Below, one piece after another: positions 1 through 64,000 of a DNA stretch of 64,000 nucleotides. A model generated the notes under the pieces. The model was not told the DNA's origin and made no database searches. It was given only the letters and a program-made list of their open reading frames with translations. Within the stretch, counting starts at the first letter, position 1; every line of letters starts with the position of its first letter. The stretch is from Olsenella porci (GTDB taxonomy: Bacteria; Actinomycetota; Coriobacteriia; Coriobacteriales; Atopobiaceae). The DNA is taken from contig NZ_VUNC01000006.1 of assembly GCF_009695875.1 (NCBI RefSeq), positions 62,001 through 126,000 of the forward strand, in the 5' to 3' direction. A program made the translations under genes and the position numbers.

Positions 1-533
1 GCAACCTCGCCCGCTTTGACGGCGTCCGCTACGGGTACCAGGAGCAGGGCTGCGCCACGCTGGCAGAGCAGACCTCGCTCTCGCGCGCCCACGGCTTTGG
101 CGAGGAGGCCAAGCGCCGCCAGATGCTCGGCGCCTACCTGCTCTCGAGTGGGGTCTACGACACCTACTACTATCCCGCGCAGCAGGTGAGGACCCTCATC
201 ACGCAGGACTACGAGCGCGCATACGAGAAGTGCGACGTCATCCTCATGCCGGCGGCCCCTCGCACGGCGTTCAAGTTTGGCGAGCTGTCCGACCCCACCC
301 AGATGTACGCGTCGGACATGTTCACAATCTCGAACAACATCGTGGGCAACGGTGGCGTCAGTGTCCCCCTGGGACTCGGGCGCGACTCGGGGCTGCCCGT
401 GTCGGCCCAGCTCCAGGGCCCCGCGTTCAGGGACCGCATGCTCCTGCAGTTTGCCCGCTCCATCGAGCGCGCCTACGACGCGAGCGGCATCGTCGCGCCC
501 GACTTTGCCGGGAAGGGGGGTGACCTCGCATGA
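1..533 (+). CDS. gatA: Asp-tRNA(Asn)/Glu-tRNA(Gln) amidotransferase subunit A, C-terminal part (partial)
   Basis: This is the 3' end of gatA; the gene begins before the window and the first complete codon is at base 3. GatA is the amidase subunit of GatCAB, which converts Glu-tRNA(Gln) (and Asp-tRNA(Asn)) into the amidated forms for translation. The visible ~177 residues carry the typical C-terminal amidase-signature text (GYQEQGCATLAEQTSLSRAHGFG, split here as RYGY..SLSRAHGFGEEAKRR, then ILMPAAP and GNGGVSVPLGLG), with RxMLGAYLLSSG before it. The Ser-Ser-Lys catalytic residues lie upstream and cannot be checked. The TGA stop overlaps the gatB start (ATGA), so the two are translationally coupled. 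Confidence 0.95.
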   Translation, partial: NLARFDGVRYGYQEQGCATLAEQTSLSRAHGFGEEAKRRQMLGAYLLSSGVYDTYYYPAQQVRTLITQDYERAYEKCDVILMPAAPRTAFKFGELSDPTQMYASDMFTISNNIVGNGGVSVPLGLGRDSGLPVSAQLQGPAFRDRMLLQFARSIERAYDASGIVAPDFAGKGGDLA

Positions 534-2089
534 GGAGCCTCCAGGAGGTGCTCCAGGACTGGGAGGCCGTCATCGGCCTGGAGGTCCACACCGAGCTCAC
601 CACGCTCGAGACCAAGATGTTCTGCAACTGCAAGCTGAGCCACGACGACGAGCCCAACACCAACGTATGCCCGGTGTGCCTGGGCATGCCCGGGGCGCTG
701 CCCGTCCCCAACAAGAAGGCGATCCAGTCCATCGTGATGGCTGGCCTGGCGACCAACTGCCAGATCCAGAAGCACTCGATGTTCTACCGCAAGCACTACT
801 TCTATCCCGACATGGCCAAGAACTTCCAGACCACGCAGGGGCCGGTCGCCTTCTGCATGTACGGTCACCTGGACCTCGAGGTGTCCGGCGAGGGTGCCTC
901 CGAGCGCCCCGACGGGGTCGAGACCGGCACCGACACCGTGGCCGCCCACGACGTCGCCGCGCCGGTGACCGTGCGCAAGGCAGAGGACGGCTCCTACACG
1001 GTCCCCATCCGCATCCTGCGTATCCACATGGAGGAAGACGCCGCCAAGATGGTGCACGTGGGCGGCGAGGAGGGCCGCATCGCCGACGCCACCGAGTCCC
1101 TCATCGACTACAACCGCTGCGGCACCCCACTCATCGAGCTTGTGACCGAGCCCGACCTCCGCACTCCGGAGGAGGCGCGCCTCTTCATGGAGAAGCTCCA
1201 GCAGACCTTCCGCACGCTGGGCATCAGCGACTGCTCGCTCGAGAGCGGCTCCATGCGCTGCGACGGCAACGTGAGCCTGCGTCGCCGCGGGACCCGCGAG
1301 CTGGGCACCAAGACCGAGCTTAAGAACATCAACTCGTTCAAGAGCCTGCACGACGGCCTTGAGTACGAGATCCGCCGCCAGGCGGAGGTGCTCGAGGAGG
1401 GCGGGATCATCTACCAGGAGACCCGCCACTGGGAGCCCAGCCGCAAGCGCACCGTGGTCATGCGCGTGAAGGAGACGGCGGACGACTACCGCCTGTTCCC
1501 TGACCCCGACCTCGCGCCCTTCGACCTCTCCGACGAGTTCATCGACGACTGCCGCGCCCGCATCCCCGAGCTGCCCGACGCCAAGCGCGACCGCTACATC
1601 GCGTCCTACGGCCTCAAGCGTGCCGACGCTGCCCAGATCGCCGGCGACCCCGTCACGGCGGGCTTCTTTGAGGAGGCGGCCGACGGTGTCGACGCTCGCG
1701 TGGTCCCCACCATCGCGAACGTTATGGTCAACCTGGTCCCCGCCTTCGACGCCCTCACCCCTGCCCAGGTCCGCTCCATCTCCACGCTCCTCGCCAGTGA
1801 CGCCATCACCTTTGCCCAGGCCCGCGAGGTGCTCGAGGCCGTCAACGGCACCCAGGACGACCCGGAGCGCGTGGTGGACGAGCGCGGCATGCGCCAGGTC
1901 ACCGACACCGGTGCGCTCGAGCCCATCGTGGACGAGGTCCTGGACAGGTGCCAGGACCAGGTCCAGCAGTACCACGACGGCAACAAGAAGGTCGTTGGCT
2001 ACCTGGTGGGCCAGTGCATGAAGGCGAGCAAGGGCAAGGGCAACCCCAAGCTGTTCAACCAGCTGCTCAGGCAGAAGCTCGAAGCCTAG
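530..2089 (+). CDS. gatB: Asp/Glu-tRNA amidotransferase subunit B
   Basis: The 519-residue product starts MRSLQEVLQDWEAVIGLEVHTEL, where IGLEVHTEL is the hallmark N-terminal GatB motif. GatB binds the misacylated tRNA and holds the kinase site that activates the glutamyl or aspartyl group. The zinc-type cysteines (FCNCKL..CPVCLGMPG) and the YHDGNKKVVGYLVGQCMK C-terminal YqeY-like tail are present. The protein is a little longer than the usual ~480 residues because of an acidic insertion around residues 120-165. It overlaps gatA by 4 bp. gatC is not in the window and is probably upstream. Confidence 0.97.
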   Translation: MRSLQEVLQDWEAVIGLEVHTELTTLETKMFCNCKLSHDDEPNTNVCPVCLGMPGALPVPNKKAIQSIVMAGLATNCQIQKHSMFYRKHYFYPDMAKNFQTTQGPVAFCMYGHLDLEVSGEGASERPDGVETGTDTVAAHDVAAPVTVRKAEDGSYTVPIRILRIHMEEDAAKMVHVGGEEGRIADATESLIDYNRCGTPLIELVTEPDLRTPEEARLFMEKLQQTFRTLGISDCSLESGSMRCDGNVSLRRRGTRELGTKTELKNINSFKSLHDGLEYEIRRQAEVLEEGGIIYQETRHWEPSRKRTVVMRVKETADDYRLFPDPDLAPFDLSDEFIDDCRARIPELPDAKRDRYIASYGLKRADAAQIAGDPVTAGFFEEAADGVDARVVPTIANVMVNLVPAFDALTPAQVRSISTLLASDAITFAQAREVLEAVNGTQDDPERVVDERGMRQVTDTGALEPIVDEVLDRCQDQVQQYHDGNKKVVGYLVGQCMKASKGKGNPKLFNQLLRQKLEA

Positions 2090-2182
2090 GCAGGGGAGAG
2101 GGGCCTCCGTCCCGCCCGCGGCGCCTCCCGACGGCAGTCGGGGCACCGGTGTCGCAGCGGGCGTGGGACCCGGGAGGTACCC

Positions 2183-3358
2183 ATGGCACTCACGATCAAC
2201 CCGCGCCTGCGGGGGCTCGCACCCTCGGGCATCAGGCGCTTCTCGGCGCTTGCCGCGAAAACGCCCGGCTGCGTCTCGCTCACGCTGGGCGAGCCGGGCG
2301 AGGGCACGCCGCCCGCCATCCGCGACCGGGTGGGGGAGGACCTCGCGGCGGGTCTCACGCACTACCCGCCTAACAACGGCTTTTCCTGGCTGCGCGAGGC
2401 CATCGCGTCGTCAGAGGCGGCCCGTGGCGTCTCTCCCGAGGTCGCGACACCCGACAACGTGATTGCCACCGTGGGTGCCACGGAGGCGCTGTTCGTGGCC
2501 CTTTCCACCATCCTCGAGCCCGGTGACGAGGTCATCGTCCCCACACCGGCGTTCTCGCTCTACGGGTCCATCGCCTCGCTCCTGGGGGCGCGCGTGGTCG
2601 AGCTCGACACCGAGCCTGCCGGCTACCAGGTTGATTCCGCCGCCCTGGGGCGCGCCGTCACGCCCCGCACCAAGGCGGTCGTGCTCTGCTCCCCCAACAA
2701 CCCCACGGGCTGCGTACTGGATGCCGCGAGCCTCTCCGCTGTGTCGGACACAGCGCGCGACCACGACCTGTTCGTGGTGTGCGACGACGTGTACCGGCTC
2801 CTCTCGTATGACGGGGAGGCGCCCTCGTTCGCGCCCGCACACCCAGAGCTCGCCGACCGCACCCTGGTGGTTGGCAGCTTCTCAAAGCCCTGGGCAATGA
2901 CCGGCTGGCGCATGGGGTGGCTCCTAGGGCCGTCCTGGATCATGGGACAGGCCGCAAAGGTCCACCAGTTCGCCGTGAGCAGCATCCCCGCCTTCGTGCA
3001 GCACGCGGGCGTGGAGGCGCTGGGGACGGACGTCGGCCAGATGCGCGAGAGCTACCGCCGCCGTCGCGACCGCGTGGTCGTGGCGCTGGGACAGATGGGC
3101 CTTCCCACCCCCAGGCCTCGAGGCGCCTTCTATGCGTTCCCCGACGTCCGCGAGTTTGGCCTTACGAGCGAGGAGTTCTGCGAGCGCGCCATCCGCGAGG
3201 CGGGCGTTGCGCTGGTGCCCGGCGCGTTCTTTGGGGGAGAGGGGCACGTGCGCCTGAGCTACGCTTGCGACGACCACACGCTGGATGAGGGGCTCGCCCG
3301 TCTCGAATGCTTTGTGAACGAGCTGAGGGAGGGGGAGGCGAGCCATGCGCGAGCCTGA
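2183..3358 (+). CDS. patA: PLP-dependent aminotransferase, probable N-acetyl-LL-diaminopimelate aminotransferase
   Basis: This 391-residue fold-type I aminotransferase shows the class I/II signature: NPTG at about 173-176, the Asp of CDDVY near 201, the Schiff-base lysine in GSFSKPWAMTGWRMG (K235) and the substrate arginine R243. PatA moves an amino group from glutamate to N-acetyl-2-amino-6-oxopimelate in the acetylase branch of lysine synthesis. The specific assignment is inference from its neighbours: dapL overlaps its 3' end by 14 bp and lysA-dapA-dapB-dapH follow. By sequence alone it could be another aspartate-type aminotransferase. The ATG sits behind GGGAGG. It begins 93 bp after gatB with only a weak 6-bp hairpin (2127-2142) between, so read-through from gatAB is possible. 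Confidence 0.8.
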   Translation: MALTINPRLRGLAPSGIRRFSALAAKTPGCVSLTLGEPGEGTPPAIRDRVGEDLAAGLTHYPPNNGFSWLREAIASSEAARGVSPEVATPDNVIATVGATEALFVALSTILEPGDEVIVPTPAFSLYGSIASLLGARVVELDTEPAGYQVDSAALGRAVTPRTKAVVLCSPNNPTGCVLDAASLSAVSDTARDHDLFVVCDDVYRLLSYDGEAPSFAPAHPELADRTLVVGSFSKPWAMTGWRMGWLLGPSWIMGQAAKVHQFAVSSIPAFVQHAGVEALGTDVGQMRESYRRRRDRVVVALGQMGLPTPRPRGAFYAFPDVREFGLTSEEFCERAIREAGVALVPGAFFGGEGHVRLSYACDDHTLDEGLARLECFVNELREGEASHARA

Positions 3359-4469
3359 CCTGGAGCTGCTGCGACGCTACCGCCGCGACCTCCATCAGAT
3401 TTCCGAGGTCGACTTCGACCTTCCCAACACCTGTGCCTACGTGCACTCCGTACTTGATCCCCTTGCCTCCTCCGACGACCGCCTGAGCGTGTTCGAGCCC
3501 TGCGAGTCCACGGTCTGCCTGCTCGCGAACATGGGCGCAGAGGCCACCACCGCCATACGCTCTGACATGGATGCGCTTCCCATCACCGAGCGCACGGACG
3601 CCCCCTACGCCAGCCGCACCCCCGGACGCATGCATGCCTGCGGGCACGACGGGCACATGGCCATGGTCCTGGGCCTGGCGCGGAACCTCGCGCTTCATAT
3701 GGACGAGCTCCCGCGAAACGTCCTGCTGGTGTTCCAGCCCGCCGAGGAGACCACGGGAGGTGCCCGCGTCGTGTGTCAGACGGGCCTGTTCAACAGGCTT
3801 CACGCCGACCGCATCTTTGGCTTTCACCTGTGGCCGGACCTCCCGGCGGGGGTCATCGCAAGCAGGCCCGGCCCCCTCCTCGCCGCCAGCAACGAGGCCA
3901 CCTTCGACTTCCTCGGCCGTGCCAGCCACATTGCGAAGGCATCGGACGGTCGTGATGCGCTCGAGGCGTGCTCCCGCTTCCTCCTGTCCTCGTATTCCTA
4001 TATGGGGGAGAGGGAGGCGGAGGAGCCGTGCCTCCTCAAGTTCGGGCGCATGGAGGCGGGATCGGTTCGCAACCAGATCGCCGACCACGCGCACCTGGAG
4101 GGAAGCCTCAGGACCTTCTCCGTGGGGATGGGGGAGAGGTGCCGCGCCGAGCTCGCCACCCTTGCCAATGGCATCGCAGGTTCCCTGGGCTGCGAGGCGC
4201 GGACGCACTTCTCCGACGGCTATCCCCCGGTCGTGAACGACGACGATCTGTTCTCGCTCGTGCGTGGTGCGCTCCCTGACCTGCGCGACGTCCCCGAACC
4301 GCTGCTGATCGCCGAGGACTTTGCCTGGTACCAAAGGAGCCTTCCCGGGGTCTTCCTGCTGCTGGGCACCGGCACGGGGATCCCCCTGCACTCGGATGCC
4401 TTCGACTTCGACGAGTCCGTGCTCATGCGAGGGCTCCAGGCGTACGAGCGCCTGGTCCGCCTGCCGTAG
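3345..4469 (+). CDS. dapL: M20 family amidohydrolase, probable N-acetyldiaminopimelate deacetylase
   Basis: The 374-residue protein is an M20D peptidase-type deacetylase. Visible metal and catalytic positions are D75 (RSDMDALP), C99 and H101 in HACGHDGHMA, E134-E135 in QPAEETTGG, H161 in FGFHLWPDLP and a late histidine, H349, in PLHSDAFDF. In the acetylase pathway the enzyme removes acetate from N-acetyl-LL-diaminopimelate to give LL-diaminopimelate. M20D also contains hippurate and IAA-amino-acid hydrolases, so the substrate is taken from context: overlap with patA and proximity to the other dap genes. It has a GGAGGGGGAGG-like purine run before the ATG. Confidence 0.82.
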   Translation: MREPDLELLRRYRRDLHQISEVDFDLPNTCAYVHSVLDPLASSDDRLSVFEPCESTVCLLANMGAEATTAIRSDMDALPITERTDAPYASRTPGRMHACGHDGHMAMVLGLARNLALHMDELPRNVLLVFQPAEETTGGARVVCQTGLFNRLHADRIFGFHLWPDLPAGVIASRPGPLLAASNEATFDFLGRASHIAKASDGRDALEACSRFLLSSYSYMGEREAEEPCLLKFGRMEAGSVRNQIADHAHLEGSLRTFSVGMGERCRAELATLANGIAGSLGCEARTHFSDGYPPVVNDDDLFSLVRGALPDLRDVPEPLLIAEDFAWYQRSLPGVFLLLGTGTGIPLHSDAFDFDESVLMRGLQAYERLVRLP

Positions 4470-4584
4470 CCAAGGCCCCCCGGTGCCGTCACCCTCCCAT
4501 CTCGGGGGGACGTGTTCCCATCGTGTTACGTGACCGCCGTCCGCCCGGCGGTCCGCCATTCGCCGGTGCTACTCTCACCCCACT

Positions 4585-4741
4585 GATAGAGGAGCGGACA
4601 CGAAGGGCGCGGTGGAGCTGGCAGGCTGCGAAACCGCGCGAGGCGAGGTCCGCCGAACTGGGGGTGGGGGCACCCTTCCCCGGTGGGCGTACGGGAAACA
4701 CCCGTGCGACTGTCCGCGCACCACCGCGCGGGTGAGCTATC
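4585..4741 (+). promoter_or_regulatory. Lysine riboswitch (L box)
   Basis: The gap between dapL and lysA carries a lysine-sensing aptamer. The 5' strand GATAGAGG-AGCGGAC at 4585 and the 3' strand GAGCTATC ending at 4741 close a P1 helix (GATAG with CTATC). Between them are the conserved blocks seen in known L boxes: GCCGAA (about 4651-4656), TGGGCGT, GGGAAACACCC and GACTGTC (about 4708-4714), each followed by locally self-complementary arms. No U-rich terminator follows, so control is probably translational: TCTTCC at 4764-4769 can pair with the lysA ribosome site GGGAGA at 4799-4804. The family assignment is established knowledge applied to the visible motifs; the off-mechanism is inference. 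Confidence 0.9.
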
Positions 4742-4813
4742 TTACCGGGGTGCCAGGCTCGCCTCTTCCGTAAGGTCGCAAACTCGCCGACACGACCCGG
4801 GAGATGATTCCAC

Positions 4814-6115
4814 GTGAGCTCGACCGCAGCCAAGAGGCCCTTCGCGACGAAGGAGCAGCTCGAAGCGATAGCGTCGCAGTATCCCACGCCGTTCTACCTG
4901 TACAGCGAGGACCTGCTGCGCTCCCGCGTCCGTGCCCTTAACGAGGCGTTCGCCTGGAATCCCGGCTTCCGCGAGCACTTTGCCGTCAAGGCGACCCCCA
5001 ACCCCGCCATCATCCGCATCCTGGCGGAGGAGGGCTGCGGAACCGACTGTGCCTCGCTCACCGAGCTCATGCTCTCGGACGCCTGTGGAATCCGTGGCGA
5101 GGCGGCCATGTTCACCTCGAGCGACACGCCGCTTGCCGACTACCGCTTGGCGCGTGACCTTGGTGCGACCATCAACTTCGATTCCCTCGACCAGCTGGGG
5201 TTCTGGCGCGACAACGTGGGCGAGTTCCCGCGGACGGTGTGCTGCCGGGTCAACCCTGGCGGCGACTTTGAGGCGGCAAACGGCATCATCGGCACGCCGC
5301 AGGACTCCAAGTTCGGCATGACCGTCCCGCAGCTGCGCGAGGCGTTTCGCACCCTCCGCGACGCTGGGGTCCAGGAGTTTGGCATCCATGCGTTCCTCGC
5401 GAGCAACACGCTGGGGGACGACTACTACCCCCGTCTGGCGCGGCGTCTGTTCCGCCTCGCCGCGGACCTCTCCCGCGAGCTCTGCGTCCACCTGGCGTTT
5501 GTGGACCTGTCTGGCGGCATAGGCGTCGCGTACGAGCCTGGCCAGAGGGAGAACGACATCCGCGCCATCGGCGAGGGCGTCAGGCGGGCCTACGAGGAGG
5601 TCCTGGTCCCCGTCGGGATGGGGGACGTCTCCATCCGCTCCGAGCTCGGTCGCTGGATCGCCGCACCCGCTGGCGCGCTCGTGACCCGCGTGATCCACCA
5701 CAAGGTCACCTACCACGACTACCTGGGGGTCGACGCCTGCTCCGCAAACCTCATGCGCCCGGCGATGTACGGTGCCTACCACCACATCACGGTCATGGGC
5801 AGGGAGGACGAGCCCATGGGGGGCACCTACAACGTGGTGGGTGGCCTGTGCGAGAACTCCGACCAGCTCGCCCGTGAGCGGCCCCTCCCTCGCACCGAGG
5901 TGGGCGACCTGCTCTTTGTCCACGACTGCGGCGCCCACGGGCACTCCATGGGCTACAACTACAACGGCCGGCTGCGCTCTGCGGAGCTCCTGCTCCAGAG
6001 CGACGGCGACGTTCGCCTGATTCGGCGCGCAGAGACGCCCGCCGACTACTTCGCGACCCTGGACGTGACGCCCGAGGGTGCGGCTCTCCTCTCGGAGGTG
6101 CGGCGAAAGCCGTAG
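4814..6115 (+). CDS. lysA: Diaminopimelate decarboxylase
   Basis: The 433-residue product makes L-lysine from meso-diaminopimelate. It is a fold-type III PLP enzyme: the PLP lysine K59 is in HFAVKATPNP, and later blocks include HAFLASN, DLSGGIGVAY, a GRWI substrate segment and GGLCENSDQLARERPLP with the conserved Cys. The GTG start is chosen because GGGAGA lies 10 bp upstream and the protein then begins just before the conserved region. It is the first gene after the lysine riboswitch, so its expression should fall when lysine is plentiful. A 90-bp gap separates it from dapA. Confidence 0.92.
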   Translation: MSSTAAKRPFATKEQLEAIASQYPTPFYLYSEDLLRSRVRALNEAFAWNPGFREHFAVKATPNPAIIRILAEEGCGTDCASLTELMLSDACGIRGEAAMFTSSDTPLADYRLARDLGATINFDSLDQLGFWRDNVGEFPRTVCCRVNPGGDFEAANGIIGTPQDSKFGMTVPQLREAFRTLRDAGVQEFGIHAFLASNTLGDDYYPRLARRLFRLAADLSRELCVHLAFVDLSGGIGVAYEPGQRENDIRAIGEGVRRAYEEVLVPVGMGDVSIRSELGRWIAAPAGALVTRVIHHKVTYHDYLGVDACSANLMRPAMYGAYHHITVMGREDEPMGGTYNVVGGLCENSDQLARERPLPRTEVGDLLFVHDCGAHGHSMGYNYNGRLRSAELLLQSDGDVRLIRRAETPADYFATLDVTPEGAALLSEVRRKP

Positions 6116-6205
6116 CCGCGGGGCCAGTTCCCCCGCGGCACCCAAGGAGTAGAGGAGACATGCATCGGCGCGCAGACGCGCGCCACCACCAGGAAGGAAC
6201 CACCC

Positions 6206-7096
6206 ATGGACGTACGTGACACCGAGGGCTCCATCGTCGCCCTTGTCACCCCCTTTGACGAGAACGGCCAGATCGACTTCCCTGCAATCGATCGGCTGGT
6301 CGACTTCCACATCCAAAATCACACCGACGGCATCCTGGTGCTGGGCACCACTGGCGAGTCGGCGACCATGACCGACGCGGAGGACTACGCGGTCGCCAAG
6401 CGCGTGGTGGACGACGTCGCCGGCCGCATCCCCGTCATCGGCGGCTCCGGCTCAAACTCCACCGCCGAGTCGCTCGCCAAGTCGCGTGGCCTCGCCGAGC
6501 TGGGGGTCGACGCCCTGCTCCTTATCACCCCCTACTACAACAAGTCCAACGAGGACGGCATCTACCACCACTTCACCGCGGTTCTCGACCAGGTTGACAG
6601 GCCTGCGATCCTCTACAACATCCCCGGGCGCACCGGGTGCTCCATCAGCGAGAGGAACGTCGAGCGCCTGTGCACGCACCCCAACGTCATGGGCATCAAG
6701 GAGGCCTCGGGCAGCATCTCGTACGCAACGACCGTGGCCCAGTACCTCTCGGACGACTTCCGCATGTACAGCGGGAACGACGACATGGTCGTGCCCCTGC
6801 TGTCGCTGGGCGCCTCGGGCGTGATCTCGGTGTGGGCCGACGTCCAGCCGCGCGTGGTGCACGACATGGTGTGCAGCTACCTGGACGGCGACGTGAGGGC
6901 GGCGCGCCGGGCGCAGCTCGACGGCCTCGAGCTGGTGCACTCCCTCTTCTGCGAGGTCAACCCCATTCCGGTGAAGGCTGCGCTCTCGATGATGGGCATG
7001 ATCAGCGAGAGCTACCGCCAGCCGCTGTGGCCGCTTAGCGACCCGGCACGCGAGCGCCTCTCCGCTGCCATGAGGGGAGCTGGTCTGATTGGCTAG
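6206..7096 (+). CDS. dapA: 4-hydroxy-tetrahydrodipicolinate synthase
   Basis: DapA condenses pyruvate with aspartate semialdehyde, the first committed step to diaminopimelate. The 296-residue sequence has the class I aldolase layout: T48-T49 in LGTTGES, Y111 in TPYYNK, Y137 in LYNIPGRTG and the Schiff-base lysine K165 in GIKEASG. Length and motifs match canonical DapA. AAGGAA precedes the ATG. dapB begins inside its last codons (8-bp overlap), showing a coupled dapA-dapB unit. Confidence 0.96.
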   Translation: MDVRDTEGSIVALVTPFDENGQIDFPAIDRLVDFHIQNHTDGILVLGTTGESATMTDAEDYAVAKRVVDDVAGRIPVIGGSGSNSTAESLAKSRGLAELGVDALLLITPYYNKSNEDGIYHHFTAVLDQVDRPAILYNIPGRTGCSISERNVERLCTHPNVMGIKEASGSISYATTVAQYLSDDFRMYSGNDDMVVPLLSLGASGVISVWADVQPRVVHDMVCSYLDGDVRAARRAQLDGLELVHSLFCEVNPIPVKAALSMMGMISESYRQPLWPLSDPARERLSAAMRGAGLIG

Positions 7097-7811
7097 CGTC
7101 ATCGTGGTCGGCGCGCGAGGTCGCATGGGCACGCTGCTCTGCAGGGCGTTCGACGAGGCGGACGACTTCGAGCTGGTCGGAGGCTACGACGCGCAGGACG
7201 TGGGCGAGCTTGACCAGGAGGCGCCTACGGCGGACCTGCTGGTCGACTTCAGCTCGCCCAAGGCGCTCCCCCACGTGCTCGCGTACGTGGACAGGACGGG
7301 TAGCGCGCTGCTGAGTGGGACCACGGGGCTGGACCAGGACCAGCTCGCGAGCATCCGCGAGCGGGGCGAGAGGAGCCGGGTCATCTGGTCGGGCAACTAC
7401 TCGCTGGGTGTCGCGGTGCTGCGACATGCCACGCGCATGGCGGTGGAGGCGCTCCCTGGCTGGGACGTGGAGATCGTGGAGTGCCACCACGGCGGCAAGG
7501 CGGACGCCCCCTCCGGGACGGCGAAGATGCTCCTCGCGGAGGTCGACCCCGAGGGCACTGCAGACGTGGCGTACGGTCGCGAGGGCATCGTGGGACCGCG
7601 CCCCAAGGGCCAGGTGGGCATGCACTCGCTGCGCGGCGGCACCGTCGCCGGAACCCACGAGGTGCACTTCTTCGGCGACGACGAGGAGGTCTGTCTCACC
7701 CATCGCGCAACGAGCAGGCAGATCTTCGTGAACGGTGCCGTTGCGGCGGCGCGAAAGCTCCTGGGCAGCAAGCCCGGCAGCTATGACTTTGACGACCTCA
7801 TGTTCTCGTAG
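7089..7811 (+). CDS. dapB: 4-hydroxy-tetrahydrodipicolinate reductase
   Basis: DapB reduces the DapA product with NAD(P)H to tetrahydrodipicolinate. The N-terminus MASVIVVGARGRMG holds the GxxGxxG dinucleotide motif and ECHHGGKADAPSGTAKML contains the family signature with catalytic His and Lys. It is 240 residues, within the family range. The start is TTG, overlapping the end of dapA by 8 bp; the in-frame position just before the nucleotide-binding motif leaves little alternative. Confidence 0.95.
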   Translation: MASVIVVGARGRMGTLLCRAFDEADDFELVGGYDAQDVGELDQEAPTADLLVDFSSPKALPHVLAYVDRTGSALLSGTTGLDQDQLASIRERGERSRVIWSGNYSLGVAVLRHATRMAVEALPGWDVEIVECHHGGKADAPSGTAKMLLAEVDPEGTADVAYGREGIVGPRPKGQVGMHSLRGGTVAGTHEVHFFGDDEEVCLTHRATSRQIFVNGAVAAARKLLGSKPGSYDFDDLMFS

Positions 7812-7823
7812 GGAGGATGCACG

Positions 7824-8528
7824 TTGGAGGCACAGCAGATCATCGACTACATCGCGACCTCGCCCAAGCGCACGCCGGTCAAGGCGTACGTGAGGGAGGC
7901 GGAGGGCGCACGCGTCGCCTATCCCGCGGATGCGCACGTGTTTGGTGACGGCCGCAGCAAGGTGGTGTTCGCCGACTGGGCCGAGCTCGGCCCCGCGCTT
8001 GAGGCCGCCGGCGACGCCGTTGAGGACCTGGTGGTGGAGTGCGACCGTCGCAACTCCGGCGTCCCCATGCTCGACCTCAGGGGCGTCAACGCCCGCATCG
8101 AGCCCGGCGCAATCATCCGGGAGCGGGTGGAGATAGGCGACAACGCCGTGGTCATGATGGGCGCGATCATCAACATCGGCGCCGTGGTGGGCGAGGGCAC
8201 CATGATCGACATGGGGGCCGTCCTGGGGGGCCGTGCCATTGTGGGCAGGCACTGCCACATTGGTGCGGGCACCGTGCTCGCCGGGGTCGTGGAGCCCGCG
8301 AGCGCCACGCCCGTCGTGATCGAGGACGACGTGATGATAGGCGCCAACGCCGTGGTGATCGAGGGCTGCCGCGTGGGGCGCGGGTCCGTGGTCGCCGCCG
8401 GCGCGGTCGTCACGCGCGACGTGCCTGCGGACGTTGTGGTGGCGGGCTGCCCCGCGCGAGTCATCAAGCAGAAGGACTCGGGAACCCAGGCCAAGACGGC
8501 GCTGGTCGACGCGCTGCGGTCGCTCTAG
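7824..8528 (+). CDS. dapH: Tetrahydrodipicolinate N-acetyltransferase
   Basis: The 234-residue protein begins with the DapH-type helical domain ([22 protein letters not shown], as EAQQII..KAYV) and continues with left-handed beta-helix hexapeptide repeats ([19 protein letters not shown].., [13 protein letters not shown]). DapH acetylates tetrahydrodipicolinate using acetyl-CoA and so commits the pathway to the acetylated intermediates handled by PatA and DapL upstream. The TTG start has GGGAGG 7-8 bp before it and lies 12 bp after dapB. This gene is what distinguishes the acetylase route from the DapD succinylase route. Confidence 0.92.
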
Positions 8529-8854
8529 GCCCGCCCATAATCCGTAGCTCGCGCTCAACGTTGCCCGTAGGTGCCCTGGCCGGAAGCCCCGGTCGGGGCA
8601 TCGTCCTCGTTATGCGCATCGTTGGGGTCGAGTTGTCTGGGGGCGATGCGGGTGCGCCCGGCTGTGCCGGGGGACAGGCCGAGGGGGCGAATGAAAAAAG
8701 AGCGTTCCCCGTCCTTTGCGCCGCTCAGGGGACATATGTTGCCCCGTTCGCCAAACTTTTTACCTGAACACGCATGTGAACATTTAAACGTGGAAAAATA
8801 AATGTTTGGAAGAGGGACCGAAAGGCCCCGAGGATCAACAGGAAGGGTTTTCAC
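8529..8854 (+). promoter_or_regulatory. Intergenic leader of the iron alcohol dehydrogenase
   Basis: No gene is seen in these 326 bp. Two GC hairpins without a U-run (GCCCC/GGGGC at 8586-8599 and CCCGGC/GCCGGG at 8657-8671) could end or pause the dap transcript. The last 100 bp are unusually AT-rich for this genome (8750-8815), as expected of a strong promoter. They contain ATGTGAACATTTAAACGT, a weak match to the redox repressor Rex site (left half good, right half poor). A GAAA-tetraloop hairpin lies near 8815-8835 in the leader. The Rex idea is inference only. Confidence 0.45.
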
Positions 8855-10018
8855 ATGGGTGTCAATCGCTTCGTCCTCAACACCGTCTCGTACCACGGTG
8901 CCGGCGCCATCAAGGAGATTCCCGGCGAGATCAAGCGCCGCGGCTACAAGAAGGCCTTCGTGTGCTCCGACCCCGACCTCGTAAAGTTTGGTGTCACCTC
9001 CAAGGTCACCGACCTGCTCGACGAGGCTGGCATCGCATGGGAGCTCTACTCCGAGATTAAGCCCAACCCCACCATCCAGAATGTGCAGGATGGCGTGAAG
9101 GCAATTAACGACAGCGGCGCGGACTGCATCGTTGCCATCGGTGGCGGCTCGTCCATGGACACCGCCAAGGCCATCGGCGTCATCAAGGAGAACCCCGAGT
9201 TCGCCGACGTGCGCTCGCTCGAGGGCGTGGCTCCCACCAAGAAGCACGCGACCTTCACCATCGCCGTTCCCACGACGGCGGGAACTGCCGCCGAGGTCAC
9301 GATCAACTACGTGATCACCGACCCCGAGCGCGTTCGCAAGTTCGTGTGCGTTGACACCAACGACATCCCCGAGGTCGCCGTGGTCGACCCCGACATGATG
9401 GCCTCGATGCCCGCTGGCCTCACCGCTGCCACCGGCATGGACGCCCTCACCCACGCAATCGAGGGCTACACTACCAAGGGCGCCTGGGAGCTGTCCGACA
9501 TGTTCCACTACGAGGCGATCAGCCTCATCAGCACGCACCTGCGCGACGCCTACGCCGAGGCTAAGTCTGGCAAGCCCGCCTCGGGCCGCGAGGGCATGGC
9601 GCTGGGCCAGTACATCGCCGGCATGGGCTTCTCCAACGTGGGCCTGGGCATCGACCACTCCATGGCGCACACGCTCTCGGCGCACTACGACACCCCGCAC
9701 GGCGTTGCCTGCGCCATGCTGCTGCCCATCTCGATGGAGTTCAACAAGCCGGTCGTCGCCGAGCGCCAGGCCAAGATCGCCACGGCCATGGGCGTCGACA
9801 CCACGGGCATGAGCACCGAGGAGGCCGCTGACGCCGCCATCGCCGCCGTGCGCCAGCTGTCCCACGACGTCGAGATCCCCACGACCTGCAAGGGCCTGGT
9901 GGAGGAGGACCTCGACCAGCTCGCCAAGGACGCACTCGCCGACGCCTGCTACCCCGGCAACCCCCGCGAGGCTACCCCCGAGCAGGTCAAGGACATGTTC
10001 CGCATGATCATGGCGTAG
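8855..10018 (+). CDS. fucO: Iron-containing alcohol dehydrogenase, lactaldehyde reductase-like
   Basis: A 387-residue group III (Fe) alcohol dehydrogenase. It shows the NAD-binding GGGSSMDTAKAIG, the PTTAGTAAEVT block, and the four iron ligands in the usual spacing: Asp and His in MDALTHAIEGY, His in DHSMAHTL and His in DTPHGVACA. It resembles FucO (lactaldehyde to 1,2-propanediol), but the family also covers butanol and ethanol dehydrogenases, so the substrate is uncertain. The codon choice is strongly biased to C-ending codons, the start has AGGAAGGG upstream, and it has its own AT-rich promoter and strong terminator, all suggesting a highly expressed monocistronic fermentation gene. Confidence 0.82.
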   Translation: MGVNRFVLNTVSYHGAGAIKEIPGEIKRRGYKKAFVCSDPDLVKFGVTSKVTDLLDEAGIAWELYSEIKPNPTIQNVQDGVKAINDSGADCIVAIGGGSSMDTAKAIGVIKENPEFADVRSLEGVAPTKKHATFTIAVPTTAGTAAEVTINYVITDPERVRKFVCVDTNDIPEVAVVDPDMMASMPAGLTAATGMDALTHAIEGYTTKGAWELSDMFHYEAISLISTHLRDAYAEAKSGKPASGREGMALGQYIAGMGFSNVGLGIDHSMAHTLSAHYDTPHGVACAMLLPISMEFNKPVVAERQAKIATAMGVDTTGMSTEEAADAAIAAVRQLSHDVEIPTTCKGLVEEDLDQLAKDALADACYPGNPREATPEQVKDMFRMIMA

Positions 10019-10045
10019 CAATCGCCTCACATCACGCGCCGTCGG

Positions 10046-10075
10046 GAGGGGTCTCGGGTTCGCCCGGGACCCCTC
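10046..10075 (+). terminator. Strong hairpin after the alcohol dehydrogenase
   Basis: A 13-bp stem, GAGGGGTCTCGGG with CCCGGGACCCCTC (one G-T pair), closes a TTCG tetraloop 27 bp after the stop codon. The tetraloop and long GC stem are typical of an intrinsic terminator, although only a CT-rich stretch and not a pure T-run follows. Confidence 0.8.
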
Positions 10076-10185
10076 TCCTCTCCCATGGGCTTCCTGCGCA
10101 AATGGCCGAGCTGTCGGCTGGCTGGCGGCGGAGGGGGAGATAATCGTGGGGCACCGCATGCGACGGAGTCGAAAGGGGAGAGGCC

Positions 10186-10476
10186 TTGGCACGGCATTGG
10201 AACGAGGACGAGAGGGACTATCGCGACGTCCAGGAGAACGCCCGCGGTGGGGGGCTGCTCGCCCTTCTTGGCCTGGTGCTGATGGCCGTTGCGCTCGTGG
10301 GCCTGTTCTCGGGACCCAGCGAGAGCCTCGTGTTCACGACGCTGCTCGTGGTCGCGTTGCTCGCGGGGGTCGCGCTGCTCTACGTTGGCACGTCGCTTCG
10401 CCGCGACGCCCGCAAGGCGACGCTGCGCCACCAGGAGACCTCGGACCCCTGGGAGGACGAGCGCCGGCGCCGCTAG
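10186..10476 (+). CDS. Small two-helix membrane protein of unknown function
   Basis: A 96-residue protein with a charged N-terminus (MARHWNEDERDYRDV), two clear membrane segments (about residues 25-41 and 47-69) joined by a short GPSES turn, and a charged C-terminal tail rich in Arg and Glu. Both tails are predicted to face the cytoplasm. The TTG start is chosen because GGGGAG lies 6-8 bp upstream. I recognise no family. It stands alone between a terminator and an oppositely oriented operon. Confidence 0.65.
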   Translation: MARHWNEDERDYRDVQENARGGGLLALLGLVLMAVALVGLFSGPSESLVFTTLLVVALLAGVALLYVGTSLRRDARKATLRHQETSDPWEDERRRR

Positions 10477-10523
10477 CCTTTCCAATCTCAGGATCTGCGC
10501 GAGGACGCTCTGACGCCCCTCCG

Positions 10524-11867
10524 CTACTTTGGCTCGTCGCCCGGGACGCGCATGAGGGGGAGCGTGCTCCCGCCGTGGGGCATAACCAGAACCCTGGGCT
10601 CGCGTCCCAGCCTCTTACGTTGCTCCCGCATCGCGGTGTCCACCGCATTCTGCACGGTGGGGAAGGGCGTCATGAAGCAGCTTCGCACAAGGTCGTCAGG
10701 CAGGTCACTCACCAGGTAGATGCTCGCTCGCAGAAGGATCTGCGCTACCGCGGCGGCCTTGTGCCCTCCCAGCTTGAACTCTCGACGAAGGTGGTCGACC
10801 ACGTCCTGCGGCGTGTTTGCCTCGAGCATCCAGCGCTCGAACGTCTGCTGCCCCAGGCCCTCCGCGCACGAGCCCACCAGCACGATGACGCCGCCGTCCC
10901 GCACGGGGTGCTTTGCGTTGTCCAGCGCCTTCTGGAGCTGGTACAGGTTGAGGTCCTTGGGCGCGCCGCCCTGGCTCACCACGACCACGTCCGCCCGCTC
11001 GTGGAGCTCGCACCCGTACAGGCGGTCGAGCTGGCGGCAGGCGTCCCTCTGCGCCCGCACGAAGTCGCCGCTCGCGCAGTAGACCACGTTTCTCTCCTCG
11101 TCCAGCACCACGTTGACGATGAAATCGAGGCCGACCATGCGGCAGGCCTCCTCCAGGTCCAGGCGGACGGGACTCTCCATGTTGCCCGAGTGGGCCGCAG
11201 GGTCCACCATCATGGAGTGGTTGGCCTGTATCGCCTCGAAGGTGCTCACACCGGGCATGATCGCCTTTGCGCCTCCGGAGTAGCCCGCGAAGTAGTGGTA
11301 CTCCACGTTGCCCAGCGCGACGCGCACGTCGGCATGGGCCACCTCCTCCAGGATGTCGACGGGGGTGCCGTGCGAGGTGGTCCCGTAGTGGACGAGCCCC
11401 TTGGAGTCGCCATTGAGCACCCTCAGGCGGCCGTAGTACTCGCCCATGATGCGTCGGAGCTCGTCCTCGGTCTGGGGGCGGTGGCTCCCCAGGGCGATGG
11501 CGAGAAGCACCTGGTCGTCCCGTACTCCCGCGGCGTGGAGCTCGTCCATCACGGGTGGAAGGAGCGTTGCCGTGGGAAGCGGCCTCGTGACGTCGCTCGT
11601 GATGACGCAGACGCTCCCGGACCCGCGCGCCACGTCGCGCAGCCGTGGCGTTCCGATGGGATTGCGCAGGGACTCCTCCACGACCGTGCGGCCCGTTGCC
11701 CCAAACGTGACGTCGTTCGCGTGCATCACCTCGATCACGCTGGCCGCGGGGAGCGAGAGGTGCTGGGTCCTCTCCCCAATGCCGAGGTCGACCTCGACGG
11801 TCTGGGCGGAGGAATGCCCCCTACCCTCGTCCCCGATGGTCCTCATCGCTCCAACCCTGGATGGCAT
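10524..11867 (-). CDS. larA: LarA-family nickel-dependent 2-hydroxyacid racemase
   Basis: The 447-residue protein belongs to the LarA (DUF2088) family, which racemises lactate or related 2-hydroxyacids with a nickel-pincer nucleotide. The pincer residues are all visible: H129 in ALGSHRP, H191 in YHYFAGYSGGAK, K201 ten residues later, and H217 sixteen after that, the same 10 and 16 spacing as H174-K184-H200 of the lactate racemase. SDVTRP also matches. The ATG has AAGGGAG 6 bp upstream. It lies 52 bp after the MoxR-type ATPase gene on the same strand. The cofactor-making genes larB, larC and larE are not in the window, and the substrate is unknown. Confidence 0.85.
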   Translation of the reverse strand: MPSRVGAMRTIGDEGRGHSSAQTVEVDLGIGERTQHLSLPAASVIEVMHANDVTFGATGRTVVEESLRNPIGTPRLRDVARGSGSVCVITSDVTRPLPTATLLPPVMDELHAAGVRDDQVLLAIALGSHRPQTEDELRRIMGEYYGRLRVLNGDSKGLVHYGTTSHGTPVDILEEVAHADVRVALGNVEYHYFAGYSGGAKAIMPGVSTFEAIQANHSMMVDPAAHSGNMESPVRLDLEEACRMVGLDFIVNVVLDEERNVVYCASGDFVRAQRDACRQLDRLYGCELHERADVVVVSQGGAPKDLNLYQLQKALDNAKHPVRDGGVIVLVGSCAEGLGQQTFERWMLEANTPQDVVDHLRREFKLGGHKAAAVAQILLRASIYLVSDLPDDLVRSCFMTPFPTVQNAVDTAMREQRKRLGREPRVLVMPHGGSTLPLMRVPGDEPK

Positions 11868-11919
11868 GCAAGGCTCCCTTCAGGCCGCAACGGCGGCACC
11901 GCCTCTTGGATGGTCGCCC

Positions 11920-13437
11920 CTAGGATATCCCCCCAAGCCTGTTGACGCGCTCGAGCAGCTCCTGCCCGCGCTCGTGGAGCATGAGGGCGTGGGCGTGGCG
12001 CGAGAGGCTCTCGCCCGCCCAATCTGCGGCGAAGGCCATGAACTCGGGGTCGACGGCTAGGTGCGTGACAAACACCAGCATCTCGCGCCCGTCCCCAAAA
12101 CAGGCGTCCAAAAAGCCCAGGGCGTTGTCCAGGCGGGAGGCGAGCCCGCGCGCCTCGTCGTCCGCCTGCCGGTCCCATTGTCCCAGCAACAAGAGGGCGA
12201 GACCCTCCTCCCCTTCGGGGGAGCCACCCGAGAGCATGGCGCGGGCGACGTCGGCGTGGAGGTCGTCTGCCAGCTCCGCCCGCATCGCGAGGCGCAGCTG
12301 GCGAGAGGCAGAGGCGGAACCCGAGCCCCGGGCCTCGTCCAGCTTCGACCGCGCCTCGCGCGCGAGGGCATCGAGCGGATCCTCGGACCCCTCGCGGGAG
12401 GGGCCTCCGTCCATGGAGGAGACGCGCTTGCGCACCCAGGAGAGGGCGTCTCGCCTGGCACAGAGCGAATGCGCCTGCGAGAGGAGCGCATCGAGCAGGA
12501 GGTTGACCAGGGCGACGCGCTCGTCGAACGGGGCCTCGCGCGCCCGCAGCGCGATTTCGTCGCCCGCCTCGCCCTGGAGTATGCCATCGACCTTGTAGTC
12601 GTCCTGGTACTTCTCGAACAGCTCGAGGTACAGGGAGAAATCCTCGGCGACCTCGCGGTCCTGGAGGTACTGGGACACGAGCTCCGTCCCCACGCGGAGT
12701 CCCTCCTGCCGGTATGCCACGAGCATGCGCGAGAGGTCCTCCCAGCCGCGGGCAGTGACGATCTTGGACCCGTTGACGCTCGCGCGCACGCGGTAGAAGT
12801 TCTTTGGCTTGCTGGAGAGGTACGTGGTGATCGCGGGGTGCACCCCATGGGTCACGGCGTAATCCATCCACACGTCGAGGTCGGGCTCCACGTCGATGCG
12901 CTTGAGGCGATCCATCATCGCGGGGTCAAACTCGCGGGCGGCACGGTTGTACTCGGGCGGGTTGCCGGCGCACACGATGACCCAGCCCTCGGGAAGCCGG
13001 TGCTGGCCGAACGTCTTGTACTGCAGGAACTGCAGCATGGAGGGCATGAGCGTCTCGCTCGCGCAGTTTATCTCGTCCAGGAAGAGGATCCCCTCGCTCA
13101 AGCCGGTGCGCTCCTCCTCGTCGTAGACGGCGGCGATGATCTCGCTCATGGTGTAGCGGCTCACGCGCACGTCCCTGCCGCCGTAGGTCGCCTCGGCGAT
13201 GTAGGGGAGTCCGAGCGCGCTCTGGCGGGTGTGGTGCGTGATGGAGTAGCTCACGAAGTTGATGCCCAGGCGCTCGGCGATCTGGCTTGCGATGGCGGTC
13301 TTGCCGATGCCGGGAGGCCCCATGAGGATGATGGGGCGCTGCATCATGGGCGGGACCAGGTACAGGCCATGGGCGTCCCGGGCAAGGTAGGCGCGCACCG
13401 CGCCCTCGATCTGCTCCGTTGCCGAGCGAATGTTCAT
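11920..13437 (-). CDS. MoxR-type AAA+ ATPase
   Basis: A 505-residue AAA+ protein with Walker A GPPGIGKTA (residues 40-48), Walker B GILFLDEINCA, and a sensor AGNPPEYN followed by an arginine-rich FDPAMMDRLKRIDVEPD. The second half is a helical, charged region of no recognised family. MoxR ATPases work as chaperones that remodel a VWA-domain partner or load metal centres; the partner here is very probably the VWA protein encoded 45 bp upstream in the same operon. The ATG at 13437 is preferred over an in-frame upstream one because AAGGAGGA sits 6 bp before it. Confidence 0.85.
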   Translation of the reverse strand: MNIRSATEQIEGAVRAYLARDAHGLYLVPPMMQRPIILMGPPGIGKTAIASQIAERLGINFVSYSITHHTRQSALGLPYIAEATYGGRDVRVSRYTMSEIIAAVYDEEERTGLSEGILFLDEINCASETLMPSMLQFLQYKTFGQHRLPEGWVIVCAGNPPEYNRAAREFDPAMMDRLKRIDVEPDLDVWMDYAVTHGVHPAITTYLSSKPKNFYRVRASVNGSKIVTARGWEDLSRMLVAYRQEGLRVGTELVSQYLQDREVAEDFSLYLELFEKYQDDYKVDGILQGEAGDEIALRAREAPFDERVALVNLLLDALLSQAHSLCARRDALSWVRKRVSSMDGGPSREGSEDPLDALAREARSKLDEARGSGSASASRQLRLAMRAELADDLHADVARAMLSGGSPEGEEGLALLLLGQWDRQADDEARGLASRLDNALGFLDACFGDGREMLVFVTHLAVDPEFMAFAADWAGESLSRHAHALMLHERGQELLERVNRLGGIS

Positions 13438-13482
13438 TGCGTCCTCCTTGGATGGCGTCCGCACGGATGGCGGGCGCGTGCG

Positions 13483-16269
13483 TCAGTAGACCGACATCGA
13501 GCGGAACTCACCCGGCCTCAGGGTGAGCTGTATGGCCCAGGGTGGCACGAGCTCCGGCCTGTGGTCCTCGTCGTAGAAGACGAAGGCCGTCTTGTAGGGC
13601 GGCATCCTGGTGGGATAGATCCCCCAGCCGTCCGTGAAGTAGATGAGGCCCGCGAGGTCCGAGAACTCGCCCCCGCCCGCGAGCTCGCTCACGTAGCGGA
13701 ACGCGGGGCGAAAGTCAGTGCCACCCAGACCGCGGAGCTTGACCTGCCGCCTCCAGCGGTCGAGGTCGGCGAGCGAGGTGATCTTGGTGTCGCTCTGCAC
13801 GCGCTGGTCCGCCTGGACGATGTGCACGTTCACCCGCTGCGAGAAGCTCGACTCGCTTGCCAGGACGTCGTAGGTCGCGTCGACGAAGGCCTGGACCACC
13901 TCGTGCGTGACCGAGCTGGAGGTGTCGATTACGATCACGAAGTCGCGGATTCTCCGCTCGTCCCGGTACTCCAGCGGCTCGATGAGCGGCGTGTCCCCGT
14001 ACAGCGAGAGCCCGTAGGTGTAGAAGACGTAGTCAAACTCGTCGTCCGAGACGTGTAGTTCCTCGCTGCTGGTGGCAAACTGCCGGAGGAACTCGCGGTA
14101 GTCCACCAGCTCGTGGTCCGAGACCTCGAGCTGGTGGACGAGCCCGCCCAGCCGCGTGCCCTGTTTGCGTGAGAGTGTCTGAAGGTCCACGCGAACGGAC
14201 CTGCCCGCGCGCTCCCAGCGCTCGCGTGCCGCCCGGAGCTCGGACTCGGTTGGGGTCGACGCCGCCGGGCTACCGTCCGGTGGCTGCTCCCCGCCCGTCT
14301 TGCTACCGGCATCGCCCTCGCCAGAGGCGCCCTGCCCCGCACCCGTTCCGTTGGGCTGGCCCTTGCCGTCGCGTCCGCCCTCGGATTCGCGACCCTCGCC
14401 CTGACCATGGGGGCCGGTTTGGGGAGAGGCGCCTTCCCTCTCGCCCTGACCGCTCCCGTTGGCATCCTGGTCGCGGTCTCCCGCTCGGTGCCATGCCGAG
14501 TGGTCATCCACCAGGAGTACGCGCGCCCAGCGCTCCCGGCTCCCTGCGAAGCCGCCCTCGACGAGCCGGCGGTAGATTCGCTCCGCGCTCGGCGAGGGGC
14601 CCAGCTCGCTCGCGAGCTCGTCCAGCGCCTCGTCGACTGCCTGACCCCGCTCCCCGGGACGCTGGCCCATGAGCTCGCGCGCCATGTCCTCGGCCACCAG
14701 GTCGCAGGAGAGGTCCCAGCACGCCGGGTCGACGCCGCGCCCCACGAAGGGGTGGAGCAGCAGACAGTGGGCCAGCACGTGCGCGTAGTCGTGCGAGGGT
14801 GCCATCCTGCTCCGGGCGAAGTCGCGGAGGAGCACGTCGGGGTCTGTCAGGAGGGACGTCCCGTCGGTGCGAAAGGGGAGCCCGATGGCGGCGAGCGTGG
14901 TGGGGGAGAGTCCCACGGCACCCGCGAGGAAGGGATGGCTCGCGATGACCTCGCTGCGCGCGAGGTCGAGCACCTGGAGGGCTAGGGCGTCCCGTTCCTC
15001 GCTACCGACGGAGGGGCGCCCGCCAGCCGCCTCCGTCCCCTGCGATGGGTCCCGCGCAACGTCTGCCTCGCCCGCGCGGCTCAGCGTCGCCGTGGGGGAG
15101 AGGGGTGCGGCCACTCGGTTTTCGCCCCCTCCCATGGCTGCCGTCGGGTGTTCGGCGCGGCCCGTCTCTCCTGTGGTTGGGGCGTCTGGCTCGTCTCTCC
15201 GCAGCATTCCCAGGAGCCAGGCGGCTGCCTCGGCGTGGCCCGCCTCGCTTGCGAGCCCCATGGCGCGGGTGACGTTCTGCCTCCCCATGGTCCGCGGCCA
15301 CGCGGAGACGGCGCGCAGGCCATCCATGTCGCCCTCTGCCGCGAGGATGCCGAGCAGCCTCCCGTTGAGGCGCTCGTCGGCAGACGGACGGAGCGCCGAC
15401 ACCAGCGACGACACCAGGGCGGGGTCGTCCCTCAACCAGGGGCGCTCGTCCAGGCAGCGGAAGAAGACCTCCGGCTCCTGCCGGCACACGAACTCGACCA
15501 TCCGCCTGCTCGCCCGCGGCACAACAAGGTTGGACATGATGCGCTCGAAGCGGTCGTCTCCCATCCCGCGCGAGAGGCGCAGGTCCACCATGTGCGAGCA
15601 GAGTCCCAGGCAGGTGTTCGCAACGTCCTCGTCGATCTCGCCCGCGTGGCGGAGCGCGTGCCATGCCCTCACGGCGGCGGCGCGAAAGAGGTCGTCGAAC
15701 GCCACGGGGTCAAACAGGCCCTCGCCCGCGAGTCTCCCCACCAAATCGCAGGCTGAGCCAAGGTCCGTCTTGCCCCCAAACGGCGCGCCCTCGAGCTGCT
15801 CCCCCTCGCGCGCCTTCCCAAACACGTCGGTCGACAGCGTGGGGTCCATGTTGTTCAGGAACAAGGTGGGGCTCCTGCGGGTGAGGGCGAAGCGCGTGAG
15901 GCGGCCCTCGGGCGGGAGGAGTCCCCTGCAGTGGTGCGGAACGCGCACCTCGCCCAGCAGGTCGACCCCGCGGTTGAGAAGGTCGCGGGCAACGTCCTCG
16001 CGCGCGTGTCGCAGTGCGAGGCACAGTGCGAAGGAGGGGTACGCAAAGTCGCCGTCGAACGCATCCCACAGGGCGTCAAGGTCGCTCGCACCTCCAAGAC
16101 AGGCCGCGCGCTCGAGGAGGTCGACCGCCTGCGTGGCGGTCACCAGGTCGCGTCGGGGGGAGAGCTGTGCCACGAGCGAGCGGAACGAGCCGCTGTCCCC
16201 GGCGTCCAGCGCGTCGCGCGCCCCTGCGACGAGACCCTCCGCAACGTCGATGCCGTCCCTCTCGCCCAT
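13483..16269 (-). CDS. Large VWA-like/DUF2201 protein with a putative metallopeptidase-like domain
   Basis: A 928-residue protein, partner of the adjacent MoxR ATPase. The first ~450 residues are helical pairs reminiscent of ankyrin or TPR repeats (for example GHAEAAAWLLGML). A central segment resembles the DUF2201 putative metallopeptidase domain, but the zinc site reads HVLAHCLLLH, with Val where HExxH needs Glu. A low-complexity Gly/Glu/Asp linker follows (roughly residues 595-680). The C-terminal VWA-like domain has MIDAS-type motifs DTSSS (D782), GGTDF and FTDGWG. No signal peptide or membrane segment is seen, so it is cytosolic. The start at 16269 is chosen for AAAGGAGG just upstream. 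The role of the pair is unknown. Confidence 0.8.
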   Translation of the reverse strand: MGERDGIDVAEGLVAGARDALDAGDSGSFRSLVAQLSPRRDLVTATQAVDLLERAACLGGASDLDALWDAFDGDFAYPSFALCLALRHAREDVARDLLNRGVDLLGEVRVPHHCRGLLPPEGRLTRFALTRRSPTLFLNNMDPTLSTDVFGKAREGEQLEGAPFGGKTDLGSACDLVGRLAGEGLFDPVAFDDLFRAAAVRAWHALRHAGEIDEDVANTCLGLCSHMVDLRLSRGMGDDRFERIMSNLVVPRASRRMVEFVCRQEPEVFFRCLDERPWLRDDPALVSSLVSALRPSADERLNGRLLGILAAEGDMDGLRAVSAWPRTMGRQNVTRAMGLASEAGHAEAAAWLLGMLRRDEPDAPTTGETGRAEHPTAAMGGGENRVAAPLSPTATLSRAGEADVARDPSQGTEAAGGRPSVGSEERDALALQVLDLARSEVIASHPFLAGAVGLSPTTLAAIGLPFRTDGTSLLTDPDVLLRDFARSRMAPSHDYAHVLAHCLLLHPFVGRGVDPACWDLSCDLVAEDMARELMGQRPGERGQAVDEALDELASELGPSPSAERIYRRLVEGGFAGSRERWARVLLVDDHSAWHRAGDRDQDANGSGQGEREGASPQTGPHGQGEGRESEGGRDGKGQPNGTGAGQGASGEGDAGSKTGGEQPPDGSPAASTPTESELRAARERWERAGRSVRVDLQTLSRKQGTRLGGLVHQLEVSDHELVDYREFLRQFATSSEELHVSDDEFDYVFYTYGLSLYGDTPLIEPLEYRDERRIRDFVIVIDTSSSVTHEVVQAFVDATYDVLASESSFSQRVNVHIVQADQRVQSDTKITSLADLDRWRRQVKLRGLGGTDFRPAFRYVSELAGGGEFSDLAGLIYFTDGWGIYPTRMPPYKTAFVFYDEDHRPELVPPWAIQLTLRPGEFRSMSVY

Positions 16270-16436
16270 GGCAGCCTCCTTTTGGCAATCGTACACGAGA
16301 CTCTCCGCTCCGTGCGCATCTCCTCCGTCGGCCGCGGGGTCATCCCGTGGATGGGCGGTATGGCGATTTTTATGGGCTGAGCATGGCGTATGTGGAGTGG
16401 GGGTATCCTGAATCGGTCCCAAGCGAAGGGAGAAGG

Positions 16437-17303
16437 ATGATCAAGCTCGTGCTCAGCGACATGGACGGGACCCTGGTGCCCTTTGGGCATTCCTCGGTCT
16501 CGAGACGAACCCTCTCCGCCATAGCGGAGCTCCGCGATGCCGGCATCGAGTTTGGCCCCGCTAGCGGCCGCGAGCCGTTTGACCTCATGGGCTACTTCGA
16601 CAACGACCAGACCATGGGCGACACGGGCATCTTCGCCAACGGCAAGCTGGTGCGCCTGGACGGCAAGGACATCTTCAGGCTCCCGCTCGAACGCGCCGGC
16701 GTCCAGGCACTTGTGGACTTCAGCGCGCGCCGCGACGACCTCGCCACGCTCGTCTGCAGCAGGGAGCAGGCGAGGCGCGGCCTTCCTGCGTTCCAGGTGT
16801 TTGGCGCCACGCGCGAACGCTTCGCCAAGTACGCGGACGACCCCGAAACCCTCAGCATCCCCATGACGGTGGGGGAGGAGCTTCCCGCCGAGGACATCCT
16901 CACGGTCGACCTCATCTGCCTCTCGCGAGACCCGGCTCGGTTTGCGAAGGTGCGTGACGAGGTCGAGGCGGAGCTGCCCCAGTTCGACTTCGTCTCCCCC
17001 GGCCCGGGCTGCCTCGACGTGCTTCCCCACGGCTGGAACAAGGGGACCGCGGTGGAGGTCCTCTCCGACGCCATGGGCGTCGACGTTGAGCAGATTGCCT
17101 TCTTTGGCGACTCCGAGAACGACCTCGCCCTCATGGCGCGCGTCCCCAACTCGTTCTGCGTGGGCAACGGCACGGAGGACGCCCAGCGTGCCGCCCGCTA
17201 CCACATAGGTGACTCCGCGGACGACTCCGTCGCCATAGTGATGGAGTCCCTGGCCAAGAACCACGGGAGGATCGTGGTGCCTCCGGAGACCTCGCGGGAC
17301 TAG
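16437..17303 (+). CDS. Cof-type HAD-superfamily phosphatase
   Basis: The 288-residue protein starts MIKLVLSDMDGTLVP with the HAD nucleophile Asp8 and acid/base Asp10. It has the Cof-type ASGRE segment and the C-terminal FFGDSENDLALM metal-binding motif. Cof/YidA-like enzymes dephosphorylate small sugar phosphates or phosphorylated cofactors; the substrate here is unknown. The ATG follows AAGGGAGAAGG. It is divergent from the VWA operon, sharing a 167-bp upstream region. Confidence 0.88.
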   Translation: MIKLVLSDMDGTLVPFGHSSVSRRTLSAIAELRDAGIEFGPASGREPFDLMGYFDNDQTMGDTGIFANGKLVRLDGKDIFRLPLERAGVQALVDFSARRDDLATLVCSREQARRGLPAFQVFGATRERFAKYADDPETLSIPMTVGEELPAEDILTVDLICLSRDPARFAKVRDEVEAELPQFDFVSPGPGCLDVLPHGWNKGTAVEVLSDAMGVDVEQIAFFGDSENDLALMARVPNSFCVGNGTEDAQRAARYHIGDSADDSVAIVMESLAKNHGRIVVPPETSRD

Positions 17304-17472
17304 ACGACCTTCCTGGTGGATTGCCCGGGCGAGAGGGGCACTCGACGCCGGGCTGGGGAGGGCTCCCGCCGGGATGGGGAGTCCCTGAGCTGGCAGTTTC
17401 TTTCGCATGGCCCGTGGTGCGACTGGGTCGTTGCGGCTCCTCGCGCCAAGGCAAAGAAGGGGTGCACACGGA

Positions 17473-17499
17473 GGGGTCCCGCGGTATCCGCGAGACCCC
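17473..17499. terminator. Bidirectional hairpin between convergent genes
   Basis: GGGGTCcCGCGG and CCGCGaGACCCC form a 12-bp stem with one mismatch and a 3-base TAT loop. It stands between the HAD gene (plus) and the MFS gene (minus), which converge here, so it can terminate both. There is no long T-run on either side. Nothing else is recognised in the 242-bp gap. Confidence 0.6.
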
Positions 17500-17545
17500 C
17501 TTGGAAGGTCGTGCCTTCACTGCCGCACTCGCATTCACGCAATTG

Positions 17546-18775
17546 CTACGAGGCGCGCTCGCGCGAGTCGGGCGTCTTGAGCATGAGGACGAAGCCGATC
17601 ACGAAGAGCACCACGATGGAGAGGACGCCCAGGGAGCCGTTTCCGGTGAGGGCGGTCATGGTCCCCACGATGAAGGTTCCCATGATGGCGGCGTACTTGC
17701 CAAAGATGTCGAAGAAGCCAAAGTACTCGTTGGCGTGCTCCTTTGGGCAGAGCTTGCCAAACTCCGAGCGGGACAGCGCCTGGAGCCCTCCCTGGAACAG
17801 GCCGACGAGAAGCGCCAGGATCCAGAACTCACGGGCGGTACGCAGGAAGAACGCCGCGAACAGGGTGATGAAGGTGTAGCCGGCGATGCCCACGAGCAGC
17901 ATCTTCTTGGTCCCCACCTTGGTCCCCAGCTTGCCGTAGGCGATGGCGGAGGGGAAGGCGACGAACTGCGTCACGAGCAGGGCAAGCACGAGCTGCGTGC
18001 CGTCGATTCCCAGGTCGGAGCCATAGCTCGTGCTGAGCTTGATGATGGTGTGCACACCGTCGATGTAGAAGAAGTACGAGAGGATGTAGGTTCTGAGGCC
18101 GCGGTCGGCCCAGATCTTCCTCAACGTGGTGCCGATCCCTCGGGTGGCGTTGCGAAGCGCATGCGCCTGGAGGGGCTTGTAGTGGGTCTGCTGCACGTTT
18201 CTGAGCATGGGGATCGTAAACGCGACCCACCATGCCGCGGTGATGGCAAACGAAACCTGCATTGCCGTCTGAAGAGAGATGCCAAGCGACTTGGTGTTGA
18301 GCACGACGGCAAGGCACGCGATGAACGGCACGCAGCTGCCCACATAGCCCCAGGCATACCCCTGGCTCGAGACCTCGTCCATGCGGTCGTCGGTCGTGGC
18401 GTCGATCAGGAGCGCGTCATAGAAGACCATCGACGAGTTGAGCATGATGGAGCTCACCACGTAGATGACGAGAAACGCCATCGCGCTGGTGGGGAAGCCC
18501 ATCGCGACGGTGGCGACCACGCCCGTGCCCACGGTACCCACGATGAACTTCTTCTTCATCCCCTGCATGTCGGCGATGGAGCCGAGGATGGGCATGAGCA
18601 GCGCGATCACGAGCGATGCGACCGTCTCGGCATAGCTCCACGCCACGAGGGCAGGCCCGTCGGCGAGCGACTTGAAGTAGATGGGGATGACGCTCGTCGC
18701 AAGGAGGACGAGCGCGGAGTTTCCCACGTCGTACATGATCCAGCTCTTCTCGGCCTTGGTGAACTTGGTACGCAC
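17546..18775 (-). CDS. MFS transporter, UMF1/Atg22-like family
   Basis: The 409-residue protein has about twelve hydrophobic segments. Its N-terminus (KAEKSWIMYDVGNSALVLL) resembles the W-x-x-Y-D-x-GNSA pattern of the UMF1 (Atg22-like) branch of the major facilitator superfamily, and the loop after TM2-3 has GSIADMQGMKK. Members are proposed exporters of amino acids or related small molecules; the substrate is not known. The GTG start at 18775 is chosen because GAGAGGGG precedes it; the longer in-frame extension has no membrane or family content. Confidence 0.82.
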   Translation of the reverse strand: MRTKFTKAEKSWIMYDVGNSALVLLATSVIPIYFKSLADGPALVAWSYAETVASLVIALLMPILGSIADMQGMKKKFIVGTVGTGVVATVAMGFPTSAMAFLVIYVVSSIMLNSSMVFYDALLIDATTDDRMDEVSSQGYAWGYVGSCVPFIACLAVVLNTKSLGISLQTAMQVSFAITAAWWVAFTIPMLRNVQQTHYKPLQAHALRNATRGIGTTLRKIWADRGLRTYILSYFFYIDGVHTIIKLSTSYGSDLGIDGTQLVLALLVTQFVAFPSAIAYGKLGTKVGTKKMLLVGIAGYTFITLFAAFFLRTAREFWILALLVGLFQGGLQALSRSEFGKLCPKEHANEYFGFFDIFGKYAAIMGTFIVGTMTALTGNGSLGVLSIVVLFVIGFVLMLKTPDSRERAS

Positions 18776-19013
18776 GGCATCCCCTCTCACTTTGGACAGA
18801 ACGCACACAGATTGTATGGTTGCGAATTCTTTGGGAAGGTAAGGGTCTCGTAAGCGGTGCCGCCCGACGGGATGGACGCATTCCTGTCGCCGCCCGTGTG
18901 TCGTCACCTTCCGCTCGCGTGACGTTTAAGGGATTTGTCTGGTGCCATTTGCACCTTGCATCTTGGGGGAATAAGCTCGAACATCTAGGACGAGGACTGT
19001 GAAGGGAGACACC
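18776..19013. promoter_or_regulatory. Divergent upstream region
   Basis: This 238-bp gap separates the leftward MFS gene from the rightward phospholipase-like gene and must hold both promoters. On the minus strand TACAAT (complement of 18811-18816) is a good -10 element 35 bp before the MFS start codon, without a clear -35. On the plus strand no convincing pair was found. Confidence 0.4.
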
Positions 19014-20006
19014 TTGCCTGCGATCATGACCCATGACTTCTTTGGGAAGGACGCGTACTCCAGCGCCTCGACTCAGCTGGGGCTCCTCTCCCTTGCCGAG
19101 CACGACGCGTTCCTCCTGGGCAACCAGGGGCCGGACCCCCTCTTCTACCTTCTCGCGGACCCGCAGGTCCCCGCATCCAACCGCATTGGCGGCCTCATGC
19201 ACTCCGTGCGTCCGGCGCGCCTGCTCGTCTCGCTCCACGACGCGCTGAGCATGCTGTCGCGCTCCGAGTCATCGGTGGGGCGTGCGTACGCTGCGGGCTT
19301 CCTGTGCCACTATGCCCTCGACAGCGCCATGCACCCCCTCGTGTACTTCAACGAGTACGCCATCTGCGACGCGGGCGTAGAGGGATTGGACCGCCGCGAT
19401 GGGGGGTTGGTGCACGCGGAGGTCGAGCGTGACTTCGACGAGATGGTGCTTTACACCAAGCTCCACAAGACGGTGGCGGACTACAAGCCGTACAAGGAGA
19501 TCCTGGCCGCCGACGACGCCACGCTTGCCGTTATTGACAAGCTGTTCTTCTACATGGCGCTGTGGACGTACAGCCGTACCCTCGACCTCGACTGCTACAC
19601 GCATGCCGTGAAGGCGTTCCGTCTGGTCCAGCATCTGTTCTACTCTCCTGGCCAGAGGAAGGCCGCGGTGCTCTCGCCGCTCGAGCGCGCCTTCACCCAC
19701 AACCGGTACTCCCTCTACCATGCGATGGCGCATCGAGACAGGGCGGAGCTCACATCGGACTTCGACAACCACGAGCACCAGACGTGGAGGAACCCGTTCA
19801 CTGGGGAGGAGTCCACCACGAGCTTCTGGGACATCTACGAGGACGCCCTCGAGGGTGTCACCTCGCTGCACGCCCGGTTCTTCGAGCGCGACTTCGACCT
19901 GGAGGACGCCGAGGAGGTAACGGGCAACCTCAACTTCTCGGGCCAGCCGACCGATCCGGACGACACCGAGGAGCCTCCCGAGCCGCCGGTGGGGGTGGCC
20001 CTGTAG
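19014..20006 (+). CDS. Zinc-dependent phospholipase C-like protein
   Basis: A 330-residue protein of the zinc-dependent phospholipase C / nuclease-P1-like fold. His and Asp residues expected for the three-zinc site occur in THDFFGKD, EHDAFLLGNQGPDPLFY, GLMHSV and GFLCHYALDSAMHP. No signal peptide is seen, so unlike secreted clostridial enzymes this one appears cytosolic, as in many anaerobe homologues of unknown role. The C-terminal ~40 residues are acidic and proline-rich. The TTG start at 19014 has AAGGGAG 5 bp upstream; GTG at 18999 and ATG at 19026 are the alternatives. Confidence 0.75.
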   Translation: MPAIMTHDFFGKDAYSSASTQLGLLSLAEHDAFLLGNQGPDPLFYLLADPQVPASNRIGGLMHSVRPARLLVSLHDALSMLSRSESSVGRAYAAGFLCHYALDSAMHPLVYFNEYAICDAGVEGLDRRDGGLVHAEVERDFDEMVLYTKLHKTVADYKPYKEILAADDATLAVIDKLFFYMALWTYSRTLDLDCYTHAVKAFRLVQHLFYSPGQRKAAVLSPLERAFTHNRYSLYHAMAHRDRAELTSDFDNHEHQTWRNPFTGEESTTSFWDIYEDALEGVTSLHARFFERDFDLEDAEEVTGNLNFSGQPTDPDDTEEPPEPPVGVAL

Positions 20007-20010
20007 CCGT

Positions 20011-20517
20011 ATGGTCAGCCTCGCCACGCACCACGTGATGCAGGCCAACAAGAGCAAGGACACCAAGCCCGAGCTCAAGGTGAGGAGGGCGCTGCGCGAG
20101 GCAGGTCTTCCCGGCTACCGCCTGCACTGGAAGAAGGCTTCCGGCAAGCCTGACATCTGCTACCCCGGACGCAAGGTTGCCATCTTCGTCAACGGCTGCT
20201 TCTGGCACCGCTGTCCCCACTGCGACCTCCCGCTCCCCAAGTCCAACGTGGAGTTTTGGGAGGCCAAGTTCAGGCGCAACAGGGAGAGGGACGAGCGCGA
20301 CCACCTCCTGCTCCTCCAGGATGGCTGGACGGTGGTCGTGGTGTGGGAGTGCCGCCTTGGCAGGGACCGGTTTGAGGGGACCATGCGTCAGGTGGTCCGC
20401 GAGGTGGAGCGCGCGGGCGACGGCTCGCGCTCCGGCGGGAGGCTCGTGGAGGCGGGTGCACCCGAGCCATGGAAGCTCGTCACCTACCACGAGCGCCTGA
20501 GGCGCATCAGAAGGTGA
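20011..20517 (+). CDS. vsr: Very short patch repair (Vsr) endonuclease
   Basis: The 168-residue protein matches Vsr, which nicks next to the T of T:G mismatches left by deamination of 5-methylcytosine. Visible markers are MQANKSKDTKPELKVRRAL near the start, the catalytic Asp in GKPDI, the FVNGCFWHRCPHC block with the catalytic His and zinc Cys/His ligands, and FWEAKFRRNRERD. The first ATG is 4 bp after the upstream stop; the internal ATG before QANKSKD is a possible shorter start. No cytosine methyltransferase gene is in the window, so it is an orphan here. Confidence 0.92.
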   Translation: MVSLATHHVMQANKSKDTKPELKVRRALREAGLPGYRLHWKKASGKPDICYPGRKVAIFVNGCFWHRCPHCDLPLPKSNVEFWEAKFRRNRERDERDHLLLLQDGWTVVVVWECRLGRDRFEGTMRQVVREVERAGDGSRSGGRLVEAGAPEPWKLVTYHERLRRIRR

Positions 20518-20544
20518 CACAAGCCCCGTGTCCTACGAGGGCGA

Positions 20545-20574
20545 TTGGCGTCGCGGGCGGGCTCGGGCTACACT
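20545..20574 (+). promoter_or_regulatory. Promoter of the PPP phosphatase gene
   Basis: TTGGCG (20545-20550) and TACACT (20569-20574) with an 18-bp spacer form a good housekeeping-sigma promoter 41 bp before the start codon. It implies that the phosphatase-glycosylase-HAD group is transcribed separately from vsr. Confidence 0.55.
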
Positions 20575-20614
20575 GTGCTTGCGAAAACGCCCACAGGACG
20601 GGAGGAGGGGCGCT

Positions 20615-21415
20615 ATGGCAACCTATGCGTTCTCTGACGTGCACGGACACAAGGCCCCGCTCGACCGCCTGCTCGAGCGCGTGTCCCCCTCGGACTCCGA
20701 CAGCATCTTTATGCTGGGTGACATGATCGACCGTGGGCCGGACCCCGTGGGGGTCATGCAGCTCTGCCGCGACCTTCCGGGTGCAACCGTGCTCATGGGC
20801 AACCACGAGGACCTGATGCTCGACTTCTTCCGTGACCCCCGGGACGACATGGCGTCGTACAACTGGGAGATCAACGGGAGCCAGACCACCGTCCGCGGGC
20901 TCTCCGAGCTCGGGGACGCGGGGATGACCGACCTGGTGGAGTGGGTCGCCCAGCTTCCCGTCTGCGCCCATGCGAGGGTGGGGGAGCATGACTACGTCTT
21001 CGCGCATGCGGGCATTCGGTCCTCCGCGGTGGAACCGCGCGACACCTGGGACGACGACTCCATCGAGAAGATGCTCGGGAGCCAGCTCGTGGACGACCTC
21101 ATCTGGATTCGCGAGGAGTTCTGGGGGCGTCCAACGGGCCTTGTGGACAAGGACGGCAGGGGACCCATCGTGGTCGCCGGCCACACGCCCACGGCCTATC
21201 TGGACGAGATGGCAGACCGTCCCGACCGCTCCGGCGTTGGGGAGGACGGCCTGTGCCGCGTCGTCCGCGTGGGCGCCTGCGACCAGACCGGCGGTGTCGC
21301 CGACCGCTGGGACATCGACTGCGGGGCGGCTGGCGGGCACGGCTTTGGCCAGGTGGGCATGGTGCGCCTGGACGACGGCGCGGAGTTCTACGAGCCCATC
21401 GGCGAGGGAGAGTAG
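20615..21415 (+). CDS. PPP-family metallophosphoesterase
   Basis: The 266-residue protein carries the full PPP-type motif series: DVHGH, GDMIDRGPDP, GNHE, FAHAG and AGHTPT. These bind two metals and mark serine/threonine phosphatases and diadenosine-tetraphosphatase-like enzymes (PrpE/ApaH relatives). The actual substrate cannot be told. The ATG is chosen because GGAGGAGGGG lies just upstream and the sequence then opens directly into the DxH motif. It ends 1 bp before the glycosylase start. Confidence 0.85.
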   Translation: MATYAFSDVHGHKAPLDRLLERVSPSDSDSIFMLGDMIDRGPDPVGVMQLCRDLPGATVLMGNHEDLMLDFFRDPRDDMASYNWEINGSQTTVRGLSELGDAGMTDLVEWVAQLPVCAHARVGEHDYVFAHAGIRSSAVEPRDTWDDDSIEKMLGSQLVDDLIWIREEFWGRPTGLVDKDGRGPIVVAGHTPTAYLDEMADRPDRSGVGEDGLCRVVRVGACDQTGGVADRWDIDCGAAGGHGFGQVGMVRLDDGAEFYEPIGEGE

Positions 21416-21416
21416 C

Positions 21417-21947
21417 GTGACGACCCGCAGGGATGCCGTCCCGACGCACGTGGAGTCACCTCTCCCCGCGGTCTTTGACCAATCCTCTCGCGTTTTGCTG
21501 CTGGGGTCCATGCCCAGCCCCAAGTCGCGCGAGAACGGCTTTCACTATGGCAACCCGCAGAACAGGTTCTGGCGCGTGATCGCGGCGCTCTGGGGCGAGG
21601 ACGCTCCGCAGACCACGGGGCAGCGCCTCTCGCTCCTCTCGCGCCACCACATCGCGCTTCACGACGTGCTGGCCAGCTGCGACATCGTGGGTGCGAGCGA
21701 CGCAACCATCGAGAACCCCGTGCCCAACGACCTTAGGCCCATCCTGCGTGTGGCACCCATCAGGGGCATCTTCTGCACGGGCTCCGCATCTGCCCGTCTC
21801 TACCATCGCTACATTGAGCCCGACCTGGGCATTCCCTGCACCAGGCTCCCGTCCACGAGCCCCGCCAACGCATCGTGGAGCTTTGAGCGGCTCGTGGAGG
21901 CGTACCAGGCGGTAAGACGGGTTGCGGACAAAACGGACGAGGGATGA
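21417..21947 (+). CDS. DNA-deoxyinosine / uracil-DNA glycosylase, family 6-like
   Basis: The 176-residue protein has the family-6 (HDG) glycosylase motif LLLGSMPSPKSRENGFHYG followed by NPQNRFW, with catalytic Asn49 in the NPQNRFW block. Such enzymes remove hypoxanthine (deaminated adenine) from DNA and belong to the UDG superfamily. The C-terminal LPSTSPAN contributes the second active-site loop. The GTG start follows GAGGGAGAG and overlaps nothing. It is 1 bp from the phosphatase stop and 20 bp before the next HAD gene, so the three are likely one operon. Confidence 0.87.
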   Translation: MTTRRDAVPTHVESPLPAVFDQSSRVLLLGSMPSPKSRENGFHYGNPQNRFWRVIAALWGEDAPQTTGQRLSLLSRHHIALHDVLASCDIVGASDATIENPVPNDLRPILRVAPIRGIFCTGSASARLYHRYIEPDLGIPCTRLPSTSPANASWSFERLVEAYQAVRRVADKTDEG

Positions 21948-21966
21948 CTCGGGAGGGGAGAGGGAC

Positions 21967-22782
21967 GTGGCTTCCAAGGGTTGCGGGATCCGACTGGTGG
22001 CAGTGGACGAGGACGGAACCTTCCTCCGCGACCACCAGGGCTACGATGTCGAGCGGTTCGAGCGCATCTGGGGGCAGATGGCCAAGCGTGGCTGCAGGTT
22101 CGTGGTCGCGAGCGGCAACCAGTACTACCAGATTCGCGACCTCTTTCCCGCGCACGCCCACGAGATGGGTTTTGTGAGCGCAAACGGGGCCTACGTCCTC
22201 GACGGCAGCGAGGAGGTGTTTGCCGCACGTGCCCCGCGCGAGGCGGTCGAGGCGATGATCGACTACGCCCACGCAAACCCGGAGGTGCCCTTCTCCATGC
22301 TTGGGGTCCGTGGTGCCTACGTGGAGCGAGGCAGCTCCCAATGGTTCTTCGACGACACCGCAGTGTACTGCCACCGGCTCTTCTGGGTGGACGACTTCCG
22401 TGACGTGGACGACCAGGTGTTCATGTTCTCGTCCGTTGTTGACGGGGTGGACGAGGCCATGGTCCAGATCTTGAGGGTGAGAGACGCGCTGGGTGGCTCC
22501 ATGGAGCCCGTCTCCAGTGGCGACGGCTACTTCGACGTCGTGACGCCGGGGGTGCACAAGGCTTCCGGACTGCGCATGCTCATGGACAGGTGGGGCATCT
22601 CCCCCTCGGAGGTCGCCGCCTTTGGGGACTCGCACAACGACGTCGAGATGCTCGAGATGGCGGGCCGCTCGTACGCCATGGCGGGCGCCCCCGACGACGT
22701 CAAGGCAGTCGCCGGCCATGTTGCTCCCCCGTGCGAGGAGGATGGGGTGCTGCAGGTCCTCGAGGGGCTCTTCTCCGAGTAG
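21967..22782 (+). CDS. Cof-type HAD-superfamily phosphatase
   Basis: A 271-residue HAD hydrolase. The nucleophile motif reads VDEDGTFL, the second motif is ASGNQ, and the fourth is FGDSHNDVEML, giving the Cof/YbjI-like layout. It is distinct from the HAD protein at 16437. The GTG start is chosen for GGAGGGGAGAGG directly upstream and because the conserved domain starts about ten residues later. The substrate is unknown. Confidence 0.86.
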   Translation: MASKGCGIRLVAVDEDGTFLRDHQGYDVERFERIWGQMAKRGCRFVVASGNQYYQIRDLFPAHAHEMGFVSANGAYVLDGSEEVFAARAPREAVEAMIDYAHANPEVPFSMLGVRGAYVERGSSQWFFDDTAVYCHRLFWVDDFRDVDDQVFMFSSVVDGVDEAMVQILRVRDALGGSMEPVSSGDGYFDVVTPGVHKASGLRMLMDRWGISPSEVAAFGDSHNDVEMLEMAGRSYAMAGAPDDVKAVAGHVAPPCEEDGVLQVLEGLFSE

Positions 22783-22904
22783 CCCGCGCTGCCGGCGGAG
22801 CGGGTAGGGGGTGGAACGTGTGGATTCTCTCCCCTGCGATGGCGCAACTCTGCCAGAATGTCAGGTGCCCAACGACACACGAAGCATAAACGGAGAAGAC
22901 GTCG

Positions 22905-25022
22905 ATGAGGCTTCGAGACATGACAAGGGGCCCCGCCGGGCAGGGCATGCTCGCCCAGGCGGACGCCCGCAAGCTGCTGCACGGCTCGGTGCGCGTCAGC
23001 GGCGAGCGTGAGGGCTGGTTTAGGCCCTGGCGCGTTACGGACGCCCAGATGCGCGCGCTCGGCAGCTGCATGGCCTGGCACCCTGGCCTCTACCGGCAGA
23101 TGGGCCGCACCACCGCCGGCATCTGCCTGGAGTTTGAGACGGACTCGTCCGAGGTCGCCATCGAGGTCACGCTTGACCCCGAGCCCTCCGGTACGTCGGC
23201 GATGCTGGACCACGCCTACGAGGCCCCGGCGGACCTGCGCACTCCCTCGCGTGACGCCAGGGAGGGTGAGGCCACGGAGTTTGCCGCCGTCGACGGGGAG
23301 TCGGTCGTCTCGCCTGGGGAGGGGGACGACGACCGCCCCGCGTTCGACGGCCTCTCGTGCGACGTGGACGGGCGCCACCTCTCGGTCCGGCTTCCCGCCG
23401 TCGGCGACGACTTCGTCACCTTCTCCATCGACGACCCCGACTCCGCGCCCGCAGACGGCATCATGCAGCTTCCCGGCATGGGGGAGACGCACCACGTGCG
23501 GATCTGGCTACCCTGCCTGCGCGGCTGCACGCTCCGCTCGGTCGTGGGCAACGGCACGCACATCGACCCCGTGCCGCAGAGGAAGGCGCTCCTGGTGCTG
23601 GGGGACTCGCTGGCGCAGGGGTTCACGGTGGGTGATCCCGCCCTCGCCTGGCCGTCCGTCCTCGCCATGGGGCTGGGGCTCGATGTGGTCAACCAGGGCA
23701 TCGGGGGCCAGGTGTTTCAGCCCGGGACGCTGTCGGGCCTCGCTGGCTCCGTCGACGTGGCGCGCATCGTTGTGGAGCTGGGGGCCAACTACCGCTTTGA
23801 GCCCTGTCGCGAGCGCCTTGTGGCACGCGACATCTATGGCTTCCTCTCTGAGGTCTCGAGGCTCTGGCCCGACGTCCCCACCTGGGTCACCACGAGCACC
23901 TGGCACAGCGAGGACGACTGGCACTCTCATCCACTCAGCTGCTGGCGGGAGGTGGACCCGCTCGTTCGCGCTCAGTCGGAGTCCCACGGTCAGATGACCT
24001 ATGTGGAGGGCTCGGACCTGATGGACCATCGCGTCTCGCTCATGACCGACCCCTACGGACATCCCGGACGGGAGGGGAACGCCCAGATCGCGCGCAGGAT
24101 GCGCGTGGCGATGGACGCCCTTAGGGGGACGGACGACGAGCGCCGCCGCCGTGCCCTCGACCTGCTCGCCAAGGGTCCGCGTCGCTGCCTTCCCATGGCC
24201 GAGATGCTCAGGCGCGGCATAGGGGAGGTTACCTACGCTGAGGAGGGCTGCGTCCTCGTGCGGGTGGGGAGGTGGCAGGAGGTCTGGGCGAGCGACCGTG
24301 ACCTCGCCCGTGACGTCATCGCCATGCTCGTGACGTCCAACCTGGTCTGCTGCCTGGAACCCTCCTGCGTCAGGGACCTGGAGCTGCTCCATGGCCTCAC
24401 CGTGGTGGAGCCCGAGCACGTGTGCGTGTACGAGGGGAGGGAGGCGCCCAAGCTTCCCAAGTCGCTGCAGGGGAGAGATGTGAGGCCGCTCGACCCCTCG
24501 TGGCTGCGCACGGTGCGCGAGCGCTACTCCCACCCGTCCTACGTAACCGACGTCGAGCTGTTGGGGCTTCTCCGTGACGGGAGGGTCCTCGGTGGGTTTG
24601 AGGACGGGGAGCTGGTGGGCTTTGTGGGCGAGCAGGACAGCGGCGCCATGGGGATGCTCGAGGTGCTTCCCGAGCACCAGGGGGACGGTTGGGGGACCGT
24701 TCTGGAGGCCGCCAAGATTGCCGACGTGCTGTCCCGGGGGCAGGTGCCCTGGGCCGAGGTGTGGGCGGGGAACAAGGCGTCCCTCGCCATCCAGCGCAGG
24801 TTGCACCTCAAGGTCCTTCCCTCCAACGAGGTCTGCTGGGTCTCTCGCCCGGTGCAGCGCTCGCCGCTCGAGGGCTTGCTCCGCGAGGGTGGCGAGACGG
24901 CCCCCGCACAGGAACGCGAGCAGGTGAGCGCCGACGTTCCGAAGAAGGATGCCGCGCTCAAAGCATCGGAGCCGGTCGGCTCGCCTGCCGCGGAGGACGC
25001 TTCGACGGGCGAGACGGACTGA
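22905..25022 (+). CDS. SGNH-hydrolase / GNAT acetyltransferase fusion protein
   Basis: A 705-residue two-domain protein. Residues ~1-220 resemble the beta-sandwich that precedes SGNH esterases of the CE2 type. Residues ~225-405 are the SGNH domain: LGDSLAQGF (S235), GIGG (G267), ELGANYRF (N295) and DPYGHP with D382 and H386. Residues ~480-650 look like a GNAT domain, with the acetyl-CoA loop HQGDGWGTVLEAAKI and VWAGNKASLAIQRR. The last ~55 residues are low complexity. The layout suggests an enzyme that removes and/or adds acyl groups on a sugar or cell-wall substrate, which is inference. No signal peptide is seen. GGAGAAG precedes the ATG. Confidence 0.75.
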   Translation: MRLRDMTRGPAGQGMLAQADARKLLHGSVRVSGEREGWFRPWRVTDAQMRALGSCMAWHPGLYRQMGRTTAGICLEFETDSSEVAIEVTLDPEPSGTSAMLDHAYEAPADLRTPSRDAREGEATEFAAVDGESVVSPGEGDDDRPAFDGLSCDVDGRHLSVRLPAVGDDFVTFSIDDPDSAPADGIMQLPGMGETHHVRIWLPCLRGCTLRSVVGNGTHIDPVPQRKALLVLGDSLAQGFTVGDPALAWPSVLAMGLGLDVVNQGIGGQVFQPGTLSGLAGSVDVARIVVELGANYRFEPCRERLVARDIYGFLSEVSRLWPDVPTWVTTSTWHSEDDWHSHPLSCWREVDPLVRAQSESHGQMTYVEGSDLMDHRVSLMTDPYGHPGREGNAQIARRMRVAMDALRGTDDERRRRALDLLAKGPRRCLPMAEMLRRGIGEVTYAEEGCVLVRVGRWQEVWASDRDLARDVIAMLVTSNLVCCLEPSCVRDLELLHGLTVVEPEHVCVYEGREAPKLPKSLQGRDVRPLDPSWLRTVRERYSHPSYVTDVELLGLLRDGRVLGGFEDGELVGFVGEQDSGAMGMLEVLPEHQGDGWGTVLEAAKIADVLSRGQVPWAEVWAGNKASLAIQRRLHLKVLPSNEVCWVSRPVQRSPLEGLLREGGETAPAQEREQVSADVPKKDAALKASEPVGSPAAEDASTGETD

Positions 25023-25172
25023 CCCTCTCGCACGCTCCCCCTGCCTGCCGTCGCGTCGCCCGGTCGGGCTACTGGCGAACGTACGTCTCGCCCTCGTCCT
25101 ATACTGTTGGCCCCGAGGCAACATTTTGAGGGGCGGCGGCTGAGCGATGCGCCGCCTGCGGGGGAGGTCTCC

Positions 25173-26645
25173 GTGGCTGTGGTTTCTGCGGGCATAGACG
25201 GCATGTGCGGCGAGGGGAGGAGCGCCTCAGGCGGCTCCATGACCGGCCGCGAGATGGAGGACGAGTTTGTCTCCATTGCACGGACGCTCGGCGGCGACGA
25301 GGACGGTCGCCGCGGGGGCAGTGCCTACCTGCGGCAGACCCACGCCCTCTATCACGGCGGGCCCTCGCCCTGGGCGTTCACGCCCAAGATCTTCGACGAC
25401 CGCGAGGCTGCGGTGCTGCGCGACGCCGCGGAGCAGATGGGGCGGATCATGGAGGCGGTCACCGCCCGGTTTGTGGAGGACCCGCACTTCAGGTCGCTCT
25501 TTGCCCTCCCGCCCTACCTCGACCGCATCTGTCAGGTGCCCACCGGCTACTCGCGGATGATCCCCCTGGCCCGCGTGGACGTCTTCCTCAACGAGGAGAC
25601 GGGCGACTTCCAGTTCTGCGAGCTCAACACCGACGGGTCGGCAGGGATGACCAACACGGTCGAGATCACCCGTGCGATCGAGCGGAGCGCGACCTGGCGC
25701 GAGTTCACCCGCCGCCATCCCCGGTACGAGGCGTTCGACGTCACGTCGGCCTGTCTGTTCGCGCTGCTTGACACCTACGCGGAGTGGGCGCGCGGCCACC
25801 AGGGCGCGCCATGCCTGGCATACCCCTCGCTCGCCGTGGTCGACTACGCCGACTCCGTCTCGGCAGACGAGGTGGACGACTTCCTGGGGCGCATGCGAGA
25901 CCTGGGGGTAGACGCGCGCTTCTCGGACGTCCGCGACCTCAGGGTGGGGGAGTGGGGCGGCGACGAGCTGCTCCTCGATGACGAGGGGCCCATCGCGTGC
26001 GTTTGGAGGCGCGCCGTCACCAGCGAGCTCGCGCAGAGGCGCTGCGACGGGGCGGACGCGCTGGTTGACGCGACCCAGCGGGGGCTCGTGTGCACCGTGG
26101 GCGGCTTCAGGACCTGGCCCTGCGCCACCAAGACCGTGTTCGCGGTGCTGCGCACGCCCGAGTGCCGCGCCATCCTCACGCCCGAGCAGAACGAGTTCGT
26201 GGAGAGGCACGTCCCTCTCACCCTGATACTGGGCGGCCCCGGCGCCACAGACCTTTCTCGCTTCTCCCAGAGGGAGCGCTGGATCGTGAAGCCCTCGGGG
26301 GGATACAACTCGGTAGGCGTCACCGCCGGCATGGACGTGGCCGCGGGGGAGTGGGAGGAGCGCCTGCGCGCCGGCGTGAGGGACCACGACGTGATACAGG
26401 AATACGCGCCCCAGTACGCGACTCCGGCGATGGCGGGCATCCTGGACGACGGCGACGACCCGATGGAGGCGGACCCGGCCAACAACATGGAGGGCCTGTA
26501 CCTCTTCAACGGGCGGTTCTGCGGCGTCTACACCCGATGCGGTCGCAACAGCACGATCGGCGAGTTCACGGGTAGGCTCAACATGGGTGCCTTCGTGGTC
26601 CACGACGATGCAGGGGTAGCGCCCGTCGCGAGGGGAGATGAGTAG
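25173..26645 (+). CDS. ATP-grasp enzyme, glutathionylspermidine synthase-like
   Basis: The 490-residue protein resembles the glutathionylspermidine-synthase preATP-grasp family. Recognisable parts are RVDVFLNEETGDFQFCELNTDGS (split: RVDVFLNE..FCELNTDG), RWIVKPSGGYNSVGV as ATP-binding strand-loop, and EGLYLFNGRFCGVYTRCG near the end. Such proteins are ATP-dependent carboxylate-amine ligases, but in bacteria without glutathione the substrate is unknown. The GTG start at 25173 is chosen because GGGGGAGG lies 6 bp upstream; TATACT at 25100-25105 may be its -10 element. Its stop overlaps the start of the dGTPase-like gene by 8 bp. Confidence 0.72.
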   Translation: MAVVSAGIDGMCGEGRSASGGSMTGREMEDEFVSIARTLGGDEDGRRGGSAYLRQTHALYHGGPSPWAFTPKIFDDREAAVLRDAAEQMGRIMEAVTARFVEDPHFRSLFALPPYLDRICQVPTGYSRMIPLARVDVFLNEETGDFQFCELNTDGSAGMTNTVEITRAIERSATWREFTRRHPRYEAFDVTSACLFALLDTYAEWARGHQGAPCLAYPSLAVVDYADSVSADEVDDFLGRMRDLGVDARFSDVRDLRVGEWGGDELLLDDEGPIACVWRRAVTSELAQRRCDGADALVDATQRGLVCTVGGFRTWPCATKTVFAVLRTPECRAILTPEQNEFVERHVPLTLILGGPGATDLSRFSQRERWIVKPSGGYNSVGVTAGMDVAAGEWEERLRAGVRDHDVIQEYAPQYATPAMAGILDDGDDPMEADPANNMEGLYLFNGRFCGVYTRCGRNSTIGEFTGRLNMGAFVVHDDAGVAPVARGDE

Positions 26646-27885
26646 CGTGAGGCTCACCAATAGGCTGGCTCCCGACCTCACGGGGGAGCTCACCCCCCGG
26701 GCCGAGGAACTTGTGATGCAGCAGCTCAAGCGGGGAGGGCTCTCGCACTACGCCTGCGCCAACGCCTCCGTCATCAGGCGCGACGACGAGCGCGACCGCG
26801 ACACGGTCCTGCGCCCCGCGTTCGTGCGCGATGCCGAGAAGATCGTGCACACCCAAGCGTACAACCGTCTCAACGGCAAGACGCAGGTGTTCTCCTTCAG
26901 GCCGGACGACGACCTCTGCAGGCGTGGGTTGCACGAGCAGCTTGTGGGCCGTGTGGCACGCGACATCGGCCGCGCTCTGGGGCTCAACCTCGACCTCATC
27001 GAGGCCATCGCGCTGGGCCACGACATCGGCCACACGCCGTTCGGCCATGCGGGGGAGAGGTTCCTCAACCAGGTGTTCCACGAGCGCACCGGGCGCTGGT
27101 TCTTCCATAACGTCCAGAGCGTGCGCGTGCTCGACGTGCTCTACGGGCGCAACCTGTCGCTCCAGACGCTCGACGGGGTCATCTGCCACAACGGGGAGTT
27201 CGAGCAGCAGGAGTTCCACACCAGTGGGCTCACGAGCTTCGACACCTTCGACCGCGTGGTGCACGGCTGCTGGGAGTCGGGCGACGAGGCGATAGGCAGG
27301 CTTCGGCCCATGACCCTGGAGGGGTGCGTGGTCCGGGTGTCGGACATCATCGCCTACGTGGGCAAGGACCGCCAGGACGCGATCCGGGCGGGGCTTGCGG
27401 ACGAGGGAAGCTTCGACGACGGGCTTGGTGGTGCCTACAACGCCTGGGCGCTCTCGGCCTTCGTTGCGGACGTCGTCGAGAACAGCGTCGGCACCGACCA
27501 CATTGCCCTGAGCGAGGAGGGCTTTGCCGAGATGCGCCGCGCCAAGCGGGAGAACTACGAGAGAATCTACGGGTCGAGCGAGGTCAACGGCGACTTCCCC
27601 TCCAGGGTCGGAGAGCTCTTTGGCCTGCTGTACCAGCATGAGCTCGATGCCCTTGCGGCGGGCGACGAGACGAGCGCGATCTTCTCTCACCACATCAGGC
27701 CGCTGGAGCGGCAGCTATCGCACTACGACGGCGCGTACGACTGGGAGGCGGACCCCGACCAGACGGTGGTCGACTTCATCAGCGCGATGACCGACGACTA
27801 CTTCGTGGCAACGTGCCAGGCGCTCTTCCCCCAGGCGCGCGAGCTGTTCCCCCGTCGGAGCTACTTCGACGGAGTGCGCCCCTAG
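26638..27885 (+). CDS. dgt: dGTP triphosphohydrolase-like HD-domain protein
   Basis: A 415-residue HD-domain protein with the Dgt-family order: RDAEKIVHTQAYNRLNGKTQVF, then the metal His of GLHEQLV (H99), the HD pair H128-D129 in ALGHDIGHTPFGHAGE and a later RVSDIIAY with Asp. Dgt-type enzymes hydrolyse dNTPs to deoxynucleosides plus triphosphate and help set nucleotide pools. The exact nucleotide preference is unknown. It overlaps the ATP-grasp gene by 8 bp and has GAGGGG before its ATG, so the two are co-transcribed. Confidence 0.85.
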   Translation: MSSVRLTNRLAPDLTGELTPRAEELVMQQLKRGGLSHYACANASVIRRDDERDRDTVLRPAFVRDAEKIVHTQAYNRLNGKTQVFSFRPDDDLCRRGLHEQLVGRVARDIGRALGLNLDLIEAIALGHDIGHTPFGHAGERFLNQVFHERTGRWFFHNVQSVRVLDVLYGRNLSLQTLDGVICHNGEFEQQEFHTSGLTSFDTFDRVVHGCWESGDEAIGRLRPMTLEGCVVRVSDIIAYVGKDRQDAIRAGLADEGSFDDGLGGAYNAWALSAFVADVVENSVGTDHIALSEEGFAEMRRAKRENYERIYGSSEVNGDFPSRVGELFGLLYQHELDALAAGDETSAIFSHHIRPLERQLSHYDGAYDWEADPDQTVVDFISAMTDDYFVATCQALFPQARELFPRRSYFDGVRP

Positions 27886-27897
27886 GCAGCGCCCGCT

Positions 27898-27926
27898 GGG
27901 CCCTGCCCCCACCCGTCGGAGGGCCC
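27898..27926. terminator. Hairpin between convergent dgt and the diguanylate cyclase
   Basis: GGGCCCT and AGGGCCC form a 7-bp stem around a 15-base loop. It lies exactly between the stop of the plus-strand dgt gene and the stop of the minus-strand cyclase gene. There is no T-run, so the terminator call is tentative. Confidence 0.45.
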
Positions 27927-29104
27927 TATGCGATCCGCAGCTTGTGAAAGGAGAGCAGCTCCTCGCCCCTGACCTCGGTCTTGTCCGATCGCTTTGCCAC
28001 GTACATCCAATTGTCGGCCCTTTTGATGCAGTCGCGCAGCTGCTCGCTGCTGTGGGGGGAAGCGCTGACGTATCCAATGCTCAGGTTCGCGCGATCCGCC
28101 CCGCCGCGTTCGTTGCAGAGGCTCTGCAGCGCCTCGAGACGCTTGACGAACTCTGCCCTTCCCTCACCTACCGTGATGATGAGAAACTCGTCGCCACCGT
28201 AGCGGTAGCAGTGGTCCCCCGCGTGGTCGAACATGCTGCGAATCGATTCGCCCACCAGCGAGAGCACCCTGTCACCCTGTTGGTGGCCCGTCACATCGTT
28301 GATGCGCTTGAAGGAGTCGATATCCATCAGCGCGACGTTTGCCCTGCCAGAGCACAACGACGGAAAGTCGTCCCGCAGCGCGGTGCGATTGAGCAACTGA
28401 GTGAGCTCGTCCCTCCTCGCCTTCTGAAGGGCATCATCCTCCCTCTTCAGGAGGCTTATGCGAAGCGCCTGGTACCGCAGGAAGGAGCGCCACCTGAGCC
28501 AAGACACCGCAAGGCAGATGAGAAGAAGGATTGCCAGGTCCACCCAATCCTGCCAGGCAACGGCAGACCGCGGCGAATCAGAGAGAACCACGGTCATGAC
28601 AAAGACCGCGGAGAGGCCATTGACCAAGGCATAGCAAATGGCATTGCTCGGCCTGTTTAGTGGCATGAGAAACGCAATCACCGTAACGAGGATGTACTCA
28701 AAGAAGAAGCTGCTTCCCATCTGCGTCGTAAAGAAGGTCACGCTTGCCAGAATCATGTCCGCGCATTGAAAGGTCACGATGATTCCCCGGCATGTCTCAG
28801 CCTTCATCTTGTGAAGCGGGAAGAGCTTCGATGCCTTGCGAAAGAGCTGCATGAACACGATGTTCACGAGGCCGAGCGTCAAGTACGCCATCGTCGCGTT
28901 GATTTGGGGGAGAACCTGCCCCGAGCTAAACGGCGAGAACGTGCCAGCCAAGCCGATTGAGCACATCAGGGATGCGCAAAGCGCCGCAGACGAGCAGAAC
29001 CCCAGGTTCTCGCTGACCAGGCTTTCGATAACCAGAGGGTTCTCAAGTAGCTCGTGCGGCTCGATGTGGTCAAGACGTTGTTCGATCACTGACGTATCGT
29101 CCAT
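27926..29104 (-). CDS. Membrane diguanylate cyclase (GGDEF)
   Basis: The 392-residue protein has an N-terminal ~200-residue membrane part with about six hydrophobic helices, then a GGDEF domain. The cyclase core includes NVALMDIDSFKRINDVTGHQQGD (short form MDIDSFKRINDVTGH) and the active-site loop YGGDEF (residues 302-307), so it should make cyclic-di-GMP from GTP. The inhibitory RxxD site five residues before GGDEF reads HAGD, so product inhibition is probably lost. Codons are less GC-rich than in the flanking genes. A promoter with TTGGCG and TATACA spaced by 17 bp lies upstream. Confidence 0.9.
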   Translation of the reverse strand: MDDTSVIEQRLDHIEPHELLENPLVIESLVSENLGFCSSAALCASLMCSIGLAGTFSPFSSGQVLPQINATMAYLTLGLVNIVFMQLFRKASKLFPLHKMKAETCRGIIVTFQCADMILASVTFFTTQMGSSFFFEYILVTVIAFLMPLNRPSNAICYALVNGLSAVFVMTVVLSDSPRSAVAWQDWVDLAILLLICLAVSWLRWRSFLRYQALRISLLKREDDALQKARRDELTQLLNRTALRDDFPSLCSGRANVALMDIDSFKRINDVTGHQQGDRVLSLVGESIRSMFDHAGDHCYRYGGDEFLIITVGEGRAEFVKRLEALQSLCNERGGADRANLSIGYVSASPHSSEQLRDCIKRADNWMYVAKRSDKTEVRGEELLSFHKLRIA

Positions 29105-29122
29105 ATATAAAACCTCATAAAA

Positions 29123-29151
29123 TGTATAAAGCTAACGCAATTCTTCGCCAA
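29123..29151 (-). promoter_or_regulatory. Promoter of the diguanylate cyclase gene
   Basis: Read on the minus strand, TTGGCG (29151-29146) and TATACA (29128-29123) are separated by exactly 17 bp, and the start codon follows about 19 bp later after an A/T-rich leader. This is one of the best sigma-70-type promoters in the window. Confidence 0.6.
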
Positions 29152-29506
29152 CCTACGAGAGGAACCCTAGTGTCCCGTCGTAGCTCCAACCTTCGCAGGC
29201 GTCTGATGCAAAATAATTGCTAGGCGTGGTCGACTTGTGGGGTCCTTTCAATCGAAAGCTCAATATATGTGAATAGTAAGTCATAAAAACACGAATATAG
29301 AAGCGACGACTCAAGACAGCGCCGCACATTGGGACCGCCGTCGCCCTCGTGGAGGATGGGTCGACGTCGGGCAAAGACATCGCCCCTGTTTCGTTCCTCC
29401 GACGGCGTGCGTCCGAGAGACGTGCTAGATTGCGCAGCGCAGGGGAGGGAATCACGTCACGCGCCGGCCGTCCACCTCGCGGCGGCCCGAATCGCTCCGT
29501 CCTCCC
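29152..29506. other. AT-richer spacer between the EAL and GGDEF genes
   Basis: No gene is supported in these 355 bp. The right-hand part is mixed sequence; the left-hand part (29160-29310) is clearly richer in A/T than the rest of the window. On the minus strand CTACGA and TCGTAG flank a 19-base loop near 29152-29183, just upstream of the cyclase promoter. I looked for a cyclic-di-GMP riboswitch and found none. Confidence 0.4.
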
Positions 29507-32332
29507 TCACTCCCCTTCGGGTAGCTGTACCATGACCTCGATGGCACAGGACTTGTCATCCACGACCACGGGGAAGGCGCGCACGAGATAGCGCTTTCCG
29601 TCATGCGCCATGTACTTTTGCTGAATGGCGCCAGTGTCCACCGCACGCTGCGAGACGCAGTCCTTGCAGCAGCGATCCTGGCCCCAGATGTCAAAGCAGT
29701 CGGAGCTTACCCCCATTGAGCTCACGCTATTTGGGCTCGACGCCTTGTAGACCGAGGGATCCACCAGACGGACGGCATCAAAGTATGAGCCGAGCACGGT
29801 CATTCGACGGATGACGTCCTCCCGGGAGAGGCCCCGCGTCGTTACGACACGGTCGGAGATTGCCTCGCGCAGGCGCCTGTCGGCGATGCGCTCCATCTGC
29901 TCCAGGTCGTCGCTTTCCTGGCTTCGGGCGATGCCCGTGGTGCACCGTACGCTCACCTGAATTCCGTCAACCTGCGAAATTGATGCGACGGCCTGGCGAA
30001 GCTGAGCTGCGACCCGGTCCGCCTGCTCCTTGTTCGCGCACTGAACCAGGACGCAGAACTTGCCCCTGCCAATCTGGTCCCAGGCTCCGTGCACGTCCAC
30101 GACTTGGGCTACGCACGAGCCAACCTTCTTCACGAGGTGGTCGAGGAGCACAGGTCCAAAGGTCAGGTTGAAGTCTGCCACCGAGTCAATGCTCATGACG
30201 ATGAGGGCAAAGGGTATCTGGTCGTGGCGCCAGGCGTCCTGATAGGCCGCCGCCGCACCGGTGAGCTTCGTGGATCCGCGCGCCCCGAGGAGCAGGCTCC
30301 TCTCTCCCGAGAGCTTTAAGGTGTCGCTGTCCAGGTCGATGAAGTAACCCACGAGGCCTTTGATCGTGCCGTTTGAGATCAGTGGCATCTTGGAGGCTCG
30401 AATGTGGTGGACCTCGCCGTTGACCATGCAGGTTCCTGCGACGTTTCTTGTCCGGGCACCCCTGGTGATGATGGCTTCCTCGTCTCGCTCGAATGGGCCA
30501 GGGTCGGGATGCCACCCCATGTCCTCGTCGGTCTTGCCCACGACGGCGTCCTCGGACTCGAAACCGTAGAAGTCGAGGAACTCTTGGCTGGCGCCTATGA
30601 AGCGCCGTTCGGCATCCTTCCAGAAGAGCCCGAGGGGGGCATCGCGCACGAGCGTGTCCCATAGCAGCCTGGACGAGACGAGCTCGCCAGGCTTGGACAC
30701 GTGGCTCACGACCTCCTGGTTGGTGGGTCGTGCGGTGAAGACCAGGAAGCGGTGCCCCACGTTGTGCGCCGGGGCAAACGTGAAGGTCTTCCAGGCGTAG
30801 CGCCCGGTCTCGCGCTCCAGGATGCGGAACGCATCGGAGAGATGCCTTCCCTTCGCCCTGTCCAGGCGTCCATCAATGGTGCTTAGGTCCGTGAAGTCTC
30901 CGAACCTCTCCTTGTCCAGGGGATGGACGAAGCGCGCCCCGATGTCGCGAAGTACCGCCTGTGGTGTCCTACCTTTGAAATGATGGGGGAAGTTGCTGGT
31001 GGAACGATAGATGTACGTTGCCGTGTCGCTGTCAAGGTCGAATATGTCAATCTGCTCGAACAGCAGCATGAGGTAGTTGGTTACCGTCCTCGTTCGAATG
31101 GGGCCCTTCAGCCGCGCGGTGTCAGTGATGTCGCTGGCGCTAACGGCAAAGGCGGAGCTCCTCTGCTGCGACACGATGTGACGTATGGAGAAGGCGTACT
31201 CGCGCTCTCCCACGACCAATTGGGCGGTCTCCACCAAGTCTGTCCTTGCGGAGGTCCGCATAATGTTCAGTGCCTCGCGACCGACGCGGTCGTCCGGGTC
31301 GTTGAGCAGGTTCTCGAGCGACTCCTTGTCCATCACGCCCATCATGGCGAGAAGGTTCGCGAACACCTGCGACTCGAACAGGACGTGGGCATCACCTTGC
31401 TGGAGTTCGATTATGCAGAGGCTGCCGCTGTGCCCGATCGAGAGCGGGTCGTACGCGTCCTCGAGCTGGAGGGGGTTTGCGGCGAGCGTGTTTACCTTGC
31501 CGATGCGCGTGTAGTACCCCAGCACGTTCGAGGTTTCCAGCTCGATGCTCCCGGACTGCAGGTCATGGATGACCCCCTCAAGGGGACGCGGCTTGCTGAT
31601 GAGGTACCCCTGCAATTGCTCGCAGCCAACCGAGAGCAGGAAGTTGCGCTGCTCCTCGGTCTCGACCCCCTCGCATAGCGTTCCTATGTGCAGGTACTTT
31701 GCCATGTTGACTATGGACGAGATGATCACGCGGCTCTGTGGCATCGAGTCGAACTCGCGGAGGAACTCCATGTCTATCTTGAGGACATCGAAATGCGTGT
31801 CCTTGAGCGTGTTGAGCGAGGAGTAGCCGCTTCCGAAGTCGTCCAGCCACAGCTCGTAGCCCCTCTTCCGGAAGCGGGCAGACTCGCGCAGAATCACCTC
31901 GTCATCTGCCAACGCGCTCTCCGTGAGCTCGATGTTGAGGAGCACGCGAGGCACGCCCTCGCGCTGTAGGACCCCGTCGATCTTCTCCAGCATGTCACAC
32001 GCATGGAAGTCTATGCGCGAGAGGTTCACCGAAACGGGGACGACCGGCCTGTCCTCGGCAAGCAAGGTGCCGAGCAAATGGGCAACCTGGGAGACGATCT
32101 TCAGGTCCATGCGCCATATGAGATTCCTGCGCTCGAGCACGGGAACGAAGGCGGCGGGGGAGAGCAGGCCATAGGTGGGGTCATCCCATCTGGCAAGTGC
32201 CTCCATGCCGCAGATGCGTCCCGTGAGGGTGCGCTGCACCGGCTGAAAGTATGGCCGTATCCACCCCTCTTCGAGCGCCTGGCTCAGACGATCGAGAACG
32301 TATGACTCATTTGGACGAACTCGCTGTGCCAT
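29507..32332 (-). CDS. EAL-domain c-di-GMP phosphodiesterase with PAS and degenerate GGDEF domains
   Basis: A 941-residue soluble protein with an EAL domain first. All usual catalytic positions are visible: MEALARW, SVNLSR, ELTESAL, LDDFGSGYSS, LKIDMEF, CEGVETEEQ and QLQGYLISKP, so it should hydrolyse cyclic-di-GMP to pGpG. Two PAS-like segments follow. A GGDEF-like domain has the signature changed to GRGKF, so cyclase activity is unlikely. The C-terminus has a PAS-like segment with a cysteine cluster, CFDIWGQDRCCKDC, that may bind a metal or sense redox. The start is uncertain: ATG 32332 is used because it lies close to the EAL domain, but it has a poor ribosome site; ATG 32398 is the alternative. 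Confidence 0.88.
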   Translation of the reverse strand: MAQRVRPNESYVLDRLSQALEEGWIRPYFQPVQRTLTGRICGMEALARWDDPTYGLLSPAAFVPVLERRNLIWRMDLKIVSQVAHLLGTLLAEDRPVVPVSVNLSRIDFHACDMLEKIDGVLQREGVPRVLLNIELTESALADDEVILRESARFRKRGYELWLDDFGSGYSSLNTLKDTHFDVLKIDMEFLREFDSMPQSRVIISSIVNMAKYLHIGTLCEGVETEEQRNFLLSVGCEQLQGYLISKPRPLEGVIHDLQSGSIELETSNVLGYYTRIGKVNTLAANPLQLEDAYDPLSIGHSGSLCIIELQQGDAHVLFESQVFANLLAMMGVMDKESLENLLNDPDDRVGREALNIMRTSARTDLVETAQLVVGEREYAFSIRHIVSQQRSSAFAVSASDITDTARLKGPIRTRTVTNYLMLLFEQIDIFDLDSDTATYIYRSTSNFPHHFKGRTPQAVLRDIGARFVHPLDKERFGDFTDLSTIDGRLDRAKGRHLSDAFRILERETGRYAWKTFTFAPAHNVGHRFLVFTARPTNQEVVSHVSKPGELVSSRLLWDTLVRDAPLGLFWKDAERRFIGASQEFLDFYGFESEDAVVGKTDEDMGWHPDPGPFERDEEAIITRGARTRNVAGTCMVNGEVHHIRASKMPLISNGTIKGLVGYFIDLDSDTLKLSGERSLLLGARGSTKLTGAAAAYQDAWRHDQIPFALIVMSIDSVADFNLTFGPVLLDHLVKKVGSCVAQVVDVHGAWDQIGRGKFCVLVQCANKEQADRVAAQLRQAVASISQVDGIQVSVRCTTGIARSQESDDLEQMERIADRRLREAISDRVVTTRGLSREDVIRRMTVLGSYFDAVRLVDPSVYKASSPNSVSSMGVSSDCFDIWGQDRCCKDCVSQRAVDTGAIQQKYMAHDGKRYLVRAFPVVVDDKSCAIEVMVQLPEGE

Positions 32333-32689
32333 GAGACCCCGGCTTCCACTGCCAGAAATGGCTTTTAATTTTGTGATAAGTGTAGTCCCATTCTGCATAG
32401 CCGATGCGCGAGCGGTCCATGGATGGCAGCCTTCGTGGGGGCATCACCGTCCGCTTGGCCGGGGGATGGCAAGCTGCATGGGGCCGAAACGAGGGTTCGG
32501 GCCATGGGCATCATCGAGAAGGGGCGTGATTCGTCCAAGCGGGCTTCGGGCGGCATCGGGGGCAAACCCCCACGCCAGGAGCCAAAACGGGGGGCACGGC
32601 GGCGCTCTCCGTGTCCCCCTGCCCCTGCGCGGCTGGTTGTTGTTACGGCTCCGATCTGCGCAGATGCCGCGTGTCGGGTGCCGAGCCCT

Positions 32690-33217
32690 CTATGCCTCCC
32701 TGGCTGCGGACGCCCCCGCCGCTTCGATGTTGGCGGCGGACTCCACGTGAACCTCCTCGCCCCTCCTGAAGGCAAGGCGGAACAGCAGCCTGCCCAGGGG
32801 ACCTCCGAAGAAGATCTGCCATGCCAGGGCCATGGGAAAGTTCAGTGCCGCGGTCTGCAGCCAGGTTCCAACCAGACCGGCAGACGAATACTCCTTGAAG
32901 AGGAAGGTGGCAAACAGGCTCATGGCGGGGCACATCAGGCATACCGTCAGGGAGCAGCGGATGAGCAGCATCCAAATGAGGGGCATGTCCCGGGTGACGA
33001 CACGGTTCGTGAGATGGATCACGGCGCGCTCCATCACGAACATCTCGAGCACGATTGCAACCGGCCACATGATGCGCAGCTCGCCAAACGCCATGAGAAA
33101 CACCCGATCGGTCATGCCGCCGATGGCGAGGGAAATGTTATAGCAGATCATCGCGTAGACCATGATGAACACCATGATCACAGTGAAGATGAAGTTCTCG
33201 AACCTGGTTCTGGGCAT
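32690..33217 (-). CDS. DUF2798-like membrane protein
   Basis: A 175-residue protein with four hydrophobic segments in two pairs (for example FIFTVIMVFIMVYAM and LLIRCSLTVCLMCPAMSLF), matching the duplicated two-helix layout of DUF2798 proteins. The C-terminus is an Ala/Glu-rich tail. No function is known for the family. AGAAGGAG precedes the ATG. It is the outermost gene of the minus-strand, less GC-rich block. Confidence 0.7.
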   Translation of the reverse strand: MPRTRFENFIFTVIMVFIMVYAMICYNISLAIGGMTDRVFLMAFGELRIMWPVAIVLEMFVMERAVIHLTNRVVTRDMPLIWMLLIRCSLTVCLMCPAMSLFATFLFKEYSSAGLVGTWLQTAALNFPMALAWQIFFGGPLGRLLFRLAFRRGEEVHVESAANIEAAGASAAREA

Positions 33218-33534
33218 AAAACGCGCTCCTTCTCTGAGTGACGACTGTGTTGTTCGTTATCACTAGGGGCTAGTGTGCGTTTCCAATTCGAGACCAGTAT
33301 TCGATTGATGGCTGCGTGAGCCTTGGGAACATTACCACACACGTCGCATGGCGATGCGAACTACACATTCATCGTGTGCAATCGTGTCGGCATGCGGGGG
33401 AGGGGCCTCTCGCGCCCGCCGCCCCAGCTACCTGACAGCGGACGGCACGGTTTCCGACAGGCAGTCCCCCTGGCGACGACCGCAACGAGTCCCCACGGGG
33501 GCGCCGCCCTGCTGCCGCATAGTACAATCGGGGC
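33218..33534. promoter_or_regulatory. Divergent region before rarA
   Basis: No gene is seen in these 317 bp between the leftward DUF2798 gene and rarA. TACAAT at 33523-33528 is a good -10 hexamer only 6 bp before the rarA ATG, and no ribosome site is present, which suggests a leaderless rarA mRNA. The left half (33225-33350) is AT-richer and presumably holds the promoter for the DUF2798 gene. Confidence 0.45.
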
Positions 33535-34947
33535 ATGGATACACTCTTCAGCAACATCGAGCGCTCCAAGCGCAGGGCAAACGCCCCTCTCGCCGTCCGC
33601 ATGCGTCCCCAGACCCTCGACCAGTACGTTGGCCAGGAGGAGGCGGTGGGCGAGGGGTCGTGGCTTCGTCGCGCCATCGAGCACGACACCCTCTCGTCGG
33701 TCATCCTCTACGGGCCGGCGGGGACGGGCAAGACCACGCTCGCCAGGATCATCGCCAACACCACGCACGCAGAGTTCGTGGAGGTCTCTGCCGTCACGGG
33801 CACGGTCAAGGACCTCAGACGAGAGATCGACAACGCCAACTCGCGGCTCCTCGCCCAGGGCAGGCGCACCATCCTGTTTGTGGACGAGATCCACCGCTTC
33901 AGCCGCACGCAGCAGGACGCCCTTCTCCATGCAGTCGAGGATCGCATCGTGGTCCTGGTGGGGGCAACCACCGAGAATCCCTACTTCGAAGTCAACGGCG
34001 CGCTCATCAGCCGCTCCCGCGTCGTGGAGCTCCATCCCCTCGCCGACGATGACATCGGGGCGCTCGTGCGACGCGCCCTCATCGCAGAGGAGGGATTGCG
34101 GGGTGCCTTCACCATCGAGGACGATGCGCTGCGAGAGATCGTGACGCTCGCCGGGGGAGACGGGCGGGCCGCCCTCACCTCGCTCGAGCTCGCCAGTCAA
34201 ATGGCCCTCCCTACGGGGGACCCATCCGAGGCGGACCCGGAGCACCCCCTCGCCATCACCGTCCAGAACGTACTGGAGGCAAACCCCAGGCACGGGCTCC
34301 CGTATGACAAGTCGGGTGACATGCACTACGACATCATCTCGGCGTTCATTAAGTCGATGCGTGGCAGCGACCCCGACGCTGCCCTCTACTGGCTCGCGCG
34401 CATGATCGACGGGGGAGAGGATCCCAAGTTCATCGCCCGCCGCATCATGATCTGCGCGAGCGAGGACATAGGAAACGCCGACCCCACCGCCCTTCTGGTG
34501 GCGGAGGCGGCCTTCAGGGCGGCGGAGGTCATTGGGTACCCAGAGTGTCGCATCAACCTTGCCCAGGCGGCGATCTACAACGCGCTGGCACCCAAGTCCA
34601 ACGCCTGCGAGGCATCCATCGACCGCGCCCTCGCCGAGGTGAGGAAGGGCCCCCGACGCGAGGTGCCCAACCACCTGCGAGACCGGCATCGTCCGGGCTC
34701 GGAGACGTATGGTGCCTACCTGTACCCCCACGACTACCCGCAGGGATGGGTTCAGCAGCAGTATCTGCCCGACGGACTCGAGCCCGGTTCCCTGTACCAT
34801 CCTGGGCCTCGCGGCTGGGAGGCCTGGCGCATCGAGGCAACCGCGCGCGATCGCGGCATCGGTCGCGGTCCCAGGCAGGGCACGGATGCGGGCGAGAGGG
34901 GCGGCACTGCCGGCGGTGGGGATGGCGTCACGCCGGGAGAGGGGTAG
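33535..34947 (+). CDS. rarA: Replication-associated recombination protein A (AAA+)
   Basis: The 470-residue protein is RarA/MgsA, an AAA+ clamp-loader-like ATPase acting at stalled forks. Visible are RMRPQTLDQYVGQE, Walker A GPAGTGKT (residues 60-67), Walker B LFVDEIHRF, and sensor 1 GATTENPYFEVN, followed by the family tetramerisation region (SGDMHYDIISAFIKSMRGSDPDA, short form DIISAFIKSMRG) and a YxYPHDYPQGWVQQQYLP-type end. The last ~55 residues are a variable tail. Length is typical. Confidence 0.95.
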   Translation: MDTLFSNIERSKRRANAPLAVRMRPQTLDQYVGQEEAVGEGSWLRRAIEHDTLSSVILYGPAGTGKTTLARIIANTTHAEFVEVSAVTGTVKDLRREIDNANSRLLAQGRRTILFVDEIHRFSRTQQDALLHAVEDRIVVLVGATTENPYFEVNGALISRSRVVELHPLADDDIGALVRRALIAEEGLRGAFTIEDDALREIVTLAGGDGRAALTSLELASQMALPTGDPSEADPEHPLAITVQNVLEANPRHGLPYDKSGDMHYDIISAFIKSMRGSDPDAALYWLARMIDGGEDPKFIARRIMICASEDIGNADPTALLVAEAAFRAAEVIGYPECRINLAQAAIYNALAPKSNACEASIDRALAEVRKGPRREVPNHLRDRHRPGSETYGAYLYPHDYPQGWVQQQYLPDGLEPGSLYHPGPRGWEAWRIEATARDRGIGRGPRQGTDAGERGGTAGGGDGVTPGEG

Positions 34948-35000
34948 CCTGGGCGATACCCCCGCTCCTGCGTAGGCTATTCGACTTGTGGGGGTGACCG

Positions 35001-35729
35001 GTGCATCAGGCAGTCGTCGGCAACGTTCCTCTCGCCGTCATCTTCTGCGTCCCTGTCGGCCTCGCGCTTGGGAGGCCCGTATGCCGTGCCGCAGCATGGA
35101 TGGAGTCACGCCGCGGGCTCTTTCCCTCTCGCCCCTCTCCGGCGAGGTCGCTTGCCTCGGGTGCTGCCCTTGCCGTCGCGTTCTCGTCGCTCGCCGTCCG
35201 CCTCGGGCCTTCCCCGAGCTTCCTGGGGCTCTCGCTCCTCGCCGCGTCCCTCGTCGTGGCATCCCTCGTCGACCTCGACTGTCGCCTCATTCCCAACGGG
35301 TGCATCCTCGCTGGCATCGCAGCCCGCCTCCTCTCCCTCGCGTTCGCGGGCGCATCTGGGGCGCTTGCGCTAGGTGACCTAGCGCGACTCCTTGCCCGTT
35401 CGGCCATCTCCGCGTGTGCCGCCTTCGCCCTGCTCTCCTTTCTCGCGCTCGTGATGGACCGCATCCTGGAAGGCGCAAGCGTCGGCGGGGGAGACGTGAA
35501 GTTGGTTTCGGTCGTGGCCCTGCACCTGGGTCTCGCGAAGGCGATCGTCGCCGTGCTCGTCGCGTGCGCCCTGGGGATCGCGTCGTGGTCAGTGTCGAGG
35601 CGCGTGCGTGGCAGCGAGGGGAGGGGGGACGGGACCTTTGCCTGGGGGCCGTCCATCGCGGTCGCCTCCTGGCTCTCGGCGCTTTGGGGCGACCAAGCGG
35701 TGGCGTGGTACCTCTCGCTCCTCGTCTGA
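35001..35729 (+). CDS. A24-family (prepilin-type) peptidase
   Basis: The 242-residue integral membrane protein has about six helices and the two aspartates of A24 peptidases: DLDCRLIPNG after helix 2-3 and GGGDVKL in the later loop. FAWGPSIAVASWL matches the usual FGPxL end. These enzymes cut leader peptides of type IV pilins or related pseudopilins in the membrane. The methylase half of bifunctional PilD is missing. No pilin gene is nearby, so its substrates lie elsewhere. The GTG start follows GTGGGGG. Confidence 0.75.
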   Translation: MHQAVVGNVPLAVIFCVPVGLALGRPVCRAAAWMESRRGLFPSRPSPARSLASGAALAVAFSSLAVRLGPSPSFLGLSLLAASLVVASLVDLDCRLIPNGCILAGIAARLLSLAFAGASGALALGDLARLLARSAISACAAFALLSFLALVMDRILEGASVGGGDVKLVSVVALHLGLAKAIVAVLVACALGIASWSVSRRVRGSEGRGDGTFAWGPSIAVASWLSALWGDQAVAWYLSLLV

Positions 35730-35914
35730 GGGTTGCGCCGTCCCCGTCGCTGCGGGTCTAAGCGATTGCAAAACGGATAGAATCAGCCTAGGGCGTCTCG
35801 TCACCGCCCCGTCTGCCGAGGGGTGGCAAGCGGCGCGGAGGCTCGGTTCGCCCCGTGCCGACTGGTCTTGCCATCGGCATGCGCCACCCATGCACCCACG
35901 TTGGAGGGAAACCC

Positions 35915-36451
35915 ATGAGTCCTCTCGATCTGCTCCTCATCGCGCTCGTAGCCGTCGCAATCTGGGCCGTCGTGGAGCTTGCGCTCACCATCCGCCGCGC
36001 ACGCGCCTCGGTCGACGAGGTCACCAAGGCGGCGAACGAGACCATCGAGCAGGTCCAGCCCGTCATCGCCAAGCTTGACGGCGCCATGGACGACCTCCAG
36101 CCCAGCATCAAGCAGGTGGACCCCCTGGTGGAGAAGGCCGGCGTTGCCGTCGACCAGGCAAACGAGAGCCTCCGCCGTGTGAACGGCATCCTGGGCGACG
36201 TCTCCACCGTGTCCGGAACCGCCGCGGGCGTCACGGAGGCCGTGAACAAGGTGGCGGGAGAGGCGGCAAACTCGGTCGGCGCCGTGGTCTCGAGGATCGC
36301 GGGGAAGCCCGCGCAGGGCGAGGCAAAGCACCTCGAGCCCGCTCCTGGGACGGAGCATGAGGACGACGCCCCGCGTAATCGTGGCTATGTCACCTATGGC
36401 GAGGCGGCGGCTGACGCGCTCGCCGAGGCAGAGGACGAGCAGGACAGGTAG
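35915..36451 (+). CDS. DUF948-like membrane-anchored protein
   Basis: A 178-residue protein with one N-terminal membrane helix (about residues 4-23), a long helical, probably coiled-coil region (VDEVTKAANETIEQVQPVI, then repeated DP/ANE heptads to ~residue 125) and a polar tail. The layout matches DUF948 proteins, which are of unknown function and often linked to general stress. The ATG has GGAGGG 7 bp upstream. The adjacent sigma-factor pair fits a stress role, which is inference. Confidence 0.7.
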   Translation: MSPLDLLLIALVAVAIWAVVELALTIRRARASVDEVTKAANETIEQVQPVIAKLDGAMDDLQPSIKQVDPLVEKAGVAVDQANESLRRVNGILGDVSTVSGTAAGVTEAVNKVAGEAANSVGAVVSRIAGKPAQGEAKHLEPAPGTEHEDDAPRNRGYVTYGEAAADALAEAEDEQDR

Positions 36452-36497
36452 GCGTCCCCACGGCCGTGTGGGACGGAACGAGGAACCCGGGAGAGAG

Positions 36498-36869
36498 ATG
36501 TCAGAGAGCAACGTGAGCCTCAGCGTTCCGGCTGAGGCGGGATATGCGCGCGCCGTCCGCATGATGGCGGCAAACCTCGCGGTCATGTGCGACATGAGCG
36601 TCGACGACGTGGAAGACGTCCGCATGGCGGCGGAGGAGGGCTTCGTCTACAGCTGCGCCACCGCCCCCAAGGCGTGTGACGTGAGCTTCTCGATGGGTGA
36701 TGGCGCCTTCTCCATGGACTTCTCGCTTGGCGAGCGTGACATCGAGGAGGCGGAGCCCACGGAGGACCTCGGTCTGGTGGAGCTGCTGCTCCAGGCGGTC
36801 TGCGACGAATGCGAGGTAGCGGGCGGAGCCCTTCACCTCGTGAAGCGGAACGGCGGTGCGCATGCCTAA
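36498..36869 (+). CDS. RsbW-like anti-sigma factor, degenerate kinase fold
   Basis: A 123-residue protein resembling the RsbW/SpoIIAB HATPase fold: VSLSVPAEAGYARAVRMMAANL, then DVEDVRMAAEEGFVYSCA, and the late EDLGLVELLLQAVCDE segment. The N-box asparagine expected after the Glu is replaced (Tyr in MAAEEGFVY by my alignment), and no G1 DxGxG motif is visible. It may bind a sigma factor without phosphorylating an anti-anti-sigma. Its end overlaps the start of the sigma gene by 8 bp, strongly suggesting that the two products interact. No RsbV gene is in the window. Confidence 0.7.
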   Translation: MSESNVSLSVPAEAGYARAVRMMAANLAVMCDMSVDDVEDVRMAAEEGFVYSCATAPKACDVSFSMGDGAFSMDFSLGERDIEEAEPTEDLGLVELLLQAVCDECEVAGGALHLVKRNGGAHA

Positions 36870-37695
36870 CGCGGAGGGCACGGAGGAGCGGAGGGCAGCT
36901 CGCCGCCGCCTGTCGGCACGCGCCCCCAAGGGGAAGCTCGCGTGGGACAAGGAGCGCACGCGTGAGCTGTTCCGTCGCTACAAGGAGGAAGGTGACGAGG
37001 AGGCCAGGGAGCAGCTCATCGTGAGCCACCTCAACCTCGTCAGGTTCCTTGCCTCCAAGTTCAAGAACAGGGGAGAGCCACTGGACGACCTCATCCAGGT
37101 GGGGACCATCGGTCTTATCAAGGCGATCGACCGCTTTGATCCCTCGCGCGGCCTGGAGTTCACGACCTTCGCCACGCCCACGATCCTGGGCGAAATCAAG
37201 CGCCACTTCCGCGACAAGGGGTGGTCGGTGAGGGTCCCGCGCAGGCTCCAGGAGCTCTCCGCCAAGGTCAACCAGGTCACGGACGAGCTCACCAAGGAGC
37301 TCCAGCGCAGTCCCTCGGTCGAGGAGATCGCCAACGCCCTGGGGACCTCGGTGGATGAGGTCCTGGAGGCCATGGAATCGTCGAGCGCCTACAGCTCCGT
37401 CCCGCTCGAGGGGACGGGCTCCAACTCGGACGACGACGCGCCGTCGGTGATCGACCACTACATCACCGAGGACGAGAACCTGGCGTCGTCGGACGACCGC
37501 ATGGTCATCGAGGACGCCATCCGGGACTTCTCCCCTCGTGAGCAGGACATCATCCGTATGCGTTTCATCGAGGGCATGACCCAGGTCGAGATCGCCAAGA
37601 AGCTCGGCATCTCTCAGGTCCAGGTCTCGCGTCTTCTCCGCAGAACCCTCAAGAAGATCCAAGAGAAGATTGACCCTGAAGGTCTTATGCACTAG
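36862..37695 (+). CDS. SigB/SigF-family alternative sigma factor
   Basis: The 277-residue protein has the group 3 sigma-70 layout. Region 2 is NLVRFLASKFKNRGEPLDDL to IGLIKAIDRFDPSRGLEFTTFA (abbreviated here), region 3 is RDKGWSVRVPRRLQELSAKV, and region 4 is FSPREQDIIRMRFIEGMTQVE with the helix-turn-helix EIAKKLGISQVQVSRLL. This closely matches sporulation/stress sigma factors SigF and SigB. The start overlaps the RsbW-like gene, so they form a regulator pair. ATG 36862 is used; GTG 36856 is equally possible. Confidence 0.9.
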   Translation: MPNAEGTEERRAARRRLSARAPKGKLAWDKERTRELFRRYKEEGDEEAREQLIVSHLNLVRFLASKFKNRGEPLDDLIQVGTIGLIKAIDRFDPSRGLEFTTFATPTILGEIKRHFRDKGWSVRVPRRLQELSAKVNQVTDELTKELQRSPSVEEIANALGTSVDEVLEAMESSSAYSSVPLEGTGSNSDDDAPSVIDHYITEDENLASSDDRMVIEDAIRDFSPREQDIIRMRFIEGMTQVEIAKKLGISQVQVSRLLRRTLKKIQEKIDPEGLMH

Positions 37696-37768
37696 GGCGT
37701 GCAAAAACCGCCCGGCACTCCCCTGCTGCTACAATGACTTCCCGTCAAACAGCGGGGGAGTGCTTCTA

Positions 37769-39028
37769 TTGGTTCATACGTCACGGGACTCAGGCGAGTC
37801 GGAAACGAGCTATCGCAAGGCGCTGCACGTGGGTGCCCATGCGTGGGCACTCATCGGCGTTCTCGTCGCCGTGGTGCTCCTGGCCCAGGTCGCCGGGCTC
37901 GTCTCGCAAGCCCTCGAGCTACTTCTCGTCGGCGTCATCCTCGGCTTCATCTGCAGTCCCGTTACCAACTGGCTCGAGGACCGCAATGTTCCCAGGGCGC
38001 TCGCCGCGTTCCTCGCCCTCGTGTTCGTGCTCGCGGTCTTCGTCCTGGTCGTCGTTCTGCTTGCCCCGCCGTTCGTGAGCCAGCTCATGCAGGTCCTCCA
38101 GCGCGTTCCGTACTACGTTGAGCAGGTTCGCTCCGCGATCGCTGAATTTTGGACCCAGTACGGCACCTCTGAGACCGCCGACGTGAAGGAGAGCCTGGAC
38201 CAGACGGTCGCCTCGCTCTCCAACCTGGGCGTCAAAATGGCATCGGATGCCACGGCCAAGCTCTCGAACGGCCTCATCAGCAATGTCGTCTCCACGGTAA
38301 ACAACGTCTTCACCATCTTCCTGGGGCTCGTCGTGGCCTACTGGCTCGCCAAGGACTACCCGGGCATCGTCCGCGAGGCAACGGTCATCGCCGGGCCCCG
38401 CCACCGCGATAACCTCCTCGTGCTCCTGTCCATCCTCAGCAAGTCGATGGGTGGCTACATGCGAGGCATCGTGATCACGTCCACCGTGGGTGGGTTTCTC
38501 TCGTTCCTCGGGTTCTCTCTCATCGGGCACCCCTTTGCGGGGCTCATGGGCATTGTGGTGGGCATCTTCCACTTTGTCCCCGTCATCGGCCCCTGGCTCG
38601 CCGCTGCCATCGCGGCGCTTCTCGCCCTCTCGGTGAGCCCCATGCTCGCCCTCGAGTCGATCATCGTCTCGGTCGTGGCACAGAACGTCACGGACAACCT
38701 GGTCTCGCCCCTGGTCATGCAGTCCGCGGTCAGGGTCCACCCGATCCTCTCGCTCACGGGGATCATCATCGGCAACGCCCTGGGCGGCGTCCTCGGCATG
38801 GCGCTCGCCATCCCGCTCACCGCGGCGGCGCGCGGTATCTTCGTGTTCTACTTCGAAAAGAGGACGGGGAGGCAGCTCGTCTCCGAGAACGGAAGGCTCT
38901 TCAAGGGGGATCGCTTCGCATATGACGACGGGTCGCCCAAGCCCGCCTCCGACGCCCTGGACAACGATGACTTTCTCAAGGGCAGCCGCCTGGTGCCGCC
39001 CGGGGACCCCGGGGGGAGAGGGGACTGA
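37769..39028 (+). CDS. AI-2E family (UPF0118) membrane transporter
   Basis: The 419-residue protein has about eight membrane helices and the AI-2E family pattern: an N-terminal helix pair, a large soluble loop (PPFVSQLMQVLQRVPYYVEQV onward), then GGYMRGIVI, FVPVIGPWLAA and the HPILSLTGIIIGNALGGVLGM (shortened) C-terminal half. Members export autoinducer-2 or act as Na+/H+ antiporters; the role here is open. The TTG start at 37769 has GGGGGAG 8 bp upstream, and TACAAT at 37730-37735 may be the -10 box. The C-terminal ~70 residues are charged and cytosolic. Confidence 0.85.
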   Translation: MVHTSRDSGESETSYRKALHVGAHAWALIGVLVAVVLLAQVAGLVSQALELLLVGVILGFICSPVTNWLEDRNVPRALAAFLALVFVLAVFVLVVVLLAPPFVSQLMQVLQRVPYYVEQVRSAIAEFWTQYGTSETADVKESLDQTVASLSNLGVKMASDATAKLSNGLISNVVSTVNNVFTIFLGLVVAYWLAKDYPGIVREATVIAGPRHRDNLLVLLSILSKSMGGYMRGIVITSTVGGFLSFLGFSLIGHPFAGLMGIVVGIFHFVPVIGPWLAAAIAALLALSVSPMLALESIIVSVVAQNVTDNLVSPLVMQSAVRVHPILSLTGIIIGNALGGVLGMALAIPLTAAARGIFVFYFEKRTGRQLVSENGRLFKGDRFAYDDGSPKPASDALDNDDFLKGSRLVPPGDPGGRGD

Positions 39029-39148
39029 CCTCCCCTCGCCATCACGCCGAGGAGCATTTGTCCGTCTCGCTTGGGACGCAAGCACGTATCATTGAACGGC
39101 ATGACAACGGGCGCCGCTGGCGCGCGCAACCAAAACGCAAGGAGAAGC

Positions 39149-41800
39149 ATGAGCACCGCTGACTTCAAGACCATGACCACGGCACAGATCCGCGAGGACT
39201 TCCTCACGTTCTTCGAGGGCAAGGGGTGCAAGCTCTATCCGTCCTCATCCCTGGTTCCCGAGGACCCGTCGCTTCTCCTCGCCAACGCGGGCATGAACCA
39301 GTTCAAGGAGTACTACCAGGGCACCAAGACCATGCGCGAGATCGGCGCGTGCTCCTGCCAGAAGTGCCTGCGCACCAACGACATCGACAACATCGGCGAC
39401 GCACGGCACCTCTCCTTCTTCGAGATGCTCGGCAACTTCTCGTTTGGCGGCTACACCAAGGCCGACGCGATCGCCTGGGCCTACGAGTTCATCACCTCTC
39501 CCGAGCACCTTGGCCTCCCCAAGGACCGCCTGTACATGACCGTTTTCGAGAACGACGAGGAGGCCATTGAGCTCTGGCACGCCCAGGGCGTGGCGTACGA
39601 CCACATCAGCCGCCTGGGCGAGGAGGACAACTTCTGGGCCGCCGGTCCCACCGGCCCCTGCGGTCCGTGCTCCGAGATCTACTTTGACCAGGGTCCTGAG
39701 TTCGAGGGCGAGAAGCCCGGCGACGACGGCGACCGCTACCTGGAGTTCTGGAACCTCGTGTTCACCCAGTACGACCGCCAGGAGGACGGCTCGATGCCGG
39801 AGCTCCCGCACCGCAACATCGACACCGGCATGGGCCTGGAGCGCATTGCCGCGATCATGCAGCACCAGGGTTCCAACTACGAGGGCGACGTACTCCGCTC
39901 GCTCATCGGCGTGGGCGAGCGCCTTGCCGGCGTGACCTACAAGCAGGACCCGCGCACCGACAAGAGCCTCCGCATCCTCGCCGACCACAGCCGTGCGGTG
40001 ACGTTCATGATTGGCGACGGCATCCTGCCCAGCAACGAGGGCCGCGGCTACGTGCTGCGCCGCCTGCTCCGTCGCGCCGTCTACCACGGTCGCCTGATGG
40101 GCATCAAGGGCCAGTTCCTCACCACCTACAGCCACGAGGTCATGCGCCTCATGGCCGACGTCTATCCCGAGCTCACCCAGAACAAGGCCCTGATCGACGG
40201 CATTATCAGCGCGGAGGAGGAGCGCTTTGGCGCCACGCTGGATGCCGGCGAGGCCATGCTGGCACGCGAGCTCGATGTGCTTGGCGAGGGCGAGCCCCTC
40301 TCCGGTGAGGTCGCCTTCAAGCTGCACGACACCTACGGGTTCCCCATCGACCTCACGCGCGAGATCTGCGCCAACGACGGCCACGGCGTCGACATGGACG
40401 CCTTCGACGCCGCTATGGAGGCCCAGAAGGAACGCGCCCGCGCGACGGCGAACCGCGACGCCTGGAGCACCTCCAACAACGTGTGGGCGTCCCTCTCCGA
40501 CAGGCTCGCCGCCACCGAGTTCCTGGGCTACGACCTTGACTCCATTGACGGCTGCCGTGTGCTTGCCCTGGTGAGGGACGGCAACGAGGTGCAGGAGGCC
40601 GGCGTGGGCGAGAAGGTCGAGGTCGTCCTCGACAAGACCACCTTCTATGGCGAGATGGGCGGCCAGGTGGGCGACACCGGCAAGCTCACGTCCGACAGCG
40701 CGAGCCTGGTGGTGGACGACGCGAAGCACCGCGAGGGCGGGCTCGTCTCGCATGAGTGCGAGGTCACCGCAGGTACCATTCGCGTCGGTGACACCGTGAC
40801 CGCCGCGATCGACCACGGCCGCCGCGAGCTCATCCGTCGCAACCACACCGCGACCCACCTGCTCGACAGCGCCCTCAAGCGTGTGCTGGGCGACCACGTG
40901 AGCCAGGCCGGCTCCCTCGTCGCACCCGACCGCCTGCGCTTTGACTTCACTCACTTCGAGGCGCTGACCGCCGACCAGATCGAGCGCGTTGAGGGCATGG
41001 TCAACGCAGAGATCTTTGCCGCCGAGCCCATTGTCACCAAGGTCATGGGACTCGAGGAGGCCAAGGCCTCCGGCGCGGTTGCGCTCTTTGGCGAGAAGTA
41101 CGGAGACACCGTGCGCGTGGTCTCCACCGGTGACTCCGCAGAGCCCTTCTCCAGTGAGCTGTGTGGCGGTACCCATGCGCGCAACACCGCCGAGCTCGGC
41201 TTCTTCAAGATCGTCTCCGAGAGCTCCGTGGGCTCCAACGCCCGCAGGCTCGAGGCCGTGACGTCCGCAGGCGCCATCGAGTACGTGGACGAGCGCCTGC
41301 AGACCCTTCAGGAGGCCTCGCAGGCCCTGAAGTGCCGCCCCTCCGAGCTCGTCGACCGCATCGCCTCCCTCGAGTCCGACCTGAGGGATGCCCGCAAGGC
41401 GCTCGAGGACGCTCGCTTTGGCTCCTCCAGCGACCAGATCTCCGACGCCATCAAGGGTGCCGTGAGCCTGGACGGGTACTCCTGCGTGATCGCACGGCTT
41501 GACGGGCTTACCGGCAAGGAGATGCGCCAGGCGTGGGACAGCGTCCGTGAGGGCGTCGGCGCTGACTCGGTTGCGTGCGTGCTTGCCTCGGCGACCCCCG
41601 ACGGCAAGGTGGCCCTCATCGCGGCGGCGACCGACCCTGCCGTCGCCGCCGGGTTCAAGGCCGGTGACGTGGTGCGCGCGATCGCCCAGTACGTGGGTGG
41701 TCGCGGCGGTGGGCGTCCCAACATGGCGCAGGCCGGCGGTTCTGACGCCTCCGGGATCGACAGGGCGCTCCAGGCGGCCCGCGAGCTTCTCGGCGCCTAG
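39149..41800 (+). CDS. alaS: Alanine-tRNA ligase
   Basis: The 883-residue enzyme charges tRNA(Ala). It has the class II catalytic core (SSSLVPEDPSLLLANAGMNQF, short form LLLANAGMNQFK), FSFGGYTKADAI, and EFWNLVF. The editing domain has HTATHLLDSALKRVLG and CGGTHARNT with the zinc-site His and Cys residues. The C-terminal DHHA1-like part ends GRGGGRPNMAQAGG. The ATG at 39149 follows AAGGAGAAGC. No T-box or other leader RNA was found in the 120 bp upstream. Confidence 0.97.
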   Translation: MSTADFKTMTTAQIREDFLTFFEGKGCKLYPSSSLVPEDPSLLLANAGMNQFKEYYQGTKTMREIGACSCQKCLRTNDIDNIGDARHLSFFEMLGNFSFGGYTKADAIAWAYEFITSPEHLGLPKDRLYMTVFENDEEAIELWHAQGVAYDHISRLGEEDNFWAAGPTGPCGPCSEIYFDQGPEFEGEKPGDDGDRYLEFWNLVFTQYDRQEDGSMPELPHRNIDTGMGLERIAAIMQHQGSNYEGDVLRSLIGVGERLAGVTYKQDPRTDKSLRILADHSRAVTFMIGDGILPSNEGRGYVLRRLLRRAVYHGRLMGIKGQFLTTYSHEVMRLMADVYPELTQNKALIDGIISAEEERFGATLDAGEAMLARELDVLGEGEPLSGEVAFKLHDTYGFPIDLTREICANDGHGVDMDAFDAAMEAQKERARATANRDAWSTSNNVWASLSDRLAATEFLGYDLDSIDGCRVLALVRDGNEVQEAGVGEKVEVVLDKTTFYGEMGGQVGDTGKLTSDSASLVVDDAKHREGGLVSHECEVTAGTIRVGDTVTAAIDHGRRELIRRNHTATHLLDSALKRVLGDHVSQAGSLVAPDRLRFDFTHFEALTADQIERVEGMVNAEIFAAEPIVTKVMGLEEAKASGAVALFGEKYGDTVRVVSTGDSAEPFSSELCGGTHARNTAELGFFKIVSESSVGSNARRLEAVTSAGAIEYVDERLQTLQEASQALKCRPSELVDRIASLESDLRDARKALEDARFGSSSDQISDAIKGAVSLDGYSCVIARLDGLTGKEMRQAWDSVREGVGADSVACVLASATPDGKVALIAAATDPAVAAGFKAGDVVRAIAQYVGGRGGGRPNMAQAGGSDASGIDRALQAARELLGA

Positions 41801-41804
41801 CCGC

Positions 41805-42221
41805 ATGCGTGCCCTCGCGCTCGACATCGGGGAGGTCAGGATCGGCATCGCCGCGAGCGACCTCTCCGGCACCGTCGCCTCGCCTGTGAAGGTTCTCCCC
41901 GCGCAGGAGGTGCTCTCGCACGCGCGGAGCTTCCGTCTCGTCCTCGAGGACTACGAGCCGGAGGTTCTGGTGTGTGGGCGGCCCATGACCCTCTCGGGTG
42001 AGGAGGGGCCGCAGGCGAAGAGGATTGAGGTTCAGGCCAAGAGCATCGCCGCAGCCTGCGGGCTTCCGCTGGAGTTTGCGGACGAGAGGCTCTCCTCTCA
42101 GGAAGCCAAGCGTATCCTTCGTGAGCAGGGATACAACGAGCGGTCCATGCGCGGGAGGGTCGACATGGTTGCGGCCTCGCTCTTCCTCCAGGCGTGGCTC
42201 GACTCCAGGCGGAACGACTAG
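41805..42221 (+). CDS. ruvX: Holliday junction resolvase-like YqgF/RuvX
   Basis: The 138-residue RNase-H-fold protein begins MRALALDIGEVRIGIAASD with the catalytic Asp, and continues with CGRPMTLSGEEG and the C-terminal ERLSSQEAKRIL and RGRVDMVAASLFLQAWLD. RuvX/YqgF acts in pre-16S rRNA processing or resolution of junctions. The gene starts 4 bp after alaS, whose last codons provide the ribosome site region. Length and neighbours (alaS before, mltG after) are standard. Confidence 0.93.
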   Translation: MRALALDIGEVRIGIAASDLSGTVASPVKVLPAQEVLSHARSFRLVLEDYEPEVLVCGRPMTLSGEEGPQAKRIEVQAKSIAAACGLPLEFADERLSSQEAKRILREQGYNERSMRGRVDMVAASLFLQAWLDSRRND

Positions 42222-42232
42222 TTAGGTTTCAC

Positions 42233-43513
42233 ATGGCAGACAACGCACGCAGGCAAGGTTCCCACTTCTCCGGTCAGGCGCAGCCTCGGCGGGGGAGCGA
42301 GCCCTTCCGACGGGAGCGTCCCCGTCCGACATCGTCGGGGCGCACCTCGGTGCGGGGCGAAGCGCAGGGACAGCCTAAGCGCGCTCGCTACCAGGGCAGG
42401 GTCTCGGAGCGCACGGCTCGCGCGACCCAGAGCGCCCACCACAGGACGCCGGGCGAGAGCCACGAGCGCCGCACCCGCCACCGCTGGGTGGGGGTGGTGC
42501 TCGTGGTTGTCGCGCTCGTGGCCGTGGGTGGGGTAGGGCTTCTCGCCTACCGTCACTTCTTCGGCTCCCGCCAGGATGACACGCAGCAGGTGCAGAGCGG
42601 TCAGCAGGTTTCGGTGACCATCCCCGAGGGCTCGGACGCGTCGAGCATCGCCAAGATCTTGATGGACGCCGGCGTCATCTCCGACTCCTCCGCGTTCTTC
42701 AAGGAGGTGCAGTCGCAGCAGGCCGAGTCGAGCATGAAGAGCGGCTCGTACGACCTCATGACCGGCGCCAACCTCTCGGAGCTCGTACGCCAGCTCGTCG
42801 CCGGCCCCAACTCCACCTCCAAGCGGATCACGCTTGCCGAGGGGCTCACGGTTACTCAGACCGCGTCAAAGGTCGAGGGCACCCTGGGCATCTCGTCCGA
42901 CGACTTCACCAACCAGGCCAAGGCGTCCAACTACGTGGGCGACTATGCCTTCCTCTCCGGGGCGGGTAACGACTCTCTTGAGGGTTTCCTCTACGGGAGC
43001 ACCTACGACTTTGGCGACACCGAAATTTCCGCCGATGCCGTGATTCGGGCCATGCTCGACCAGTATCAGGCGAACGTGGCGTCGCTTGACTTCGCCACCG
43101 CCGAGGCGAGCATCAAGGAGAAGTATGGGGTCACGGTGAGCGACTACGACATCCTCACCATCGCCTCGATCATCGAGAGGGAGGCGCTCACCGACGACGA
43201 CCGCGCCAAGATCGCCTCGGTGCTGTACAACCGCCTCAAGGCGGGGATGGCGCTCCAGAGCGACGCAACCATGGGATATGTGACGGGCGGCTCCGTCACG
43301 GCGGACGACCTCAAGACCGAGAGCCCCTACAACACCTACCTCAACAAGGGGCTGCCGCCCACGCCCATCTGTAGCCCCAGCCTCGCCTCGATTAAGGCGG
43401 CTCTCGCGCCGGCGGACACCAACTACTACTACTTCTGGATCACCGAGAGCGAGCACGTGTTCTCCGAGACGTACGAGGAGCACCAGAAGGCCATCGCCAA
43501 TGCGACGCAGTAG
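42233..43513 (+). CDS. mltG: Endolytic murein transglycosylase MltG
   Basis: The 426-residue protein has a long basic cytosolic N-terminus (about 80 residues, Arg-rich), one membrane helix (85-107), a LysM-like segment (VSVTIPEGSDASSIAKIL) and the YceG catalytic domain with ASIIEREA, where E315 is the catalytic glutamate, and LQSDATMGY, SPYNTY and GLPPTPICSPS. MltG cuts nascent peptidoglycan and ends chain growth. The start is ATG 42233, 11 bp after ruvX, with a weak ribosome site. Its end overlaps the next gene by 14 bp. Confidence 0.93.
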   Translation: MADNARRQGSHFSGQAQPRRGSEPFRRERPRPTSSGRTSVRGEAQGQPKRARYQGRVSERTARATQSAHHRTPGESHERRTRHRWVGVVLVVVALVAVGGVGLLAYRHFFGSRQDDTQQVQSGQQVSVTIPEGSDASSIAKILMDAGVISDSSAFFKEVQSQQAESSMKSGSYDLMTGANLSELVRQLVAGPNSTSKRITLAEGLTVTQTASKVEGTLGISSDDFTNQAKASNYVGDYAFLSGAGNDSLEGFLYGSTYDFGDTEISADAVIRAMLDQYQANVASLDFATAEASIKEKYGVTVSDYDILTIASIIEREALTDDDRAKIASVLYNRLKAGMALQSDATMGYVTGGSVTADDLKTESPYNTYLNKGLPPTPICSPSLASIKAALAPADTNYYYFWITESEHVFSETYEEHQKAIANATQ

Positions 43514-44045
43514 GCGGCTTACCCCGAGGGGCCTCCTCTCGGCGGACCGCTACGTTGCGTCCGTCGACCTCATCGACGTGGGGTGGCTCCTCGACGAGGG
43601 GGTACGCTGCGTCCTCCTCGACCGCGATAACACCTGCGTACCGCGCGACAGCTGGGTCACCCCTCCCGCCATCCTGGAGTGGCTCGATCGGGTGCACGCC
43701 GCGGGCATCTCCACCTGTCTGGTCTCCAACAACTTCCACGGCTCGGACGTCGAGCGCTCTGCGAGGGCGCTGGGCAGCGACGCGGTCCATCACGCCATGA
43801 AGCCCCTGCCGTTCGCCGTGTGGGCGGCGCTCAGGAGGGAGGGCGCGACCCCGGAGGAGGCGGTTCTCGTGGGAGACCAGCTCTACACCGATATGGCGGC
43901 AGGTAACCTCGCCGGGGTCAGGACTATCCTCGTGAGGCCGCAGTCCACCCGGGACCTGTGGTACACGCTCATACTCAGGCGCTTTGAACGACTGGTGCTG
44001 GGCGACCGCCACTTCGAGGGCGAGGGTCGTCCGGACCAGCGCTGA
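43500..44045 (+). CDS. YqeG-family HAD IIIA phosphatase
   Basis: A 181-residue HAD phosphatase of the YqeG family: VDLIDVGWLLDEGVRCVLLD leads into LLDRDNTCVP, with the DxDNT nucleophile motif, followed by SNN (motif II), KPLPFAV with the motif III lysine, and VGDQLYTDMAAGN (motif IV). Family members are linked to phosphatidylglycerophosphate dephosphorylation in some organisms, but the substrate here is not known. It overlaps mltG by 14 bp. Confidence 0.87.
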   Translation: MRRSRRLTPRGLLSADRYVASVDLIDVGWLLDEGVRCVLLDRDNTCVPRDSWVTPPAILEWLDRVHAAGISTCLVSNNFHGSDVERSARALGSDAVHHAMKPLPFAVWAALRREGATPEEAVLVGDQLYTDMAAGNLAGVRTILVRPQSTRDLWYTLILRRFERLVLGDRHFEGEGRPDQR

Positions 44046-44192
44046 GTCCCTCGATCTCCCGCGACCGTCCCGGCCCATCCGCGTGCCCCGGTGGGAAGCG
44101 CGTCGCCAGATGCTAGAATCGTCTGCGGCAAAGTCGGCTGACTTCGTTGGGACGCAATGGCGCAGTGCGGACAGGGCGAGAGGGGCTATGTG

Positions 44193-44714
44193 GTGCACCA
44201 GGGGTGCGACCACATCTTCTTCGTGGGCTTCCACGGCGCCGGCAAGTCCACGCTCGCCCGCAACCTGGGCTGCCTCTTCCATCGCGACTACGTGGACACC
44301 GACCGCCTCGTGGAGCGCATGGCGGGCAAGAGCGTGTGCGCAGTCTTCGCCGAGGAGGGCGCCCCTGCCCTGCGCGCTCGGGAGGCGGCGGCCCTGAGGT
44401 GCCTCGCCGGACGCAAGTCGCTGCTCGTGAGCTGCGGCGGTGGGATCGTCGAGGGCGGGGAGAGCTGCCGGCTGATGCACGCCATGGGCACGGTGGTGTA
44501 CCTGGACGGCTCCTTCGAGGACTCGCTCAGACAGATCCAACACCCCGAGATCCGCCCCGACTTCGCGACGTTGGAAGGCGCGCGCCGCTTGTACCGGCTT
44601 CGCCGGCCGCTCTACGAACGCGAGGCCGACCTCGTGCTCAACATCAGGAACAAGACGTTCGAGCAGGTGTGCTCCGAGGCGGGCCAGCTGCTCTGGGAGA
44701 AGGGCCTACTATGA
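44193..44714 (+). CDS. aroK: Shikimate kinase
   Basis: The protein (about 173 residues from this start) phosphorylates shikimate in aromatic amino acid synthesis. Walker A is GFHGAGKSTLA, the shikimate-binding Asp is in VDTDRLVE, the CGGGIVEGGE segment holds the GGG substrate loop, and RRPLYEREADL is the lid/terminal motif. The GTG at 44193 has GAGAGGGG about 7 bp upstream; ATG 44157 would add 12 residues. TAGAAT with an extended TGC at 44111-44119 is a possible -10 box. The stop overlaps the aroB-like gene as ATGA. Confidence 0.88.
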   Translation: MHQGCDHIFFVGFHGAGKSTLARNLGCLFHRDYVDTDRLVERMAGKSVCAVFAEEGAPALRAREAAALRCLAGRKSLLVSCGGGIVEGGESCRLMHAMGTVVYLDGSFEDSLRQIQHPEIRPDFATLEGARRLYRLRRPLYEREADLVLNIRNKTFEQVCSEAGQLLWEKGLL

Positions 44715-45844
44715 GCGAAGAGAAGAGCCAGGTCGTGAGGCAGTGGGTGTCCATGCCCGGCGGCTCGTGCGACGTGCGCATTGGGGCCGGCCTCGTGGAG
44801 GGGCTGGGGTCGCTCCTCCGCTCTGCGGTCGGGACCCCGCATGCCTGCGCGCTCGTGACCGCGGAGGGGGGAGACGCCCGCCTTGAGGAGAGGCTCAGAA
44901 GGCAGCTCACCGACGGGGGCTTCGCCGTGAGTCAGATCCACGTGCCCTCCGGGCGTGGCGCGCGCGACTGGGATGCCCTTGGATCTCTCCTCAAGAGCCT
45001 TGGCGAGGCTGGGGTTACCTGCGACGACCTGTTGCTGGTCGCTGGTGATGTCGACATGCTCTCGCTGGGGAGCTCGGCAGCCTCCTGCTGGTGCGGGGGA
45101 GTGCCGTTGGCGGGGCTTCCCCTTGACCTCGACGCGATGGTCGAGTCCCCCTGCTCCCCGCGGTCCATTGCCGTGGGCGGGAGGGATCGCATGGTCTCGC
45201 TCAGGCCGAGCATGCGCTACCTGCTGTGCGACCCGGAGGAGATGGACCTCGACCTGGGATCCGAGCCTTCCCTGCTCGCCCGTGCGATCTTCGCCGCCTC
45301 GGCGGTCGCCGAGTCTGACAAGGCGTTTGAGGAGCTGTGGGACGGTACGCCGCAGTACATGGGCGGCGGTGAGGGCGCTGGTGACGCGATTCTCGCCCAG
45401 GCGCTGGCGTCGCTCAAGACGCGTGGATACATGGTGTCGTCGACCTCGTTGGCAACGCGTCAGTCATCGACCTATGCCTTCGACTTCGCATGGGCGATGT
45501 CCGCGGAGCTGCCCGACGTCCCGCTCTCCACGCTCGTGGCGGAGGGCATGCGCTTTGCCGGTCGCCTCTCGGTGGCACAGGAGAAGATCTCGGTCGACGA
45601 CATGCTTGCCCAGGATGAGCTCCTGGAGCGCCTGGGGCTCCCGTACCTCTCCTGCAGGATGGAGCCGGCGCGCATGGTGGAGGCGCTGAGAAGGGAGCGG
45701 TTCCAGAGGAGCGGCAGGTTCCTCCTCGCCATCCCCCAGAAGCTGGGGCGCGTGAGGCTGTCGTCGGTCGACGACGACCTGCTGCTGGAGCACGTCACCG
45801 CCTGGTGCCAGACGCACGCGCCGCAGGAGGGCGCCGAAGCCTGA
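44711..45844 (+). CDS. Degenerate 3-dehydroquinate synthase homologue
   Basis: A 377-residue intact reading frame that aligns by eye along its whole length with AroB but has lost its active site. The NAD-binding GGGVVGDLxGF is GDVDMLSLGSSAA, PTTLLxxVDSSVGGK is PLDLDAMVESPCSPRS, the AEVIKYG metal Glu and Lys are replaced in ARAIFAAS, and the metal histidines of GHTFGHA and LHGEA are missing (STYAFDFA, LSTLVAEGM). So it probably cannot make dehydroquinate. The frame is open and coupled to aroK, arguing for a retained non-enzymatic role or recent decay. Homology assignment is by visual alignment. Confidence 0.65.
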   Translation: MSEEKSQVVRQWVSMPGGSCDVRIGAGLVEGLGSLLRSAVGTPHACALVTAEGGDARLEERLRRQLTDGGFAVSQIHVPSGRGARDWDALGSLLKSLGEAGVTCDDLLLVAGDVDMLSLGSSAASCWCGGVPLAGLPLDLDAMVESPCSPRSIAVGGRDRMVSLRPSMRYLLCDPEEMDLDLGSEPSLLARAIFAASAVAESDKAFEELWDGTPQYMGGGEGAGDAILAQALASLKTRGYMVSSTSLATRQSSTYAFDFAWAMSAELPDVPLSTLVAEGMRFAGRLSVAQEKISVDDMLAQDELLERLGLPYLSCRMEPARMVEALRRERFQRSGRFLLAIPQKLGRVRLSSVDDDLLLEHVTAWCQTHAPQEGAEA

Positions 45845-45890
45845 GGCCACCGGCAACGGAATTATTGGTAACACGTCATTGGGAGGAACT

Positions 45891-47015
45891 ATGGCAGAAG
45901 CACAGGCATGCGCGGGCAGAGTCGCCCGCTTCCGCGATCTCATGGCCCGCATGGGTTACGACGCGGCCATCGTGAGGAACAACGCGGACCTGAGGTGGCT
46001 CACGGGGTCTGCGAGGACTTTCGACGACGAGGTGGCACATACGGCGTTCGTCACGGCGGATGGCCTCTGGCTGCACACCGATTCTCGCTATTACGGAATC
46101 TTCCTCGATCGCATGGGGAGTGATACGCCCTGGCAGATCGACGAGGACGTGATTGACCCCGCCCAGTGGGCGGCGGATCACACCCGCGACTCCCGCTCCA
46201 GGGTCGTCGCAGTCGAGGACACCTGTGACCTCGCGTTCTTTGACGCCTTTGGGGCTGCGTGCCGTGCCGACGGCGTCGAGTGCCTGACCCCTCGCATGCA
46301 CGGGTTCATTGCCGACCTCCGCATGGTCAAGGACGACGAGGAGCTCTCGCTGCTCCAGAGGGCGCAGGACATCACCGACGACGCGTTCCGCCACATCGTC
46401 GAGTACATCAAGCCCGGTCTCACCGAGCAGGAGGTGCGCGCGGAGCTGGACAACTACATGCTCACGCACGGGGCGGACAACGTCTCGTTCGAGACGATCA
46501 TCGCCGCCGGCCCCAACGGCGCCAACCCGCATGCTCGCCCAAGTGAGTACGTGCTGCGCGAGGGCGACATGGTCGTGATGGACTACGGCGCCCTGTACCA
46601 CGACTACCACGCCGACATGACCCGCACGGTGTGCGTGGGCAAGGCGGGGGAGGAGCAGCGCCGCGTCTACGACGTCGTGCGCAGGACCAACGAGGAGTGC
46701 CAGGCTGCCGCGCACGGTGGCGTCAACGGCCTCGACATGCAGAACCTCGCGGTCAAGATCATCTCCGACGCCGGGTATGGCGAGTACTTCGGCCACGGGC
46801 TGGGGCATGGCGTGGGACTCCAGATCCACGAGAACCCCGGCTTCAGCAGGCACTACGACCGCGTGGTCCCTTCTGGCTCCATCGTCACCATCGAGCCGGG
46901 CATCTATCTTCCCGGCAAGTTTGGCGTGCGTGTCGAGGACTGCGGCGTGGTGGCGGATGACGGTTACCATCCCTTCTCCAAGATCCCGCATGACCTGGTC
47001 GAGATTCCCTGCTAG
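45891..47015 (+). CDS. pepP: Xaa-Pro aminopeptidase (M24B)
   Basis: The 374-residue protein has an N-terminal creatinase-like domain (MGYDAAIVRNNADLRWLTG) and a pita-bread M24 catalytic domain. Its metal ligands are the two Asp in MDYGALYHDYHADMTRT, His in GHGLGHGVGLQIHE, and Glu in TIEPGIYLPG and RVEDCGVV. It removes N-terminal residues before proline. The ATG is preceded by GGGAGGA. It ends the operon: a strong terminator follows 43 bp later. Confidence 0.93.
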   Translation: MAEAQACAGRVARFRDLMARMGYDAAIVRNNADLRWLTGSARTFDDEVAHTAFVTADGLWLHTDSRYYGIFLDRMGSDTPWQIDEDVIDPAQWAADHTRDSRSRVVAVEDTCDLAFFDAFGAACRADGVECLTPRMHGFIADLRMVKDDEELSLLQRAQDITDDAFRHIVEYIKPGLTEQEVRAELDNYMLTHGADNVSFETIIAAGPNGANPHARPSEYVLREGDMVVMDYGALYHDYHADMTRTVCVGKAGEEQRRVYDVVRRTNEECQAAAHGGVNGLDMQNLAVKIISDAGYGEYFGHGLGHGVGLQIHENPGFSRHYDRVVPSGSIVTIEPGIYLPGKFGVRVEDCGVVADDGYHPFSKIPHDLVEIPC

Positions 47016-47058
47016 CCGGAGGCTGGCGCGTCTCTCCCCTCAATCGGTCGCTAAACGA

Positions 47059-47090
47059 GGCCTCCGTCACTGTCAAGTGTCGGGGGCCTT
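47059..47090 (+). terminator. Intrinsic terminator after pepP
   Basis: GGCCTCCGTCACT and AGTGTCGGGGGCC pair in a 13-bp stem (one G-T, one mismatch) around a GTCA loop, followed by TTTCC. It separates the pepP operon from the PTS operon leader. Confidence 0.8.
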
Positions 47091-47150
47091 TCCGTCCGTC
47101 GGGAGTGGGATGAAATGCCGAAGGCAAGAGCGTATGACGTGCAAGATGCG

Positions 47151-47403
47151 CTTGACACTGCGTGAGGGTCAAGCCAATGAGTGGGGGGAGAGATACCGCT
47201 TACGGTTAAAACGCGACCGTTCAAACCGAAAGCTCCCACATGTTTGAACAATTTTACGCGCGTTCGCCCAAATCCTGAAAACGCTCGCTATACTAGCTTT
47301 TGTGGATGAAAGGTGAAGGACTTGTTCAAGTACTGTGAATGAGTCTGATGCCTCCTCTGCGTGTCCTAACGGTGCAAGGGAAGCAAAGTAAGGAGGAAGT
47401 TGG
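47151..47403 (+). promoter_or_regulatory. Promoter and leader of the mannose-type PTS operon
   Basis: This AT-rich 250-bp leader contains TATACT (47289-47294), a good -10 hexamer with no clear -35, suggesting an activated promoter. Three inverted repeats look like operators: CTTGAC-N11-GTCAAG (47151-47173), CGGTTaaAACG-cgac-CGTTcaAACCG (47203-47228, 9 of 11 positions symmetric) and ACTTG-TT-CAAGT (47320-47331, downstream of the -10). The ribosome site AAGGAGGAAG ends 5 bp before manX. No sigma-54 site of the LevR/ManR type was found. Which regulator binds is unknown. Confidence 0.55.
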
Positions 47404-48390
47404 ATGGTCGGTATTGTTCTAGCCAGCCACGGCAAGTTCGCCGAGGGCATCAAGGAGTCGGGCAGTATGATCTTCGGCCCCCAGGAAGATGTGGCTGCCG
47501 TCGTTCTGACGCCCGACATGGGTCCCGACGACATGCACCAGAAGCTGCTTGACGCGATCTCCACCTTCAACGACCAGGAGCATGTGCTGTTCCTGGTCGA
47601 CCTGTGGGGAGGGACGCCCTTCAACCAGGTTTCCCGTCTCATCAGCGAGGAGGGGCATGAGGACTGGGTTGCCATAACCGGTCTCAACCTGCCCATGCTC
47701 GTTTCCGCGTACGGTTCCCGCATGGGCGCCGAAACCGCGGTCGATGTGATGAAGGAGATCTATCCCGAGGCGAGGGACGGAATCAAGGTCAAGCCCGAGG
47801 AGCTTCAGCCTGCCAGTGCAGCGGCTCCCGCAGCCCCCGCTCCCGCAGCAGCGGCCGTCAGCGCCATTCCCGAGGGCACGGTTCTCGGCGACGGTCACAT
47901 CCACTACGCGTACGTTCGCATCGATACCCGCCTGCTTCACGGTCAGGTTGCCACGGCATGGACCAAGCAGGTCCAGCCCGACCGAATCCTGGTTGTCTCG
48001 GACGCCGTCTCGCACGACGACCTCCGCAAGAACATGATCATCCAAGCGGCCCCTCCCGGAGTCCACGTCCACGTCATCCCCATCTCAAAGCTCATCGAGG
48101 TCGACAAGGACCCGCGCTTTGGTGCCACCAAGGCGATGGTGCTCTTCGAGACGCCGCAGGACCTGCTGCGTGCCGAGGAGGGCGGCGTCAAGTTCCCCGA
48201 GGTGTGCATCGGCTCCATGGCCGCTACCGCGGAGAAGACTGTCATCAACCAGGCGATAGCCTGCGACGAAGACGACGTCAAGACGCTGAAGGCGATTCGC
48301 GACAACGGGACGCACTTCTACGTCCAAAAGGTCCCCTCTGATCACGTTGATGACATCTGGGCTCTTCTCAAAGAGAAGAACATGGCCTAA
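47404..48390 (+). CDS. manX: Mannose-family PTS EIIAB component
   Basis: A 328-residue fused IIA-IIB protein. The IIA domain (1-130) has the phosphorylated His9 in VLASHGKF and DLWGGTPFN. An Ala/Pro linker (about 137-153) joins it to IIB (165-328), with the phosphorylated H179 in RIDTRLLHGQVATAW. It passes phosphate from HPr to the incoming sugar, most likely mannose, glucose or glucosamine. It is the first gene of the operon and has the strongest ribosome site (AAGGAGG). Confidence 0.94.
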   Translation: MVGIVLASHGKFAEGIKESGSMIFGPQEDVAAVVLTPDMGPDDMHQKLLDAISTFNDQEHVLFLVDLWGGTPFNQVSRLISEEGHEDWVAITGLNLPMLVSAYGSRMGAETAVDVMKEIYPEARDGIKVKPEELQPASAAAPAAPAPAAAAVSAIPEGTVLGDGHIHYAYVRIDTRLLHGQVATAWTKQVQPDRILVVSDAVSHDDLRKNMIIQAAPPGVHVHVIPISKLIEVDKDPRFGATKAMVLFETPQDLLRAEEGGVKFPEVCIGSMAATAEKTVINQAIACDEDDVKTLKAIRDNGTHFYVQKVPSDHVDDIWALLKEKNMA

Positions 48391-48419
48391 GGGCCCCGAT
48401 AGGGAGAAGGAGGAAGTTC

Positions 48420-49235
48420 ATGAATCCTATTTCGACCGTGCTTGTCGTCATAGTGGCATTCCTGGCAGGTATGGAAGGCATCCTGGACGAGTGGGAGTTC
48501 CACCAGCCGATCGTTGCCTGCACGCTGATCGGGCTCGTTTGCGGGCACCCCACCGAGGGCATCATCCTGGGTGGCAGCCTGCAGCTCATGGCACTGGGCT
48601 GGGCCAACATCGGCGCAGCCGTCGCGCCCGACGCGGCGCTCGCCTCCGTCGCCTCCGGCATCATCCTGATGCTGGCGCTTAACGGCGGAACCACCGACGT
48701 CACCGGTGCCATCAACACGGCAATCGGCGCCGCAACCGCGCTGTCCGTCGCAGGCCTGTTCCTCACCATGATCTGCCGTACGCTCGCCATCCCCATCGTC
48801 CATGCAATGGACGCCGCGGCGGAGAAGGCCGACTTCGGGGCCATCGATCGACTCCAGATCGGTGCCATCTGCATGCAGGGTGCACGTATCGCCATTCCCG
48901 CCGCCGCCCTGTGCTTCATTCCCGCGGCTGCTGTCACCTCGGTCCTGAACGCGATGCCCGCCTGGCTCTCCGGCGGCATGACCGTCGGCGGCGGCATGGT
49001 CGCCGCAGTCGGCTACGCCATGGTCATCAACATGATGGCCACAAAGGAGACCTGGCCGTTCTTCGTCCTCGGCTTCGTCCTGGCAACCCTGAGCGAGCTC
49101 ACGCTCATCGCCCTTGGCCTCATCGGTGGCTGCCTGGCCATCCTCTACCTTGGCCTCAAGGATCTTGCCAAGGAGGGTGCCGGAGCCGCTGGCTCTGGCG
49201 ATCCCCTCGGTGACATCCTGGACGACTACGAGTAG
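48420..49235 (+). CDS. manY: Mannose-family PTS EIIC component
   Basis: The 271-residue protein has about seven to eight membrane helices and typical ManY text: FLAGMEGILDEWEFHQPIVAC, GHPTEGIILGGSLQLMALGW (shortened) and a charged DDYE end. With EIID it forms the sugar channel in the membrane. AAGGAGGAAG lies before the ATG, 29 bp after manX. Confidence 0.94.
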   Translation: MNPISTVLVVIVAFLAGMEGILDEWEFHQPIVACTLIGLVCGHPTEGIILGGSLQLMALGWANIGAAVAPDAALASVASGIILMLALNGGTTDVTGAINTAIGAATALSVAGLFLTMICRTLAIPIVHAMDAAAEKADFGAIDRLQIGAICMQGARIAIPAAALCFIPAAAVTSVLNAMPAWLSGGMTVGGGMVAAVGYAMVINMMATKETWPFFVLGFVLATLSELTLIALGLIGGCLAILYLGLKDLAKEGAGAAGSGDPLGDILDDYE

Positions 49236-49253
49236 GAAGGGGAGTGAATAGAC

Positions 49254-50198
49254 ATGGCAGAAGACATCAAGAACGCTGAGGCCCAGACCAACGGCATCCA
49301 CCTGACCGTCGCTGACCGTCGTGCCGTCTGCAACCGTCACCAGTACCTGCAGGGCTCGTGGAACTACGAGCGTATGCAGAACGGCGGCTGGTGCTACGCA
49401 ATGATCCCGGCCATCAAGAAGCTCTATCCCAATAAGGAGGACCAGGCAGCTGCGCTCAAGCGTCACCTGGAGTTCTACAACACCCATCCGTACGTCTCCG
49501 CACCGGTCATGGGCGTTGTCCTCGCGATGGAGGAGGAGCGCGCAAACGGTGCGCCCATCGACGACCAGGCGATCCAGGGCGTCAAGGTCGGCATGATGGG
49601 CCCTCTCGCCGGCGTCGGCGATCCTGTGTTCTGGTACACGGTTCGACCGATCCTCGGCGCCCTCGGTGCGTCACTCGCCCTCAGCGGTAGCATCGTCGGC
49701 CCGCTCCTGTTCTTCATCGCCTGGAACATCATCCGTATTGCCTTCCTGTGGTACTCGCAGGAGTTCGGCTACAAGGTCGGAACGGACATCTCCAAGGACC
49801 TCTCCGGAGGCCTGCTCGGCAGGGTGACCGAGGGCGCTTCCATCCTCGGCATGTTCATCATCGGCGCGCTGGTCCAGCGTTGGGTCTCCATCAGCTTCAC
49901 CCCGGTGGTCTCCTCGGTCAAGCTCGACTCCGCCGCCTACATCCACTGGGACAAGCTCCCCGCTGGCTACAAGGGCGTCCAGTCCGCGTTTGACCAGTAC
50001 TTCAATCAGGGGCTCGCTCTGAGCAACACCAAGGTCACCACCCTTCAGCAAAACCTCGACTCCCTCATCCCGGGTCTCGCGGCTGTTGGCCTGACCCTGC
50101 TCATCTGCCACCTGCTCAAGAAGAAGGTCTCGCCGATTGCCATCATCCTTGGCCTCTTCGCCATCGGCATCATCGGCCGTCTCCTCAACTTCATGTAA
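49254..50198 (+). CDS. manZ: Mannose-family PTS EIID component
   Basis: A 314-residue protein. The soluble N-terminal part (QYLQGSWNYERMQNGGWCYAM, shortened as SWNYERMQNGG, and HPYVSAPVMGVVLAMEE) is diagnostic of EIID, followed by a membrane part with GPLAGVGDPVFWYTVRPIL and C-terminal helices. It completes the permease with manY, 18 bp upstream. Confidence 0.94.
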   Translation: MAEDIKNAEAQTNGIHLTVADRRAVCNRHQYLQGSWNYERMQNGGWCYAMIPAIKKLYPNKEDQAAALKRHLEFYNTHPYVSAPVMGVVLAMEEERANGAPIDDQAIQGVKVGMMGPLAGVGDPVFWYTVRPILGALGASLALSGSIVGPLLFFIAWNIIRIAFLWYSQEFGYKVGTDISKDLSGGLLGRVTEGASILGMFIIGALVQRWVSISFTPVVSSVKLDSAAYIHWDKLPAGYKGVQSAFDQYFNQGLALSNTKVTTLQQNLDSLIPGLAAVGLTLLICHLLKKKVSPIAIILGLFAIGIIGRLLNFM

Positions 50199-50324
50199 AG
50201 ACGGTATCGCAGCCCCTCTTGCAGGGCTGGACCCAGGGGGTCGCACCCGTTACGCTAATCTGGTCGCAAGGCCTGGCGGCGTGGGGTGCGGCCCCCTCCG
50301 CATGACCGCAAAGGGAGAAATGCC

Positions 50325-50726
50325 ATGGTCCAATCCATGAACCACGTCGTGGACCTCACCATCAAGGCGACGTCATTAATGGGGCTCACCTCCGTGGGCA
50401 ATATGATGGTCGGCGACTGCGCCCTCGAGTACTACAACGAGAGCAACCCCAACGACTTCATCCAGATCCCGTGGGGCGAGATCGACCACATCGCGGCCGA
50501 GGTCCTCTTCAACCGAAGGATCGCCCGCTTCGCTGTCTTCACCAAGAGGAACGGCACCTACAAGTTCTCGACGCGTGACAACATCAAGACCCTCCGTGCC
50601 GTGAGGGAGCACTTCCCCGAGGAGAAGATGCTGCGCTCCCCCAACGCGATAGAAGTGATGAAGAGGGGGATTCTCTCCATTCCCAAGGCGGTCTCGGGCC
50701 ATCGCGCTCACGGCGGGGGAGAGTAG
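50325..50726 (+). CDS. DUF956 protein, ManO-like regulator or partner of the mannose PTS
   Basis: The 133-residue protein matches DUF956 (VVDLTIKATSLMGLTSVGNMM start, QIPWGEIDHIAAEVLF, RFAVFTKRNGTYKFS). These proteins are encoded directly after manXYZ operons in lactobacilli and relatives, and some are named ManO; the biochemical role is not settled. The ATG is taken at 50325 behind AAGGGAGAAA. The 126-bp gap after manZ contains AGCCC/GGGCT arms near 50211-50226 that could attenuate transcription before this gene. Confidence 0.85.
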   Translation: MVQSMNHVVDLTIKATSLMGLTSVGNMMVGDCALEYYNESNPNDFIQIPWGEIDHIAAEVLFNRRIARFAVFTKRNGTYKFSTRDNIKTLRAVREHFPEEKMLRSPNAIEVMKRGILSIPKAVSGHRAHGGGE

Positions 50727-50792
50727 CCGCCCCCTGGCTGTTGCCTTCGTGAAGTGGTATGGCGGCCCCTCGCAATGAGCTGCTCGCGCGCC

Positions 50793-50798
50793 TATAAT
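50793..50798 (+). promoter_or_regulatory. -10 element of the efp promoter
   Basis: TATAAT, a perfect -10 consensus, lies 66 bp before the efp start codon. The best -35 is TCGCAA at 50770-50775 (17-bp spacer), a weak match. A GC-rich hairpin sequence (CGGCACGCGCCGCG) occurs in the leader at about 50825-50840. Confidence 0.55.
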
Positions 50799-50863
50799 AC
50801 GCAAGGTTCTACGTCTTTATGTCCGCGGCACGCGCCGCGTGGCGCGTGAGAGGAGAGTTCGAA

Positions 50864-51427
50864 GTGGCAACGATCAGCACCGCCGATTTCAAGAACGGCA
50901 TGGGCCTCAAGATCAACGGCAAGTACTACACCATCGTGGAGTTCCAGCACGTCAAGCCCGGCAAGGGCGGTGCCTTCGTGCGCTTCAAGATCAAGGACCT
51001 CAAGAGCGGCCGCACCATCGACCAGACCTGCAACGCCGGCACCAAGTTCGAGAACGTGCAGCTCATTACGCGCGAGATGCAGTACCTCTACAACGATGGC
51101 GCCGCGTACTACTTCATGGACAACGATACCTACGAGCAGATTCCCGTCTCTCCCGACTTCATTGGCGACAACGCCAAGTGGCTCAAGGAGAACGACAACT
51201 GCAACCTCCTGTATGCCGACGACGAGCTGCTGGGCGTGAACCCGCCCATGTTCATCGAGGTCGAGATCACCAAGACCGACCCCGGCTTCAAGGGCGACAC
51301 CGTCCAGGGAGGCACCAAGCCCGCCGAGATCGAGACCGGCGCCACCATCCAGGTTCCCATGTATCTCAACCAGGGCGAGGTCATCAAGGTCGACACCCGC
51401 GACGGAAAGTTCGTCTCCCGCGTCTAG
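50864..51427 (+). CDS. efp: Elongation factor P
   Basis: The 187-residue protein relieves ribosome stalling at polyproline stretches. The three-domain EF-P layout is clear, and the domain I loop tip reads HVKPGKGGAF with K34 at the position that is modified in some bacteria; whether it is modified here is unknown. The C-terminus ends IKVDTRDGKFVSR. The GTG start at 50864 has AGAGGAGAG upstream. It is followed by an intrinsic terminator. Confidence 0.96.
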   Translation: MATISTADFKNGMGLKINGKYYTIVEFQHVKPGKGGAFVRFKIKDLKSGRTIDQTCNAGTKFENVQLITREMQYLYNDGAAYYFMDNDTYEQIPVSPDFIGDNAKWLKENDNCNLLYADDELLGVNPPMFIEVEITKTDPGFKGDTVQGGTKPAEIETGATIQVPMYLNQGEVIKVDTRDGKFVSRV

Positions 51428-51450
51428 GCGCATCCACAGCATGTCAGGGG

Positions 51451-51489
51451 AGCCCGAGCGGCAGACGCCGCCGGGCTTCCGTCGTTTTT
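51451..51489 (+). terminator. Intrinsic terminator after efp
   Basis: AGCCCGaGCGGC and GCCGCCGGGCT form an 11-bp stem with a bulged A and an AGAC loop, followed within 8 bases by TTTTT. This is the most canonical Rho-independent terminator in the window. Confidence 0.85.
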
Positions 51490-51582
51490 CGGGAGGCGGA
51501 CCGAGACGCCGGTTACGTCTATACTTGAGTAGAAAATGCCGAGCAGCGAAGCGCGTCTCGTCCGTCTCGAAAGGAAACCGCA

Positions 51583-51945
51583 ATGGCAGAACCCGAACTC
51601 TTCATCTCTGGCATCGGAATATCCAAGAGCGTCGTCTCGGCCATCGTCTCCGCCGCGGCGGAGAAGGTCGAGGGCGTTGCCCACGTGGGCGGCAACGACA
51701 TCGCATCCAACCTCGTCTCGGTCTTCACCCGCCGCTCCGTCTCGTCTGACGCCGCCGTGGAGTCCCGCGTGGAGGACGGGCAGCTCAAGGTGACCGTCCA
51801 CCTGGCGGTCTTCTACGGCTACCCCTTCACTCAGCTTGCCGCCTCGGTTCGCGAGGCCGTTGCCTCTGCCATCAACGAGCAGGTGGGCGTCGACGTCGCA
51901 GCCGTGGACGTATGCATCGACAGCCTCGTCTTCCCCAAGGAGTAG
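51583..51945 (+). CDS. Asp23/Gls24-family envelope stress protein
   Basis: A 120-residue Asp23 protein: ISGIGISKSVVSAIVSAAAEKVEGV (shortened) at the start, the VESRVEDGQLKVTVHLAVFYGYP core and VREAVASAINEQVGVDVAAV end match the family. Members bind the membrane through partner proteins and respond to envelope stress. It has AAAGGAAA before the ATG, TATACT at 51520-51525 as a likely -10, and is followed after 5 bp by nusB. Confidence 0.9.
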   Translation: MAEPELFISGIGISKSVVSAIVSAAAEKVEGVAHVGGNDIASNLVSVFTRRSVSSDAAVESRVEDGQLKVTVHLAVFYGYPFTQLAASVREAVASAINEQVGVDVAAVDVCIDSLVFPKE

Positions 51946-51950
51946 TCCTC

Positions 51951-52574
51951 TTGTCTCAGCACACTCACTTTGGCCCTCGCACCAACGCCCGCAGCCAGGC
52001 GCTGCAACTCCTCTTTCAGGCCGAGGCAACCGACCGCACCGTCGACCAGGTCCTTGAGGGCGGGGAGTACAGCCTCAGCGACGGTCCGCTCGACCCGTTT
52101 GGCGAGAGGCTCGCACGCGGTGCGGACGGCATGAGGGACGAGCTCGACGCGATCATCGACACCACGTCGACCAACTGGAGCCTCCGTCGCATGCCTGCGG
52201 TCGACCGCAATCTGCTTAGGGTCGCGCTCTACGAGATGCTCGAGGTCGACGAGGTCGCCGTTGCCGTGACCATCGACGAGTCGGTGGAGCTTGCGAAGGC
52301 GTATGGCACCGACGAGTCCTCCCGCTTCGTCAATGGCCTGCTTGGCAGGGTCGCGAGCAACATCGAGGCCGGCAACGACGTCGTCGCCGATGCCGTCGCG
52401 GAGGAGGAACGCCGTCATCCCGCGAACCAGGTGGATCAGACCGATGACGGGTTCGAGGAGTACCAGGCAGGCTCGTGGGACGACGTCCCCCAGAGGGACG
52501 AGCCCTCTCCGGATGAGGACGTGGCTCCCGAAGGCGACGCAGGGGCCGACGACGCCCAGGCGGGTCTGGAGTAG
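51951..52574 (+). CDS. nusB: Transcription antitermination factor NusB
   Basis: A 207-residue protein. Residues ~10-140 are the helical NusB fold (RSQALQLLFQAE, MPAVDRNLLRVALYEML, VAVTIDESVELAKAYGTDES, SSRFVNGLLGRV), which binds boxA RNA with NusE during rRNA transcription. An acidic, disordered C-terminal extension of ~65 residues is unusual for NusB (normally 130-150 residues). The TTG start has AAGGAG upstream, formed within the end of the Asp23 gene. Confidence 0.93.
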   Translation: MSQHTHFGPRTNARSQALQLLFQAEATDRTVDQVLEGGEYSLSDGPLDPFGERLARGADGMRDELDAIIDTTSTNWSLRRMPAVDRNLLRVALYEMLEVDEVAVAVTIDESVELAKAYGTDESSRFVNGLLGRVASNIEAGNDVVADAVAEEERRHPANQVDQTDDGFEEYQAGSWDDVPQRDEPSPDEDVAPEGDAGADDAQAGLE

Positions 52575-52577
52575 TCC

Positions 52578-52841
52578 GTGGCAAAGCCAGACACCTCTGC
52601 CTACAAGACCTTTGACCAGATCACGGGGCGCCTGGACCAGATCGTGGACCAGGTGCGCGACAAGGACACGTCGCTCGAGCGCTCGCTCGATCTCTTCGAC
52701 GAGGCCATAGCGTTGGGTTCCAAGGCAGTCGACCTCGTCGACTCCACCGACTTCTCCGCGGAGGAGAGGGACAAGCTTCGCGAGGTCTCGGGCAAGTCCT
52801 CTGGCAAGGGGGACTCTGCCCAGGCGGGCGAGGGGGCCTAG
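52578..52841 (+). CDS. xseB: Exodeoxyribonuclease VII small subunit
   Basis: An 87-residue protein with the XseB helical hairpin: FDQITGRLDQIVDQVRDKDTSLERSLDLFDEAIALG (shortened to its ends). XseB coats XseA to form exonuclease VII. The usual partner gene xseA is not adjacent. The GTG start is 3 bp after nusB, and tlyA follows after 1 bp. Confidence 0.85.
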   Translation: MAKPDTSAYKTFDQITGRLDQIVDQVRDKDTSLERSLDLFDEAIALGSKAVDLVDSTDFSAEERDKLREVSGKSSGKGDSAQAGEGA

Positions 52842-52842
52842 C

Positions 52843-53640
52843 ATGGCGCGCAGGCGCCTCGACGCGGAGCTCGTGGCGCAGGGATTGTTCTCCAGTCGGG
52901 AGGATGCGCTCCGTGCTGTCCTCGCCGGCGAGGTCTCGACCTCGGATCGCAGGCTCACTTCCCCCGGCGAGCAGGTCAAGCCAGGCATACCCCTTCACGT
53001 GAGGGGACACATCCCCTACGTCAGCCGCGGAGGCCTCAAGCTGGAGAGGGGGCTCGACGCATTTGGCGTTGACCCGGCAGGCCTTGCCTGCCTCGACGTG
53101 GGATGCTCGTCGGGCGGGTTCACGGACTGCCTCCTCAAGCGTGGGGCGGCAAGTGTCCTCTCGGTGGACGTGGGGTACGCGCAGTTCGACTGGTCTCTCA
53201 GGCAGGACCCACGGGTGACCCTGCTCGAGCGAACCAACGTCGTCGACCTGCCTGGGACGGGGCGCGACGGCACCATCCAGCTTGCCGTCTGCGACGTCTC
53301 GTTCACGTCGGTCGAGACGGTGCTGCCTGCGGTGCTGAGCCTCCTCTCGCCTGCTGGATCGTTCCTCACGCTCGTGAAGCCCCAGTTTGAGGTCGGTCGC
53401 GACCAGGTGGGGGAGGGCGGAGTGGTCTTGGATCCCGCCCTGTGGCTCCAGAGCCTCCGCGGGGTCTCCGACGCGTTCTCCTGCGGTGGCCTGGTCCCGT
53501 GCGCCTGCTGTCCCAGTCCCATTACCGGGCACAAGGGCAACCGCGAGTTCCTCCTGCTTGGCGTGCGGGGGGAGAGCGACTCGCTCGACCAGGGCGACCT
53601 CGAGCTCGTGGCCCGGGACGGGTGCGCCATCGTGTGCTGA
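52843..53640 (+). CDS. tlyA: TlyA family rRNA 2'-O-methyltransferase
   Basis: The 265-residue protein has an N-terminal S4 RNA-binding domain (RRRLDAELVAQGLFSSREDA, PYVSRGGLKLE) and an FtsJ-like methyltransferase with SAM motif LDVGCSSGGFTDCLL, then DVSFTSVETVLPAV and LVKPQFEVGR. TlyA methylates 16S and 23S rRNA at C1409/C1920-type positions, which also makes ribosomes sensitive to capreomycin. Length is standard. Confidence 0.92.
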   Translation: MARRRLDAELVAQGLFSSREDALRAVLAGEVSTSDRRLTSPGEQVKPGIPLHVRGHIPYVSRGGLKLERGLDAFGVDPAGLACLDVGCSSGGFTDCLLKRGAASVLSVDVGYAQFDWSLRQDPRVTLLERTNVVDLPGTGRDGTIQLAVCDVSFTSVETVLPAVLSLLSPAGSFLTLVKPQFEVGRDQVGEGGVVLDPALWLQSLRGVSDAFSCGGLVPCACCPSPITGHKGNREFLLLGVRGESDSLDQGDLELVARDGCAIVC

Positions 53641-53742
53641 CCCCGTTGCGGTTGCCTCGCCGTCGCAGGGTGGACGCGCCCCTCTCCGCACGTGCTAGAC
53701 TCAGGTGACGTCAGGGAACCGAGTCCGTAGGGGTGTGGTCGC

Positions 53743-54594
53743 ATGAGGGTCCTTCTTGTGCCCAACTACTCGCGCCAGGATGCCGTTGAGGGGGCCAACC
53801 AGCTCTCGGACTGGCTTGAGGGCCAGGGGGTTGAGGTGCACTGGGCGCACGACAAGAAGCTCTTTCCCAACAAGGTGGTCGACACCGAGGGCGTGGGGCT
53901 CGTGGTCTCCCTGGGCGGCGACGGCACCCTGCTGCGCGCGGCCCGCATCGTGGGGTACTCCGAGATCCCGGTGATGGGGCTCTCGTATGGGCATCTAGGG
54001 TTTCTGACCTGTGGTGGCCCGGATGAGCTCATCTCGTCGGTCTCCGACGCGCTTGCCGGCGAGATGCACGTGTCCCATCGTGCCACGCTGGACGTCGAGG
54101 TCGACTACGTGCGGCCTGACGGCACGGAGGGGAGCGAGAGGCGCTTCGCCCTCAACGACATCTCCCTCACCCATGGCGTGAGGGGCGACATGATCGAGTT
54201 CGACGTCTCGGTCTCGGGGCACCACGTGGACCGCCTGCGCGGCGACGGCTTTGTGGTCTCCACCGCAACGGGCTCGACCGGCTACGCCCTCGCAGCGGGT
54301 GGCCCAATCGTCACGCCGGAGTTCACGGGCATGGTCTGCGTGCCCGTCGCCCCGCACTCCATCAGGGCACGCGCGTTCCTCACCGCCTCGTCCGACGTGG
54401 TCGAGATAGAGATCAGTCCCGAGCGCAAGGCGGAGCGCCTGTTCTTTGCGGACGGGCAGCCCATCTGCGCCGGCAGCACGTGCGTGGGGGCGAGGGTGCG
54501 TCGCGGTCCCGGGGACATCCTCCTGCTCGACAGGAGCGCCAAGAGCTTCTACGAGTCCGTGTCGCGCGTCTTCTACGGGGAGCAGGGCCGATGA
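53743..54594 (+). CDS. nadK: NAD kinase
   Basis: The 283-residue kinase makes NADP. It has the GGDGT motif (58-62) in SLGGDGTLLRAAR, the ALNDISLTHG segment and TGSTGYALAAGGPIV. TAGACT at 53696-53701 may be its -10 element, making it the first gene of a nadK-recN unit separated from tlyA by 102 bp. The stop overlaps recN (ATGA). Confidence 0.95.
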   Translation: MRVLLVPNYSRQDAVEGANQLSDWLEGQGVEVHWAHDKKLFPNKVVDTEGVGLVVSLGGDGTLLRAARIVGYSEIPVMGLSYGHLGFLTCGGPDELISSVSDALAGEMHVSHRATLDVEVDYVRPDGTEGSERRFALNDISLTHGVRGDMIEFDVSVSGHHVDRLRGDGFVVSTATGSTGYALAAGGPIVTPEFTGMVCVPVAPHSIRARAFLTASSDVVEIEISPERKAERLFFADGQPICAGSTCVGARVRRGPGDILLLDRSAKSFYESVSRVFYGEQGR

Positions 54595-56225
54595 TCGACG
54601 AGCTCCGCGTGCGCGACGTCGCGCTCATCCACGAAGCCACCATCGACCCCTCGCCCGGGCTGACCGTCCTCACGGGCGAGACGGGAACGGGTAAGTCCGC
54701 CCTCCTCTCCGCCGTGAAGCTGCTGATGGGCGAGAGGGCAGACGCCTCTGCCGTCCGCGAGGGGGCTGACTCCCTGGAGGTCGAGGGGCGCGTCTTCCTG
54801 CGTGGCGGGGACCCCGACGGAGTCATCGTGAGGAGGCGCGTGGAGGCCACGGGCCGCGGGCGCGTGGACCTCAACGGCAGCATGGCCTCGGTCCGCGAGC
54901 TCGCCTCGGGCGTGGGGGCCAGCATCGACCTCTGCGGCCAGCACGAGCACCAGCGGCTACTCCAGCCTCAGTCCCACGTGGAGCTGCTGGACGCCTGGGC
55001 GGGCGACTCGGTTGCGGAGGCACGCGAGGCATTCTCGCGGGCGCTCGCGTCGGCGCGTGCCGCGGAGCGCGAGCTCGAGCGCGTGAGCGAGATGAGCCGT
55101 GACAGCGACGAGCGCGTGGACGAGGCGTCGTTCGTGCTGCGCCGCATCGACGAGGTGAGCCCCGAGGAGGGGGAGTACGAGCGCCTGGAGGAGACCCTCC
55201 CCACGGCGGAGCATGCCGAGACGCTCCTGCGGGCCGCGGCGGACGCCCACGAGGGCGTCGTGGGCGACGGCGGGGTGTCTGACACGCTCTCGTCGATGGT
55301 CGAGGGGCTGCGCGACGCGGCCTCGTACGACGAGCGCCTTGAAGGCTATGCCGAGCGGCTGGAGAGCGCCCTGATCGACATCGAGGACGTTGCGGGCGAC
55401 CTGAGGCGCTACCAGGACGGGCTCGACTTTGACCCCGACACACTGGGGCGGATGCAGGAGCGCATGGCGCAGCTCCAGGGCCTGCTCAGGAGCTACGGCC
55501 CGCGCATGCAGGACGTCTTCGAGCGGAGGGCCAAGGCGCAGGAGCTCGTGGAGTGCTCGCGCGACGGCGGCAGGCTCGTTGCCAAGGCAAAGGCCGCGCT
55601 GGACGAGGCCGAGGGGCTTCTCTCCCAGCGTGCCGACGAGCTTGACGCGGCGAGGGCGGAGGCGGCGCCCAGGCTCGCGGACGCTGTGACCGAGCAGATG
55701 GCGTTTCTCCAGATGGGGACCGCGTCGCTCGGGATTGCCCAGCACCGGCTTCCCCGCGCGCAGTGGACCTCGTCGGGTCCCAGCTCGGTCGAGCTGATGT
55801 ACCGCCCCGCCGCGGGACTCTCGCCGCGTCCGCTCCGCCGCATCGCCTCCGGTGGTGAGGTCAGTCGCGTCATGCTTGCGTGCAAGGTGGTGCTGGGCGA
55901 GGCCGACCACACCGAGACGCTCGTGTTCGACGAGGTCGACGCCGGCGTCGGCGGAGCAACGGCCGTCTCGCTCGCGCAGGTCCTCGCGCGCCTGGCAAAG
56001 ACCCACCAGGTGATCGTGGTGACGCACCTTGCCCAGGTGGCGGTGGTCGCGGACCGGCATTACCTGGTGAGCAAGAGCGGGGGCGAGGTTCCCCAGACCA
56101 CCATCAGGCGGATTGGGGGAGAGGAGCGCGTCGCCGAGGTCGCGCGCATGCTCTCGGGCGACCAGAGCGAGGAGTCGCTGGCGCACGCGAGGCAGATGCT
56201 CGAGTCCGCTGCCGAGGATGCCTGA
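54591..56225 (+). CDS. recN: DNA repair protein RecN
   Basis: A 544-residue SMC-like ATPase for double-strand break repair. Head motifs are MIDELRVRDVALIHEATID, Walker A TGETGTGKSALL near residue 30, the QHEHQRLL Q-loop, the ABC signature ASGGEVSRVMLA and Walker B TLVFDEVDAGVGG. Between lies a coiled-coil region (about 150-350). It overlaps nadK by 4 bp. In many relatives argR sits between nadK and recN; it is missing here. Confidence 0.95.
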   Translation: MIDELRVRDVALIHEATIDPSPGLTVLTGETGTGKSALLSAVKLLMGERADASAVREGADSLEVEGRVFLRGGDPDGVIVRRRVEATGRGRVDLNGSMASVRELASGVGASIDLCGQHEHQRLLQPQSHVELLDAWAGDSVAEAREAFSRALASARAAERELERVSEMSRDSDERVDEASFVLRRIDEVSPEEGEYERLEETLPTAEHAETLLRAAADAHEGVVGDGGVSDTLSSMVEGLRDAASYDERLEGYAERLESALIDIEDVAGDLRRYQDGLDFDPDTLGRMQERMAQLQGLLRSYGPRMQDVFERRAKAQELVECSRDGGRLVAKAKAALDEAEGLLSQRADELDAARAEAAPRLADAVTEQMAFLQMGTASLGIAQHRLPRAQWTSSGPSSVELMYRPAAGLSPRPLRRIASGGEVSRVMLACKVVLGEADHTETLVFDEVDAGVGGATAVSLAQVLARLAKTHQVIVVTHLAQVAVVADRHYLVSKSGGEVPQTTIRRIGGEERVAEVARMLSGDQSEESLAHARQMLESAAEDA

Positions 56226-56346
56226 CGCCGGGGAGGGGTTTGCCGTCATTTTATGAGACTCGATGGCAAGCCCCCGCGCACGTCTCGCCCGAGGTATTAT
56301 GAAGACCCGTAGAGCAGTCAGCGACTCATACGGGAAGGGTCCATTC

Positions 56347-58008
56347 ATGACCAAACACATCTTCGTCACCGGCGGCGTCGTCTCCTCACTGGGCAAGGGC
56401 ATTACCGCAGCTTCGCTCGGTCGCCTCCTCAAGTCTCGTGGCTACAAGGTCATGATGCAGAAGGCGGATCCCTACCTCAACGTTGACCCCGGCACCATGA
56501 GCCCCTTCCAGCACGGCGAGGTGTTTGTCACCGAGGACGGCAAGGAGACCGACCTCGACCTGGGTCACTACGAGCGCTTCATCGACGAGAACCTCACCAG
56601 CTCCTCCAACTTCACCACGGGCCTGATCTACCAGTCGCTCATCTCGCGCGAGCGCGCGGGCGACTTCCTGGGCGGCACTGTGCAGGTGATCCCCCACGTC
56701 ACTGATGCCATCAAGGCGCAGTTCCGCCGCGTTGAGGAGCAGACCGACGCAGACGTGGTCATCACCGAGCTGGGCGGCACCATCGGCGACATCGAGGGCC
56801 AGTCGTTCGTCGAGGCCATCCGCCAGTTCCGCAAGGAGAAGGGCCACGGCAACACCCTCGTCATCCACGTGAGCCTGGTTCCCTACATCGCCGCCGCGCA
56901 CGAGGTCAAGACCAAGCCCACGCAGCACTCCGTGAAGGAGCTCCGCTCCATGGGCATCCAGCCCGACTTCATCGTGTGCCGCAGTGACCACGAGGTGGAC
57001 GCCTCCATCCGGGCTAAGATCGCCCACTTCTGCGACGTGGACGAGGATTGCGTGTTCGAGAATTCCGACTGCCCCTCCATCTACGACGTCCCGATGCACC
57101 TGGCCAACCAGGACTTTGACCTCAAGGTGTGCCAGAAGCTGGGTCTTGACCCCCACAAGCGCGACATGAGCGAGTGGAACAGGTTCACCGACTACATGCA
57201 CGAGGCCAACGCCAAGGAGGACGTGACCACCATCAAGGTCGTGGGCAAGTACACCCAGCTGCCCGACGCGTACCTCTCCGTCATCGAGTCACTGCACCAC
57301 TCCGGCGTCTACTATGGCCGCCACGTGCAGATTGACCTCATCGACGGCGAGGAGCTCACCCCCGACAACGTGGACGAGGTTCTTGCCGGGGCGGACGGCA
57401 TCCTGGTGCCTGGCGGATTTGGCCTCCGCGGCATCGAGGGCAAGGTCCTCTCCGCCAATCGTGCGCGCGTCAACAAGGTTCCCTACCTGGGTATCTGCCT
57501 GGGCATGCAGGTTGCGGTGAGCGAGTTTGCGCGCAACGTCTGCGGCATGGAGGGAGCAACCTCCACCGAGTTCGACGCCGAGTGCAAGTACCCCGTGATC
57601 GACCTCATGAAGGACCAGGAGGGCGTCACCGACAAGGGCGGCACCATGAGGCTGGGCGCCTACCCCTGCAAGCTTGCTGAGGGCACGCTTGCTCGCGAGG
57701 CATATGGCGAGGAGCTAGTGTACGAGCGTCACCGTCACCGCTTCGAGTTCAACAACGCCTACCGCAAGCAGCTCACCGACGCGGGCCTGGTCCTCTCCGG
57801 CCTCTCGCCCGACGGTCACCTGGTTGAGATGATCGAGCTACGCGAGTCCGACCACCCCTGGTTTGTGGCGACGCAGGCTCACCCCGAGTTCAAGAGTCGC
57901 CCCACCAAGCCCGCGCCCCTGTTCCGCGAGTTCGTGCGTGCCGCCATCGCCGGCCACGAGGGGGTCGGCCGCGGGGAGGTCGTCCCCGAGCACGGCGTGG
58001 CGGAGTAG
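56347..58008 (+). CDS. pyrG: CTP synthase
   Basis: The 553-residue enzyme makes CTP from UTP and glutamine. The synthetase half has [34 protein letters not shown] (shortened) and the class I glutamine amidotransferase half has LGICLGMQ (catalytic Cys) and [10 protein letters not shown] (His and Glu). The ATG at 56347 follows GGGAAGGG. TATTAT at 56295-56300 is a possible -10; the 121-bp gap after recN suggests its own promoter. Confidence 0.97.
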
Positions 58009-58020
58009 CTGCCACAGGCA

Positions 58021-58974
58021 ATGGACCTGGACCGTGCATGCCAGGAGTACCTCGGCTACCTTGCGGTCGAGCGGGGGTACTCGCACAACACCATAGATTC
58101 GTACGCGCGCGACATCAAACGCTACCTGGCGTTTCTTGCCGCGCGCGGCATATCTCGGCCCGAGGGTGTGACCAGGGAGGACGTGGTCGACCACATCCAG
58201 TCCCTTGAGGAGTCCGGGCTCGCCCCCTCCTCGGTCAAGCGCGCCGTCTCGGCCATAAAGGGCTTCCACCGGTTCATGGTGGTGGAGCAGATCTGCGAGA
58301 ACCACCCCACGGCGGACGTCCCTCTCCCCAAGGAGCCAGAACGCCTGCCCGACGTCCTCTCGCGCGAGGACGTGTTCCGTCTCCTCGACGTCCCCTTTGC
58401 CGTGGAGCCAAAGCCCAAGCCCCGCAAGGGAGGGGAGCCCGACCGCACCAACGTCGCGGCCTTCCACCGGGACAAGGCGATCCTGGAGGTCCTGTACGGG
58501 TGCGGGCTCAGGGTGTCGGAGCTCTGTGGGCTGGACCTTGCCGACGTCTCGTTTGAGGACGAGATGCTGCGGGTGACGGGCAAGGGCTCAAAGGAGCGCA
58601 TCGTTCCCATCATGGGTACGGCGCTCCGGGCGTTGCGGCTCTATGTGGAAGAGTGGCGGGCCGTCCTCTGCGCGCACGGGAGCCGACCGTGTCCCGCGGT
58701 GTTCGCGAGCGCCCGTGGGACCCGCATCACGCGGCAGGCGGTTCACTCCCTTGTGGAGCGGTACGGGAAGATGGTGGGGATAGAGGGCCTGCACCCGCAC
58801 ACCCTGAGGCACAGTTACGCCACCCATCTCCTGGAGGGTGGCATGGACCTGCGCGTGGTGCAGGAGCTGCTGGGGCACGCCTCCGTCGCGACCACGCAGC
58901 TCTACACCCACATCGACCGCACGCACGTGCGCATGACCTACCTGGCCGCCCATCCGCGCGCGAGGCTGGGGTAG
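58021..58974 (+). CDS. xerD: Site-specific tyrosine recombinase XerD
   Basis: A 317-residue tyrosine recombinase with an N-terminal SAM-like core-binding domain ([16 protein letters not shown]) and all catalytic residues in place: R164 (CGLRVSEL), K188 (GKGSKER), H260 and R263 (HPHTLRHS), H286 (LGHAS) and Y295 (TQLYTH). XerC/D resolve chromosome dimers at dif. A ~25-residue insertion ([14 protein letters not shown]) between the two domains is longer than usual. It is encoded 12 bp after pyrG. Confidence 0.92.
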
Positions 58975-58984
58975 CGCGGGGGCG

Positions 58985-59072
58985 CGTCTCCCGCGGTGTC
59001 CGCGCGCCCCACCAAAGGCGTTTTCGTCTCCCGCGGTGTCCGCGTGTCCCACAGTGAATGGTCGCGTCTCCC
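58985..59072 (+). repeat. 40-bp tandem repeats (two full units, one partial)
   Basis: The 20-mer CGTCTCCCGCGGTGTCCGCG occurs at 58985-59004 and 59025-59044 without a mismatch, exactly 40 bp apart; the next 8 bp are also nearly the same (one base in two changed). A third start, CGTCTCCC, recurs at 59065-59072, again exactly 40 bp on, then diverges. The unit sits directly after xerD. Function unknown. Confidence 0.85.
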
Positions 59073-59499
59073 ACCCCTACGACAACGGAGTTCCATGGCG
59101 GACGTTCGTACCGTCTTTCGATGGGACGTCCTCCCACCGGTGCGAGCCCGCCCCGCGCTGGCGGACGGCTGGTGGCATCGATTTGGTGGGGGAGAGGGAC
59201 CGCGCCAGGTGCTTTGGGGGGAATCCGACTGGGGCGGCCCCATTCCTTGGCGCACGGCATGCATCTCACCGGGCGAGCAACCGGGCTGGGGTGGATCGGG
59301 CACCTGTGGGGGCACGGGAAAAGAAGGGTCCGGGTGTGCCCCATGCCCCATGCGGGTGCCGCAGCTGCTTTCGCTGCGGCATGGGTAGTTGGCATCGGGG
59401 TTCGAATATGGTGGGGGACGTGCGAAGACCTCGATCCCACGCTGGTCCCCGGGAGGCACGCTGAACGCCTCCCTGCCTCATGCGGTTTTGGCCCACGCC
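59073..59499. other. Gene-free stretch with strong hairpins
   Basis: No reading frame here has credible codon use or homology. Two hairpins stand out. At 59347-59385, CCCAT...ATGGG outside and GCCGCAGC/GCTGCGGC inside form a 13-bp interrupted stem with a 7-base loop. At 59451-59473, GGGAGGC and GCCTCCC pair around 9 bases. Either could be a terminator of the xerD transcript or part of a structured RNA. I checked for RNase P RNA, tmRNA and tRNA signatures and saw none. Confidence 0.5.
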
Positions 59500-59650
59500 T
59501 GCTTAGCGATGCTAGGCCTCGTGGAGTTTGGGGTTCCGTCTGCTTAGCGATGCCTGGCCTCGTGCGGGTTTTCGGCGAAAACCCGCACGAGCGCTAGCGC
59601 GGCTAAACATCCCGGCCCGGAATCGACACGAGGGCTAGCATGACTAAGCA
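59500..59650. repeat. Symmetric array of four 24-bp inverted repeats with a central hairpin
   Basis: Four copies of a 24-bp unit (TGCTTAG..GC..G..CTCGTG, 15 positions invariant) lie at 59500-59523 and 59541-59564 (plus) and 59586-59609 and 59627-59650 (minus). Both pairs have a 41-bp period, and the whole is symmetric about base 59575. The centre is a perfect 15-bp stem (CTCGTGCGGGTTTTC with GAAAACCCGCACGAG) around a GGC loop. The spacers between units are not conserved, so the units themselves are under selection or were copied. It resembles a REP/BIME cluster or a small non-autonomous mobile element; no open reading frame is inside. Confidence 0.8.
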
Positions 59651-59975
59651 GGTGCAGCTTCACGGTGGGACGCCCTTCCACCCCGCGTGGGAATCCCTCC
59701 CACAAGCCGAAGGGAGCCATTCTCGCCGTCCAACATTCTCTCCCACCGCCGTCCCACGCTGCTTCCCAAATGGCGCCAAAGGGTGGGTGGGTACTCCTGC
59801 GAAAGAGAGAAATAAGCCCATCTACCTGCGTAAATGACTCTGACCTGCGGCTTCACCAACCCTTCACAATCCCCCTTTCAACCTAGCGCGCGGGCGGTCG
59901 CTCCCTTGTGGTGCGAACGCGTGTTTCCACGAGATGTGGGGCCGCTTGGAAACCTATCAGACCCCCAGGACGAAA
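59651..59975 (+). other. Upstream spacer of the dcw cluster
   Basis: No gene is seen. The sequence is notably rich in GTGGG and CCCAC pentamers (for example near 59664, 59696, 59739, 59753, 59784 and 59788), which echo the MraZ-box core, but they are not regularly spaced like the sites at 59988-60012. Confidence 0.3.
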
Positions 59976-59987
59976 AGTTGCCGTTGG

Positions 59988-60012
59988 GTGGGACGATGTG
60001 TTGCGAAGTGGG
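59988..60012 (+). promoter_or_regulatory. MraZ-box operator at the dcw promoter
   Basis: GTGGG at 59988-59992, GTGTT at 59998-60002 and GTGGG at 60008-60012 repeat every 10 bp. This matches the known MraZ operator, three GTGGG-type pentamers separated by 5-bp spacers; the middle one is imperfect. The boxes overlap the -35 hexamer, so MraZ binding should repress its own operon. Confidence 0.75.
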
Positions 60013-60028
60013 GGACTTGCCCTATTAT
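60001..60028 (+). promoter_or_regulatory. Promoter of the mraZ-led division cluster
   Basis: TTGCGA (60001-60006) and TATTAT (60023-60028), with a 16-bp spacer, form a good promoter about 55 bp before the mraZ start. The -35 lies inside the MraZ boxes. Confidence 0.7.
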
Positions 60029-60083
60029 TAGACTCACGTTTTCGAGGGGGAGCACACTCCCTGCACCAAGGGGAGGAGGGGAC

Positions 60084-60512
60084 ATGTACCTTACTGGCAC
60101 CTTCCAGCACAATCTGGATGCCAAGTCCCGTCTGACCCTTCCTGCCTCGTTTCGCAAGCAGGTGGGCGACACGGTCTGCCTGGTGCCCCTCGACGACGCG
60201 ATCTACGGCTTCACCCCCGAGAGCCACAAGGCTTGGGTGTCCAGCTTCTTCCCCCAGGGGCTCAACCCCCGCAACAGGAGGGACGTGCAGCTGCACAGCC
60301 TGCTCATGCGTCGCACCGTCACGGTGGAGGTCGACTCCGCGGGGCGGATCGCACTGGGCAAGGTCAGCGCAGAGGCGCTCCAGAAGCTGGGAATCGAGCG
60401 CGAGGTCACGGTCATCGGCAACGACGACCACTTCGAGATCTGGTCCGCCGCCGCGTTCAAGGCGATGGACGAGCAGATCGAGAGCCTCGACGACCTCATG
60501 TTCGACGACTAG
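60084..60512 (+). CDS. mraZ: Transcriptional regulator MraZ
   Basis: The 142-residue protein has two SpoVT-AbrB-like halves. The first starts MYLTGTFQHNLDAKSRLTLP and the second has VEVDSAGRIALGK, each with the DxxxR DNA-contact pattern. MraZ is a ring-forming repressor of the dcw operon. The ATG follows AAGGGGAGGAGGGG. GTGGG-type operators lie 72-96 bp upstream. rsmH follows after 19 bp. Confidence 0.95.
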   Translation: MYLTGTFQHNLDAKSRLTLPASFRKQVGDTVCLVPLDDAIYGFTPESHKAWVSSFFPQGLNPRNRRDVQLHSLLMRRTVTVEVDSAGRIALGKVSAEALQKLGIEREVTVIGNDDHFEIWSAAAFKAMDEQIESLDDLMFDD

Positions 60513-60531
60513 CCAGGAGGGGGTGAGGGTC

Positions 60532-61536
60532 TTGACAGCAGAATATCGGCACGTACCCGTGATGCTCGAGGAGGTCCTCTCCGTCCTCGACCCACAGCCG
60601 GGCGAGGTGGTCTGCGACTGCACGCTCGGTGGGGCCGGACACTCGGTGGAGATGGCCAGGAGGATCCAGCCCGACGGCCTGTCGATTGGCATCGACCAGG
60701 ACGACATGGCCCTCTCCGCCGCGGCCGAGCGCTTCGCGCGCGAGGTTCCCGGGGCGGAGCACCGCTTCCTCAAGGGCAACTTCGGCTCGCTCGACGACCT
60801 TCTCGTCGAGGCCGAGGTTCCCGGAGTGGACTGCTTCCTCTTCGACCTGGGGGTCTCCTCCCCGCAACTCGACATCCCCGAGAGGGGGTTCTCGTACCAC
60901 GAGGACGCCCCGCTCGACATGCGCATGGATCCGGGCAACAACACCCTAACCGCAGCTGAGGTCATAAACCACTACAACGAAGCCGACCTCGCCCGGATAC
61001 TCCGCGTCTATGGGGACGAGAGGTACGCAAGCTCCATCGCCCGACACATCGTCCGCCGGCGCGAGAAGGAGCCGATCGAGACCACGCTTCAGCTGGTCGA
61101 CGTCGTGAAGGAGGCAATCCCAGCCGCCGGAAGGAGGCATGGGGGGCATCCCGCACGCAAGACCTTCCAGGCCCTGCGCATCGAGGTGAACCACGAGCTG
61201 GACGTACTGGACCAGGGCCTTAGGGCAGCGGTTCGCTGGGCAAACACGGGCGGTAGGATCTGCGTCATCTCCTACCACTCCCTGGAGGACCGAATCGTCA
61301 AGCACGTGTTCTCGGAGCTCTCGCAGGGATGCACATGTCCCCCGGACCTCCCGGTGTGCGTGTGCGGTCACGTGCCGATAGTCAGCGTCAAGACCAAGAG
61401 GCCCCTCAAGGCCAGCGAGGGAGAGGTGCGACGGAACCCTCGGTCGCGCAGCGCCCTCCTGCGCGTGGCGGTCAAGCTCGACGTCACGCACGAGGGGGAG
61501 AAGGAGGCACAACCGGCCGCGAGGCCGCGTGCATAG
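60532..61536 (+). CDS. rsmH: 16S rRNA (cytosine-1402-N4)-methyltransferase
   Basis: A ~334-residue methyltransferase: YRHVPVMLEEVL at the start, SAM site DCTLGGAGHS, FDLGVSSPQLDIPERGFSY (shortened), HPARKTFQALRIEVN and RICVISYHSLEDRIVK are all diagnostic. It methylates C1402 in the ribosomal P site. The TTG at 60532 is preferred because AGGAGGGGG lies ~9 bp upstream; GTG 60523 is too close to that site. Confidence 0.94.
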   Translation: MTAEYRHVPVMLEEVLSVLDPQPGEVVCDCTLGGAGHSVEMARRIQPDGLSIGIDQDDMALSAAAERFAREVPGAEHRFLKGNFGSLDDLLVEAEVPGVDCFLFDLGVSSPQLDIPERGFSYHEDAPLDMRMDPGNNTLTAAEVINHYNEADLARILRVYGDERYASSIARHIVRRREKEPIETTLQLVDVVKEAIPAAGRRHGGHPARKTFQALRIEVNHELDVLDQGLRAAVRWANTGGRICVISYHSLEDRIVKHVFSELSQGCTCPPDLPVCVCGHVPIVSVKTKRPLKASEGEVRRNPRSRSALLRVAVKLDVTHEGEKEAQPAARPRA

Positions 61537-61665
61537 GCAACGAACGAACCAACAAACGCAGCAGCAAGCACCACCAACGCAACACAACGCAGCTCAAACG
61601 AACCACCATCACACCACCAACGCAGCCGGGCTCGCCCGGCTGCCTTCAGCAAAGAGGGGCAAACC
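61537..61665 (+). promoter_or_regulatory. T-depleted CA-rich leader with hairpin before ftsL
   Basis: The first 84 bases (61537-61620) contain only two T residues and are dominated by AAC, CAA and CCA words. They are followed by a perfect 9-bp hairpin, GCAGCCGGG-CTCG-CCCGGCTGC (61622-61643), then AAAGAGGGG as the ribosome site of ftsL. The C-rich, G-poor, unstructured RNA resembles Rho-loading (rut) sequence, and the hairpin lacks a U-tract. A regulatory role inside the dcw operon is inference. Confidence 0.55.
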
Positions 61666-62151
61666 ATGAGGTACGCAGGGTCCGAGGCACGTGTCCTCGA
61701 CGCCGCCGAGAGGCGTACGCAGGAGGTAGAGCGTCACGCCCCCTTCGAGGTCGTCGAGGGCGGCGGGCTGGATGCCCGGGCTCGTCAGGGGGTCTCGGGG
61801 CGGTTCCTCCGCAGGTTCGAGATCTTCATGGTTTGTACGGCAGCGCTCCTCGCCCTTGGCGCCGTCAGGGTCGCCATGACCAGCGCGACGGTCGCCACCC
61901 TCCAGCAGAACGCCGCCCTGGAGCAGAAGATCTCGACCTCCGAGGACGACAACGGCGAGCTCCAGATCGAGCACTCGGTGCTCTCCAGCTCGTCTCGCAT
62001 CGACCTCATCGCAACCGAGAACTACGGCATGGTCCGTCCCACTTCCACCGACACGATCACCCTGGGGAGCTCGGACCAGTCCTCCACGACCGCTTCTGCA
62101 GATGATGCGCAATCCGCCCAGCAGACTCAGGCCGCGGCCTCGGAGTCGTAG
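61666..62151 (+). CDS. ftsL: FtsL-like cell division protein
   Basis: A 161-residue bitopic protein: a ~50-residue cytosolic part, one membrane helix (about 51-70), a leucine-zipper-like region (ATLQQNAALEQKISTSED to about 120) ending in IDLIATENYGMVRP, which matches the FtsL/DivIC end, and a low-complexity Ser/Ala/Gln tail. FtsL works with FtsB/DivIC and FtsQ to activate septal synthesis. Identification rests on topology and its place between rsmH and the transpeptidase gene. Confidence 0.8.
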   Translation: MRYAGSEARVLDAAERRTQEVERHAPFEVVEGGGLDARARQGVSGRFLRRFEIFMVCTAALLALGAVRVAMTSATVATLQQNAALEQKISTSEDDNGELQIEHSVLSSSSRIDLIATENYGMVRPTSTDTITLGSSDQSSTTASADDAQSAQQTQAAASES

Positions 62152-62162
62152 ACTTCTCTCTC

Positions 62163-63959
62163 GTGAGAAGCACACAAGACAACAGCCGACGCGGGAGGAA
62201 TCCCAGTCCCGAGGCCTCCTACGACGAGGCGTCACGGCGGCGCCGCATGCGGTCGCTCCGCCGCGGCGGTCCTGACTTCGACTCAAATGCCAAGTTCCTC
62301 ATGGTCTTTGTTGCCGTCCTGGCGGCGATTGTGGCGGGCAAGCTCGTCTACCTCCAGGTGTTCGAAGCCTCGAATCTTAGCAAGCAGGCCGAGGCCATGC
62401 GCACCAACACCGTCACCATCCAGGCGAAGCGCGGAACCATCTACGACCGCAACGGCAACGTCCTCGCCATGAGCCAGGACTGCACCACGATCTACTGCAA
62501 TCCCAACGAGGTCCAGGCGGGCTCCATCGAGGAGGCCGCCAAGATTCTCGCCGAGGACACCGGTGGTGACGAGAGCGACTTCCTCTCGATCCTCACGCAG
62601 GACACCACCTTCGCCTACCTCAAGCGCAAAGTGGACAACTCCGTCGCCGACCAGGTGAAGGAGGACCTCGCAAAGGCTAACATCTCGGGGGTCTACTACC
62701 TCAGCGACGTGCGGCGCGTGTACCCGTACGGCTCGGTGGGAAGCCAGGTCCTGGGCATCGTGGGCACGGACGGCGACGGCCTCACCGGCCTCGAGCTCTA
62801 CTACAACGACATCCTCAAGGGCACCGACGGCGAGATGATCTTCGAGACCGGCAGCGGTGGGACGCCCATTGCCGGGGAGACCGCCCAGACCAAGGATGCC
62901 AAGGATGGCACGGACATCGTTATCTCGCTCGACATCGACATCCAGAAGGTCGCGGAGGAGACGATCACCCAGGGCGTCAAGGACTACTCCGCCGACTCGG
63001 GCTCGGTCATGGTCACCGACCCCACCACGGGCGAGATCCTGGCGGCCTGCTCGACCCCTATGTTCGACGTCACCGACACCTCCACGATCGAGGACGGGGC
63101 GACCAGCCTCAAGCTCGTCTCGTCGTCGTTTGAGCCCGGCTCCATCTTCAAGCTGCTGACCATGGCGATCGGCATCGACAACGGCCTCATCACGCCCGAC
63201 AGCACGTTTGACGTCCCCGCCAAGGTGCAGGTGGGCAGCGACTGGGTCGGCGACGACGACAATCGCAGCTACGAGATGAACATGTCGGTGCGAGAGATCC
63301 TCAGGCGCTCGTCCAACGCGGGAACTGCCCTGGTGGCCCAGCAGGTGATAGGTGCCGACACCTTTGCCAGCGGTATCGAGAAGTTTGGCATCGGCTCCAA
63401 GACGGGAATCGACTTCCCCGGCGAGGTCGCCGGCATCGTCAAGACGCGCGAGCACTACGACAACGCGAGCCTGGGCGCCATGTCGTTTGGCCAGTCGCTG
63501 GCCATCCCACTGGTGCAGATGGTCAAGGCGGTCGACTCCATCGCGGACGACGGCACGCTCACCACGCCCCACTTCCTCGTGAAGAAGGGGGGCGAGACGG
63601 TGGAGTGGAAGAGCGCGGGCACCTCGGTCTCGAAGGAGACCGCCGACCAGGTCACCGACATGATGCGGACCGTAGTGCAGGAGGGCACCGCGACTGCCGC
63701 CCAGGTCGACGGCTACGACGTGGCGGGCAAGACCGGCACGGGCGAGCAGGCGGGCGAGACGGGCTCCTACATAGAGAACAGCTACGTGAGCTCGCTCATC
63801 GGCTTCGCCAACGCGGACGACCCCAAGGTCCTGGTGTACGTGGGTCTCAACGGAACTCCATATCTGGCCACCTCATCTGCCGCCCCCCTGTTCTCGACTA
63901 TCATGAGTGCTGCTCTTTCGGACCTGGGCGTGGAGCCCACGTCCGGCACGAGCTCATAG
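62163..63959 (+). CDS. ftsI: Division-type penicillin-binding protein (class B transpeptidase)
   Basis: The 598-residue protein has a basic cytosolic start, one membrane helix (45-65), a pedestal domain (RGTIYDRNGNVLA) and a transpeptidase domain with S327 in the SxxK motif GSIFK, the SSN triad at 383-385 and KTGTGE at 523. It cross-links septal peptidoglycan. No PASTA domains are seen. The GTG start at 62163 has a weak ribosome site and lies 11 bp after ftsL. The name ftsI is from position and domain content. Confidence 0.9.
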   Translation: MRSTQDNSRRGRNPSPEASYDEASRRRRMRSLRRGGPDFDSNAKFLMVFVAVLAAIVAGKLVYLQVFEASNLSKQAEAMRTNTVTIQAKRGTIYDRNGNVLAMSQDCTTIYCNPNEVQAGSIEEAAKILAEDTGGDESDFLSILTQDTTFAYLKRKVDNSVADQVKEDLAKANISGVYYLSDVRRVYPYGSVGSQVLGIVGTDGDGLTGLELYYNDILKGTDGEMIFETGSGGTPIAGETAQTKDAKDGTDIVISLDIDIQKVAEETITQGVKDYSADSGSVMVTDPTTGEILAACSTPMFDVTDTSTIEDGATSLKLVSSSFEPGSIFKLLTMAIGIDNGLITPDSTFDVPAKVQVGSDWVGDDDNRSYEMNMSVREILRRSSNAGTALVAQQVIGADTFASGIEKFGIGSKTGIDFPGEVAGIVKTREHYDNASLGAMSFGQSLAIPLVQMVKAVDSIADDGTLTTPHFLVKKGGETVEWKSAGTSVSKETADQVTDMMRTVVQEGTATAAQVDGYDVAGKTGTGEQAGETGSYIENSYVSSLIGFANADDPKVLVYVGLNGTPYLATSSAAPLFSTIMSAALSDLGVEPTSGTSS

Positions 63960-63980
63960 GCCCAAGTGGGAGAGGAATCG

Positions 63981-64000
63981 ATGTTCTCTATCAGCGTTTC
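63981..64000 (+). CDS. Start of the next dcw-cluster gene (partial)
   Basis: ATG at 63981 follows GGGAGAGGA and opens a frame (MFSISV) that runs off the window. Its position after the transpeptidase suggests a murein precursor gene such as mraY or a Mur ligase, but six codons are not enough to tell. Confidence 0.4.

Follow-up and report, generated by a model that had tools for sequence, protein, structure and literature searches.

Phased direct repeats to which one protein binds cooperatively are known from iterated centromere and operator arrays such as parC, tubC and iterons, of which a replicon has a single locus or a few. Genomes with REP and BIME elements carry more than 100 of these short intergenic units, which form clusters with regular spacing, occur in both orientations and lie mostly in gaps between convergent or tandem genes and rarely in divergent ones (PMC3733652, PMC2817692, PMC1525189). 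In Cluster A mycobacteriophages, one protein binds asymmetric sites, the stoperators, and stops transcription elongation (PMC9283540); these are 13-bp sites in the phage genome, oriented with transcription. The repeat array between an xerD-like gene and mraZ of Olsenella porci shares traits with each of these systems. Like parC, tubC and iterons, it consists of phased direct repeats, for which cooperative binding by one protein is putative, but there are about 31 dyad-centred arrays on this chromosome. As in the stoperators, asymmetric sites lie over short gaps and the directional logic that we propose is similar, whereas the sites are ~30 bp long, sit on a bacterial chromosome and are grouped into pairs of converging arrays, and a repressor is known for the stoperators only. 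Our best reading is that the arrays are lineage-specific, BIME-like, bidirectional putative protein-binding arrays at gene ends, with both the presumed binder and its effect proposed from the patterns described below.

The window, a stretch of 64,000 nucleotides, contains three matches to the unit pattern where shuffled sequences predict none, and the features of the locus are listed in Table 1. Four units (two direct and two inverted) at 59500–59650 with a 41-bp period in both arms match the coordinates of the preliminary description, and its count of 15 invariant positions of 24 among the four units and the symmetry of the array about 59575 were reproduced from the sequence. The central hairpin that it noted is also present, with 15 bp around a 3-nt loop or, equivalently, 16 bp around a 1-nt centre; its halves (59559–59574 and 59576–59591) are made up of the inner spacer and the tails of the two units beside it. 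This hairpin is peculiar to the xerD-mraZ array and not a family feature, since 10 of 10 central pairs form here compared with 1–7 of 10–11 in the 25 other centres among the 26 compared. The conserved part of unit 1 extends to about 59529, and a degenerate fifth unit at 59459 lies exactly 41 bp outward of unit 1.

Table 1. Features of the xerD-mraZ locus (window coordinates).
Feature	Position	Strand	Remark
Degenerate outermost unit, cap-like subtype, CGCTGAACGCCTCCCTGCCTCATG	59459..59482	+	4-5 mismatches to two unit consensuses
Unit 1, TGCTTAGCGATGCTAGGCCTCGTG	59500..59523	+	0 mismatches to consensus
Unit 2, innermost direct	59541..59564	+	2 mismatches; 41 bp from unit 1
Unit 3, innermost inverted	59586..59609	-	2 mismatches; centre spacing 45 bp from unit 2
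Unit 4, outer inverted	59627..59650	-	1 mismatch; 41 bp from unit 3
Perfect central inverted repeat	59559..59591	.	16-bp arms, 1-nt centre at 59575
xerD-like tyrosine recombinase gene	58021..58974	+	ORF; upstream of array
mraZ, first gene of division cluster	60084..60512	+	ORF; 434 bp downstream of array

The 3′ end of the xerD-like gene is 485 bp from the outermost unit; its product has Olsenella relatives at 67–68% identity, and the xerD-mraZ gene order is the same in relatives. The gap also holds short palindromes of the form GTGGGA-n5-TCCCAC (window 59121–59137, 59665–59681 and 59687–59703). Palindromes resembling them lie upstream of mraZ in the relatives G006 (L122) and G055 (L152), so this gap may have them as a conserved element. 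Elsewhere in the window there is a lysine riboswitch (4579–4747).

We used the unit as a query against the window's own genome (2,362,135 bases, or 2.36 Mb, in 15 contigs, 99% complete). Allowing up to two mismatches, we obtained 129 matches compared with 27 for the reversed control, and a tighter pattern gave 117 compared with 8. Reading of 6-kb stretches around the matches delimited about 31 array places with 149 units, one of which is the xerD-mraZ array; the dispersed copies by which the preliminary description proposed to recognize a mobile or REP element are thus present genome-wide. The unit is asymmetric and ~30 bp long (TGCTTARYnnnnCTAGSCCTCRTGyGGATT), with a conserved core, TGCTTARYnnnnCTAGSCCTCRTG, followed by yGGATT, so that conservation runs ~6 bp beyond the 24-mer, at a level inflated by the gathering of the units by consensus. 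Nearly all arrays consist of 1–5 direct units followed by 1–4 inverted units; two arms that belong to one array often hold different numbers of units and always converge. A few arrays are one-armed and one place holds a solitary unit. Spacing within arms is exactly 41 bp in 78 of 92 cases and 40 or 42 bp in the remainder, and the centre spacing is 45–47 bp. One array walk admitted only spacings of 40–42 bp, and an unconstrained scan, in which spacings are 40–42 bp and centres 45–47 bp, and the autocorrelation of 7-mers, which peaks at 41 bp (241 pairs compared with about 17 expected), give the same period. In a second subtype TTYCCC replaces CTAG; 13 of its 16 occurrences are outermost in an arm (13 of 50 outer units compared with 2 of the 92 others, p = 2e-5), which suggests an ordered array anatomy.

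Gene context was assigned from codon-based gene calls and tRNA genes. The gaps that hold arrays separate 12 convergent, 18 tandem and 1 divergent gene pairs. As a circular genome has equal numbers of convergent and divergent gaps, the excess of convergent over divergent ones is significant (p = 0.0017), and the arrays avoid promoter-only gaps and are biased to the 3′ ends of genes. The genes beside the arrays, identified by eye from their sequences, have ordinary housekeeping functions (enolase, S-adenosylmethionine synthetase, phosphoketolase, signal recognition GTPase); others are tRNA genes. The arrays are thus tied to no single pathway. At L054:2625–3582, a tandem duplication of about 529 bp includes tRNA-Cys, tRNA-Gly and part of an array.

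The 3′-end bias would also be expected of an RNA element, in which the converging arms would give the transcript of either strand one long hairpin, to end transcription or to shield the 3′ ends of mRNA, and single arrays do reach folding energies of −90 to −148 kcal/mol as RNA on either strand. Base pairing is not what is conserved, however. At variable positions mirror units match at 0.30, compared with 0.31 between units of different arrays, and mirror spacers likewise do not share letters, indicating that beyond the consensus the arms are not kept complementary. Within the unit, the inner dyad is mismatched at pair 2–16 (C-C in 76 of 149 units) and at pair 3–15 (T-G in 126 of 149). We therefore rejected a long RNA stem between the arms, in which mirror positions, those of loops and spacers included, show no covariation. 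The RNA reading is further weakened by a single consensus common to all arrays, which pairing does not need, by the often unequal arms and by the absence of any match to Rfam families at the arrays. T-run terminators were found in 6 of 35 array-strands, too few for the arrays to serve as intrinsic terminators, a role that we also rejected. Altogether, we consider an RNA element unlikely.

Spacer positions 30–40 have an identity between arrays of 0.34, near the background set by base composition, while spacing is held to within ±1 bp, a combination that points to selection on phasing. Taken together, the kept unit and spacing, the drift of the spacers and the lack of a pairing constraint favour recognition of double-stranded DNA by a putative protein at fixed phase, which would fit the sequences better than a conserved stem. 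Some observations count against this reading. Short stems in the spacers are mildly in excess (mean longest stem 3.01, compared with 2.70±0.07 in column shuffles), which pure protein phasing leaves unexplained and which an RNA element would account for. Hairpins in the spacers were considered and rejected, column-pair covariation in the 41-bp register being near chance (best dyad register z = 2.1). About a third of array-facing gene ends (13 of 35, compared with 3 expected) have an intrinsic terminator of their own ahead of the array, which likewise counts against the reading. Furthermore, ~15 bits would suffice to mark 149 sites and the unit carries twice that, about 33 bits, which could stem from shared descent as well as from binding, and adjacent units in one arm are slightly alike (z = 3.7 over 4 loop positions), indicating that some local duplication has happened.

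A second explanation is that the arrays are functionless relics of old non-autonomous mobile repeats of REP/BIME or MITE type, which spread in the lineage and whose transposase was lost. It draws on the scatter of about 149 copies between the genes of one genome and no other, the gene-end position as in REPs (PMC3733652), the surplus of information in the unit and the palindromic repeats that a close relative, G006, has dispersed in its own genome. Against it, the 99% complete genome yielded no match to a Y1/RAYT transposase (PF01797), for which control genomes were positive. This absence alone is not decisive, because a dedicated transposase is missing for CGTC-type REPs as well (PMC3733652). 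Flanks are little shared (in the strongest case two loci agree at 73% over 137 bp, the other cases being tRNA genes or short) and thus give no support to the small non-autonomous transposon that had been proposed as well. Finally, spacers at background level between units that are kept at 41 bp are unlike neutral relics. We regard the relic explanation as possible but rather improbable.

In detail, the arrays resemble REPs and BIMEs in the number, clustering, regular spacing and double orientation of their intergenic units and in the mostly convergent or tandem gaps. Insertion sequences target REPs (PMC1525189), and one array has an IS481-like copy. The differences concern construction: the unit consensus, drawn from 127–149 copies, has neither a GTAG nor a CGTC tag, no stem-loop is kept by pairing among the 149 units, and two converging blocks of direct units in a strict 41-bp phase with drifting spacers take the place of regularly spaced alternating units. 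As tag, stem, RAYT gene and alternating units are all lacking, we do not file the arrays as REPs, even if they may work like them; of the BIME-like cluster first suggested for this locus, dispersal and gene-end position hold, while transposase, tag and conserved stem do not. A transposase gene beside the array on contig C13 was considered as a partner and rejected, since it belongs to an IS481-like insertion into an array unit. The element, at L155:3209 (the end of C12) and L060:1–606 (the start of C13), has inverted ends TGTTGTGTGCCA/TGGCACACAACA and a 6-bp target duplication, CTTAGC. It leaves one array divided between the two contigs, and its position inside a single unit shows that C12 and C13 are neighbours.

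With one mismatch allowed, we searched 140 genomes from the family and 398 from the class, both sets including the window's own genome and the genus being represented by one genome. Arrays were found in the window's own genome only; among the 397 other class genomes, six had one chance-like match each. A two-unit phased pattern gave no match in the GTDB representatives, where the own genome may be absent, and scans of viral sequences (IMG/VR) and plasmids returned nothing useful. A detector for the same architecture with another motif, applied to three relatives, recovers only 1 of the 31 known arrays. We found no paper on such repeats in Olsenella or Coriobacteriia.

The xerD-mraZ gap of relatives has no comparable array, contrary to the conservation at this locus in sister genera that a regulatory or chromosome-maintenance site would predict. 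Together with the dispersed copies, this leads away from a locus-specific regulatory site for mraZ or the division genes. Such a site would suit an array 434 bp upstream of mraZ and is contradicted by about 30 other arrays beside unrelated genes; we give it practically no credence. The landing pad for a dimeric protein in front of the division cluster that had been envisaged fits unit and phasing best of the early proposals, but its link to division is wrong. Relatives do carry repeats of their own. The one nearest by its MraZ locus, G006, has dispersed perfect palindromes, CACCTGCAAGTGACATGTCACTTGCAGGTG and GTGTCACAAAAGTGACTGACACTTTTGTGACAC (L129:6720, L124:11593 and 11711, L133:5122). In the Olsenella MAG RGIG8828, xerD is directly followed by a 31-bp tandem array (L080:5048–5335), and the xerD-mraZ gap of Olsenella phocaeensis holds two 50-bp repeats with TTGTCGG...CCGACAA ends (L096:992–1115 / L084:4423–4546). 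In that of G119 (L106:690–800) there is a long, imperfect, MITE-like inverted repeat, GAAACCT..CTTAGTAGCA / TGCTACTAAG..AGGTTTC.

We give about an even chance to the arrays being a lineage-specific family of convergent, helically phased, putative protein-binding arrays in the gaps between genes. Because 41 bp is about four helical turns, all sites in one arm would face the same side of the helix, with the two arms converging on a centre of constant length. A dedicated DNA-binding protein would occupy 2–4 sites of each arm; the complex so formed would be symmetric and would work bidirectionally at transcription-unit 3′ ends, as a boundary to transcription or supercoiling. Such a role is of the kind proposed for BIMEs and would be attained here with a different unit.

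Asymmetric ~30-bp sites in opposed arms at gene ends could also be polar barriers that stop replication forks arriving from both sides. Consistent with this, no arrays were found in the first 266 kb of contig C1, which bears the parS cluster that marks the origin (at 156 kb), a weak effect (p = 0.025). Arrays nevertheless lie on most large contigs and not just near the terminus, and a search of the genome found no relatives of RTP (PF02334) or Tus (PF05472), which makes fork barriers very improbable.

Dispersed repeats at gene ends are usually treated as mobile palindromes. A family of arrays that, with neither palindrome, tag nor transposase, keeps its unit, its spacing and its convergence while the spacers drift points instead to function. 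Tentatively, and as the less probable outcome, two-armed phased arrays with a dedicated binder and cap units may represent a new type of bacterial bidirectional boundary, a barrier to transcription or supercoils at gene ends that would be unrelated to REP and RAYT.
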